A program made the position numbers and the translations under genes. From Verrucomicrobiota bacterium (GTDB lineage: Bacteria > Verrucomicrobiota > Verrucomicrobiia > Verrucomicrobiales > DEV007): a DNA stretch of 42,478 nucleotides. The notes beneath the pieces were generated by a model. That model did not search any database and was not told where the DNA came from. It saw only the letters and a list, made by a program, of their open reading frames with translations. Positions 1 through 42,478 of this stretch are shown here, piece by piece. The stretch spans positions 30,189 to 72,666 of the forward strand of contig JAHDID010000027.1 in the NCBI GenBank assembly GCA_020630975.1, in the 5' to 3' direction. Within the stretch, counting starts at the first letter, position 1, and every line of letters begins with the position of its first letter.

Positions 1-330
1 TCACTTCCGCTCCAGCTTGGCCAATGCCTCGGGCGAGGGGCGGACGCTGCCGCGCTGGCGGGCTAGGTCGAAGGGGTCGTCTTTCTCTGGTAGCTCTGGG
101 ACCTCGATATCGGCTAGCTCGGGATACTGATCCTGGAGGCTCAGCAGATGGGCGCGTGCTTCTTCGGTGCGACGATGGAGCTTGTTTTGATCCTGGCGCA
201 TGCCTGCCCACATAGCTGGCCAGGCTCCTATGAGACCTGTTGATTTCCAGAAAGTACGGCACTTTTCGGACAGCTCTTGGTAATCGCTCAGCAGCTGCTC
301 GAAGTCTGATCGGGATGGCTGTGGTGGCAT
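1..330 (-). CDS. hypothetical protein, helical, 109 aa
   Basis: I do not recognise this protein. It is complete: the stop codon is the first three bases of the window and the start is ATG. It is charged, has no membrane segment or signal peptide, and its first 75 residues look helical (runs of Glu, Gln, Leu, Arg). The tail is rich in Pro, Asp and Arg and probably disordered. It is divergent from the aminopeptidase gene that begins 84 bases away, so that short gap must hold both promoters. Its 3' neighbour lies outside the window. Confidence 0.6.
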   Translation of the reverse strand: MPPQPSRSDFEQLLSDYQELSEKCRTFWKSTGLIGAWPAMWAGMRQDQNKLHRRTEEARAHLLSLQDQYPELADIEVPELPEKDDPFDLARQRGSVRPSPEALAKLERK

Positions 331-414
331 AGACTCGGAAAGATAGCGGAATCTGGAGCACTTGTCGATCCCGCTTGCTTGCCAATACTGCCAAGTGGCC
401 TAGTTTTTGTGCGT

Positions 415-1521
415 ATGCATGATGCCCGTATCGACCAACTCGCCAAGCAACTCGTAGGCTACTCGACCGCCGTGAAACCAGGAGAAAAGGTGCTGATCGA
501 CCTTTTTGACGTGCCGGAGCAGATCGGAATCGCTCTGATCCGTGAGGTGCGGGCCGCCGGTGGCATCCCTTTTGTGAATCTAAATAGCATGCAGATCCAT
601 CGCGAGCTGCAGCGCGAGGCCTGCGAGGAGCAGCTCGATACTTTCGTAGATGTGGGCATCTATCAGATGAAGGGCATGGACTGCTACATCGCCATCCGTG
701 GCGGGCATAATAGCAATGAGCTATCCGACGTGCCGGCTGAGAAGCGCCAGATGGTGGCAGAGAAAACTCGCCCGCTGATGAATGAGCGCGTCAATAACAC
801 CCGCTGGTGTGTGCTACGCTGGCCCAATCCATCGATGGCGCAGGGCGCAGGCATGTCGACCGAGGCTTTTGAGGATTTTTACTTCCGCGTGTGTCTGCTC
901 GACTACGCCGCTCTGCAGGAGGGTATGACTGCGCTGGAGAAACGCATGACCGAGGCTAAGGAGGTGCACATCAAAGGCGAGGGCACCGACCTAAAATTCA
1001 GCATCGAGGGCATCCCTGGGGTCGCCTGTGGCGGTAATTTTAACATCCCAGATGGCGAGTGTTTCACCGCTCCGGTGCTCGACTCGGTGCAGGGGCATAT
1101 CACTTACAATGCGCCATCGATCTACCAGGGGACTTCCTTCGATCAGGTGTATTTCGAGTTTCAGGATGGCAAGATCGTGAAGGCTACGGCGAACAACACC
1201 GAGGCGCTCAACGAGATCCTCGATACCGACGATGGGGCCCGCTTTATCGGCGAGTTTGCTATCGGATTTAATCCCGAAATCCGCGAACCCATGCGCGACA
1301 TCCTATTTGACGAAAAAATCGCCGGGAGCTTTCACTTCACCCCAGGGCAGGCCTACGAGATCGCTGACAATAGCAACCGCAGTGCGGTACACTGGGACCT
1401 AGTAAACATCCAGCGTCCTGACTATGGTGGTGGCGAGATCTGGTTCGATGGAGAGCTGCTGCGCAAAGATGGCCAGTTTCTCCCTGAGGACCTGCAGATC
1501 CTGAACTATCCAGAATCGTGA
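415..1521 (+). CDS. M29 family metallo-aminopeptidase (AmpS/PepS-like)
   Basis: Predicted cytoplasmic two-metal aminopeptidase of MEROPS family M29, removing N-terminal residues from peptides; 368 aa, in the usual range. The frame is open further upstream from a TTG at 379, but the ATG at 415 gives the N-terminus MHDARIDQLAKQLV typical of the family, so I chose it. Metal and catalytic residues are in the expected places: the Glu of PDGECFTAP, the Glu of FIGEFAIG, the His of GSFHFTPG, and the His and Asp of SAVHWDLV. The fluoride channel gene starts 10 bases after the stop, suggesting a two-gene operon without an obvious functional link. Family assignment is secure; the substrate is unknown. 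Confidence 0.9.
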   Translation: MHDARIDQLAKQLVGYSTAVKPGEKVLIDLFDVPEQIGIALIREVRAAGGIPFVNLNSMQIHRELQREACEEQLDTFVDVGIYQMKGMDCYIAIRGGHNSNELSDVPAEKRQMVAEKTRPLMNERVNNTRWCVLRWPNPSMAQGAGMSTEAFEDFYFRVCLLDYAALQEGMTALEKRMTEAKEVHIKGEGTDLKFSIEGIPGVACGGNFNIPDGECFTAPVLDSVQGHITYNAPSIYQGTSFDQVYFEFQDGKIVKATANNTEALNEILDTDDGARFIGEFAIGFNPEIREPMRDILFDEKIAGSFHFTPGQAYEIADNSNRSAVHWDLVNIQRPDYGGGEIWFDGELLRKDGQFLPEDLQILNYPES

Positions 1522-1531
1522 GTCGACCGGC

Positions 1532-1918
1532 ATGAAGTGGCTCTGGCTCGTCATTCTGCTCAGTGGGGGCATCGGCGCTCTGTGTCGCTACGCGCTCTCT
1601 GGTGCGATCGATGCTAGCCGCGAGGACAATGGTGCTGCCTCATTTCCGCTGGGGATCTGGGTGGCCAATTGTGTTGGCTGTCTGCTGTTTGGATTACTTT
1701 TCGCACTCGGAGAGGGGCGCCTGCCAGAAGTCTGGCGCCTAGCGATTTTTACCGGATTTCTCGGCAGTTTCACCACCTTCTCTACCTTCAGCTGGAATAC
1801 TCTCGAGCTGATGAAGACGGGGCAGATGGGCATGGCTCTGGCAAATGTCGCGCTGAGCGTGGTAGTGGGGTTGCTAGCGGTGTGGGGTGGCTATCTGGCA
1901 GGTAGTACACTGCGGTAG
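1532..1918 (+). CDS. crcB: fluoride ion channel CrcB/FluC
   Basis: Dual-topology inner-membrane channel that exports fluoride. At 128 aa it has the usual family length, with four hydrophobic helices. Diagnostic motifs are GGIGALCRY near the N-terminus (the family G-G-x-G-A-x-x-R-Y/W), WVANCVGCLLFG (conserved Asn in helix 2), and the signature GFLGSFTTFSTFSWNT with the Phe and Thr/Ser residues of the fluoride path. I see no second copy next door, so it is presumably a homodimer. No fluoride riboswitch is visible in the 10-base gap upstream; any control would lie ahead of the aminopeptidase gene. Confidence 0.95.
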   Translation: MKWLWLVILLSGGIGALCRYALSGAIDASREDNGAASFPLGIWVANCVGCLLFGLLFALGEGRLPEVWRLAIFTGFLGSFTTFSTFSWNTLELMKTGQMGMALANVALSVVVGLLAVWGGYLAGSTLR

Positions 1919-1950
1919 GGTGGGGGACAGAGGCTGCTGCAAAATCTTAT

Positions 1951-3504
1951 CTATTTGGCCAGTTCGGCGTTTACCTTGATGATCGTCGGCTCGCTGATAT
2001 TGCGCATGCGGTCTACGCTCCGGACGGCGATCTCCTGGACATCGGATTCGACTGGGTAGCTGCTGAATCTGGGGGCGACTAGTTTTGGGCTGAGCCATTT
2101 GCCGTTTTTCCGTTCGTTGACCAGATATTGGTAGAGAGGCTCGTCGGTTTTCTCTTTGATGTGAAATCTTACGATGCGGCTGTCTTCGTAGTCGGCGAGT
2201 AGATCGACATGAGGGCGAGGCAGGGGCTCGCTATCGATCCATGGGCTGGGCGGGGGAAGGGCTTTCTCCGCGAATGGGCCTGTGCCGAGCTGAGTGGCGA
2301 TCTGGTAGTCGCTATGCTGGAGCCACTTCATGGAAAATAAGCACACTCCCGAGCCGCTACCTTGGGTGCGGCGGGTGTAGTTGATCTGATTGACGATCTC
2401 GCTCGCGCCATCGGCGTCTTTGGCTTTTACGATAGTCAGGCCTGGCCACATGTGGCGTTGTTTGGTGTTTTCTTCGCTCCACCAGTCGAGTAGGGCGGTG
2501 AAGCTTTGCCCCTTTGAGTCGATGGGCCAATACAGCTGAGGCATGAAGTAGTCGACCCAGCCTTCGTTTAGCCAAAGCTTAGCGTCGGCGTAGAGTACTT
2601 CATACTGGTCCATACCGGCGATACCTGGAGGGTGGTTCGGGCGCCAGATACCAAATGGACTGATGCCGAATTCGATGTTTTTACCGGAGCCTCGGACGTC
2701 GTCGTAGAGGGCTTTTACGAAGCGGTTTACCGAGTCGCGTCGCCAGTCTGCGCGGTCGAGTTTACCGCCTGATTTTTGATACTCAGCGTAGGTGGCGTCG
2801 TCGGGGAAGTCTTGGTTTTTGTGGTAGGAAGGGTAGGGGTAGAAGTAGTCGTCGAAGTGGACGCCATCGATATCGTAGCGATCTATGACATCTTTGACCA
2901 CGCGGCGGGTGTGGGCCTGGGCGGCCTCCTGTGCGGGATCCATCCACCAGTAGCCCTCATCGCCGAGACGGTGGACTAGCTCTGGCTGATCTTTGACGAT
3001 CGATTTTTTGCTCAACCCGCCTTTGTGGCCTTTGTGATTGGCTCGGAAGGGATTAAACCACGCGTGGAGTAGTAGGCCTCGGCTATGGGCTTCCTGTACC
3101 CAGAAGGTGAGTGGGTCCCATGAGGGTTTCGGCTTTTTCCCCTGTTCTCCAGTGAGGTAGTAGGACCAGGGTTCGATTTTGCTGTGGTAGATGGCGTCGG
3201 CTTGTGGGCGCACTTGGAGGATGACGGCATTGAAATTGAGCTCGACTAGGCGATCGAGGATGGCGATGGCCTCTGCCTGTTGCTTTTTCGCCGATAGACT
3301 ATTCGAGCTGGGCCAGTCGATATTGATCACGGTAGCCACCCAGGCGGCGCGAAACTCGCTGATCGGGCCGGGAATGATGTCGGCTGCCGTGGCGGAGCGC
3401 TGTTCGGCTGGGATGGTGCGATAGTCATCGCGAGAGCCACAGCCTATCAAAAGTAGGCCGAGGGTCAGCGTGAGGCAGGCTGAGAGGAAAGTGCCGCAGT
3501 TCAT
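1951..3504 (-). CDS. DigH/YddW-like glycoside hydrolase lipoprotein (GHL10, DUF187)
   Basis: Predicted envelope lipoprotein of the glycosyl-hydrolase-like GHL10 family, whose E. coli member DigH (YddW) cleaves denuded peptidoglycan glycans. The 517 aa protein begins with a lipoprotein signal peptide ending in the lipobox LIGC (Cys about residue 22). The catalytic domain opens with EFRAAWVATVINIDWPS, a hallmark of the family, followed by FNAVILQVRPQADAIY, LLLHAWFNPFRA, DGVHFDDYFYP and DYFMPQLYW, the strands of a TIM barrel carrying acidic residues. The last 100 residues form a separate beta-rich segment. It lies 21 bases downstream of lysA and is probably co-transcribed; both genes serve peptidoglycan, one making diaminopimelate or lysine and one acting on glycan. 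Confidence 0.85.
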   Translation of the reverse strand: MNCGTFLSACLTLTLGLLLIGCGSRDDYRTIPAEQRSATAADIIPGPISEFRAAWVATVINIDWPSSNSLSAKKQQAEAIAILDRLVELNFNAVILQVRPQADAIYHSKIEPWSYYLTGEQGKKPKPSWDPLTFWVQEAHSRGLLLHAWFNPFRANHKGHKGGLSKKSIVKDQPELVHRLGDEGYWWMDPAQEAAQAHTRRVVKDVIDRYDIDGVHFDDYFYPYPSYHKNQDFPDDATYAEYQKSGGKLDRADWRRDSVNRFVKALYDDVRGSGKNIEFGISPFGIWRPNHPPGIAGMDQYEVLYADAKLWLNEGWVDYFMPQLYWPIDSKGQSFTALLDWWSEENTKQRHMWPGLTIVKAKDADGASEIVNQINYTRRTQGSGSGVCLFSMKWLQHSDYQIATQLGTGPFAEKALPPPSPWIDSEPLPRPHVDLLADYEDSRIVRFHIKEKTDEPLYQYLVNERKNGKWLSPKLVAPRFSSYPVESDVQEIAVRSVDRMRNISEPTIIKVNAELAK

Positions 3505-3525
3505 GGGATGATGGTGGCGATTATT

Positions 3526-4818
3526 CTACCTAGGGATGATCTCGGTCTCGATGAGCTCCTCATAGCTCTGGCGCGGGCGGATGGTGTGCACCTCCTCGCC
3601 ATCGATGAGGATCTCGGGTGGGAAGGGGCGAGAGTTGTAGTTCGACGCCATGACGAATCCATAAGCTCCAGCGCTGAGCACTGCGATACGATCGCCGGAC
3701 TCGACCGACGGGAGAGGGCGGTCTTGAGCGAAGAAATCGCCACTCTCACAGACAGGACCGACGATGTCGACTTTCTCTTCGGTCGAAGCGGTTGCGGGTT
3801 CTTTGATGGGGACGATGTCGTGGTGACCCTCATATAGAGCTGGGCGGATCAGGTCGTTCATGCCCGCATCGACGATTTTGAAGGTCTTGGCCGAGCCGCG
3901 TTTTTCGTAGAGGACTTCGGTGATCATGATGCCGGCATTGCCGACCATGAATCGACCGGGCTCGAGGATGATTTTCATGTCCAGAGGCTTGAGCAGCGGT
4001 ACGAGCGCCTGGGCGTATTCTTCGACAGTGAGGGGCTTCTCCTCCTGGCCTTCCCACCAGCTCATCACGCCGCTGGCTAGGCTGTCATTGTAGACGATAC
4101 CGATACCGCCGCCGATGCTGAAAAACTCGATATCGTAGAGATCTTTCAGCTGCTGGACAAATGGCACGACCTTTTTCACCGCCTCTTCGAATGGGCCTAC
4201 GGAGGTCAGCTGCGAGCCGATATGCATCTGTAGGCCGCGGATCTTGACGTGCTCTAGCTGGGAGGCACGCTCGTAAGCTCCGGCGATGCTCTCGAAGTCG
4301 ATGCCAAACTTGTTTTCGCTCTTGCCGGTGGAGATATATTTGTGCGTCTTGGCGTCGACGTTGGGATTCACCCGCAGTGCGATGGGGGCGACCACGCCTT
4401 TCTCACCTGCGACTTGGTTGATGAATTCGACCTCGGCTTCGCTCTCGGCATTGAAAGACAGGATACCTGCGTCGAGACCCATCTCGATTTCTTCACGGGT
4501 TTTGCCGACTCCGGCGAAGGTGCATTTGCCCGGATCGCCGCCGGCTTTTTTGATGCGGAAAAGCTCACCGCCAGAGACGATGTCGAAGCCTGAGCCCTCG
4601 CCTGCGAGGAGGTTGAGCACGGCGATGTTTGAGTTGGCTTTGGTGGCGTAGCAGATCAGACAATCGAGCTCGCTCATGCCCTCTGACAAGCGGCGGTAGT
4701 GATCGAGGATTGTTGCTTTGCTGTAGACATAGGCAGGGGTGCCCACTTCGTCGACCAGAGTATCGAGATTGACGCCCTCGCAGTGGAGCGCGCCGTTCCG
4801 GTATTCGAATGAATGCAT
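3526..4818 (-). CDS. lysA: diaminopimelate decarboxylase
   Basis: PLP enzyme that decarboxylates meso-diaminopimelate to L-lysine, the last step of lysine synthesis; cytoplasmic. It is 430 aa, the normal length. The PLP lysine is K60 in CYATKANSN. Other family motifs are HIGSQ, the phosphate-binding glycine loop IGGGIGI, EPGRFMVGNAG, and the dimer-interface CESGD that supplies an active-site Cys from the partner subunit. The barrel fills about residues 25-280 and the beta-sandwich the rest. Upstream sequence shows no Shine-Dalgarno motif. The DigH-like gene follows after 21 bases. Confidence 0.97.
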   Translation of the reverse strand: MHSFEYRNGALHCEGVNLDTLVDEVGTPAYVYSKATILDHYRRLSEGMSELDCLICYATKANSNIAVLNLLAGEGSGFDIVSGGELFRIKKAGGDPGKCTFAGVGKTREEIEMGLDAGILSFNAESEAEVEFINQVAGEKGVVAPIALRVNPNVDAKTHKYISTGKSENKFGIDFESIAGAYERASQLEHVKIRGLQMHIGSQLTSVGPFEEAVKKVVPFVQQLKDLYDIEFFSIGGGIGIVYNDSLASGVMSWWEGQEEKPLTVEEYAQALVPLLKPLDMKIILEPGRFMVGNAGIMITEVLYEKRGSAKTFKIVDAGMNDLIRPALYEGHHDIVPIKEPATASTEEKVDIVGPVCESGDFFAQDRPLPSVESGDRIAVLSAGAYGFVMASNYNSRPFPPEILIDGEEVHTIRPRQSYEELIETEIIPR

Positions 4819-4935
4819 GGCGGCGACGATAGCGGAGAAAAGATAGAGTTCAAGTTTGCAGTTAACCGCATCCAGTGATTCGGGCGTGCATTTTCAGGAA
4901 GTTAGGAGATTTAGTAGAGCAAATTGGGTCCAAAG

Positions 4936-5391
4936 TCAGGTATTCGCCCTGTTTTTGCTATGGCACTCAGAAAGTTGGCCTTTGTCCATTTCCCAAAAAT
5001 CTTGGCACAATTCGAAGTAGGTTAATGTTTCTTCAACGCGATGCTGCTCCAAGAGCTCTTTGGCCAAGCTCATATTGGGTCCAAAACTATCGAGCTGCGG
5101 GGAGCCAGGGGTGCGGCCTGCGGCGAGTAGGTGCTGCGAGGCTAACTCTAGATCGTTTTCTAAGATAGCTAGTCGACCCAATACGCTATGGTAAGTGTGT
5201 ATGGCATTGCCGTAGTTCCAATCGTTTTGATAATTAGGTGTTAAGCGTTTCAGTTCTTCAGCGAATCTCTTTGCATCGAGATAGTTTCCGCTTTCATATG
5301 CAGCCATAGCTGCTGGGCCGAGTTCGTAAAATCGCTCCAGTTCCGTGCTGGCGGCACCGAGCTGCTGTAGCGCCTTTTCGTAGCTTCGCAT
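4936..5391 (-). CDS. TPR-like helical protein, unknown function
   Basis: A 151 aa helical protein. Residues about 20-110 resemble tetratricopeptide-type helix pairs (AAYESGNYLDAKRFAEEL and similar). The C-terminal half contains RTPGSPQLDSFGPNMSLAKE, a phrase I recall recurring in uncharacterised bacterial proteins that track work done per row or per client, but with no assigned function. No signal peptide or membrane helix, so cytoplasmic. Its ATG lies one base after the stop of the DUF1080 gene, so the two are almost certainly co-transcribed, although one product is exported and this one is not. Confidence 0.7.
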   Translation of the reverse strand: MRSYEKALQQLGAASTELERFYELGPAAMAAYESGNYLDAKRFAEELKRLTPNYQNDWNYGNAIHTYHSVLGRLAILENDLELASQHLLAAGRTPGSPQLDSFGPNMSLAKELLEQHRVEETLTYFELCQDFWEMDKGQLSECHSKNRANT

Positions 5392-5392
5392 G

Positions 5393-6061
5393 TTAAAGTC
5401 GCTTCACTCGCAGATTGCGGACGGAGAATGGCTGGCCATGGTCTTGGATGCATATTTTGCCGGAGGCGACTAGCTCCTTACCTTCGGGCTTTCCCTGGCG
5501 CAGGTCGAAGTCTTGGATGATTTTTCCATTTAGCACGACTTTGAGATGGTCGCCTCGCATGGTGACAGTCATCCTCTGCCATTCGCCGGCGGGTTTGGCG
5601 GCATTCTTCAGGGGGCCGCGCGTGCGGATGACTCCGCCCATATCATGATGGCCGAGAGTTTTTTCGGCTCCGTGAGAGTCGAGTATCTGCACCTCGAACC
5701 CCGATTTGGTCGGGTCGACAGTGTCGGCTACGCGAAAGTAGAAGCCGGAGTTGCCCTGCTCGCCAAACTGAAACTCGAAGTCGAAGATGAAATCGGCATA
5801 GTCGCCCTGCAGCCATAGGTAGGAGCCGTAGCGTTTCCACCCGCTCTCGCCCTCGCGGGGCTGTAGCTGTAGCGAGCCATCGGGCTGGATCAGCCAGTTG
5901 CCCTCGGTATCGAGTTTGGATAAGTCTTTGCCTGCGTAGAGGGTAGTGAAAGAAGCGTCGTCTGTAGCCGGGTGCAGAGAGTCCTCAGCTGTGAGTGATG
6001 AAATGGTGGTGAGTAGAAAGCCGACACAGAGCAGAGGAAATTTCATCGAAGTCATCATCAT
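5393..6061 (-). CDS. DUF1080 / 3-keto-disaccharide hydrolase domain protein
   Basis: Secreted 222 aa protein with a cleavable signal peptide (hydrophobic stretch about residues 7-22, then a likely cut near LTAED). The rest is one DUF1080 domain, a concanavalin-like beta-sandwich. Family motifs include FTTLYAGKDLSKL, YGSYLWLQGDYADFIFDFEF, GNSGFYFRV, GFEVQILDSHG, GEWQRMTVTMRGD and the closing IQDHGQPFSVRNLRV. Some members hydrolyse 3-keto sugars; others are of unknown activity and are abundant in Planctomycetota and Verrucomicrobiota. It is divergent from the sulfatase gene across about 110 bases, suggesting joint use on a sulfated or oxidised polysaccharide, which is inference. Confidence 0.88.
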   Translation of the reverse strand: MMMTSMKFPLLCVGFLLTTISSLTAEDSLHPATDDASFTTLYAGKDLSKLDTEGNWLIQPDGSLQLQPREGESGWKRYGSYLWLQGDYADFIFDFEFQFGEQGNSGFYFRVADTVDPTKSGFEVQILDSHGAEKTLGHHDMGGVIRTRGPLKNAAKPAGEWQRMTVTMRGDHLKVVLNGKIIQDFDLRQGKPEGKELVASGKICIQDHGQPFSVRNLRVKRL

Positions 6062-6171
6062 CTGGGAGGCTAGTCAGCCTCGTTATGGCTGGCAAGATGC
6101 TGCTTTAGGCCACGATGCCGCCGGAGATTTCGCTTCTCTGCGTCAGCTGGATCGTTACCCTGATAGTCTCT

Positions 6172-7650
6172 ATGAAGCGACGATCCTTTATTCATACCAC
6201 TGGAGCAGCAGCTGCGGCGGCTACAGCTAGCCCTCTGCAAGCGGCTCCTGATCGGAAACCGAATCTCCTGATCGTGCACTGCGATGAGCTGAACTTTCGT
6301 ACTCTGGGCTGCTACCGCGACACACTGGCTCCGGAGCAGGCATTTATGTGGGGGCCGAAGGCGTATGTGGAGACGCCGCATATCGATTCGATCGCTGCGG
6401 AGGGAGCGCTGTGCACCAAGTTTTACGCAGCCACGCCGGTCTGCTCGCCATCGCGCTCGACTTGGATCTCTGGGCAGTATCCGCAGAATACCGGGGTCAC
6501 GTCGAATAATCATCATCTGTCGGACGATTTGGTCACTTTTGGACATCAGCTACAGGCAGCGGGGTATGCGACTGGCTACTCGGGGAAGTGGCATCTGGAT
6601 GGTAATGGTAAACCGCAATGGGCACCGGAGCGGAAGTTTGGCTTTGAGGATAATCGCTACATGTTTAATCGAGGGCACTGGAAGCAGCTGGAGCTGACGC
6701 CTGAAGGCCCGCGTGTGAAAGCGAGGGATAAAAAGGGGGCGCCTTCCTATGCGGTAGAGGGGGCGGATGAGGAGTCTTTTGCTACGGACTGGCTGACTGA
6801 TCGGACTATCGAATTTATCGACGAGCATCAGGATGAGCCTTTTGCCTATATGGTAAGTATCCCAGATCCGCATGGGCCAGATACCGTGCGGGCGCCCTAT
6901 GATACGATGTATAGCGACGATGATGTGGAGAAGCCACGGACTTTTGATCGAGATCCAGAGACCGCGCCGAGCTGGGCCAAGCCTGCGGATAAGTGCAATT
7001 ATAAGATGGCGCAGTATCACGGCATGATGAAGTGCATCGATGATAATGTCGGTCGGATGATTGCGGCTTTGAAAGAGCGTGGTCTATACGACGACACCAT
7101 CATCGTATTCACTGCCGATCACGGAGACATGCGTGGCGAGCATGGCCGGCAGAACAAAGGCATACCACTGGAAGCTTCTGGCAAGATCCCTTTCGTCATT
7201 CGCTGGCCGGAGAAGATCAAGGCGCGCACGCAGATCGACTTTGCTATGAATACGACTGACTTTATGCCGACTATCCTACCTCTGATGGGCTGTGAGCGCT
7301 CGGGCAAGGAAGAGGGGAGGAATCTATCCAAGGTATTTCGTGGTAAAGAAACCAAGGCGGCGAATGTCACGATCATGCGTGGGACTACCAAGTCGCCTGA
7401 AAACTCTTTTGGTTGGATAGCGGCAGTCACGCCACAGCATAAGTTGGTGCTCAGTTCGTATGACGAGCCTTGGTTGCTCGATCTCGATGCCGATCCTGAT
7501 GAGCTGGTAAATCACTTCGACGATCCGGAGAAGAAAGAGACCTTGGCTTTTCTTGCCGCAGAAATGCAGAAATATGGAGAAGCGACTGGTGATCCGAAGA
7601 TAAATAATCCAAAGAATAGAGAGGTGCTGGACGCACTGCTACCCGCATAA
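6172..7650 (+). CDS. Tat-exported arylsulfatase-type sulfatase
   Basis: Predicted exported sulfatase that removes sulfate esters from glycans or other organosulfates. I start at the ATG at 6172 because it opens a twin-arginine signal (KRRSFIHTTGAAAAA, cut near LQAA); the frame is open upstream to 6115, but that extension precedes the signal. The mature protein is about 467 aa. The formylglycine site is C91 in VCSPSRSTW, a Cys-type sulfatase motif (C-x-P-S-R) needing a formylglycine-generating enzyme, which is not in this window. Metal and active-site motifs follow: VHCDELNFRTLGC, SGKWHLDG, and FTADHGDMRGEHG. The esterase gene follows after only 4 bases. Confidence 0.93.
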   Translation: MKRRSFIHTTGAAAAAATASPLQAAPDRKPNLLIVHCDELNFRTLGCYRDTLAPEQAFMWGPKAYVETPHIDSIAAEGALCTKFYAATPVCSPSRSTWISGQYPQNTGVTSNNHHLSDDLVTFGHQLQAAGYATGYSGKWHLDGNGKPQWAPERKFGFEDNRYMFNRGHWKQLELTPEGPRVKARDKKGAPSYAVEGADEESFATDWLTDRTIEFIDEHQDEPFAYMVSIPDPHGPDTVRAPYDTMYSDDDVEKPRTFDRDPETAPSWAKPADKCNYKMAQYHGMMKCIDDNVGRMIAALKERGLYDDTIIVFTADHGDMRGEHGRQNKGIPLEASGKIPFVIRWPEKIKARTQIDFAMNTTDFMPTILPLMGCERSGKEEGRNLSKVFRGKETKAANVTIMRGTTKSPENSFGWIAAVTPQHKLVLSSYDEPWLLDLDADPDELVNHFDDPEKKETLAFLAAEMQKYGEATGDPKINNPKNREVLDALLPA

Positions 7651-7654
7651 ATTT

Positions 7655-8743
7655 ATGAGACTACACTATATTGCCGCGTTTTTTGCATTGGTATGTTCCA
7701 GTGCGTTTGGTCAGGGAGAGAAGATTTTTAAAGATTGGGATAAAAATGGAGATGGTTTTCTAGAGAAAGACGAGGTGCCACCGGGGCCTCGCAAAATCTT
7801 CGACCGAAAAGATACCAATGGAGATGGCAAAATCTCGATGCAGGAGCACCTCGGTCGGGGCGGACAGCCCGAACGACCAGAGCGTCCTGAAAAGCCAGGG
7901 AGACCGACTGGGGGCGGCGGTGATGCGGCATTCACGATCGAACAGACCTGGGCGCAGGAGCCGGATGGCTTTGAGAGGCCTGTGTATGTGCATGGTAAGA
8001 CAAGTGGTTCGCGAGGCTCTGTGCCAGTGATTATCGACTTTCACGGTGGTGGTGGCGATGCCTCGCGTGGTGGGCAGCGCTGGACTCGGCTGCTGCCAGA
8101 TCATCTGGTGGTAGCGCCTCAGGGCTATGAGCGTGGCTGGAATGTTCACGGCGAAAACTCCAAAGCGCCTGATGTCTCATTTTTTGAGTCGCTGATCGAT
8201 GAGCTGGGTAAGCGATATCCGGCAGCTGACATGGATGAGGTGACGCTGGTGGGCTCATCAAATGGAGCGGCCTATATCTATCGGCTATTGATCGAGCTGG
8301 AGGAGCCTCTTTTCAAACGTGTGGTGCCGATGGTCTCGTCTCTACTAGAGGTTCAGTATCACGATGATAGTTTCTGGAAGTCGTCTGATGAGAGTGATAC
8401 TGACGAGCTATCAAAGAAAGCCAGCCCTATCCGAGATGGCGTGGCGATGCTCTACTGCCATGGTACAGATGATAAGGTGGTGCCTTTTTATGGCGGGCTG
8501 CGCTTTGGTAAGTATCAGCACCTGACAGCCTATGAGACGGCTAATATCTGGGCTCGAAATTTCGGATACAGCGGTGCTGAATTGGGGCAGGGCGATGCCG
8601 AGGAGGTGGCCGATGGGTTGTTGAAATATGACTTTGAGGGGACGCCTATGGCACTGATCGAGGTGGTGGATGGTAATCACGGCCTAGCTCCTCATCGAGA
8701 TAAGGTGGAGAAGGAAGTGGTGAAATTTATCACCGGGAGGTAG
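7655..8743 (+). CDS. secreted EF-hand plus alpha/beta-hydrolase (PHB-depolymerase/feruloyl-esterase-like)
   Basis: A 362 aa fusion. A Sec signal peptide (about residues 1-19) is followed by two EF-hand loops with canonical ligands (D29 to E40 and D53 to E64, both with NGDG cores), so calcium binding is likely. A Pro/Arg/Gly-rich linker (about 67-87) leads to an alpha/beta-hydrolase like LpqC and polyhydroxybutyrate depolymerases. The oxyanion segment is IIDFHGGGG; the nucleophile is S202 in GSSNG; the acid is in CHGTDDKVVPF and the His in VDGNHGLAPH. It lies 4 bases after the sulfatase and is presumably co-transcribed; an esterase that removes acyl groups from the same glycan would fit, but the substrate is unknown. 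Confidence 0.88.
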   Translation: MRLHYIAAFFALVCSSAFGQGEKIFKDWDKNGDGFLEKDEVPPGPRKIFDRKDTNGDGKISMQEHLGRGGQPERPERPEKPGRPTGGGGDAAFTIEQTWAQEPDGFERPVYVHGKTSGSRGSVPVIIDFHGGGGDASRGGQRWTRLLPDHLVVAPQGYERGWNVHGENSKAPDVSFFESLIDELGKRYPAADMDEVTLVGSSNGAAYIYRLLIELEEPLFKRVVPMVSSLLEVQYHDDSFWKSSDESDTDELSKKASPIRDGVAMLYCHGTDDKVVPFYGGLRFGKYQHLTAYETANIWARNFGYSGAELGQGDAEEVADGLLKYDFEGTPMALIEVVDGNHGLAPHRDKVEKEVVKFITGR

Positions 8744-8820
8744 CGCGTTGGGACTAGATTAGGCTAGAGGTGGAGGCTGCGCTGTTGCTTACCTTGGAGC
8801 GCCATGGGGGTAACATAAGT

Positions 8821-8981
8821 TTCTAGCACCCCGAAGGGGTGCAGCTCTGCATCCGACTATCCCCGGTGGCTGCGCTATGCTTGCCACCGGCTATCATCTT
8901 TGAGTCCCTCCGGGACCTGGTGATGATAAAGTCCCAGAGGAGAGCTGGTAGCCTGGGGTGAAACCAAGGTTTGGGGTGCGC
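8821..8981. repeat. GC-hairpin interspersed repeat element in a gene-free stretch (8744-9086)
   Basis: This 343-base gap holds no convincing gene. It holds three strong hairpins in a row: 8826-8842 (7-bp stem, loop gaa), 8863-8890 (8-bp stem ccggtggc/gccaccgg, 12-nt loop) and 8904-8916 (5-bp stem gtccc/gggac, loop tcc), followed by a segment containing tagcctggggtgaaacc (8949-8965). The pattern of accccgaaggggt, ccggtggc and cctccggga hairpins ending in a ggggtgaaacc box matches a style of dispersed repeat common in Verrucomicrobiota, Planctomycetota and Bacteroidota. A second, partial copy of the last box is at 21931-21970. Confidence 0.6.
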
Positions 8982-9086
8982 GCGTTAGCATCATCACATG
9001 GGCCAACTTCTATCGCATGATTGCTAGAGGCTTTGGCCAAGCCAAGGGTACCTGGGCGACGAGACGGGCGTCCCTCCTTGATTGAC

Positions 9087-9548
9087 TTAGTCTAGGTTGG
9101 CTTCTCTTGCCAGCGTAGCTTTGTCGTTGGTGGCACGCAGGCGCTTGCTCAGTTGGGTGGCGATATTCACCAGCACACGAGAAGCGGCTCCTGGATCCTC
9201 CGCGAGGTATTGCTCCAAGCTGGCTTTGTTGATCTTCCAGACCTGGCTGAGAGATTTGCACACCACGCTGGCACTGGCCTTGCCTGAGTCGAAAATATTG
9301 ATCTCTCCGACGGTATCACCGGACTTGAGGCTGCCGAGCAGCAGTGAACGACCAGTGGAGTCGGTCTGGACATGGAACTGCCCGAAAATGATCAGAAACA
9401 GAGCGTCCTGATCTTCGCCTTCAGCGATTAGTTTTTCTCCCTCATTGAGAGAAAGGAACTCGCCAAAGCTGCCGAACAAAGTGCGCTCGTCTTCGTCGAG
9501 ACCAGCCACGAAGCCCATCTCGGGGAGGGTTGTGTTAGTCCTGCTCAT
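9087..9548 (-). CDS. single-domain cyclic-nucleotide-binding protein
   Basis: A 153 aa protein made of one cNMP-binding beta-barrel domain (CRP/cAPK type). Visible elements are EGEDQDALFLIIFGQFHVQ, LGSLKSGDTVGEINIFDSG (the phosphate-binding cassette position, GEINIF with A/S downstream) and ASVVCKSLSQVWKINK. There is no helix-turn-helix afterwards, only a helical tail, so it is a sensor or scaffold, not a CRP-type regulator. The canonical Arg of the phosphate cassette is not obvious (GKASASVV), so ligand binding is uncertain. I chose the ATG at 9548; a TTG at 9578 directly abuts the upstream stop and looks less likely. It is last in the minus-strand run from mutY. Confidence 0.82.
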   Translation of the reverse strand: MSRTNTTLPEMGFVAGLDEDERTLFGSFGEFLSLNEGEKLIAEGEDQDALFLIIFGQFHVQTDSTGRSLLLGSLKSGDTVGEINIFDSGKASASVVCKSLSQVWKINKASLEQYLAEDPGAASRVLVNIATQLSKRLRATNDKATLAREANLD

Positions 9549-9578
9549 AGATGAAATGAGGTTGGGATCTTTTGGCAA

Positions 9579-9764
9579 TTAGTAACCCTGGCCGCCACCC
9601 ATCATGCTACCGAGACCACCAGTGCCTTCCCAAGAGGCAGGTCTGTTGTGTGGTTGGGTGCTGAGTGACTTCTTTGGAGGTTCAGGCGCTTTGTTAGCAG
9701 ATGCGCAGCTTGCGAGTAGCAGCAAACCAGAAACAGTGAGTAGTGAAAGACAGAAAAACTTCAT
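9579..9764 (-). CDS. small lipoprotein, 61 aa
   Basis: Tiny predicted lipoprotein: a hydrophobic signal peptide ends in the lipobox LASC (Cys about residue 20), leaving about 41 residues rich in Pro, Lys and Ser and ending in a Gly/Met tail (GGLGSMMGGGQGY). No known domain. The Gly-rich tail echoes the much longer one in the coiled-coil protein two genes upstream. It lies between that pair and the cyclic-nucleotide protein on the same strand, so the envelope may be where this operon acts. Confidence 0.72.
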   Translation of the reverse strand: MKFFCLSLLTVSGLLLLASCASANKAPEPPKKSLSTQPHNRPASWEGTGGLGSMMGGGQGY

Positions 9765-9801
9765 GGATACGGAATGGATGATTTTTCTTTAGCTTGCGGG
9801 C

Positions 9802-10590
9802 TTAGGGATTTTCGAAAATTACTTTGTCGCCCGCGCTGAGACCGATGCCCTTAGTAGAAGAGCCAGGGACTAGATCGCACACGCAGACGTTTTCCTGCAG
9901 GTTCACGATACGTAGGCGGCCGATGTGAGAGTTACCTCTTTTCACAAGTATGGATGCGTTGGGCTCAACTCCATGAGCTTTACCTGCATTTACCATGACA
10001 AATCCCCAATCGCGGTTCACAGCGATGACAGTCCCTTCAAGAGAACCTAGGATGATCTTCTGGCGACGCTCGAGTTGAAACGTTTCTTCTTTGCCTACGA
10101 CATCAAGAAGATCAGTCTTCTTGATACCTAAGTTGGCGACTTCGGCGTCGATAGCGGCCTTTTTGGTTTCATTCGATGCGAGAGTGTCTTCGAGCATAGT
10201 TAGGACCATGCGGAGCTCAGCTGGCGACTGGCGGACACCGTCGGGAAAGACTCGCTTGGTCGCCATCTCGATCTCGCGCTGTTCGATCTGGATCTTCTCC
10301 AGCTCGGTTTTCTCTTTTTGGATGTCTCTTTGGACGATCTTTAAGCTCTGTTCGACTTCACCAACGGCAGCGGACGCCATATTGCGAACGTCTTTCGCAT
10401 TGGATTCTTCTTCTTTGAGGCCGTCGAGCTCGTCCTCTTTCTCGCCGAGGGTCTCAGTGACTTCCTTCACATCATCCTTGGTTTTCTTCAGTTCGGCGAT
10501 GGTTCTATCGAGGAAGCCCTTATTCATCAGGGCGAGACCGATAGCTCCTACCATACAGAGAATGGATACGATGAGGATAAACTTTTTCAT
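9802..10590 (-). CDS. membrane-anchored coiled-coil protein, paralogue A
   Basis: A 262 aa protein: one N-terminal membrane helix (about residues 4-22), a long charged coiled coil (about 25-170), and a C-terminal beta-rich domain (about 180-262) containing WGFVMVNAGKAHGV, LVKRGNSHIGRLRI and DLVPGSS with GDKV at the end. It therefore sits in the inner membrane with the coiled coil and globular head outside. The head is clearly homologous to that of the gene 66 bases upstream (WGFVVVNSGNDQGV, DIIPGS, LAGDTV), so the pair arose by duplication. The layout recalls MreC, which also joins a membrane helix, coiled coil and beta domain, but I cannot claim homology. Function unknown. Confidence 0.78.
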   Translation of the reverse strand: MKKFILIVSILCMVGAIGLALMNKGFLDRTIAELKKTKDDVKEVTETLGEKEDELDGLKEEESNAKDVRNMASAAVGEVEQSLKIVQRDIQKEKTELEKIQIEQREIEMATKRVFPDGVRQSPAELRMVLTMLEDTLASNETKKAAIDAEVANLGIKKTDLLDVVGKEETFQLERRQKIILGSLEGTVIAVNRDWGFVMVNAGKAHGVEPNASILVKRGNSHIGRLRIVNLQENVCVCDLVPGSSTKGIGLSAGDKVIFENP

Positions 10591-10656
10591 GGGTCGACTG
10601 CTGTGTGCTTTTCGCTCGTGTCAGGTTTTGAAAATCTCTGGTGAATAAAAATGAGT

Positions 10657-11715
10657 TTACTGGAATGGATCGGGCTCGCCACCGCCGCCGCCAAATGGGT
10701 CGTCGCTCATGCCGCCGCCACCACCGCCGCCGAACGGATCGTCTCCGCCGCCGCCGCCAAATGGATCGTCGCTCATGCCGCCACCACCGCCGCCGCCGAA
10801 CGGATCATCTCCGCCGCCACCGCCAAATGGATCGCCACCACCATCGCCCATGCCTGCATCGCCACCACCCGCTGGGGCGCTAGGTGCTGCTGCGCCGCCG
10901 CCAGCACCGGCACCGTCGATGACGGGTGCGACTGCTTGGGTCTGAGATTTGATTGCTTTTACCACAGTATCGCCTGCTAGGACGGACTGACCTGGCTGCA
11001 GAGAGCCTGGGATGATGTCGGCCACAGCCTGATTGGCTTCTACTTTGGTGACGAGGAGTTTGCAGATGAACTGGCCGCGGCGGTAGACGTCGAGTTGTGC
11101 GGTGTCGACGACTCCTTGATCGTTTCCGCTGTTAACCACTACGAAGCCCCACTTGTTATAAGCCTTTGCGATGCTGGACTGAAACTCACCTCGAATAATG
11201 CCTGCCTCCTGATCGGTACGCAGTGCCTGGTACTCGGCTGCCACGCTGCTGAGCTGCTCGATAGCGACCTCTTCAGCTGCTTTCTGGCCCTCGGCCTTGG
11301 ATAGCTCGATCTCGGATTCCTCGATGGCGACACGCTTGTCAGCCATCTGACGACGAAGAGACTCGATGTCTGGAAATTCCTTAATAACCTCGCGATCTTT
11401 CTCCAGCTGCTCTGCTGCTGATTCACGCTGTGCGATCAACTCGTCGCGATCTGATTCAGCCTGAAGGAGTTGATTGTCGAGATCTGACTTCTGCACCTGT
11501 AGTTTCTCGGTCTCGTCCTTCAGAGACATGATCTGTTGATTGACCATGTCGATATCGGCATTGGTCTTTTCCAAGCTTTCTTCACGTGCCTTGAGCGTCT
11601 CCTTCTCTTGACCGAGTTCGGCGACTTTGGTCTCAATGGTCGTCTTGTTTTGAAAACTGAACCAAGCTGCTCCTCCAAGGAGGACAGCTGCTATCATTGC
11701 CAAAATTTTCCACAT
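10657..11715 (-). CDS. membrane-anchored coiled-coil protein, paralogue B, with Gly-rich DPFG repeat tail
   Basis: A 352 aa paralogue of the preceding protein. It has an N-terminal membrane helix (about 4-20), a coiled coil (about 25-165) and the same beta-rich head (about 175-265). Unlike its partner, it then continues into an Ala/Pro linker and a 70-residue low-complexity tail built from DPFGGGGG and GGGMSD blocks in a 22-residue period, ending in DPFQ. Such a flexible tail with regularly spaced acidic-aromatic DPF motifs could bind a partner repeatedly; that is inference. It lies between mutY (155 bases upstream) and paralogue A, all on the minus strand. Confidence 0.78.
   Translation of the reverse strand: MWKILAMIAAVLLGGAAWFSFQNKTTIETKVAELGQEKETLKAREESLEKTNADIDMVNQQIMSLKDETEKLQVQKSDLDNQLLQAESDRDELIAQRESAAEQLEKDREVIKEFPDIESLRRQMADKRVAIEESEIELSKAEGQKAAEEVAIEQLSSVAAEYQALRTDQEAGIIRGEFQSSIAKAYNKWGFVVVNSGNDQGVVDTAQLDVYRRGQFICKLLVTKVEANQAVADIIPGSLQPGQSVLAGDTVVKAIKSQTQAVAPVIDGAGAGGGAAAPSAPAGGGDAGMGDGGGDPFGGGGGDDPFGGGGGGGMSDDPFGGGGGDDPFGGGGGGGMSDDPFGGGGGEPDPFQ
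10660..10838 (-). repeat. in-frame 66-bp repeat coding for Gly-rich DPFG tail
   Basis: Two full copies and a partial third of a 66-base unit lie in the 3' end of the coiled-coil gene, encoding alternating DPFGGGGG and GGGMSD blocks. The unit is a multiple of three, so copy changes would lengthen the tail without a frameshift. The opposite strand is an open Pro/Ser-rich shadow frame, not a gene. Confidence 0.8.
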
Positions 11716-11810
11716 GTCTCGGGTGTGTTACAGTGTTTGAGCTAAGATTGGGTGCGGAACAATCGTTCCAGTTTTGCCGATCCTAGCGAAATGGGTCATC
11801 GTAGACAACC

Positions 11811-11871
11811 AATATTCCTAATTAATCTTCATTCGTAGGATCTTTCCTGACTGCTGACAAGTAGGAATATT
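11811..11871. repeat. perfect 10-bp inverted repeat at the 3' end of mutY
   Basis: The sequence aatattccta (11811-11820) recurs exactly inverted as taggaatatt (11862-11871), 41 bases apart, the second arm running into the mutY stop codon. The arms are AT-rich and not followed by a T tract, so this is not a clear rho-independent terminator. It lies in the 154-base gap between mutY and the coiled-coil gene. Confidence 0.5.
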
Positions 11872-12922
11872 ACGAAACTTCGCCGTTTTGGCCTGCAAAT
11901 TCGAGAATGGCTCGGCGATAGGGTGCTCCTAGCGCCGGCAAATCCTTGATAGAGAACCATTCAGCGGCTTCCACACTGTCTGCGAGTGCTTTTGGGCTTC
12001 TGGTGGACCACACTTGCATGGTGACGCGATATCTGGTGATAGCGTAGGTCATCTCGCCGCATAGGTGGGTCCGGTGATTTTTCGGTACAGAGATTTTAGA
12101 CAGGTCGGGTAGCCGCCATAGTCCCTTGCGTCTGGAGCCTGTCTCCTGCACGAGCAGGACCTGTGAGCCGTCGACTAGGAGTAGGGTGCGCTCGGATTTG
12201 TCGGTGATCTTGGTTTTCTTCTGTTTTATCGGCAGGCTCTGCGCGCTGGGTTGGTCGCGGCTCTGGCACCACGTGGCTACCGGGCATAGGAGGCATTTGG
12301 GTGAGCCTTTGGTGCACAGGGTTTGGCCCAGTTCCATGATTGCAGAGTTGTAGGCTCTCGGTTGCTGGTGAGAGGTGAGGGCTTCTGCCCACTCCCAGAG
12401 TTGGCGCTTGCCTGCGGTGGTATCGATCGGCTCATCGTAGGCAAAGACGCGGGTGAGGACTCTGATCACATTACCATCCACGATCGGAGCTGGTCTATCG
12501 AAGGCAAAGCTGGTCACTGCTCCTGCTGTGTAGGGGCCGATACCGGGCAGATCCAGTATGTCTGCATAGGCGGTGGGAAACTCGCCATTGTGCTCCTGGA
12601 TGATGTGTTGAGCTGTTTTCTGCAGGTTTCTAGCACGGTTGTAGTAGCCGAGGCCTTCCCAGGCTTTCAGTATTTCCTCCTCGCTAGCTTTGGCTAGTGT
12701 TTCGAGATCGGGGAACTTCTCCAGCCAGCGCTCGTAATAGCTTCGCTCGAGGACGGTCCGTATTTGCGTCTGCTGAAGCATCAATTCGGATGCTAAGATC
12801 GCGTACGGGTCAGTAGTTTCTCGCCAGGGGTAACTTTTGCCATTTTCCGCAAACCACTCTACGAGAGCATCTTGCCAGTCAGAGATGTCGGTTTTTGAGA
12901 GGTGTTCTGCCATTTTTGTCAA
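11870..12922 (-). CDS. mutY: A/G-specific adenine DNA glycosylase MutY
   Basis: Base-excision repair enzyme that removes adenine mispaired with 8-oxoguanine. The 350 aa protein has the full layout: catalytic Glu E46 in SELMLQQTQ, helix-hairpin-helix LPGIGPYTAGAV (about 125-136) with the catalytic Asp D149 in VDGNVIRVL, the four iron-sulfur ligands C203, C210, C213 and C219 (C-x6-C-x2-C-x5-C), and a C-terminal NUDIX-like domain that reads the 8-oxoG partner. An alternative ATG lies three codons downstream. No Shine-Dalgarno motif is visible. It heads the minus-strand run that continues into the coiled-coil pair, though the gap makes a shared transcript uncertain. Confidence 0.96.
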   Translation of the reverse strand: MTKMAEHLSKTDISDWQDALVEWFAENGKSYPWRETTDPYAILASELMLQQTQIRTVLERSYYERWLEKFPDLETLAKASEEEILKAWEGLGYYNRARNLQKTAQHIIQEHNGEFPTAYADILDLPGIGPYTAGAVTSFAFDRPAPIVDGNVIRVLTRVFAYDEPIDTTAGKRQLWEWAEALTSHQQPRAYNSAIMELGQTLCTKGSPKCLLCPVATWCQSRDQPSAQSLPIKQKKTKITDKSERTLLLVDGSQVLLVQETGSRRKGLWRLPDLSKISVPKNHRTHLCGEMTYAITRYRVTMQVWSTRSPKALADSVEAAEWFSIKDLPALGAPYRRAILEFAGQNGEVS

Positions 12923-13089
12923 AAAAGGCTAGAAAACTGATGTATTCCACATACTTTTGCGCGTCGGTTGAGATGTGCCCAAAAATCTTGACCTCCCCAA
13001 ACTCCTAAGTTACCGCTCCTAGCGTATCCTAAGAGACCCGTTTATTCCTCCGAAAAAAAACCACCACGCTTGTCTAAATACGTCTTTTT

Positions 13090-13389
13090 ATGGGAACCGT
13101 TACTAAGAGAGAACTTGTCATTAAGGTCAGCGATAAGACCAAGATGACCCAACAGCAGGTATTCGATGTCGTTCAGAGCTTCATCGATGAGATCACTGAT
13201 ACCTTGGCTGAGGGTGATGATGTGGTTTTGAGGAACTTTGGTTCCTTTCATCTCACTGTCACCAAGCCGAAGATCGGTCGTAATCCGAAGCGTCCTGAGA
13301 CGCCGGTGGAAATCCCTGCTAGGTCTATCGTGAAATTTAAGCCTGGTAAGGAAATGAAGGATCGAGTAGCCAGGCGTGACGCTAGCTGA
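13090..13389 (+). CDS. HU/IHF family DNA-binding protein
   Basis: Nucleoid-associated dimeric DNA-bending protein, 99 aa. Features: helix-helix dimer base (KRELVIKVSDKTKMTQQQVFDVVQ), then LRNFGSFHL and the beta-arm segment IGRNPKRPETPVEIPARSIVKFKPGKEMK, with Asn-Pro at the arm where Pro intercalates into DNA. The RNP and PARS wording is closer to IHF-type than classic HU, but single-gene HU/IHF families are not separable by eye. No Shine-Dalgarno motif. The 167 bases between it and mutY (divergent) contain a TTGACC at 12988 but no well-spaced -10. Confidence 0.92.
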   Translation: MGTVTKRELVIKVSDKTKMTQQQVFDVVQSFIDEITDTLAEGDDVVLRNFGSFHLTVTKPKIGRNPKRPETPVEIPARSIVKFKPGKEMKDRVARRDAS

Positions 13390-13419
13390 CCCGATCTTGC
13401 TCCGATTTTCCGCACTGAT

Positions 13420-15258
13420 CTAGCAAGAGCGCCCGCCCTCGGTTTGAGGTTCGGTATGACCTTGTGGTAGTGGCTCGAGTTGAGCTTCTAGAGACCCTTT
13501 TGCTTTTGGCCAGGCTATTGCAGCCTCTGCGATCATCCAGATCTCGAGCAGTACTGTGGCGATCCCGAAGCTGAGTAGCATCCATTTGCCGTTGGCTAGA
13601 TAGCTGCCTTCGCCGATGAACATGTTCATCGTCATGGCTACGCCGGGTAGGATGAGCATGAAGATCATGGGGAGTGCGACAAACCACACTGGTAGGCTGC
13701 GTCTCCACATCCAGAAGGTGAGGACGAGGAATGCGAGTCCGCCGAGTAGTTGGTTGGTAGCGCCAAAGAGTGGCCATAGTAATAAACCGCCGGTTCCGGC
13801 AGGTTTTCCCTCGCCGCCTGGCATGGCTGCTATAAATCCTGCGAGTAGCACGGCGAAGATGGTTGCTAGGTGTTTATTGGTGAGTGGTTTCAGGCCGATT
13901 GTAGCGGCTAGCTCTTGGGTGACGTAGCGCTGCAGTCGGCAGGCAGTATCTAGGGTGGTCGCGGCAAAGCTGGCCACAAATACTCCCATGAGGGCTACCG
14001 CGAATTCAGGGCGGATGCCTAGAGCCTTCAGGAAATTGGCAGCGCCCTCGACGAAGGCGCCGACCTTTGCTGCTAGCCCGCTGGCTGAGTGCCAGCTGGC
14101 GTATCTAGCGAGATAGGCAGACTCTCCTGTGAGTATCGCGCCGTCTTTGCCGGCTACACCTAGGCCGATACCAGCTACGCAAGCTAGGATGACGAGGGTG
14201 GCTAGAAAGCCTTCGGTGAGCATGGAGCCATAGCCTACGAATTGGGCATCGGTCTCGCAGCGGATTTGTTTGGATGAGGTGCCGCTAGATACCAAGCAGT
14301 GAAAGCCGGAGATAGCTCCGCAAGCGATCGTGACAAATAGAAAAGGGAAAATCCAAGGGGCTCCCTCTGGGTTGAGTCGCACAGGTTCAGCCACGATCTC
14401 CAGAGCTTGGCGTTCGCCTCCTGTGATGGCGGGTGCACCGCCGATCAGGCCGGCTACCAGTAGGCCGACCATCACCAGGGCTAGGACGGACAGGAGCTGT
14501 AGGCTGTTGATGTAGTCGCGCGGCTGGAGCAGCATCCACACGGGGAGAACGGAGGCTATGTAGCTGTAGATCAGCAGGAATACGACCCACCACATGATCG
14601 GCCAGGCGGCCATGGCGGCATTCCACTGGCCGAGGATGCCGCGATCGCCGAAATAGACGCTGAGATACATGACTGCTAGAGTGATCAGCGATGGGATGAG
14701 TAGATTCAGCCCGCGGCGGTGTATGAGCACTCCGATGGCGGCAGCCAGCGGGATCTGGACTAGGCATGGGATAATGGCTGCGGGGTATTGCTTAAAGACG
14801 GCGGCGATGACCAGGCCGAAGATCGCTAGTACGATGGTTAGGGCTAAAAATAGAATCGACAGGAACAGAACTCGGGTGCGCGGTGCTAGCACTCGGCCGG
14901 CGATATCGCCGACGGTCTGGCCGCGATTTCGCATGCTCACCACCAGTGCGCCAAAGTCGTGCACTGCTCCGATAAAGATCGAGCCGAATAGCACCCAGAG
15001 TAGAGCGGGCACCCAGCCCCATATCACGGCTAGTGCCGGGCCTACGATAGGGCCTGTGCCGGCGATCGAGGTGAAGTGATGGCCAAAAATGACCGATTTG
15101 GACGTTGGGACATAGTCGCGGTTGTCGTTGAGGGCGACACTGGGCACGGTGGCTGCGGGGTCTAGCTTGAAAATCTTGCGTGATAGCCAGCGGCCGTAGG
15201 TAAAATAGGCGACTAGATATAGGACAAAAGCTCCTAGAGCGATGGCGAGTGTTTCCAT
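13420..15258 (-). CDS. cstA: carbon starvation protein CstA family transporter
   Basis: Polytopic inner-membrane protein of the CstA/BtsT family, peptide or pyruvate transporters induced on carbon limitation. The 612 aa chain is shorter than E. coli CstA (about 700) but within family range, with many membrane helices. Recognisable motifs are YFTYGRWLSRKIFKLD at the N-terminus, VIFGHHFTSIAGTGPIVGPALAVIWGW, GAVHDFGALVVSMRNRG, GFHCLVSSGTSSKQI and LFGATNQLLGGLAF. The 3' end converges on the HU gene with 30 bases between. It starts 60 bases from the GTG chosen for the transporter on the opposite strand, so both promoters share a short region. Confidence 0.93.
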   Translation of the reverse strand: METLAIALGAFVLYLVAYFTYGRWLSRKIFKLDPAATVPSVALNDNRDYVPTSKSVIFGHHFTSIAGTGPIVGPALAVIWGWVPALLWVLFGSIFIGAVHDFGALVVSMRNRGQTVGDIAGRVLAPRTRVLFLSILFLALTIVLAIFGLVIAAVFKQYPAAIIPCLVQIPLAAAIGVLIHRRGLNLLIPSLITLAVMYLSVYFGDRGILGQWNAAMAAWPIMWWVVFLLIYSYIASVLPVWMLLQPRDYINSLQLLSVLALVMVGLLVAGLIGGAPAITGGERQALEIVAEPVRLNPEGAPWIFPFLFVTIACGAISGFHCLVSSGTSSKQIRCETDAQFVGYGSMLTEGFLATLVILACVAGIGLGVAGKDGAILTGESAYLARYASWHSASGLAAKVGAFVEGAANFLKALGIRPEFAVALMGVFVASFAATTLDTACRLQRYVTQELAATIGLKPLTNKHLATIFAVLLAGFIAAMPGGEGKPAGTGGLLLWPLFGATNQLLGGLAFLVLTFWMWRRSLPVWFVALPMIFMLILPGVAMTMNMFIGEGSYLANGKWMLLSFGIATVLLEIWMIAEAAIAWPKAKGSLEAQLEPLPQGHTEPQTEGGRSC

Positions 15259-15318
15259 AAAAAGTAGATGTCAGAGAGTGGCCTTTTCTCGATGGGTTGG
15301 CAATGCTACAGTCTTCCC

Positions 15319-17109
15319 GTGAATCCTGACCTCATCCATCAGTTGGTCACGCTCGGAGTGGTAGCTCTCGTGTTTGTGATTTTTATCAAAGAATGGCTCT
15401 CCCCTGATCTGGCGGCGATGGGTGCCTTCGTGCTGCTCGTAGTGGTCGGTGTGATGGATCCTAAGCAAGCGCTAGGTATTTTCGGCAGCTCAGCACCAGT
15501 CACAGTGGCAGCCATGTTTATCATGAGTGCGGTGCTGGAGCGCACTGGTCTGATCGATCTGCTGGCTGGGCGATTTGAGAGTCTGGCTGGGACTAGTCCG
15601 ATGCGCACGCTTATCGTTCTGCTCACGCTGGTCGCTTTTCTTTCTGCGTTTGTGAATAATACCCCTGTGGTGGTGGTGTTTCTGCCGATTGTCTTGGCTC
15701 ATTGTCGAAAGACTGGGATGAAAGCATCTGGGATGCTGATCCCGCTGAGTTTCGCGGCGATCGTGGGTGGGACGTGTACGATCATCGGAACCTCGACTAA
15801 TCTCATAGCCAATGGTATAGCCGATGATCATCCACAGATGGAGCCATTTGGGATGTTCGAGGTGAGCAAGCTGGGTATCCTTTTCGTCGTGGGTTCCATC
15901 ATGTATCTGATACTGGGAGGGACAAAGCTGATCCCGGATCGGACCACGCTGTCGACGCTATTCGATGCGGAGGGGGGGAGTGAGTATCTGACACAGGCCT
16001 ATGTAACGACGGATTCTCCGCTGGTCGGGAAGTTGTTCCCAGAGACTTCTTTGGCAAAGAATCGACACCTGCGCATCATCGAGGTGATCCGCGAGGGTCG
16101 GCCAGTGCCTCTCGCACTGGATAAGCTGGAATTTAGTGGGGGTGATCTGATCATCATGAAGACCAGGGCTGCCGGGGTCATGGAGATCAGCGAGATCACT
16201 GGGCTGGATCTGACTCCGCAGGGTGAGCTGGGGCTGGACCACGTGAGGACGGATTCTGCGGTGTTGATGGAGGGGATCGTAGGGGCGGGCTCTCGCTTGA
16301 TCGGTAATAGTCTGAAAGAGCTGAATTTTCGCCAGCGTTTCGGTGTGGTGATCATCGCGGTGCACCGGCGCGGGGTGAACCTCCGAGAGCGCTTCGAGGA
16401 TGTGAAGCTAGCCTTTGGTGACACGCTGCTGGTCGAGGGGCCCTCTGAGAGGATGAATACTCTCTTTGAGGAGAAAGACTTCGTGAACCTCAGTAAGCCC
16501 AAGGAGCAGCCAATTCGGCGGGAAAAAGCGCCAATCGCGATTTTTGCTCTGTTGCTGTTTATGGTGGGTGGAGCTCTACAGCCATCTTTGATCCCGTTTT
16601 TGGCGTTGGCGGCAGTATTGATCACGCTGATCACCAAGTGTCTGGATGTGGAAGAGGCCTATCATTCGGTGGAGTGGCGAGTCATCTTTATGATCTTTGG
16701 GATGCTCGGTCTGGGCATGGCGCTGAATGAGACCGGAGTCGCAAAGGTAGCCGCTCTCTGGGTGGCTGGGACATTCCAGAGTTTTGGTCCGCATGTGGTA
16801 TTGGCCGCTCTCTATCTACTGACAGCTGTTCTGACCGAGATGATCAGTAATAACGCGGTGGCAGCGTTGCTCACGCCGATCGCTATCGAGATCGGGCTGG
16901 AATTAGGCGTGGATCCTAGGCCGCTGGTGGTGGCCGTCATGTTTGCCTCGTCGGCCAGCTTTGTCACACCTATCGGCTATCAGACGAATACTTACGTCTA
17001 TGGTGCGGGTGGTTATAAGTTCACGGACTTCTCGAAGGTCGGTTTACCACTGGCGATATCCCTATGGATTACAGCAAGCTACCTGATCCCGAAGCTTTGG
17101 AAATTTTGA
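15319..17109 (+). CDS. SLC13 family anion/sulfate permease with two RCK_C domains
   Basis: Predicted sodium-coupled anion permease (SLC13/DASS; sulfate, phosphate or carboxylates). Membrane half-repeats flank two TrkA-C (RCK_C) soluble domains, about residues 205-290 and 305-380. The twin substrate motifs are SNT-like: FVNNTPVVV with GTSTNLI in the first half, MISNNAVAALLTP with GYQTNTYVYG in the second. The frame is open from ATG codons at 15268 and 15292, but homology-like sequence begins at the GTG at 15319 (VNPDLIHQLV); the upper start would leave only 9 bases to the divergent cstA. A neighbouring sulfatase cluster makes sulfate an attractive substrate, but that is speculation. Confidence 0.88.
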   Translation: MNPDLIHQLVTLGVVALVFVIFIKEWLSPDLAAMGAFVLLVVVGVMDPKQALGIFGSSAPVTVAAMFIMSAVLERTGLIDLLAGRFESLAGTSPMRTLIVLLTLVAFLSAFVNNTPVVVVFLPIVLAHCRKTGMKASGMLIPLSFAAIVGGTCTIIGTSTNLIANGIADDHPQMEPFGMFEVSKLGILFVVGSIMYLILGGTKLIPDRTTLSTLFDAEGGSEYLTQAYVTTDSPLVGKLFPETSLAKNRHLRIIEVIREGRPVPLALDKLEFSGGDLIIMKTRAAGVMEISEITGLDLTPQGELGLDHVRTDSAVLMEGIVGAGSRLIGNSLKELNFRQRFGVVIIAVHRRGVNLRERFEDVKLAFGDTLLVEGPSERMNTLFEEKDFVNLSKPKEQPIRREKAPIAIFALLLFMVGGALQPSLIPFLALAAVLITLITKCLDVEEAYHSVEWRVIFMIFGMLGLGMALNETGVAKVAALWVAGTFQSFGPHVVLAALYLLTAVLTEMISNNAVAALLTPIAIEIGLELGVDPRPLVVAVMFASSASFVTPIGYQTNTYVYGAGGYKFTDFSKVGLPLAISLWITASYLIPKLWKF

Positions 17110-17235
17110 ATTTTATAGTAAAATTAATAATTTTTACTTGCTAATTATGATTTCCCCTCGATTGTACGCCGTTTTTATCTTGGCATTCTGCTAGGGTTTA
17201 GACTCCTTCCCTAACTCTCACCCAGCATCCTGTCG

Positions 17236-18051
17236 ATGGCAAAGAAAGCGTCTACCAAGAAGACTCCAGCTAAGAAAGCAGCAGCAAAAAAGGCTCCTGC
17301 GAAGAAGGCGGCACCCGCAGCTAAGAAAGCAGCAGCTAAAAAGGCTGCTCCTGCTAAGAAAGCGGCTCCAGCCAAGAAAGCTGCAGAGAATAAAGAAACT
17401 GCAGCTGCCAAGGCTGCTCCAGCGAAGAAAGCAGCTGCTAAGAAGAAGTCCGCTGCCAAGAAGAAGGCTCCTGCGAAGAAGCCTCTCGCCAAGAAAATTG
17501 TGAAGAAGGTGCCTGTGGCTCGCAAGCTGCCGAATCCATTGATGTCTGCTCTAAACGGGCCAGTCACACCAGTAGCTGCTACCAGTGGCCCTCCTGCAAA
17601 GCCAAAGAAATTGCCAGCGGCGTTCCTGAAGAAGCAGCAGCAAAAGTTACTCGACCTACGGGATAACTTAGTCGCGCAGATGAATGGAGTAGCTCGTGAG
17701 ACTCTGCGAGGCGGTAGCGAAGGGGGCGAGTCAGCCTTTGGTATGCACCAGGCAGATGCGGGTAGTGACTCCTATGATCGCGATTTTGCGCTCAATTTGT
17801 TGTCTCAGGAGCAGGACGCTCTAGCCGAGATCGATGAAGCTCTCAAGCGCATCGATCTAGGTACCTATGGTGTCTGCGAAGAGTCCGGCGAGGCTATTCC
17901 TCAGCCACGACTCGAGGCACGCCCATTTGCCCGTCTCACCGTCGCTTGTCAGGAGCGAAAGGATCAAGAGCAGGTGATGGGGCAGCACCGTCAGCCAGTG
18001 ACGTCGTTGTTCGGCCTCGACGACAAGGAGAAAACCACCACTGACAGCTAG
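17236..18051 (+). CDS. DksA/TraR-type protein with histone-H1-like Lys/Ala N-terminus and half zinc finger
   Basis: A 271 aa fusion. Residues 1-95 are a basic Lys/Ala/Pro tract built of AKKA and PAKKA repeats, like bacterial histone-H1 homologues, and probably bind DNA without specific sequence. Residues about 130-271 form a DksA/TraR domain: a coiled coil with the acidic tip ADAGSDSYDRDFAL, then the zinc-finger region GTYGVCEESGEAIPQPRLEARP. Of the four positions that are Cys in E. coli DksA with identical spacing, only C214 and C238 remain; the others are S217 and T235. It probably acts on RNA polymerase through the secondary channel. Upstream is 126 bases of AT-rich sequence; rpmG follows after 106 bases. 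Confidence 0.88.
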   Translation: MAKKASTKKTPAKKAAAKKAPAKKAAPAAKKAAAKKAAPAKKAAPAKKAAENKETAAAKAAPAKKAAAKKKSAAKKKAPAKKPLAKKIVKKVPVARKLPNPLMSALNGPVTPVAATSGPPAKPKKLPAAFLKKQQQKLLDLRDNLVAQMNGVARETLRGGSEGGESAFGMHQADAGSDSYDRDFALNLLSQEQDALAEIDEALKRIDLGTYGVCEESGEAIPQPRLEARPFARLTVACQERKDQEQVMGQHRQPVTSLFGLDDKEKTTTDS

Positions 18052-18157
18052 TAATTGATCGTCTTTGATTAAAATTTTGGAAAGCGGCCAGATTATCGTT
18101 TGAATTTTTAAATTCCGACGCTAGCTTTGCCGCCTTTCATTTTAAAAGTTTGCAGCT

Positions 18158-18331
18158 ATGCCAAGAGAAGTCATCGTCCTAGAGTGTACCGAGGCCAAAG
18201 AAGAAGGCGCTCGCCCCTCTATTTATGTCACCACTCGCAATAAGAAGAGCCTGAGAACACCGGGTCGTCTTGAGAAGGTGAAGTTCAATCCATACCTCAA
18301 GCGCCGCACTCTCCATCGTGAGAAGAGATAG
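18158..18331 (+). CDS. rpmG: 50S ribosomal protein L33, zinc-free form
   Basis: A 57 aa basic protein whose sequence reads as L33: MPREVIVLECTEAKEEG at the start, YVTTRNKKS in the middle, and NPYLKRRTLHREKR at the end, matching the family PxL-R-K-H-x-x-x-E-x-K close. Only one of the four zinc-ligand cysteines of the Zn form is present (C10), so this is the C-minus type. It is below the length of most ORF callers and easy to miss. No Shine-Dalgarno motif. rpsR follows 46 bases downstream. Confidence 0.93.
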   Translation: MPREVIVLECTEAKEEGARPSIYVTTRNKKSLRTPGRLEKVKFNPYLKRRTLHREKR

Positions 18332-18377
18332 TGGAGGCTACCGAAGGCACAGCTAAATTCCTAACTTTATATCAATC

Positions 18378-18614
18378 ATGGGACCTAAGACTGAACAGAG
18401 AGCTATCAATTTCCGCAGGGCTAACCGCCGCATGCCACGCAGGCGTCTGGATATCCCAGCAGAGAAGCTGAATTACCTGAACCCTGAGTTTCTCAAGAAG
18501 TTCTGCACTGAGTCTGGTAAGATCTACCCACGCCGAATCACCGGTGTGTCCGCTAAAGTCCACCGCAAGGTGACTCGCGAGATCAAGCGCGCACGTGCTC
18601 TGAACTTGATGTAA
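18378..18614 (+). CDS. rpsR: 30S ribosomal protein S18
   Basis: 78 aa, normal length. Diagnostic stretches are LDIPAEKLNYLNPEFLKKF, TESGKIYPRRITGVSAKVHRKVTREIKRAR and the short hydrophobic end ALNLM. The usual partners rpsF, ssb and rplI are absent; instead it pairs with rpmG, as in some other lineages. A strong terminator follows. Confidence 0.97.
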   Translation: MGPKTEQRAINFRRANRRMPRRRLDIPAEKLNYLNPEFLKKFCTESGKIYPRRITGVSAKVHRKVTREIKRARALNLM

Positions 18615-18650
18615 TCCCACCTGGCTGACCAGCCAGATGCAAATTTTTTC

Positions 18651-18680
18651 AAAAGGCGGTCCGTGAGGTCCGCCTTTTTT
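18651..18680 (+). terminator. rho-independent terminator after rpsR
   Basis: Stem aaaaggcgg (18651-18659) with ccgcctttt (18670-18678), ten-base loop, followed by a T run to 18680. A weaker hairpin (18621-18636, ctggct/agccag) precedes it. Because the stem has A on the left, it could also stop transcription from selA on the other strand. Confidence 0.85.
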
Positions 18681-18705
18681 GTGTTTTATGGGAGGTGATC
18701 AGTGC

Positions 18706-18757
18706 TGGCGGCAGTAGACTCTGCGGTCCACTCGCTGACGCTCGCCGCCACTTTTTT
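18706..18757 (+). other. hairpin with T tract downstream of selA
   Basis: The 7-bp arms tggcggc (18706-18712) and gccgcca (18744-18750) enclose 31 bases and are followed on the plus strand by tttttt (18752-18757). It lies between the rpsR terminator and the selA stop. I considered tRNA-Sec and rejected it (no anticodon or T-arm). It may be a second terminator or a dispersed palindrome. Confidence 0.4.
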
Positions 18758-18774
18758 CAAAAGGCTTGGGGGCG

Positions 18775-20175
18775 TTAGCCTAGCACGGTGCGTAGGTTCG
18801 CTATGACTTGTTCATCCTGCTCTGGCATGATGGTGCGTAGATCTAGGCGGTATTTGTCTTCAGCGATGTAGCCGATCATGGGGGCGTCTAGGCTGCGCAG
18901 TTTAGCGGCGAGCTTTTTCACGCTCATGCTGGCGGGCTGGATGTCGATCGTCACCGAGGGCATCTCTGCCTTGGGCATGGTGCCGCCACCGCAGCGGGCT
19001 AGGCTTTCGCCGATGGTGATTTGATCGGTGTTGAGAGCCTTTAGGATGGCTTCGGCCCTGGGCTGGAGTTGGTCGACGGTGAGTGAGAGTTTGCGGACCA
19101 GTGGCAGATCGGTCTCGGCGCCTGATCGACCGTGCAGATACTCCATGGCGGTCTCCTGTAGGCCGGTGAGGATCAGTTTGTCGCACCTAGTGGCTCGGAA
19201 AAATGGTTCCTTTTTGATACCGGCGACCAGATCGGCGCGCCCGGCAATGATACCGGCCTGAGGGCCGCCAAACAGCTTGTCGCCAGAGACGCAGACGAGA
19301 TCGACACCACGCTGCAGTACCTCGGTAGCAGTAGGCTCGTGGGGGATAGGGGCGAGGCTATCGGTCTGGACCATCGCTCCGGAGCCGAGGTCTTCGATCA
19401 CGGGTAGATGGTGCTTGTTGCCTAGTTCGACGAGCTCCTCGGTAGTCGGTTCGTGGGTGAAGCCTTCGATGTAGAAATTCGAACGGTGCACCTTCAGCAG
19501 CATGCCAGTCCGCTCGGTGATGGCGTTTTCGTAGTCTTCTAGAGAGGTTTTGTTGGTAGCGCCCACTTCTACCAGCTTGGCACCACTCACCTCCATGATC
19601 TCGGGCACACGGAATCCACCGCCGATCTCGACTAGCTCGCCGCGAGAGATGATCACTTCGTTCTTCTCGCCATTGGCGAGATGCTTCAGGATCAGGATTA
19701 GGGCGGCGGCGCAGTTATTGGCAACAGTCGCGGCCTCTGCTTCGATCAGCTTTGCCAGAGCGACTTCGAGAAAGCCGCCGCGCTTGCCGCGCTCACCGGT
19801 ACCGAGGTCGAGCTCGATATTGTTGTAGTATTGGCCGACTTGAGTCAGCTTCTGCACGACGGTGGCTGAGAGCGGTGATCGGCCGAGATTGGTGTGGATG
19901 ATGACGCCTGTGCCATTGATGACGGGGTGGATCCGCGACTGGTAGAGGCGAAAGATATCGGCTTTCACGTCGGCTGCTATGGTGTCGAAATCTGCGATCT
20001 CCTCAGCTCCCTCGCGTATGCTCTGGCGGAGGGCCTCGATTTTGTCCCTCACCAGATCGGTCACCATAGGGATCGGTAGAGGCGCGACGCTGGCGTCGGT
20101 CTCGAGAGCGTGGAGGAGTTTGTCCACAGCTGGGATCTGAGCGTAGAGCTGGTTGTTTTGCTTTTTGGAGGCCAT
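18775..20175 (-). CDS. selA: L-seryl-tRNA(Sec) selenium transferase SelA
   Basis: PLP enzyme that converts seryl-tRNA(Sec) to selenocysteyl-tRNA(Sec) using selenophosphate. The 466 aa length is normal. Motifs: N-terminal IPAVDKLL, the HPVINGTGVIIHTNLGRSPL signature, LGTGERGKRGG, the NNCAAALILIL helix, and the PLP lysine K300 in VSGDKLFGGPQAG. C-terminal substrate-binding parts are intact, so it should be active. selB, selC and selD are not in the window. Three 21-bp direct repeats end exactly at the ATG, in the place where promoter and ribosome-binding site would be. The gene stands alone between rpsR (convergent) and an unrelated membrane protein (divergent). Confidence 0.95.
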   Translation of the reverse strand: MASKKQNNQLYAQIPAVDKLLHALETDASVAPLPIPMVTDLVRDKIEALRQSIREGAEEIADFDTIAADVKADIFRLYQSRIHPVINGTGVIIHTNLGRSPLSATVVQKLTQVGQYYNNIELDLGTGERGKRGGFLEVALAKLIEAEAATVANNCAAALILILKHLANGEKNEVIISRGELVEIGGGFRVPEIMEVSGAKLVEVGATNKTSLEDYENAITERTGMLLKVHRSNFYIEGFTHEPTTEELVELGNKHHLPVIEDLGSGAMVQTDSLAPIPHEPTATEVLQRGVDLVCVSGDKLFGGPQAGIIAGRADLVAGIKKEPFFRATRCDKLILTGLQETAMEYLHGRSGAETDLPLVRKLSLTVDQLQPRAEAILKALNTDQITIGESLARCGGGTMPKAEMPSVTIDIQPASMSVKKLAAKLRSLDAPMIGYIAEDKYRLDLRTIMPEQDEQVIANLRTVLG

Positions 20176-20238
20176 TGTACCCTATTGAAAAAAGACTGTA
20201 CCCTATTGAAAATAAATTGTACCCTATTGAAAAAGCGA
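20176..20238. repeat. three tandem 21-bp repeats abutting the selA start
   Basis: Units at 20176-20196, 20197-20217 and 20218-20238 share the first 16 bases TGTACCCTATTGAAAA exactly; only the last five differ. Read on the selA strand, the unit is TTTTCAATAGGGTACA, and the last copy ends immediately before the ATG. A period of 21 equals two helical turns, which suits a protein binding one DNA face; it also equals seven codons, and the minus strand is open across it in another frame. Confidence 0.9.
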
Positions 20239-20335
20239 GATACTCACTGAAAAGGGACGACAGTGTCGAGCCTAGGCTTACGCTAAGCAATCGGCAAATC
20301 GTGGAGAGATAGTACGTGTGTGAGAGGTTTATATA

Positions 20336-21421
20336 ATGAGTGGTTCGGGGAAAAATCTGCGAAAGTCAGTGGATGCAGCTGCAGAGGAGATCTCGCGTCT
20401 CCAGTCGCGTATCGATGAGTTGGAGGGGCTGCTCAATTCGCAGCGAGAGGTGGCTCCGGTGGTTGATTTTTTTGACAAGAATATCAAAGCCTTTGCCCGC
20501 AGTCCTAAGGCCAAGATGATCACCATGATCGTCGCGGCGCTAGTACTGGGCAGTGTGGTGATCGGTGTGATCCAGGGCATCAAGTGGCGCAATGCGCTGG
20601 CTGCGATGCGGGCCGAGCCTGGAGTCGAAGTGGTCAGCGTGCGTCAGGCGGGGCTTTTCAAAAAACACATCCTCGGTCTGCGCGACCCGCTATCGAAAAG
20701 CCCGATGGCTATCCTGGAGGAGAATGGCATCTCGGCTCGGCAGGTGGATCTGCAGATGACGGAGTATCACTCGCTGAATACCCAGTTTGGCCGCATGCGT
20801 GAGGAGGGCGAGGCTAAGCAGCTACGCACTTTTCGCCAGCAGATGATCGGTGTGGCGGGGCAGCTATCGGAAGAGCATCGCCGCCAGATGGATGAGGAGC
20901 TGGGCAAGATCAGCTCGCTGCTTTTGGAGATGAGATTTCCCGAAGCGATGCGCAGGCTGGATCTCAAGTATAGCGATGGCATCTGGTACGCGGATGGCGA
21001 GCTGCCAGAGGATCAGTTTTTGGATTTCAAAAAGGAGGTGCACCGCTTTATCTTGAATGGCGATATCGACTTCAATCGATTGAATAACTTCACCGATGCG
21101 AAGCTGGGATCGATCAGCGCTGCGCTGTACAAGCTGAATTTATTGGACCGTGATCTGAATGATAACTTCGTAAACCTCGAGCAAGCTGCCGAGCTGATAG
21201 CCGAGCATGATAAGCACAGCGAGCAATCGAAGCGGAAGAAGGGCACCGTGCGTTTGATCCTGGAGGCCAAAGACTCGTCGCAGTATAGCGATCACGTCCA
21301 CCCGATCCGCCTGAAACTCCTAGATCTCACAGGGCTCTCAGCAGGACGTATCCGTGTGGAGGTGCCGACGCCGCCCAAAGACCCGGTAGTGGATGCTTTT
21401 CTGCGGGTGGTGGTGGAGTGA
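20336..21421 (+). CDS. membrane protein with coiled coil and BON/OmpA-partner-like segment
   Basis: A 361 aa protein of unknown function. A short coiled coil (about residues 8-38) precedes one membrane helix (about 61-82). Just after it, residues about 90-120 (LAAMRAEPGVEVVSVRQAG, then LGLRDPLS) resemble the BON-like stretch found in OmpA-family proteins that reads L-x-A-x-P-G-V-x-V and ends in GLRDPLA. The remaining 240 residues are helical with many charges. No peptidoglycan-binding OmpA motif is visible at the C-terminus, so the relation to OmpA proteins may be partial. It faces selA across 160 bases. Confidence 0.65.
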   Translation: MSGSGKNLRKSVDAAAEEISRLQSRIDELEGLLNSQREVAPVVDFFDKNIKAFARSPKAKMITMIVAALVLGSVVIGVIQGIKWRNALAAMRAEPGVEVVSVRQAGLFKKHILGLRDPLSKSPMAILEENGISARQVDLQMTEYHSLNTQFGRMREEGEAKQLRTFRQQMIGVAGQLSEEHRRQMDEELGKISSLLLEMRFPEAMRRLDLKYSDGIWYADGELPEDQFLDFKKEVHRFILNGDIDFNRLNNFTDAKLGSISAALYKLNLLDRDLNDNFVNLEQAAELIAEHDKHSEQSKRKKGTVRLILEAKDSSQYSDHVHPIRLKLLDLTGLSAGRIRVEVPTPPKDPVVDAFLRVVVE

Positions 21422-21423
21422 CC

Positions 21424-21924
21424 TTAGTCTGCGTATCGGTCGCTGAAAGTAACACTCCCATCAGAATTGACTGTCCTACGAGCCGGTTTGGTGATTCCCA
21501 ATTCTGCTGCTCGTTTCCTAAGGTCCTGAAGAGGAAAGTAAGCTGGGTCTTTTCTTGAAATCATACTAGGTAGCCAATAGAGAGCCATATCCACAACATG
21601 TGGTTGAGAATTAATGCGAGAGGCGATCTCTGCAATTGTCCGCTTACCACCTAGTTTGGTCACTCCGAATTGAGCCACGGCCTTTGTTTTTTGGGAGTGA
21701 GCTGAATGGATGGAATCAAGTCCAAATCGGAGGAATTGATAGGCTTCAGTTCGATTGTTAATCGTCGAAATAGCCAAGCGATAAATCGCTGAATGAGCGA
21801 TATGGTCTGTAAGGAAGGATACTCTGGTATCGCTTTCAGCCCTTCGTAGCCATTGAGCAATTTGATTGAAATCACGTGCCTCCAATGGCCTCCGCATCAA
21901 TCCTACAGCACTAGAGTTATCCAT
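21424..21924 (-). CDS. hypothetical protein, 166 aa, AT-richer than its neighbours
   Basis: Unrecognised. Helical and basic, with no membrane segment. The middle contains FGVTKLGGKRTIAEIASR, in a place where a helix-turn-helix-like turn is possible, and the C-terminus is Lys/Arg-rich. By eye its base and codon choice is AT-richer than flanking genes (ATT, CAA, AAT used freely), which suggests later acquisition. Its promoter side is the interspersed-repeat fragment at 21931-21970; its 3' end converges on the membrane protein with 2 bases between stops. Confidence 0.55.
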   Translation of the reverse strand: MDNSSAVGLMRRPLEARDFNQIAQWLRRAESDTRVSFLTDHIAHSAIYRLAISTINNRTEAYQFLRFGLDSIHSAHSQKTKAVAQFGVTKLGGKRTIAEIASRINSQPHVVDMALYWLPSMISRKDPAYFPLQDLRKRAAELGITKPARRTVNSDGSVTFSDRYAD

Positions 21925-21930
21925 TAGAGT

Positions 21931-21970
21931 TGGGGTTTCACCCGGCTAGCCTCCGGCACTTTGTAGCAAC
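21931..21970 (-). repeat. fragment of interspersed repeat (tagcc/ggggtgaaacc box)
   Basis: Read on the minus strand, this stretch contains gctagccgggtgaaacccca, sharing tagcc and gggtgaaacc with 8949-8965. It lies between two minus-strand genes. The hairpins of the longer copy are not present, so it is a partial copy or a shared end. Confidence 0.45.
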
Positions 21971-21974
21971 AGCC

Positions 21975-22748
21975 CTAGAGAGCTGGCTGTCGCAGCTCGG
22001 CGTTGGGGCGGGTTAGCTTGTCGCTGGTGTCGACATCGGCTTCGTCGAAGTAGACGATGATTTGCTCATATTTGCCTTCGGCCCACTGGCCTTCGCCCAT
22101 CAGCCAGGTTTGGAGAAATTTGGCGATGGAGAGTTTGGCCTTGTCTTCGAAGAGTTTGGCTTGCTCGGGATCTTTGGCTTTTTTCTCTAGCTCGGGAGTG
22201 ATGGTTTTTTCCAGCTCGATCATCGAGTCGCCAGTGATGTAGTTGAACCAACCGGGGTTGTTTTTCTGCATCTTCGACGAGTCGAATGCGACCGGTAGAC
22301 TAGGCTTCAGTGGTGGAGCGACCACGTGGAGACGATCTTCATCTTCGATGAGCTTCCAGTCGCCTTTTAGGTCGATGTGGTAGCGGAAGGTGGCCGGCAC
22401 ATTGATGCGCGAGGTGGTCTTTACCGGCAAAACCTTGCCCAGCACTTGGACACTGTCCTCACGAGTCAGTTCGATGATTTGCTCGCCTGTGGCGACTTCT
22501 AGGATATTGCCATCGTTGCCCTGCACCTGTAGATCGCGATACTCGAGAAAGCTTTCGTAGGTCTTCTTGGGGCGATAGGTCTCGAACATCTCCATGACCG
22601 TTTCCTTGGCATTGTCGAGGCTCTTGCCCGATAGCCACAGAAAGCCACCAAAGGCCACCACTGCTGCGATGATCAGGAATACGCAGAGTAGGAAGAAATA
22701 CTTGAAGCAGCCGCCACCGGATTTTTTGGAATTGTCGTCGTCGCTCAT
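21975..22748 (-). CDS. membrane-anchored protein, possibly DUF4230-like
   Basis: 257 aa. After a short Asp/Ser/Lys/Gly start comes one strong membrane helix (about residues 18-40), then a soluble domain of about 210 residues. The order of segments (a ligand-like stretch VLGKVLPVKTTSRINVPATF, then DLKGDWKLIEDEDRLHVVAP) resembles the DUF4230 plan, where a VPGTVxxGxDL phrase is followed by a loop and LPxP; I am not sure. I start at the ATG at 22748; the longer frame from 22790 overlaps the UDG gene by 17 bases and adds residues with no clear role. The UDG gene ends 25 bases upstream, so the two form an operon. Confidence 0.62.
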   Translation of the reverse strand: MSDDDNSKKSGGGCFKYFFLLCVFLIIAAVVAFGGFLWLSGKSLDNAKETVMEMFETYRPKKTYESFLEYRDLQVQGNDGNILEVATGEQIIELTREDSVQVLGKVLPVKTTSRINVPATFRYHIDLKGDWKLIEDEDRLHVVAPPLKPSLPVAFDSSKMQKNNPGWFNYITGDSMIELEKTITPELEKKAKDPEQAKLFEDKAKLSIAKFLQTWLMGEGQWAEGKYEQIIVYFDEADVDTSDKLTRPNAELRQPAL

Positions 22749-22773
22749 GGTTCGATAGAGACAGACTACTCGG

Positions 22774-23856
22774 CTAGCTGAAAAAGCCACGTTGTTTTTC
22801 GGATATCGGTAGCCCGAGCATCTCCATGGCGCGCAACATATCTTCCCAGACTTTGCGCTTCTCTTGGCGGGCGTACTCTTTGTCCGGCTCGGTGTCGAGC
22901 TTCACCAGGTGGCTAGGGTGATAGGTGACGATGACGGGGATGCCATCGAGCTGGAATGTCTGGCCGCGTAGGCTATTCACCGAGCTGCTTTGCTCGATCA
23001 GGCCTTCGGCAGCGGTTTTGCCGAGGGCTACGATGAGTTTGGGTTTGATCACTTCGATCTCGGAGCGGACGATTTTCAGCGAGACGGCGACTTCTTCCGG
23101 CGTCGGCAGGCGGTTTTTGTCCATCTGATGCCTGCCATCGCCGATCCGGGGGCGGTATTTCAGCAGGTTAGTCAGGTAGACCTTTTCGCGGGCTAGGCCC
23201 ATGGCTTTGAGGATGCCGTCTAGCTTTTGGCCTGAGGGGCCGACGAATGGCTTTTTCTGCTGCTCTTCCTCAGCACCAGGCCCGGTGCCGATGAACATGA
23301 TGTCCGAGGTGGGATCGCCTGCGGCAAAGACCATCGTGTCGTGCAGTGTCGCCATGCTGCGGGTGATATCGTCCTGCTTGGTGATGCGAAACAGATTGTT
23401 CAGGCGGTCGCGCACGGAATCGCCTGCTGGGTGGATGACGAGGACTCGGCCCCGCTGCTCCACTGCGGTAGCTAGCTCGCCATAGGGATTGTCGAGGGCG
23501 ATAGCTGGCTGAGCAGGCTGCGAGACAGGCTCAGGGGAGGGTGGTGCTGGCTCTGGCTGAGTGGTGGCTACTGGCGGCGCTACCACTACTGGAGCGGGTG
23601 CGGGTGCTGGGGTAGGCTCGATGGGCGCTGCTGGAGGAGCAGGGGAAGGAGTCGGTGCTGGCGCAGCGGGCTGGGCTGGAGCTGGAGCTGGAGCTGGAGC
23701 TGGAGCTGGAGCTGGAGCCGATGCTCGATTCAGGGCAAAGGGCAGTTGTGAGAGCTGTTGCAGAGCCTGAGCACTCACGGCGATCGTCTCTTCACCCCGC
23801 GAGCGTTTACGCTGTAGGATGCGACTGAGAGTGTCTAGTGCATTGGGTAGAGACAT
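22774..23856 (-). CDS. family-4-like uracil-DNA glycosylase without iron-sulfur cysteines
   Basis: 360 aa. The C-terminal 215 residues have the UDG superfamily fold of family 4: motif GTGPGAEEEQQ (from G190) followed by PFVGPSGQKLD, LTNLLKYRP in place of the usual NVVKCRP, the strand IVALGKTAA, and the HPSHL motif with H313. Family 4 enzymes carry four Cys that bind a 4Fe-4S cluster; this protein has no cysteine anywhere. It should remove uracil from DNA if active. The first 45 residues are helical and residues about 46-125 form an Ala/Pro-rich linker (AP dipeptide repeats). It overlaps or nearly touches genes on both sides. Confidence 0.85.
   Translation of the reverse strand: MSLPNALDTLSRILQRKRSRGEETIAVSAQALQQLSQLPFALNRASAPAPAPAPAPAPAPAQPAAPAPTPSPAPPAAPIEPTPAPAPAPVVVAPPVATTQPEPAPPSPEPVSQPAQPAIALDNPYGELATAVEQRGRVLVIHPAGDSVRDRLNNLFRITKQDDITRSMATLHDTMVFAAGDPTSDIMFIGTGPGAEEEQQKKPFVGPSGQKLDGILKAMGLAREKVYLTNLLKYRPRIGDGRHQMDKNRLPTPEEVAVSLKIVRSEIEVIKPKLIVALGKTAAEGLIEQSSSVNSLRGQTFQLDGIPVIVTYHPSHLVKLDTEPDKEYARQEKRKVWEDMLRAMEMLGLPISEKQRGFFS
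23675..23716. repeat. seven-copy 6-bp repeat (GCTGGA) in the UDG linker
   Basis: Seven perfect tandem copies of GCTGGA on the plus strand encode alternating Ala and Pro on the coding strand. The unit is in frame, so slippage would change linker length only. It is part of a longer, less perfect Ala/Pro coding stretch. Confidence 0.85.
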
Positions 23857-23858
23857 AG

Positions 23859-24203
23859 CTAATTCGTGGGTTCGGCTTCACTGAAAGCCCGGAGAGCTCT
23901 CCGATACGATGATTTATCCGCGTACACCAGTAGCAGATCTGTGAGTCTGTTGCTGTAGGCTGAACAGTAAAATGACGAAAGATAGAAGAGTCCGATGACT
24001 GTGAGAAGCCACCACGAGATATCGAAGACAAAGAAAAGCAGGACAGGGCATAAAAAGGCAGCCGTACTCCAGAAACTTACCACGGACTTGAGCTGGCTCA
24101 GCGCCTCGAAATCGGAGCTCCAAAGTGGCCCCCTAAGGCTCTCTACATAAGCAATCGCAGCTTCACTATCTTCTCTCTTCGGTGGTAAAAACGAAAAATT
24201 CAT
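23859..24203 (-). CDS. small membrane protein with two hydrophobic helices
   Basis: 114 aa from the ATG at 24203 (a GTG at 24221 would add six residues). Two adjacent hydrophobic helices at about residues 45-85 suggest an inner-membrane hairpin. The N- and C-termini are charged and soluble. No recognised domain. A GAGGAG lies about 10 bases before the ATG, one of few Shine-Dalgarno-like matches here. The UDG gene starts 2 bases after its stop, so they are transcribed together. Confidence 0.6.
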   Translation of the reverse strand: MNFSFLPPKREDSEAAIAYVESLRGPLWSSDFEALSQLKSVVSFWSTAAFLCPVLLFFVFDISWWLLTVIGLFYLSSFYCSAYSNRLTDLLLVYADKSSYRRALRAFSEAEPTN

Positions 24204-24351
24204 CTGGGGCAAACTCCTCACAGAGACCGTTACAAATATTCTTGCGTTTGTAAGGTCGTTTTTTCCCCAGAAAGGGTATAAAATCTCTGCAAACGTGAGG
24301 TTCTCTTAACCTTCCGCTCGCACACATCATTATTACAATCTGATATCTGTC

Positions 24352-25095
24352 ATGTTTAAAAGAATAGGGAACTTGGTAAAAGGCTTTATGGGGCTCTTCA
24401 TCTCCGGGCTGGAGAAGCAAAACCCCGAGGCATTGCTCGAGGTCGAAAAGGAAAATCTGCGCAAGCAAATCTCGGAATACAACAAAGGTCTGGCCGCACA
24501 CGCAGGCCTGTGCGAGCGCCTGATGTCGCAGGTGAAGCGCGAGACCTCCGAGATCAAGGAGCTGACGGCCAAGGCTGGTGCTCACCTGAAGGCGGGCAAC
24601 CGCAAGCTAGCTGGTGAGTATGCTCTGCGTCTGCAGAAGCTAAAGGATGATCACACTGGCAATGTGCAGCAGCTCGAAGATGCTGAAAAGACTTACGAGG
24701 AGCTGAAGAATGCCCGCGATATCGCGGTGAAGAATGCTCGTGATAAGATCGAATCACTGAAGCGGGACATCAGCGAGACCAAGGTCGCCAAAGCCACTGC
24801 CGAGCTGAATGAAATGGCGTCTGGCATGATCGGTGAGATCGGCGGCTCTGGAGACACCCTGAACCGTCTGGAGGAGATGATCCGGGAGGAAAAAGACCTC
24901 GCCAAGGGCCGTGCCCGTGTCGCCAAAGACAGCATCGATACCACCGAGCTGCGGGAGATGGAGGCCGAGCGCTCTGCTCTGGAAGAAATGGCTCTCGCTG
25001 ACTTTGCTGCTGAGGCAGGGATCGTCCTCGAGGACGATGGCGCTGCTGGCGGCGGGGAGGCTACGGGTGCCTCCGAGGACGAAAAGACAATGTGA
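24352..25095 (+). CDS. pspA: PspA/IM30 family protein
   Basis: Peripheral membrane-repair protein of the ESCRT-III-like PspA/Vipp1 family, 247 aa, almost wholly helical. It opens with MFKRIGNLVKGFMGLFISGLE, an amphipathic first helix, then long coiled coils (about 25-190). The C-terminal 20 residues are acidic and Gly/Ala-rich. PspA normally forms rods or rings that bind damaged inner membrane. No pspB/C or pspF homologue and no sigma-54 promoter are visible; a TATAAA lies at 24277-24282. It is transcribed away from the UDG group. Confidence 0.88.
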   Translation: MFKRIGNLVKGFMGLFISGLEKQNPEALLEVEKENLRKQISEYNKGLAAHAGLCERLMSQVKRETSEIKELTAKAGAHLKAGNRKLAGEYALRLQKLKDDHTGNVQQLEDAEKTYEELKNARDIAVKNARDKIESLKRDISETKVAKATAELNEMASGMIGEIGGSGDTLNRLEEMIREEKDLAKGRARVAKDSIDTTELREMEAERSALEEMALADFAAEAGIVLEDDGAAGGGEATGASEDEKTM

Positions 25096-25177
25096 TAAGT
25101 CGACTGTGTTCTTCATCGGGCTGAGTGATCGGTCTGGGAAGAAATATCAGGCTGGCTATCCGGTAGGTTGGGCGATG

Positions 25178-25666
25178 TTAGTTCGCGCTGATGTCGCTCA
25201 CCGCCCCAGTGGCTGTGGCTACTAGGTAGCTCAGCTCGAGCTCTGTGCGGCGATAGCGGCCGTGCACTTTGGAGTGGATCAGCTCTAGGGCCAGATCGAT
25301 CAGGCATTCTGCCTGCTGCGATGAGCACTGCAGGGTCTGCATGAGACTCTGGTGGAGTCGGCTGCGGAGCTGTGCCGCGTCGTCCTCGATAGAGTAGCGA
25401 CGCAGGATGATCACTGCTAGTTCGCGGCAGAATTTGATCAACCCCTTACCATTGCCGGCACGCAGGATGCGCTGGCAGTGACTATCGTCCGCCACAGTTT
25501 CGGTGGCTGGAGGCTCGGCTACCGCTGAAGGCTGAGGTAACACCACATGATCCGCTGCTCTTTTGGCAGGAGCTGTGATGGTGACGGCAGGAGCAGTGGC
25601 AGTGGCTGTTGTTGAGATGGCTTTCTTATTCATCATGCCTCTATCATCGCTCAGGGGGTGGGACAT
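25178..25666 (-). CDS. hypothetical protein with Ala/Thr/Pro-rich N-terminus
   Basis: 162 aa from the longest ATG; two further ATG codons at 25636 and 25633 are equally plausible and are preceded by a gaggc. Residues about 15-65 are low-complexity Ala/Thr/Pro/Val and probably disordered. The rest is a helical domain with LIKFCRELAVIILRRYS and QAECLIDLALELIHSKV, resembling no family I know. No membrane segment. Convergent with pspA. Confidence 0.55.
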   Translation of the reverse strand: MSHPLSDDRGMMNKKAISTTATATAPAVTITAPAKRAADHVVLPQPSAVAEPPATETVADDSHCQRILRAGNGKGLIKFCRELAVIILRRYSIEDDAAQLRSRLHQSLMQTLQCSSQQAECLIDLALELIHSKVHGRYRRTELELSYLVATATGAVSDISAN

Positions 25667-25723
25667 GTGGGGGACATCGATTAAGAAACCTTAAATATTT
25701 CTCAACTTTTTTGGAGGTTCCCT

Positions 25724-25948
25724 CTACTCAAAACCGCGGCGGCGATTCTTTTTGCCCGCTTGGCGATAGGCTTGGATGCCTGCTATCGCGTGGGCGATAA
25801 ATCCAAATGGCCCTGTGACCGCCCAGATACCAGCTGTGAAAATAAGCCACAAGATAGCCCAGATCCAGTGCCCGCAGTAGAGCTGCCCGATACCTGGGAC
25901 TATGAAGCTAAGCAGCCCCGCCATTTCTTTGTTTTTCGGCTTTTTCAT
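25724..25948 (-). CDS. TM2-domain-like small membrane protein
   Basis: 74 aa with two membrane helices joined by a short polar turn. The N-terminus reads KNKEMAGLLSFIVPGIGQLYCGHW, close to TM2 domains (L-L-x-x-F-x-G-x-x-G-x-x-x-F-Y), and the second helix ends in a basic tail (KKNRRRGFE). Function unknown for the family. It lies 27 bases after the NlpC/P60 gene on the same strand. Confidence 0.72.
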   Translation of the reverse strand: MKKPKNKEMAGLLSFIVPGIGQLYCGHWIWAILWLIFTAGIWAVTGPFGFIAHAIAGIQAYRQAGKKNRRRGFE

Positions 25949-25975
25949 CCTGAATAGGACGATCGACGAGCCGAA

Positions 25976-27154
25976 TTAGTAAATCAAGCCGGGAACTGCA
26001 CCGGTGGCGATGATCCGCTCGCGGTCCAGCTGGAGGGTGAAAATATCCACTTCGTGGCCATTGATGCCGATCTCGTTGCCGCCACGTGTGCCGTAGACCA
26101 GGTGTTTCTGGCGGCGGACATCGTAGCCGAGATAGATCATCACATGAGTGAGACGACGAGAAAAGATATCGCCCCAAAATACTAAACTACCGGGTGCTAG
26201 AGAGGCATTCAGTTCCTCCACAGTCGGGCGCTGGTTGAATTCTACCAACATATTGTTTACCCGCAGCCAGCTAGCCTGGCCGGCAGTGGTGCGAGGCACA
26301 CCATCTACGCCACTCTCGTGTAGGAGGAACTGCACGGCTCCAGAGGAATCCAGCCCACCGTAGGCGGGATGCGAGCGCCCAAAGGCGTATTTGAAGCCCT
26401 GGCGAGCTACCACATTTGCCTGCTGGCGGACGAGCGATAGAGAATTCGAAGGTGAGCCCACAGTGGTCCCTGGGTGGGGCGCGACGGCACGTGGCATCAT
26501 CGCAGGCTGAGCGGGTATCTGAGCCGCTGCCGGGCGAGCCATTGCCGGGCGAGCCATTGCGACCGGTCTGGTGATCGGGCGAGCTATCGCGACACTATCG
26601 GGATAGTGCGCTGGTGGCACGACCATAGGCGGCACTGGCGCCACAGGAGCAGGCTGAGTCGGCACCACAGCTACAGGGACTGCTGCCACGATAGGAGCTG
26701 ACGGTGGCCCGGGTGCGAGCTGAGGCTCAGGTCTGACGATGTCGTCTAGAGAAGGAATGGTCTGCGCGGTCGCTTCTGCATAGCTAAAGTCTGGGATCGG
26801 CGGCGGCGGGATGACTTCTTTCTTCCGCTGTGGCTCCGGAGCGGAGGGCGTAGTGGAGACTTCCGCCGTCGGCAGGCTCTCGATAGGCGCCTTGATCACT
26901 TGGCCTCCAGCTGATGGCTGATCTGTCTCTAGCGATGGGATCTCTCCCTCGGCTGGGCTCTGCTCTTTGGGAGCGCCGTATGGCGAGTAAGCAGGGATGT
27001 CATCATCACTATCATCGTGCTCTATGCCGATGCGAAAGGATGGGACAATCTTTATCTCGGTATCGACACCGCGGTACAAATCCTGGGCGGTGGCAATACC
27101 CATGGTGATAGCAAAGATCGACCAAATAGGGGTGGTGATGGGATCGAGTTTCAT
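25976..27154 (-). CDS. NlpC/P60-like protein with Ser in place of the catalytic Cys
   Basis: 392 aa with a signal peptide (about residues 1-23, cut near ATAQ), a long Pro/Ala/Val-rich disordered region (about 45-235), and a C-terminal NlpC/P60 domain. NlpC/P60 enzymes cut peptidoglycan peptides using Cys, His and a third polar residue. Here the Cys box GGLDCSG reads GGLDSSGAVQF: residue 270 is Ser, codon TCC. The His box is kept (RLTHVMIYLG), as are VPRTTAGQASW and PGSLVFWGD. It is therefore probably a binding protein or a very weak hydrolase. It is secreted or periplasmic. The upstream 205 bases are AT-rich with a TATAAT on the minus strand (27223-27228). Confidence 0.85.
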   Translation of the reverse strand: MKLDPITTPIWSIFAITMGIATAQDLYRGVDTEIKIVPSFRIGIEHDDSDDDIPAYSPYGAPKEQSPAEGEIPSLETDQPSAGGQVIKAPIESLPTAEVSTTPSAPEPQRKKEVIPPPPIPDFSYAEATAQTIPSLDDIVRPEPQLAPGPPSAPIVAAVPVAVVPTQPAPVAPVPPMVVPPAHYPDSVAIARPITRPVAMARPAMARPAAAQIPAQPAMMPRAVAPHPGTTVGSPSNSLSLVRQQANVVARQGFKYAFGRSHPAYGGLDSSGAVQFLLHESGVDGVPRTTAGQASWLRVNNMLVEFNQRPTVEELNASLAPGSLVFWGDIFSRRLTHVMIYLGYDVRRQKHLVYGTRGGNEIGINGHEVDIFTLQLDRERIIATGAVPGLIY

Positions 27155-27359
27155 GTGTCTGTGCCTTGTCGGTAAAATACTTTAGTTTTTTATCTTTGTA
27201 AATTATTCAAATATTTTTTAAAATTATAACTTACATTGAAAGTATAGACGTGACTTGGCTCTAGTTATTAGAGTTAAAACTCCAAATAACCTGAAGTCTT
27301 GTCTCACGGGAAGTGGACGAGCCGACAGATGGGGGAATTCAAAAAAAGCGGTGTCGAGC

Positions 27360-27935
27360 TTACTCGATGCTCGATAGAAGCTGCAGAGAGGCTTGCTTCG
27401 CGGACTCGACTGGCCAGAGGTCGCCTAGATTTTGGGACTCAGTCGCTGCTCCGGAGTAGAGTATGAACAGTTGGTTACCGATTTTGGTCAGTATCTCGGT
27501 GTCGCCATCGGGATAGCCGGACTGCACGAGCAGGACGAAAAACTCGCGCAGAGACTCTTTGTGCATACGGATCTGGTGTACCACCCCAGTGCACTCGGTA
27601 TCGACCATGGCACTGGTATTGGTGTACGGACAGCCACGGAAGTTGCTATTGGTGAGGAAGGCGCTGAGATGCTCGTAATAGGTGATGAGCCTATCCTCTA
27701 CAGAAGTCTCAGTAGCGGCGATGATGTCGGCTCTCGATGTCTCTGAGCGGTCGTGTACGTCCTGTAGCCAGGCCTCGCACAGAGCCTCTTTCGAGCGGAA
27801 GTGCTGGTAAAAGCTAGCTTTGGCCGTATCAGCCTGTTTGATGATCTCGTTGATGCCGACATTTGAATACCCTTGGTGGTGAAACAACTGTCCTGCAGCA
27901 GTGAGGATACGATCTCTGGCGTTGGGTTTTCCCAT
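27360..27935 (-). CDS. TetR/AcrR family transcriptional regulator
   Basis: 191 aa. The N-terminal DNA-binding domain is typical: ARDRILTAAGQLFHHQGYSNVGINEIIKQADTAKASFYQHFRSKEALCEAW, with helix-turn-helix about residues 25-45. The C-terminal 140 residues are the ligand-binding and dimer domain, with two Cys. A 16-bp dyad lies 36-51 bases before the ATG, so autorepression is likely. Apart from the histidine kinase upstream on the same strand there is no obvious target gene; I see no efflux pump or oxidoreductase nearby. Confidence 0.92.
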   Translation of the reverse strand: MGKPNARDRILTAAGQLFHHQGYSNVGINEIIKQADTAKASFYQHFRSKEALCEAWLQDVHDRSETSRADIIAATETSVEDRLITYYEHLSAFLTNSNFRGCPYTNTSAMVDTECTGVVHQIRMHKESLREFFVLLVQSGYPDGDTEILTKIGNQLFILYSGAATESQNLGDLWPVESAKQASLQLLSSIE

Positions 27936-27970
27936 AGAAAAATTGTGCTTGGTTTATACTATGGTACTAC

Positions 27971-27986
27971 CAGACAGACTTGTCTG
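27971..27986. promoter_or_regulatory. candidate TetR operator
   Basis: CAGACA (27971-27976) and its inverse TGTCTG (27981-27986) with a 4-base centre: perfect 6-bp arms. It overlaps the expected promoter of the TetR gene (a TAGTAT/TATAAA lies between it and the ATG). Palindromes of this shape and position are typical autoregulatory sites of TetR-family repressors. Confidence 0.55.
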
Positions 27987-28046
27987 AAAGTGATTTTTTT
28001 ATAAGTGTTTCAGCGAGAGAGGCTAGTTTCCAGGGATTTGTCACTC

Positions 28047-28065
28047 AATACTCCCGAGGGGTATT
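28047..28065. other. hairpin downstream of the kinase gene
   Basis: Arms aatactcc and ggggtatt (8 bp with one G-T pair), loop cga, 27 bases after the kinase stop. No clear T tract on either strand; possible weak terminator or RNA stabiliser between the kinase and TetR genes. Confidence 0.4.
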
Positions 28066-28091
28066 ATTGTAAGTCGCTTGTTTTAAGTGAT

Positions 28092-29672
28092 TTATATAGA
28101 TTTCTTCTGGGTGGCGAGAGGTAAGGTTAGCGTCATTACCGTACCATTGCCGAGTTCGCTCTCTGCAGATAGGCTGCCAGAGTGTAGTTCCATGATGCTT
28201 TTGCACATGCTCAGTCCGAGACCATTGCCGTGTGGGGCTTTGGTGGTGAAGAATGGCTCGAAGATTTTTTTGAGATTTTCTTCTGAGATCCCGCATCCGC
28301 TATCGCTGACAGAGATGTGAGCTTCTTCGTCGTCGCAGTCTATCTCCAGGGTCACAGTAGGATCATCGATAGCCTCTGAGGCGTGGATGGCATTAATGAT
28401 GAGATTCATCATTACTTGTTTCAGTAGGGCCCGATCCGCCTCGATGAGGAGTGGTGCGGCGGCTGGGGTTTGAAAGATCAGGTTGCAGCCCTTTTCGCGA
28501 ACCTGAAAGCGCAAAAAGTCCGCTGTATCCTCCACTAGACTGCAGAGGTCGCAGACCGCCTTGGTGAAAGTGGGTGGCTTGGATAGCTGTAGCAGGCGCT
28601 CGACGGTTTCCGAGGATTCTGTAGCGCAGTCGCTGATCAGAGTGAATGCCTCTCGGATTTCGGGGAGATCAGTTATCTCTTTTGCTTGGCTATAGATCTG
28701 AGCAAAGCCAAGCACTGGCGAGAGTTTGCTATTGATCTCATAGGCGACTCCATCGATCAGCGTATTCAGCAGTAGGTTTTTCTCTTGAGAGGCCATTTGG
28801 CGCTCAAATTTGCGGCGCTTGGTGATATCGTCGATTTGCACTATGATTTTTCCTGTCTCGCCCACAAAAAACGCTATGCCGCTGATCTCGCGTAGCAGGT
28901 CTGGACCCAGTTCCATGACGGCCTCGATGCGAGCCGAGCGAGTGTCTTCTAGTCTTCTAAAGGTCTCCGATAGCAGCTTTTTCTGCTCATCTGAAAAGAG
29001 GTCGAAGAAATTGTGTTCTGTCGACTCTGGAGAGACTTCGGTGATCTCCTGAAACCGGTCATTATGGGCTTCGATCGTCCCATCTGGTGCGGTGATCGCG
29101 ATGCCGAGGATCGCATTGTCGAAACGAATGTCGAGACCACTGGTCTTAGCAGACCGTTCGTTTTGAGAGTCGATAGTTCGATATCTGTCTTGTAGCTTGT
29201 GTCGTAGTGTCTCCAGTTCTTTGGCTTGGTCTCTCGATAGTAGCCATTGGTAGTGGACGAGGTCTTTGGCGGTGATGATACCGCACACTTTTCGATCGTT
29301 ATCGATGACTACGGCATCGTTTTTTAGGTCGGGGGCTAGCTCGTTTACAAAGGCCTTTTCTGCTGCTTCTGCGAGTGTGGCCTCTGCTGGTAGCACCAGT
29401 ACATTGGGAGCTAGATGATCGACGATGGGGCTAGCCCGATAGAGAGAAAAACCATACTGGCTACTGAGTAGAGCGGCATGCGACTGCCGAGACACTAGTC
29501 CTAGGTAAGTCTGGTCTGCTGCGAGGACGACTACGACATTGTCCCGAATCTTGCCGAAGAGATCATGCACATCTTCCACCGTAGCATGTTGAGGCACGGT
29601 CTTTGCTGCAATCACTAGGTCGGCAAGACGGGTAGTCTCACAGACGGGCGTTAGATGGGACGGGGGTTCCAT
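28092..29672 (-). CDS. CBS-PAS sensor histidine kinase lacking the phospho-acceptor His
   Basis: 526 aa, soluble. Order: paired CBS domains (about residues 10-150), helical linker, PAS domain (about 180-285; GIAITAPDGTIEAHNDRFQEIT), DHp helices (about 295-365) and HATPase domain (about 395-520). The ATP site is intact: N-box MMNLIINAIHAS, G1 SDSGCGIS, F-box IFEPFFTT, G2 GNGLGLSM. In the H-box, where kinases have AHEINNPL, this one has AYEINSKL: residue 311 is Tyr (TAT; His would be CAT). It cannot autophosphorylate on His at that place. No response regulator gene is adjacent. CBS domains suggest adenylate-nucleotide sensing. Confidence 0.9.
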   Translation of the reverse strand: MEPPSHLTPVCETTRLADLVIAAKTVPQHATVEDVHDLFGKIRDNVVVVLAADQTYLGLVSRQSHAALLSSQYGFSLYRASPIVDHLAPNVLVLPAEATLAEAAEKAFVNELAPDLKNDAVVIDNDRKVCGIITAKDLVHYQWLLSRDQAKELETLRHKLQDRYRTIDSQNERSAKTSGLDIRFDNAILGIAITAPDGTIEAHNDRFQEITEVSPESTEHNFFDLFSDEQKKLLSETFRRLEDTRSARIEAVMELGPDLLREISGIAFFVGETGKIIVQIDDITKRRKFERQMASQEKNLLLNTLIDGVAYEINSKLSPVLGFAQIYSQAKEITDLPEIREAFTLISDCATESSETVERLLQLSKPPTFTKAVCDLCSLVEDTADFLRFQVREKGCNLIFQTPAAAPLLIEADRALLKQVMMNLIINAIHASEAIDDPTVTLEIDCDDEEAHISVSDSGCGISEENLKKIFEPFFTTKAPHGNGLGLSMCKSIMELHSGSLSAESELGNGTVMTLTLPLATQKKSI

Positions 29673-29796
29673 AGGTATGGGGGAGATTTAATTTAATCGA
29701 AGTTTTAATGATTTCAATAAGATGAGCCGGTTAACTTTTTCGCCGCATTAAGTTTTTATTAGCTGCTTGGTCTTATGGTGGCAGGGTGACTGCCTG

Positions 29797-30216
29797 TTGA
29801 GAGTGTTGAGAACCAATCGGAACCGAGGTTTTACCCTGCTGGAGAATCTTCTGGCGTTGGGGATTTTCTCGATTGCGATGATCGGTATCATCGAGTGCTC
29901 AGTGGATGTGGTGGCATTGGTCGATGATTTTGGCACGAGCAACCGGCACCGACAGTTGGCCGATGCGAGGCTGCTGATGCTGGAGCGGACGCTCGATATA
30001 CCAGAATCACCCCGCACGGTAGCAGACGAGCAGGACCCGACGATACTGTACCGCGAGCGGTCTAATCCTTTGCCTCTGAAAACTCAGGATGGCTCCGAGC
30101 TGGATGGGCTAGTAGAGGTGGAAGTCATTGTCTTGAAAAAAGGCGGCAGCGGACGCGGCGACAAGGAACTGTCGCAAGCATCTCGGTGGATCAATCGCAA
30201 TTTCGAGCGGCGCTGA
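29797..30216 (+). CDS. gspI: type II secretion minor pseudopilin, GspI-like
   Basis: Prepilin-type protein of about 139 aa and first gene of the secretion operon. The N-terminus is basic, then RGFTLLENLLALGIFSIAM: Gly at -1, Phe +1 and Glu +5, the prepilin peptidase site followed by the hydrophobic helix. Its position directly ahead of J and K and its short size fit GspI. There is no ATG; TTG at 29797 is chosen because it leaves a short basic leader (RVLRTNRNR) and has AGGG 10 bases before it. GTG at 29803 is an alternative, and the frame is open to a TTG at 29767. Confidence 0.8.
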   Translation: MRVLRTNRNRGFTLLENLLALGIFSIAMIGIIECSVDVVALVDDFGTSNRHRQLADARLLMLERTLDIPESPRTVADEQDPTILYRERSNPLPLKTQDGSELDGLVEVEVIVLKKGGSGRGDKELSQASRWINRNFERR

Positions 30217-30224
30217 AGAAAGAG

Positions 30225-30848
30225 ATGAGGACTGCCTGCTATCGCCCGAGTCGACGGGCATTTACGCTACTGGAGGTGATCGTATCGATGGCGATCACTA
30301 TGCTGCTGGTCACGCTGGCGATTCGCAGTCTGCTGACGATCCATGAGCTGTCTGTGGATGTGACAGAGAGTCATCTGCAGCAGCGCGAGATCGAGTATTT
30401 TTTCAATGCTTGTGAGACGGCTTTCGATGGGCTGTCGAATCGATCGGCCGTTACCTTCGAGTACCAAGAGCTCAACAATCGCTATGACACTTATCTGGTG
30501 CTGACCGAGGCACCAGATGCCTTTCGCATCGGTATCGATCAGCGTAAGAGGGTCGACCACGTGCTTCTGGCAGCCGAGCACCGCAAAGATGGCTGGCTGC
30601 GTGTGAGTCTGTATTATCTCGATCAGATCGAGTTTGGTCAGGTGAAAAAATTTGGCTTTGGCGCGGTAAAAACCTACCCCGGCATCACACTGATCAATAA
30701 GGCTCAGCAACTTTCGTGGCGTTTTTTCAATCCCAATACCAAGACCTGGCAGAACACGATCGTTGGATATAGACCGACCTTGGTCGAATTGTCCCTGCGT
30801 CGCCCGGAGGATATCCAGGCGACCACCCAGACCTACGCCCTGAAGTGA
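30225..30848 (+). CDS. gspJ: type II secretion minor pseudopilin, GspJ-like
   Basis: 207 aa from the ATG at 30225, which lies 8 bases after the stop of the I gene and behind a purine run; the frame is open from 30186. The prepilin box is RRAFTLLEVIVSMAI: Glu at +5, but Ala, not Gly, at -1, which prepilin peptidases process less readily. The body is beta-rich (WLRVSLYYLDQIEF, LSWRFFNPNTKTW) as in GspJ. GspJ caps the pseudopilus with I and K. Confidence 0.82.
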   Translation: MRTACYRPSRRAFTLLEVIVSMAITMLLVTLAIRSLLTIHELSVDVTESHLQQREIEYFFNACETAFDGLSNRSAVTFEYQELNNRYDTYLVLTEAPDAFRIGIDQRKRVDHVLLAAEHRKDGWLRVSLYYLDQIEFGQVKKFGFGAVKTYPGITLINKAQQLSWRFFNPNTKTWQNTIVGYRPTLVELSLRRPEDIQATTQTYALK

Positions 30849-31780
30849 AGACGCAACTATACCCACAATCGCATCGGCGCTCGGCCAGCACACTATTGTT
30901 TGTGCTGTGGATCATTGCGTTCCTCTCAGCGATTGTTTTGGCCCTGTCGAGTAAGGTGACTGGCGATCTGGTGAGTAGCGTGAATCGCCGCGATCTGGCG
31001 ACCGCTGAGCAGATGGCCGATCGGGGTTTTGTGGTGGCCAGTCATAAATCGGTGAAAAATGGCGATCCAGTGCTGGAGCAAAGATTTCCCAATGGCGGGG
31101 CTTTCAGTGCGCTAAAGACCAAGGAAGCAGCGCTGATCAATCCCAATCATGTGCTCGCTAGGCAGCCCGCTCTGCTCGAGGAGATGATCGTCCGCTGGGG
31201 GGCACCCCGGTATCTGGCGATCGATGCGATCGAGGCGCTGCAGGACTGGGTAGATCCCGATGATCAGGCTGCTGCCGGAGGCTCGGAGCAGAGGCTCTAC
31301 CTAGAGCGAGGTAGGATAGGGCATCCCTACAATCGGCCATTTCTGAATAGCTCAGAGATGCTGCTGGTCGACGAGTTTCGAGTGGTGACCGAGCTCAGAC
31401 CCGATTGGGCGGATATGATGACGTTTCACAGCACCGGGCCACTGGATCTGGCAGTCGCCGATGCTGAGACGATCCGGCAGCTCACGGGGCAGCCTATCGG
31501 TATCTTGCAGCAGTTCGTCGAGTATCGCGATGGCGAGGATGGCATCAATGGCACAGATGATGATGCGCAGCTCGGCAGTGTCGAGCTGTGCCTAGAGCTG
31601 ATGGGGCTGGATGAGAGCCTAGCTCCTGCCTTTGCGGAGATCCTCACGCTCCAGTCGAATATCGAGAAAGTTGTGGTCACGGGGAGTGCTCGGGGAATAG
31701 CCATTGAAAAACAAGTAACCTATCAATATCGTGGCCGCATACTGGATGTGCTGGCGACATCGACCAAGCCCAAAAACTGA
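30845..31780 (+). CDS. gspK: type II secretion pseudopilin tip protein, GspK-like
   Basis: 311 aa. The GTG start overlaps the stop of the J gene (GTGA). The N-terminus is basic with a hydrophobic helix STLLFVLWIIAFLSAIVLAL; as in known GspK it lacks Glu at +5, but there is also no Gly before the helix, so the cleavage site is unclear. The alpha domain carries ALQDWVDPDDQAAAGG and the phrase RPFLNSSEMLLVDEF, both characteristic of GspK. Two acidic clusters (YRDGEDGINGTDDDA) could bind calcium as in E. coli GspK. Confidence 0.9.
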   Translation: MKTQLYPQSHRRSASTLLFVLWIIAFLSAIVLALSSKVTGDLVSSVNRRDLATAEQMADRGFVVASHKSVKNGDPVLEQRFPNGGAFSALKTKEAALINPNHVLARQPALLEEMIVRWGAPRYLAIDAIEALQDWVDPDDQAAAGGSEQRLYLERGRIGHPYNRPFLNSSEMLLVDEFRVVTELRPDWADMMTFHSTGPLDLAVADAETIRQLTGQPIGILQQFVEYRDGEDGINGTDDDAQLGSVELCLELMGLDESLAPAFAEILTLQSNIEKVVVTGSARGIAIEKQVTYQYRGRILDVLATSTKPKN

Positions 31781-32982
31781 TGCGACTTTCTAACCAGATC
31801 ATTGCCCCCTCCGAGCCAGAAGGCTGGGCCTGCTACGACATAGGGCGAAAGAAGTGGCTGGCCGATCGCCCAGGCAGGTCGCGGTCGAACTATCTCTATG
31901 CCATTCCATCGCAAGATATGGTGTCGATCCCGAAGTGGATCAATAGCACAGATCCAGCTGTGATCGCTGGCATCGTCCAGACGGAGATCGAGACCTACCC
32001 GATCGAAGTGGAGCTGGAGCCTGGCACGGTCTACACTCATGAACTGATCCGGCAATCCGGCGGCCGATCGCTGGTGCATATCGTGCTGATGCTGAGAGAG
32101 CCAGAGGCTAGCGGCAGCGGGCATTTTCAGGCTTACTTTCCTCAGGTCGCCTATCTGCCTCCTCCGCCGGACTCTGTGGCGCTGTGGCGTGAGGGCGGTG
32201 TGTGGGTGGCGGGCCATACGGCTAACAATCGGTGGGCTCATTTTACGTTGCTGGGCAATCCGAAGAGCCCACAGGCACTGGCTGGCAGTCTCATGCGCAC
32301 ATCTGCAGAGCTCATGCTGAAGGAGGTGACTACGGGGACGGACTCGGTCGTGATCTGGACAGATGAGGATGATGCCATCGATCCGGCGGTGTTTCGGCCG
32401 CATTTTTCTGAGGTGGCTGTGGCACCGCGCCCTGCCTTGCGAAAGCCGAGTGTGGATAGCTATCGCATCATCCCAAACTCCGTGGCTCGTGCCACACAGC
32501 AGAAGAAAAAGCGCGACGAGAATATCCAGTTCGCCTTTCTTATCCTGATTATGATTTTGCTGGCGGCGGGTTTTCTCGCCTTTGACCTGCGCAAGCGCAC
32601 CAAGCGCAACGCCGAGGTACAGGCCGAGCTGATGGCACTGCAGCCGGTCGCAGCTGAGATCTCTGGCATCCAGGCCCGCTGGCAGGCCCTCGACTCGATC
32701 TCCACTCCTGCTCGATCGCCGCTGGAGGTATTATATCAGTTGAGCAAGGTCGCAGGTGAGCGAGGTATACGCTTCAGCTCATTTGAGATGCGCGATGAGT
32801 CGACGGTGATTTTTGATATGCAGGCTGGCTCGATGCAGGATGCGACAGCTTTTGAAGCCAAACTGGAAAACTCGAAGGAATTGGGACTGTATAGGTGGGT
32901 CTTTTCTTCTCCGCGCTCTCCAAAAGGTATCGTCACTCGCTCTTGTACGGGCGAGCTAATCACAGAAAGTACTGATGAGTAG
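31780..32982 (+). CDS. GspL-like inner-membrane platform protein
   Basis: 400 aa; its ATG overlaps the previous stop by one base (TGATG). Residues 1-240 are a soluble cytoplasmic part with no clear identity; GspL has an actin-like cytoplasmic domain here. A membrane helix (about 248-268, FLILIMILLAAGFLAF) leads into a coiled coil (about 270-300) and a small beta domain (about 320-385) with SPLEVLYQLSKVAGERGIRF and DMQAGSMQDATAFEAKL, like the ferredoxin-like periplasmic domains of GspL/PilN. Gene order and layout support GspL; sequence alone does not. Confidence 0.68.
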   Translation: MRLSNQIIAPSEPEGWACYDIGRKKWLADRPGRSRSNYLYAIPSQDMVSIPKWINSTDPAVIAGIVQTEIETYPIEVELEPGTVYTHELIRQSGGRSLVHIVLMLREPEASGSGHFQAYFPQVAYLPPPPDSVALWREGGVWVAGHTANNRWAHFTLLGNPKSPQALAGSLMRTSAELMLKEVTTGTDSVVIWTDEDDAIDPAVFRPHFSEVAVAPRPALRKPSVDSYRIIPNSVARATQQKKKRDENIQFAFLILIMILLAAGFLAFDLRKRTKRNAEVQAELMALQPVAAEISGIQARWQALDSISTPARSPLEVLYQLSKVAGERGIRFSSFEMRDESTVIFDMQAGSMQDATAFEAKLENSKELGLYRWVFSSPRSPKGIVTRSCTGELITESTDE

Positions 32983-33490
32983 TCGCGAAAGAAACCTAGT
33001 AATCGCTTTTGTCGCGCTGATCTGCTGCGCCGTCATCCTTTTTGGCGCACGGTACTACAAGTCCAAGCGCAAGACTCTGGATACGGAATACCAAAATATC
33101 ACGCAGGAGGTCATGGAGCTGCAAGCTATGGTTGCTGATAGTGAGCGCTGGACCGTGCGCGAGCAGTGGCTGAATGAGAATCTACCTGACTACATCGATG
33201 ATGAGAAAATGCGCCTCGCGTTGGCGCAGGTCATCAGCAACACCAAGGGCTATAAGCTGGAGATCTCCGAACAGGAGTTTCCCGACCCGACTGTGGAGTC
33301 TCATTTCGCTGTCGCAAAGGCATCCTTCCGCGCGACGGGCGAGCTAGACGAAGTGCTCGTCTGGCTGCAGTCACAGATCACCAAACACAAATTTCTCACC
33401 ACACCATTCATCAACATCAATCAACCTGAGGACAATGAGCCTGTTTTCGACATCAAGGTGCATCAATACTACGCCAAGCCTCAGCTGTAG
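32975..33490 (+). CDS. GspM/PilO-like platform protein
   Basis: 171 aa, overlapping the previous gene by 8 bases (ATGAGTAG). One membrane helix (about 8-25) is followed by a coiled coil (KRKTLDTEYQNITQEVMELQAMVADSE) and a small alpha/beta domain that ends in FININQPEDNEPVFDIKVHQY. This is the standard plan of GspM and PilO, which pair with GspL and PilN in the inner-membrane platform. Sequence identity with known GspM is not obvious by eye. Confidence 0.68.
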   Translation: MSSRERNLVIAFVALICCAVILFGARYYKSKRKTLDTEYQNITQEVMELQAMVADSERWTVREQWLNENLPDYIDDEKMRLALAQVISNTKGYKLEISEQEFPDPTVESHFAVAKASFRATGELDEVLVWLQSQITKHKFLTTPFININQPEDNEPVFDIKVHQYYAKPQL

Positions 33491-34193
33491 AGCTGGGTTC
33501 TGGGGGCTCGTCTTGTGTTTCGGTTTGTCCTGTGAATGGGCAGTGAGTGAAGAGGGGCTCCTCCCCAAACCGACATCACCGAGCCTTTATCGACGAGAGT
33601 TTTCATCGTCTATTTTCCAGCGCGAGCTAGTCCAGTCAAAGACCGTAACCGAGCGCGAGGTGAATGACTTTGCTAGCCAATATCAGCTAGAGGGACTAGT
33701 GAGCGATGGCGCTCAGGGGAATCTCGCTTTCGTCAAAGACCTGAAGGACAACCGACTGATGGTGGTGACTCGAAAAACCAATGCCGACGGCATGAAGATG
33801 ATCGACTCAAAGATGGGCAGTCCCAAGGAGAGTTACGTGATCATCGCTAAAGGCACGCAGCGAGGCACTCTGCGGTACAATGATAGCCGATTTCAGAACA
33901 GGGCGGCCAATGCAAAGGCGGCTGCAACTCAATCAAAAAAGCCAGGGAAATTCCCTCCAGGCATGTCGATGTCGAACGCACCGAGACCCGGCCAAGTGCC
34001 TGGCCAGAATGTGGTGTCCGATCCATCAGCCATGCCTCCGGGGATGATGCCGTCGCCCAATGCTCCTAATCCCGCAAATATGACCCCGAATAACGAGATA
34101 CCTGGGGCGTTGCCGCCGATCCCTGGGATGAGTGAAGATATGTCTCGCAATGTATCCAAAACACGCCAGAATGGAGTGAATCCCGGCCCTTAA
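33435..34193 (+). CDS. periplasmic protein in the secretion operon; candidate GspC/PilP functional analogue
   Basis: 252 aa. The start ATG lies inside the previous gene (56-base overlap) and is preceded by GAGG, so translational coupling is likely. A weak signal segment (about 20-37) leads to a region (about 65-140) with QYQLEGLVSDGAQGNLAFVKDLKDNRLMVV and ESYVIIAKGTQRGTLRYNDSRF, which has the look of the HR domain of GspC or PilP that touches the secretin. The last 100 residues are disordered, rich in Pro, Met, Asn and Gly. It sits directly before gspD, as gspC often does. I infer the role from place and shape only. Confidence 0.6.
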   Translation: MSLFSTSRCINTTPSLSCRAGFWGLVLCFGLSCEWAVSEEGLLPKPTSPSLYRREFSSSIFQRELVQSKTVTEREVNDFASQYQLEGLVSDGAQGNLAFVKDLKDNRLMVVTRKTNADGMKMIDSKMGSPKESYVIIAKGTQRGTLRYNDSRFQNRAANAKAAATQSKKPGKFPPGMSMSNAPRPGQVPGQNVVSDPSAMPPGMMPSPNAPNPANMTPNNEIPGALPPIPGMSEDMSRNVSKTRQNGVNPGP

Positions 34194-34232
34194 CTCTCCC
34201 ATCATCTGCCCATCAACACTGCCAAACAATCA

Positions 34233-36527
34233 ATGAGACTTCTTGCTATCCTACTACTGGCTTTCAGCTCAGTGGCTTGGTCGCAGGATCGTATGTTTCA
34301 AGGAAACACCGGTGAACTTCGCGATATCCGTCTGCAGTTTTTCGAGGCAGATATCGAGAGCATTATCCTGCTTTACGAAAATTACACCGGCCGCAGCTTG
34401 ATGCAGGATCCCGCATCGGCTGGGAAAAAGATCACTATCCAGACTTCGGCGGTTATGACTCGAGCCGAGGCGGCTCACTTCATCGAGCACACTTTTCTGC
34501 TCCACGGTTTCGCTGTGGTGCCGACTCAGGATCCGGACTACTGGAAGCTAGTCGCAACGGGGGACAATATTAACAAGGAGTATATCCCGATCATCCGCCA
34601 CGAGCTGGAGATCCCACGCACTGAGGAGGTGATCACTTACATTGCGCCACTGCGGCACATTTCTCCGAATGAAGCGTCTGAGGTATTGACGAGTATCGTC
34701 ACACTCAATCCCTATGGCAAAGTCGTGGCTCTGCCGAGTGCACGATCTCTGATCATTACCGAAAGTGGCTCGAATGTGCGGCGTATGCTGGCTCTGCTAC
34801 GTGAGATCGATCTGCGCAATGTGCCGCGTATCGATAAGCTCATCTGTCTGCAGCGTGCTTCAGCGGAGGATGTGGTGGCATCGCTGACTGAGATCTACTC
34901 GGATCAGGCTGCAGCTCCGCGTCAGTCGAATCAACGCACGGGTGGAGCAGCTGCAGGTATGCCTGGTGGTGTGCCGGCTGCAGCGGCAGGTCGATCAAAC
35001 CCGCTGCCTCAGGACCGCGAGGACGCGCCTATTTTCCAGGCGATCACCAGATCAAACAGTGTCTTGGTGGTGAGTACACCCGACGAGATGGTCGATATCG
35101 AGCGGTTGATCGGTTATCTCGATGCGCCTTCGGAATTGGCGAATTTCATCAAGATCCGTCTCAATTATCTGCGTGTGTCAGATTTTCTGACCATAGCTGG
35201 CGATACGCTGACTCGCGGTCAGACCAGTGAGCAGGGTGGAAATATATCGGGCAACAACGGCGGTACGCAGAACACGGGTAACCTCAGTAACAACAATCTC
35301 GCTATCGGTAGCAATACGGGCACGGGTAGTAGTGGCAGCGGGCTGACGGGGGCTGCGTCGCTGGGTAGTTTGTCCGAGGAGAGTCGGGTCGGTCCGCAGT
35401 CTCTCGTAGTGGGTAAGACACTGCTCGTCGCAGACAATGATCACAATACTTTGATCGCCTCTGGTCCGCCGGAAGATCTGCTTTTGATAGAGGAGCTGGT
35501 AAAGGTGATGGATCTCAAGTCGGACCAGATCCAGATATCTGCAGTCATCGCCCAGCTCACGCTTACGGATGACTATGCCTTTGGGGTCGACTTTCTGCGC
35601 ACGCTGCCAGGCAATGTGGACGGCAGTGATGCAGCTCTAGGGTTTCGCTCTCGCCAGGGCACCCAAGGCGGCCTAGTGGATGTGGATTCTCTGAGCACCG
35701 CGGCGAATTTGATCAGCGGGACGACGGCTGGGTTCAATCTATTTGGGCGCCTCAATTCCAATCTCGACGGTTTGCTCTCGACCTTGGAGACCACCAGTCG
35801 TTTCAAGGTGCTGTCTCGCCCTACCGTTTACACGATCAATAACCGGAAGGCGATCATTCAGACCGGTCAGCGGGTGGCGGTGCCGCGCAGTACATTGTCT
35901 TCGCTCAATCCCAATGGAACTAATTCCAATCAGGTGGTCACAGCTAATATCGACTTCGAGAATGTATTGCTCCGTGTCGAAGTGATTCCGCTGATCAATA
36001 AGGATGGTCAGATCACCCTGCGCATCAATCAGTCGAATGATGATATTGTAGGCTCGCAGACGATCGGAGGTGATCAGATCCCTACCATCGGGACTCAGGC
36101 GCTGGGCACGACGATCATGGTGCCGGATGGGCGTACAGTCTTGCTAGGTGGTTTGATCTCCGAAGAAGATCGCCGCGACGAGCAGGGATTGCCGTTATTT
36201 GCCAATGTGCCATTCCTAGGGCGTGTGGCAGGCTCTCGTGCTGACAATGTCGATCGCCAGGAGCTGCTGATCTTTATCCAGCCCAAGATCATCAACAGCA
36301 ATGCGAAATACTTCTGCGTCGATGAAGATCTCATCGATCGCACCCGAGTCGGCTCCGATGGTGTTGATTTTTCTGAGGGGACTGTCGATAACCTGCCATC
36401 ATTCGAGGCGCGTGAGTTCGAGTCTGCCGAGAAACGCATGCGCGGTTTTGGCAATCTGCTGCGCAAGATCAAGGCAAAGAAAGAGGGGCAGAGCATCCAG
36501 GCTGTACCAGTCTTTGATCGGCCTTAA
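34233..36527 (+). CDS. gspD: type II secretion outer-membrane secretin
   Basis: 764 aa with a signal peptide (cut near AWSQ). N0/N1-type domains follow: IRLQFFEADIESIILLYENYTGRSLM, HFIEHTFLLHGFAVV, then NEASEVLTSIVTLNPYG and further N-domain repeats with Gly/Asn-rich linkers (about 230-260 and 330-385). The secretin core (about 510-690) has LSRPTVYTINNRKAIIQTGQRV, GTTIMVPDGRTVLLGGLI and VPFLGRVAGSR with RQELLIFIQPKII. It forms the outer-membrane channel of the system whose I, J, K, L and M genes lie upstream. No Shine-Dalgarno motif precedes the ATG. The gap downstream begins with hairpins, so it is likely the last gene of the operon. Confidence 0.95.
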   Translation: MRLLAILLLAFSSVAWSQDRMFQGNTGELRDIRLQFFEADIESIILLYENYTGRSLMQDPASAGKKITIQTSAVMTRAEAAHFIEHTFLLHGFAVVPTQDPDYWKLVATGDNINKEYIPIIRHELEIPRTEEVITYIAPLRHISPNEASEVLTSIVTLNPYGKVVALPSARSLIITESGSNVRRMLALLREIDLRNVPRIDKLICLQRASAEDVVASLTEIYSDQAAAPRQSNQRTGGAAAGMPGGVPAAAAGRSNPLPQDREDAPIFQAITRSNSVLVVSTPDEMVDIERLIGYLDAPSELANFIKIRLNYLRVSDFLTIAGDTLTRGQTSEQGGNISGNNGGTQNTGNLSNNNLAIGSNTGTGSSGSGLTGAASLGSLSEESRVGPQSLVVGKTLLVADNDHNTLIASGPPEDLLLIEELVKVMDLKSDQIQISAVIAQLTLTDDYAFGVDFLRTLPGNVDGSDAALGFRSRQGTQGGLVDVDSLSTAANLISGTTAGFNLFGRLNSNLDGLLSTLETTSRFKVLSRPTVYTINNRKAIIQTGQRVAVPRSTLSSLNPNGTNSNQVVTANIDFENVLLRVEVIPLINKDGQITLRINQSNDDIVGSQTIGGDQIPTIGTQALGTTIMVPDGRTVLLGGLISEEDRRDEQGLPLFANVPFLGRVAGSRADNVDRQELLIFIQPKIINSNAKYFCVDEDLIDRTRVGSDGVDFSEGTVDNLPSFEAREFESAEKRMRGFGNLLRKIKAKKEGQSIQAVPVFDRP

Positions 36528-36550
36528 GGGGGAGGCTTCCTCGTAACATT

Positions 36551-36730
36551 CTATAGGTCGTATGTGACCTATAGGACCTATTTCACTAGGATAGGGTTAC
36601 TTGTAGTGCTAGTAGGCTATAGAGTTGCGTATTAGGCTACAGGGCTGTGTCTCAGCCTGTCGGTTAGCTGAAGGCTGACCCTACGTAGGATCAGCTTTTA
36701 GCTGATCGGCTTCCCACTCATTGTAGTGGG
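36551..36730. repeat. palindrome-rich intergenic stretch (gap 36528-36841)
   Basis: Between gspD and the tRNA there is no gene but at least four dyads: 36551-36574 (9-bp stem ctataggtc/gacctatag), 36652-36678 (7-bp tcagcct/aggctga), 36689-36707 (8-bp gatcagct/agctgatc, loop ttt) and 36713-36730 (6-bp cccact/agtggg). Part of ctatagg recurs, and the palindrome ctacgtag sits at 36681-36688. The first may end the gspD transcript; the rest are unexplained. Confidence 0.55.
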
Positions 36731-36841
36731 GTTAATAAAGTTGTAGCTGATGGCTGCTATCGGATTTTCCTAGACAGAGATAACGGATTAAAGTCTTGGT
36801 TAACTCTCTCTCAGAATCACTTTAGAAGACGGTTTCTAAAG

Positions 36842-36918
36842 TGGCGAAGTGGACGGGACTTGAACCCGCAACCTCCGGCGTGACAGGCCGGTGCTCTAAC
36901 CAATTGAGCCACCACTCC
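36842..36918 (-). tRNA. tRNA-Asp (anticodon GTC)
   Basis: 77-base cloverleaf with an encoded CCA end. Acceptor arm ggagtgg pairs with ccacttc (one G-T), D stem gctc/gagc, anticodon stem ccggc/gccgg with loop ctGTCac, variable loop of five, T stem gcggg/cccgt with ttcaagt loop. The anticodon GTC and G1-C72 with discriminator G fit tRNA-Asp. Confidence 0.97.
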
Positions 36919-36980
36919 GTGTGGGAGGCGGATTATATCTTAACTTTTAACATAGTGCAACAGAAAAATAGCAAAATTCG

Positions 36981-37008
36981 TTGATTTAGGCAGATATGGG
37001 GATAGACT
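36981..37008 (+). promoter_or_regulatory. candidate promoter of rplS
   Basis: TTGATT (36981-36986), 16-base spacer, TAGACT (37003-37008); start of transcription expected near 37015, about 55 bases before the rplS ATG. Reasonable but not perfect match to a housekeeping promoter. Confidence 0.4.
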
Positions 37009-37015
37009 CTCGGCC

Positions 37016-37034
37016 CTTCGTTAAGGAAACGAAG
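37016..37034 (+). promoter_or_regulatory. leader hairpin upstream of rplS
   Basis: Perfect 7-bp stem cttcgtt/aacgaag with a 5-base loop, placed 34 bases before the rplS start, in the expected leader RNA. L19 leader structures are known in other phyla; whether this one binds L19 cannot be told from sequence. Confidence 0.4.
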
Positions 37035-37068
37035 ACTGTAATGCCAACCCACGAGATTAAGCACGATA

Positions 37069-37419
37069 ATGAATGTAATCGATAAGATCGAAAAAGAGCA
37101 AATGAAGACAGACGTGCCAGACTTCGGTCCTGGTGATTCTGTGGATGTTCATTCACGAGTGGTAGAGGGTGGCAAAGAGCGTATCCAGATTTTCAAAGGG
37201 ATCGTCATCGGCCGTCGTGGCACTGGTGTGAACCAGGCTTTCACCGTCCGTAAGATCTCCAACGGCGAAGGCGTCGAGCGTGTCTTTCAACTGCACTCAC
37301 CAAAGGTCGCCAAGGTAGAGGTGAAGAAGCACGGTAAGGTGCGTCGCGCTAAACTGAACTACCTCAGAGATCGTGTGGGTAAGTCCGCTACTCAAGTGAA
37401 GTCCAGAGATCGCAAGTAA
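37069..37419 (+). CDS. rplS: 50S ribosomal protein L19
   Basis: 116 aa, normal length. Family stretches: [57 protein letters not shown] and the basic end [14 protein letters not shown]. trmD, the usual upstream partner, is absent; tRNA-Asp lies upstream on the other strand. A strong terminator follows the stop, so it is probably transcribed alone from its own promoter. Confidence 0.98.
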
Positions 37420-37444
37420 GCTGTCCGCTTCATTCAAAACTTTC

Positions 37445-37477
37445 AAAAAGGACGGCTATCCTAGTCGTCCTTTTTTT
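37445..37477 (+). terminator. rho-independent terminator after rplS
   Basis: 10-bp stem aaaaaggacg (37445-37454) with cgtccttttt (37466-37475), 11-base loop, then further T residues. Confidence 0.9.
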
Positions 37478-37530
37478 GTGCTAGCAAGCCTAGGCGACAG
37501 GATTACAGTGCGCCGCAAAACTTTTCATTT

Positions 37531-38841
37531 ATGAGCCAAGAATCGATCGATAAAATTGTCGTGGCCTACTCCGGAGGCCTGGATACGTCTGTGCTGCTGA
37601 AGTGGCTGAAGGACAAGTATCAAGCCGAGGTCATCGCCTACTGTGCCGATGTCGGTCAGCAGGAGGAGCTAGACGGGCTAGAAGAAAAAGCGCTGAACAC
37701 TGGCGCATCAGCTTGTATCATCGACGATCTCAAAGCGCCTTTCGCCAAAGACTTCATCTTCCCGATGGTGCAGGCCGAGGCACTCTATGAGGGTCAGTAT
37801 CTGCTGGGCACATCGATCGCTCGCCCCTGTATCTCCGAGGGCATGGTCCGCGTCGCCAGGGAGTATGGTGCGACTGCCATCGCTCACGGTGCTACGGGTA
37901 AGGGTAATGACCAGGTGCGTTTCGAGCTGTCCACCGCGTCTCTCGCTCCGGATATCGAGATGATCGCTCCTTGGCGTCAGGATGACTTCCGCGAGGAGTT
38001 TCCAGGGCGTGCTGAGATGATCGACTACGCGGCTCGCGAGGGCATCCCAGTGCAGGCTTCGGCGAAGAAGTCCTACAGCATGGATAGAAACCTACTGCAC
38101 ATCAGCTTCGAGAGCGGTGAGCTGGAGGACACCTGGTACGATGCGACTGGCGACGAATCTAAGGACATGTACGTGCTGTCAGTCTCTCCAGAGGACGCAC
38201 CGGACAAGCCTGAGTATGTGCAGCTGCTTTTCGAAAAGGGTAATTGTGTCGGCATCAAGCTGGATCGCATCGACGAGCTCATCGCTGAACTGGGCGATGT
38301 CTCCGCAGAGGGCAAAGATGGCGACTACACGCTGCTCTCGCCCTACGGTGTGATGCGTGTGCTCAATGCTATAGCGGGCCAGCACGGTATCGGTCGGATC
38401 GATATGGTGGAAAACCGCTTCGTCGGCATGAAGAGTCGCGGTATCTATGAGACTCCAGGTGGCACAGTGCTGATGGCGGCTCACCGCCAGGTCGAGAGTA
38501 TCACTATGGATCGCGAGGTGATGCGCCTCCGCGATAGTCTGATCCCGAAATACGCTGAGCTCGTCTACAATGGCTTCTGGTTTGCACCAGAGCGCGAGGC
38601 GCTGCAGTCGATGGTCACTCACACGCAGGAGACTGTATCTGGCGAGGTGCGCCTGAAGCTCTACAAGGGCAACATCATCACCGCAGGCCGTAGATCGCCT
38701 CTCAGTCTTTACGATGAGGATGTGGCGACTATGGAGGGTGGCTGCGAAGAGGCTTACAACCAGAACGACGCGACTGGTTTCATCCGCCTCAATGGCCTCC
38801 GCCTGAAGAGCGAAGCCAAGCGCCGCCAGCAGCAGGGCTAG
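37531..38841 (+). CDS. argG: argininosuccinate synthase
   Basis: ATP-dependent ligase joining citrulline and aspartate to argininosuccinate, the seventh step of arginine synthesis; cytoplasmic tetramer. 436 aa, slightly longer than the usual 400. The PP-loop is [17 protein letters not shown] near the start; citrulline and aspartate sites are in [13 protein letters not shown] and [16 protein letters not shown]. Further motifs are [17 protein letters not shown] and GIYETPGG. It stands alone, between two terminators. Confidence 0.98.
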
Positions 38842-38865
38842 AGCTGGGAAAGAGCACTTTTGAGG

Positions 38866-38906
38866 AAAAGATCGGTCGGATCAGTCAGATCTGGCCGATC
38901 TTTTTT
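38866..38906. terminator. bidirectional terminator between argG and the methyltransferase gene
   Basis: 10-bp stem aaaagatcgg (38866-38875) with ccgatctttt (38895-38904), 19-base loop, T run after and A run before, so it can stop both converging transcripts. Confidence 0.85.
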
Positions 38907-38909
38907 CGT

Positions 38910-39521
38910 TTAGCACCCGGGAAAGAAGCGCCCGGAGCTCTTGCGATACTCCGCATAGGCATCGCCAAAGACTTCACCTAGCGCTTTCTCCTCGTAGCCA
39001 GCCTTCCAGTGCATGGCCACGGTCAAGATCACCAGCGAAGCCAGCAGCGGGATTCCGGGGAGTATCAGAAAGCAGCCGAGGATGATCAGCCACTGCAGGG
39101 AATAGATCGGGTGGCGCACCAGTTTGTAGGGTCCGTTGGTGATCAGTTCGTTGGTCTTACCTTTGTTCACCGAGATCGACCAAGCATTGCCAAGGGTGAT
39201 GTAGCACCACCAGGTGCCGATAAAGCCGAGTGCCACTAGCACCAAACCAATAATGGCGGCGCTGGAAAACTGGAACAACTCAGGTCCGATCCCCTGTAGC
39301 CACGGGCTGGCGGCCCACAGGCCGATGATGAGGCCCCATGCTAGCCACAGCACGTAGTCGAGATTGCGTTTCGGCTTGAGCGATGGCGAGCTGCCGGTAC
39401 GCTTTTTGATCACGGCGGCATTCACGGCTACACCGCCCCAGTAGAGGATGGCGGATAGAAAAGGGACGAGTGTCAGAAAAGTCATCGGCAGACCAATGAA
39501 ACTGGCTGGCGCGATAAGCAA
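38910..39521 (-). CDS. ICMT/PEMT-family membrane methyltransferase
   Basis: 203 aa with about five membrane helices. The C-terminal signature of isoprenylcysteine and phospholipid methyltransferases is present: ITNGPYKLVRHPIYSL (the RHP motif binds S-adenosylmethionine), then EEKALGEVFGDAYAEYRKSSGRFFP. Bacterial members modify lipids or unknown substrates. The gene converges on argG and is divergent from the ABC transporter ATPase 56 bases away. Confidence 0.82.
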   Translation of the reverse strand: MLIAPASFIGLPMTFLTLVPFLSAILYWGGVAVNAAVIKKRTGSSPSLKPKRNLDYVLWLAWGLIIGLWAASPWLQGIGPELFQFSSAAIIGLVLVALGFIGTWWCYITLGNAWSISVNKGKTNELITNGPYKLVRHPIYSLQWLIILGCFLILPGIPLLASLVILTVAMHWKAGYEEKALGEVFGDAYAEYRKSSGRFFPGC

Positions 39522-39577
39522 GCAATTTAGTGCTGACTCGTGTCGCTAGGATCGTTATTCTCGCTGGGATATTAACC

Positions 39578-41098
39578 ATGGCAGAGACAGCCTCAGTAGC
39601 GCCGATCATCGAGATGTCGGGGATCCACAAGCGATTCCCCGGGGTTCATGCACTGCGTGGTGTCGATCTGGAGCTGCATCGGGGTGAGGTGGTCGCCCTG
39701 CTGGGTGAAAATGGCGCGGGTAAGAGCACGCTCATCAAAGTGCTAGGTGGGGCTCACCAGCCGAGCGAGGGGCGGATCTCTATCGATGGTCGAGAGAGTG
39801 TGATCAGCTCGCCAGTGGCCTCGCAGGCGGCTGGGATCGCCGTGATTTACCAGGAGTTCAATCTCGTGCCAGCGCTCTCGGTGCGGGAGAATATCTTTCT
39901 CGGCCGAGAGCAGACTCGGGCTGGACGTATCGATCATCAGCAGGAGCGGCGACAGGCGCAGCATTGGCTAGAGCAGATCGGCTTTCAGATCGATCCCGAT
40001 AGTCTCTGCCAAGATCTGACGATCGCGCAGCAGCAGGCGGTCGAGATCGCCAAAGCACTGTCGACCGACGCTCGCATGATGATCATGGACGAGCCATCGG
40101 CAGCCCTGAGCCCAGCTGAGGTCGAGCAGCTGCACCAAGTCATTCGCGGGCTACAGGCTCGGGATATCGCAGTCGTCTACATCTCGCATCGTCTGGAGGA
40201 GGTCGAGGCTATCTGCGATCGTGCTGTGGTCCTGCGAGATGGTGCCTGTGTCGGCTCGGGGCTGGTGGCGGAGCTGAGCCGAGGCGACATCATCGAGATG
40301 ATGGTCGGCCGCAGTATGGATGCGGAATTTCCACCTCGCACGCAGCGCACTGTGGGGGAGGAGAAGCTGCGTGTAGAAAATCTATCGGCACCGCCACAGG
40401 TGCGAGGTGTCAGCCTGCGGGCCCATGCGGGCGAGGTGCTGGGTATCGCTGGTCTGGTGGGTGCTGGGCGCTCGGAGACGATGCGAGCCCTCTTTGGGGC
40501 CGATCGGCGGGCGACAGGCGAGATCTTTATCGATGGTGAGCCGGTCGATATCCGCGCGCCACGAGATGCCATCGAGCAGGGTATCGCTTTTCTCACCGAG
40601 GACAGAAAGGCTGAGGGTTTGGTGCTGGGGCACTCGGTGTTGCATAATTTTGGGCTGCCAAATTTGCAGCGCTTTCGGCGCCCACCGGCGAGTATCGATA
40701 CGCGGGCCGAGCGGCGTGCCTTTGCCGACTATACCGATCAGCTAGGCATCAAGATATCATCTCCAGAGCAGTTGGCTGGCCAGCTGTCGGGTGGCAACCA
40801 GCAGAAAGTCGTCATCGCCAAGTGGCTGGAGCGAGATGCTGATATCCTGATATTCGACGAGCCGACTCGTGGTATCGATGTCGGTGCGAAGTATGAAATC
40901 TATCAGCTCATCGATCGCCTCTGTGAGCAGGGCAAAGCCATCATCATGATCAGCAGCGAGCTATCTGAGCTACTCGGCATGTGCGATCGCATCCTCGTCA
41001 TGCACGAGGGGCAGATCCGTGGCGAGATCACCGATGTCGCCTCTGCCAGCCAGGAAGACCTACTAAAAATCGCTATCGACGACGACCATGAAAAATAA
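39578..41098 (+). CDS. sugar ABC transporter ATP-binding protein, RbsA/MglA type
   Basis: 506 aa with two fused ATPase domains, as in ribose and galactose importers. First domain: Walker A GENGAGKSTL, signature LTIAQQQAVEIAKAL (LSGGQ replaced by the usual L-T-I-x-x-Q), Walker B MMIMDEPSAAL. Second domain (from about residue 260): a degenerate Walker A GLVGAGRSETM, signature LSGGNQQKVV, Walker B ILIFDEPTRGIDVG. This asymmetry is normal for the family. I start at the ATG at 39578; the frame is open upstream to 39530. The permease gene overlaps it by 11 bases. No substrate-binding protein gene is seen in the window, so the sugar is unknown. Confidence 0.95.
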   Translation: MAETASVAPIIEMSGIHKRFPGVHALRGVDLELHRGEVVALLGENGAGKSTLIKVLGGAHQPSEGRISIDGRESVISSPVASQAAGIAVIYQEFNLVPALSVRENIFLGREQTRAGRIDHQQERRQAQHWLEQIGFQIDPDSLCQDLTIAQQQAVEIAKALSTDARMMIMDEPSAALSPAEVEQLHQVIRGLQARDIAVVYISHRLEEVEAICDRAVVLRDGACVGSGLVAELSRGDIIEMMVGRSMDAEFPPRTQRTVGEEKLRVENLSAPPQVRGVSLRAHAGEVLGIAGLVGAGRSETMRALFGADRRATGEIFIDGEPVDIRAPRDAIEQGIAFLTEDRKAEGLVLGHSVLHNFGLPNLQRFRRPPASIDTRAERRAFADYTDQLGIKISSPEQLAGQLSGGNQQKVVIAKWLERDADILIFDEPTRGIDVGAKYEIYQLIDRLCEQGKAIIMISSELSELLGMCDRILVMHEGQIRGEITDVASASQEDLLKIAIDDDHEK

Positions 41099-42422
41099 AC
41101 TATCCGACTACGGTATGCTGATCGCTCTGGTGGCGCTGTGTGCGCTCTTTGCGATACTGACTATCGAGAAAGGCAGTGCTACCAGCAAGAGTGCCGCAGT
41201 GCGCCTGGCCAGTGAGATGGCGGAAAGCTATCAATCGACTGCTCCTATCTTAGTAGCAGGTGAGGTGCGTAAAGATTCCGGTGTCTTCGCCCACGAGCTA
41301 GAAGTACAGCTGCGAAAGAAAAACTTCACCTACGTGCAGTCGGTAGTCGGCACACCCAGAGATCTGCGCCTGGCGATACAGAAAGCCAGCACAGCGTCGA
41401 CTCCGCTGCGCGCCATCGTGGCGGCGGGGAAAACGAGTGACCAAGGGACGATCGTGAATCTAGCCCGAGACTTCCCATCGCTAGCAGCTACTGAGATAGT
41501 CGTTCCCACGGGCGGTGTGCGCAGTGTGTTTTTGACCCCGTCAAATTTCGAGGCGATCATCTCACGCGTCGTAGCCATCGCCGTAGTCGCTATAGGTATG
41601 ACGCTAGTTATCCTCACCGGCGGCATCGATCTGTCGGTAGGTAGTCTACTCGCACTGGCCGCTGTGGTGTCTGCTCTGATCATCAGCCAATTAGGTGGGG
41701 CAGATGCCTCGGCCGCTGTCGTAGCCGTCGGCTTTTTGGGGGCAATCCTAGTCTGTGGGTTAGTCGGTGCTAGCTCCGGCTTTTTGATAGCCCACTTTCG
41801 TGTGGCTCCATTTATCACCACCCTCGCATTCATGATGATGGCCCGTGGTTTTGCCAAAAAAACCACCGGTGGCTTCACCATCGAAGACCTACCCGATGTC
41901 ATGACCTGGCTGGGCTTAGAGAAAACCATGGGCATCCCTAATACCATATGGGTCCTCGTCATCCTGTATGTAGCGGCCCATTGGTTCATGTCGCAGACCC
42001 GTTGGGGCAGGTACATCTATGCCGTAGGCGGCAATGAAGAGGCTGCAAGACTATCCGGCATACCCGTGAAACGCATCTTAATCATGGTATACATCGTCTG
42101 TGGTCTGTGCGCGGGGCTAGGCGGCTGCATCCAAGCCTCTCAGATCAAGGTAGGCACGCCCAATATAGGTATCATGTTCGAGCTAAACGTCATCGCCGCC
42201 GTCGTAGTAGGCGGCACCAGTCTAGCCGGTGGCTCAGGCAAAATTTTCGGCACCCTGATCGGAGCCTTGATCATAGCCGTCATCCAAAACGGTATGAACC
42301 TCCTAGGCCTAAAACAATTCGACCAAGAGATCGTCCTAGGAGCCGTGATACTTTTTGCGGTCCTTTTGGATAAGGCGAGGTCTGTCGGGTGGGGCCAGTT
42401 TCGTGGGCTTTTGGTGAGGTAG
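41088..42422 (+). CDS. sugar ABC transporter permease, RbsC type, with large periplasmic insertion
   Basis: 444 aa, about 120 longer than typical RbsC. The core from about residue 160 is standard: VVAIGMTLVILTGGIDLSVGSLLAL, AHFRVAPFITTLAFMMMARG, WGRYIYAVGGNEEAARLSGIPV (the EAA loop that docks the ATPase) and VVVGGTSLAGGSGKIFGTLIGA. After the first membrane helix (about 9-27) lies an extra segment of about 115 residues with alternating strands and helices, ending just before the usual FLTPSNF. It overlaps the ATPase gene by 11 bases, so it is translationally coupled. Confidence 0.93.
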   Translation: MKNKLSDYGMLIALVALCALFAILTIEKGSATSKSAAVRLASEMAESYQSTAPILVAGEVRKDSGVFAHELEVQLRKKNFTYVQSVVGTPRDLRLAIQKASTASTPLRAIVAAGKTSDQGTIVNLARDFPSLAATEIVVPTGGVRSVFLTPSNFEAIISRVVAIAVVAIGMTLVILTGGIDLSVGSLLALAAVVSALIISQLGGADASAAVVAVGFLGAILVCGLVGASSGFLIAHFRVAPFITTLAFMMMARGFAKKTTGGFTIEDLPDVMTWLGLEKTMGIPNTIWVLVILYVAAHWFMSQTRWGRYIYAVGGNEEAARLSGIPVKRILIMVYIVCGLCAGLGGCIQASQIKVGTPNIGIMFELNVIAAVVVGGTSLAGGSGKIFGTLIGALIIAVIQNGMNLLGLKQFDQEIVLGAVILFAVLLDKARSVGWGQFRGLLVR

Positions 42423-42478
42423 GGGAGAAGAGGAGAAGAGGAGAAGAGGAGAAGAGGAGAAGAGGAGAAGAGGAGAAG
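42423..42478. repeat. 8-bp microsatellite at the window edge
   Basis: Six perfect copies of AGGAGAAG (42431-42478) preceded by one copy with a single change (42423-42430). It starts directly after the permease stop codon and runs off the end of the window. The unit is not a multiple of three. Confidence 0.9.

Follow-up and report, generated by a model that had tools for sequence, protein, structure and literature searches.

What does a histidine kinase do when its acceptor position carries a tyrosine? The question arises from an open reading frame in a 42,478-nucleotide stretch of contig JAHDID010000027.1 (assembly GCA_020630975.1, a Verrucomicrobiota bacterium), the whole of which we call the window. 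A preliminary description, made from the DNA letters, had noted an intact ATPase behind a substituted acceptor site and had proposed a pseudokinase, or a protein signaling through ATP binding, heterodimers or another acceptor. From the analysis presented here, the gene most likely encodes a pseudo-histidine kinase without phosphotransfer, resembling DivL by convergence, or else represents an early step of decay.

The kinase gene and its surroundings

The gene occupies positions 28092-29672 on the minus strand and runs from an ATG start to a TAA stop over 526 codons; the 526-residue product has the order CBS-CBS-PAS-DHp-CA and lacks a receiver. Its H-box is encoded by GAT GGA GTC GCC TAT GAG ATC AAT AGC AAA CTC (DGVAYEINSKL), in which TAT (28742-28740, that is 28740-28742 on the minus strand) places Tyr311 at the phospho-acceptor position. 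Frame, codon and residue are thus as first described; the strand is an addition to that description. Four residues further on, at H+4, stands Ser315 (AGC, 28728-28730, minus strand). In kinases of the HisKA type the phosphatase residue at H+4 is usually Asn or Thr, so this protein is without acceptor, phosphatase residue and receiver alike. The DHp two-helix domain spans residues 291-372 (28557-28802, minus strand; HisKA E 0.013, below the cut-off), and a second His that might serve in place of the first was not found there in the residue list, the histidines of the protein lying at residues 6, 29, 36, 65, 86, 140, 158, 203, 220, 430, 452, 481 and 497. The HATPase_c domain (residues 413-520; 28113-28436, minus strand; Pfam E 8.6e-27) retains complete N (N423, N427), G1 (DSGCG), F (FEPFFTTK) and G2 (GNGLGL) boxes, in agreement with the preliminary description. 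Measured against a canonical HisKA kinase, the protein has the four-box ATPase and, with Tyr311, lacks the acceptor His; its substituted acceptor in an otherwise recognisable DHp-CA module is the sequence mark of a pseudo-histidine kinase. Since the stop codon is TAA, extension of the protein by selenocysteine insertion or readthrough was rejected. The window does contain a gene for the selenocysteine synthase SelA (18775-20175; PF03841, E 8.1e-123), and the organism may therefore use selenocysteine.

Structure prediction gave a poor full-length model (pLDDT 55), and a DHp-CA model was taken instead (pLDDT 81, from 11 sequences). This model contains the DHp helices and matches solved kinases: its ATPase part superimposes on the CA domain of HK853 with Z 24.2 and 1.6 A over 155 residues, and the DHp-CA module aligns with DivL (4q20) with Z 23.0 and 6.3 A over 201 residues. 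This last deviation is large, perhaps owing to the relative placement of the domains, a matter on which a monomer model cannot decide.

CBS and PAS domains had been described ahead of the kinase core, and both were recovered. The second CBS domain (residues 88-141; 29250-29411, minus strand) matched Pfam PF00571 with E 4.7e-10 and is preceded by a CBS-like first repeat; at a relaxed E-value two CBS stretches were matched in Pfam. The PAS-like domain, at about residues 184-284 (28821-29123, minus strand), is weak. Its best match was PAS_9 (E 0.0027), followed by weaker matches to PAS_4 and PAS_8, the last of which is matched by 9 of 18 family members. It had also been suggested that the CBS domains measure adenylate nucleotides, a suggestion that proved weakly based. 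The motif GhhT/SxxD makes the ribose contact in CBS (Bateman) modules. The window kinase has it complete in CBS2 (GIITAKD), and two relatives, G024 (GIVSRRD) and L079 (GLCSRTD), in CBS1; elsewhere among the aligned family members it is incomplete. By this sign, adenylate binding is not a conserved feature of the family.

The kinase gene is followed by a 156-base gap (27936-28091, minus strand) and a tetR-like gene. A promoter and terminator scan stayed at chance level. Divergent from it, at 29767-36527, lie type II secretion-like genes, among them two of pseudopilin type with an N-methylation motif, a T2SS protein K and a GspD-type secretin. A link of the kinase to type II secretion was considered and rejected, the NCBIfam T2SS_HK model scoring 95 against a cut-off of 450; no type II secretion genes were seen around the orthologues in G024 and G007 when the frames were inspected by eye, without a family scan. 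Over 15 loci compared, no conserved neighborhood emerged: the kinase itself formed the largest cluster (12 loci) and no other cluster exceeded five, in a gene picking crude enough that the kinase frame fell outside its own cluster in three loci. Elsewhere in the window, 22774-23856 encodes a member of the uracil-DNA glycosylase superfamily whose N-terminal tail is long and rich in Pro and Ala.

Histidine-bearing relatives and the missing receiver

We searched for relatives at increasing taxonomic distance, in genome samples that overlap and each of which counts the window's own genome. In that genome, a 158-contig assembly, the kinase search returned 41 matches including the window gene. Eleven of these had no locus and were left out; 29 other loci were compared, five of which did not align at the site, and His was present in all 24 that aligned across the acceptor position. 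Orthologues were found in three of the 33 genomes of the genus, three of 74 in the family and three of 386 sampled in the order: the window's own genome and those designated G024 and G007. The order count comes from a profile search that replaced an earlier one made with a strict cut-off and three candidates scored per genome. The G024 protein, whose gene contains a run of N, is 49% identical to the window kinase over the C-terminal two thirds and 39% over the CBS part; the G007 protein is 32% identical. A profile of the CBS region had matches in 45 of the 384 genomes sampled from the class and in 21 of 387 from the phylum, many of the matches being proteins of other design.

Among the 54 loci L062-L115, 15 align with the window kinase without a break, CBS region through ATPase. 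Together with G007 and G024 and the window kinase they make up an 18-row alignment, in which the 15 loci and G007 are 26-34% identical to the window kinase, the range widening to 26-49% when the sister G024 is included. The window kinase belongs to this family, having the same CBS region at its N-terminus and, after it, a homologous PAS-DHp-CA portion. The 15 loci were first chosen by eye from an H-box listing; the alignment alone yields the same 15, so the choice is independent of the His. His311 and Asn315 are present in 17 of 17 other members, in the form HE[IL]NN[KR]L and not the AHEINNPL first given for the family. Across all 54 loci, the 28 that align over the site have His and the other 26 do not align there. 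The preliminary description had asked whether Tyr marks a clade. No such clade was found: among 33 genus, 74 family, 386 order, 384 class and 387 phylum genomes there was no second Tyr. One member of the family, L079 (genome G491), shows damage of the reverse kind: it retains His, G2 box and receiver intact, but its G1 box is DSREG where the motif is DxGxG.

The relatives are orphan hybrid kinases of the order CBS-PAS-HisKA-HATPase-receiver. Pfam Response_reg was matched in 16 of 18 members of the alignment; the two exceptions are the window kinase and L078, whose contig ends ahead of the receiver position. The window kinase itself is not a hybrid, as it has no Response_reg match and ends directly after the ATPase, whereas its sister retains His, H+4 Asn and receiver. 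No receiver remnant was detected in the 156-base downstream gap, either when the whole window was searched by tblastn with two receivers or by three-frame reading, and the best tblastn matches anywhere in the window were at chance level (E 0.31 for the G024 receiver; E 0.044 for the G007 receiver, at 32777-32607). Relocation of the receiver within the genome was rejected as well: the best match was 37% identical and lies inside another long frame. The original remark on the lack of an adjacent response regulator holds for the two flanking genes; it overlooks that in the relatives the receiver is carried in the same polypeptide.

Read against these relatives, the sequence shows that the gene has lost the acceptor His, the Asn at H+4 and the receiver, and has kept complete ATP-binding boxes and an open coding frame. 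The loss of the H+4 Asn and of the whole receiver, beside that of the His, supports the pseudokinase proposed at the outset. We therefore favor, at roughly 60%, a pseudo-histidine kinase that is specific to this lineage and descends from an orphan hybrid, and which would regulate by contact and without phosphate flow.

Distribution of changes along the protein

A tree of the family joined the window kinase and G024 with 100/99 support, most deeper branches being without resolution, and the end branch of the window kinase was about 2.6 times that of its sister (0.93 vs 0.36). We then compared the two at those alignment columns whose conservation among the 16 other members reached 93% or more. 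In the DHp, three of 16 such columns are changed in the window kinase (H311Y, N315S, I356T) and none in the sister; in the ATPase, three of 31 are changed in the window kinase (Q416L, D472E, F513M) and likewise three of 31 in the sister. The window kinase is also changed at 6 of 17 conserved CBS columns and 5 of 12 in linker plus PAS; five of the six CBS columns are changed in the sister too, once its N-terminal piece is added.

Changes unique to the window kinase or unique to the sister were counted by domain, the majority residue of the family serving as outgroup. The p values given are nominal, uncorrected for the number of domains and cut-offs. In the DHp there were 16 window-only against 3 sister-only changes (p 0.004) and in the ATPase 19 against 8 (p 0.052, borderline), compared with 16 against 19 in the CBS region, 7 against 7 in the linker and 6 against 11 in the PAS. 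Stricter conservation cut-offs gave 12 against 2 and then 8 against 0 for the DHp, and 12 against 6 and then 6 against 3 for the ATPase; with G007 alone as outgroup the counts were 5 against 7 (PAS), 11 against 4 (DHp) and 12 against 13 (ATPase). These counts indicate that the excess change sits in the DHp, is at most milder in the ATPase and is lacking in the sensor domains. Within the DHp it extends to helix 2, part of the dimer bundle, at T356, V357 and R359.

The strongest rival explanation is decay: a non-essential orphan hybrid was truncated ahead of its receiver and is drifting, the DHp changes came early and the product is functionless. The long branch, the borderline ATPase excess, the coding score and the GC3 also fit relaxation or decay. 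The coding score of the gene (0.204 in the kinase frame; -0.40 and -0.43 in other frames) is the lowest of ten window genes compared, the other nine scoring 0.214-0.399, and its GC3 (0.56) is again the lowest of the ten (others 0.61-0.71). Low GC3 together with the patchy family (3 of 386 in the order) could mean horizontal transfer. That only three of 33 genus and three of 386 order genomes carry the gene, the window's own counted, suggests that it is dispensable; no partner gene was found, and the Tyr form is a single example, so that selection to keep the Tyr cannot be shown. Yet the 526-codon frame is open and still scores as coding, the nucleotide-binding boxes are intact with no more conserved ATPase columns changed than in the sister, and the CBS, linker and PAS regions, where general decay should show too, have no excess change. 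On balance we regard decay as doubtful, although it has to be taken seriously.

Interpretation and comparison with known systems

A protein that has lost its acceptor and retained its ATPase boxes might instead be one half of a heterodimer, its ATPase phosphorylating the DHp His of another kinase in trans, or the protein modulating that kinase, and would then still belong to a phosphorelay. Such pairing has a described precedent in Corynebacterium, where kinase-dead ChrS pairs with HrrS (PMC9491836). Here, however, the genome gave one family profile match, and the other kinase matches begin at residue 169 or later; with no second CBS-PAS family member found in the genome, there is no close partner for dimer mixing. 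The changes in DHp helix 2, which belongs to the dimer bundle, also argue against this explanation, and we judge it improbable.

It is very unlikely that the protein is active as a kinase of an unusual sort, with Tyr311 or another side chain accepting the phosphate. A hydroxyl does stand at the acceptor place and the boxes of the ATPase are intact, but DivL, the studied Tyr case, is described as lacking autophosphorylation (PMC4211667), and with N315 and the receiver also lost no downstream acceptor is evident. Least probable of all is a one-base sequencing or assembly error: His and Tyr codons differ by one transition (CAT to TAT), the assembly is in 158 contigs, and all aligned orthologues have His, the very result that the preliminary description had tied to an error or private mutation and which leaves the Tyr private as far as searched, but a lone error would have to coincide with Ser315, the absent receiver and the DHp excess in the same gene.

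The pseudo-histidine kinase reading entails a particular mechanism. The protein would carry out no His autophosphorylation, no phosphate transfer and no normal phosphatase activity. It may still dimerise and, to judge from its motifs, bind ATP, and CBS or PAS input or ATP itself might alter its shape. Instead of handing on phosphate, it could then act on a partner by contact, whether another kinase or, as DivL does, a response regulator. A more specific version, which we put forward as tentative, is a recent natural conversion of a hybrid kinase into an allosteric sensor blind to phosphate: the three losses would have occurred together on one branch under constraint on sensors and ATPase boxes, and ATP binding itself, read through CBS/PAS input and DHp contacts, would be the output switch. 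If so, signal flow would be reversed as in DivL but with an independent origin, and the His-bearing sister (49% identical) would be a ready control.

Substitution of the acceptor His, by Tyr among other residues, is put at about 1% of sequenced histidine kinases in a commentary (PMC5361649), which also describes few bacterial cases as having been studied; at that rate a single case in a genome with some 41 kinase matches is unsurprising. The literature searched, as far as titles and the openings of abstracts tell, holds no report of a CBS-PAS kinase with Tyr at the acceptor position. Acceptor-substituted kinases as such are already known, and what this locus adds is the detail of a linked loss of receiver and H+4 residue beside a His-bearing sister. 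The case carries limited weight, coming from one genome and having no known partner. It is nevertheless testable, since the sister keeps the His state and the losses are legible together, and it is well suited to the question whether a dead kinase can retain a regulatory role driven by ATP.

The closest parallel is DivL of Caulobacter crescentus (PDB 4q20). As described, DivL has Tyr550 in place of His, lacks kinase and phosphatase activities and binds and senses DivK~P; its ATP-binding motifs are kept, but its binding of an ATP analogue is weak (PMC4211667), so intact boxes in the window kinase are no proof of ATP binding. The two proteins share Tyr for His, intact-looking boxes, PAS input and the DHp-CA fold. 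They differ in that DivL has multiple PAS domains, Tyr across its alphaproteobacterial homologues (one Ala exception is described) and DivK and CckA as partners, whereas the window kinase has CBS domains and a private Tyr. By sequence it is not a DivL orthologue: in a phmmer search 4q20 was distant, ranking 21st among the 44 solved sequences listed (E 5.6e-13; best 9.8e-27), and the nearest relatives found are His-bearing hybrids. For the chloroplast sensor kinase CSK, green algae are reported to have Tyr or Gln, and higher plants Glu, in place of the acceptor His, and the plant protein to bind an ATP analogue without detected autophosphorylation (PMC5054060). CSK differs in lineage, input and cell compartment, and its plant form is described as having a modified ATP-binding domain. 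The ChrS variant of Corynebacterium glutamicum is likewise presented as a pseudo-histidine kinase with a regulatory effect in the absence of catalysis; its ATPase was broken by a frameshift in laboratory evolution (PMC9491836), whereas in the window kinase the boxes are intact and the acceptor is lost. The orphan CBS-PAS hybrids (G024, G007 and the 15 loci), finally, have the domain order of the window kinase up to the ATPase and, unlike it, possess the His, the H+4 Asn and the receiver, the last in 16 of 17 with one cut by a contig end.
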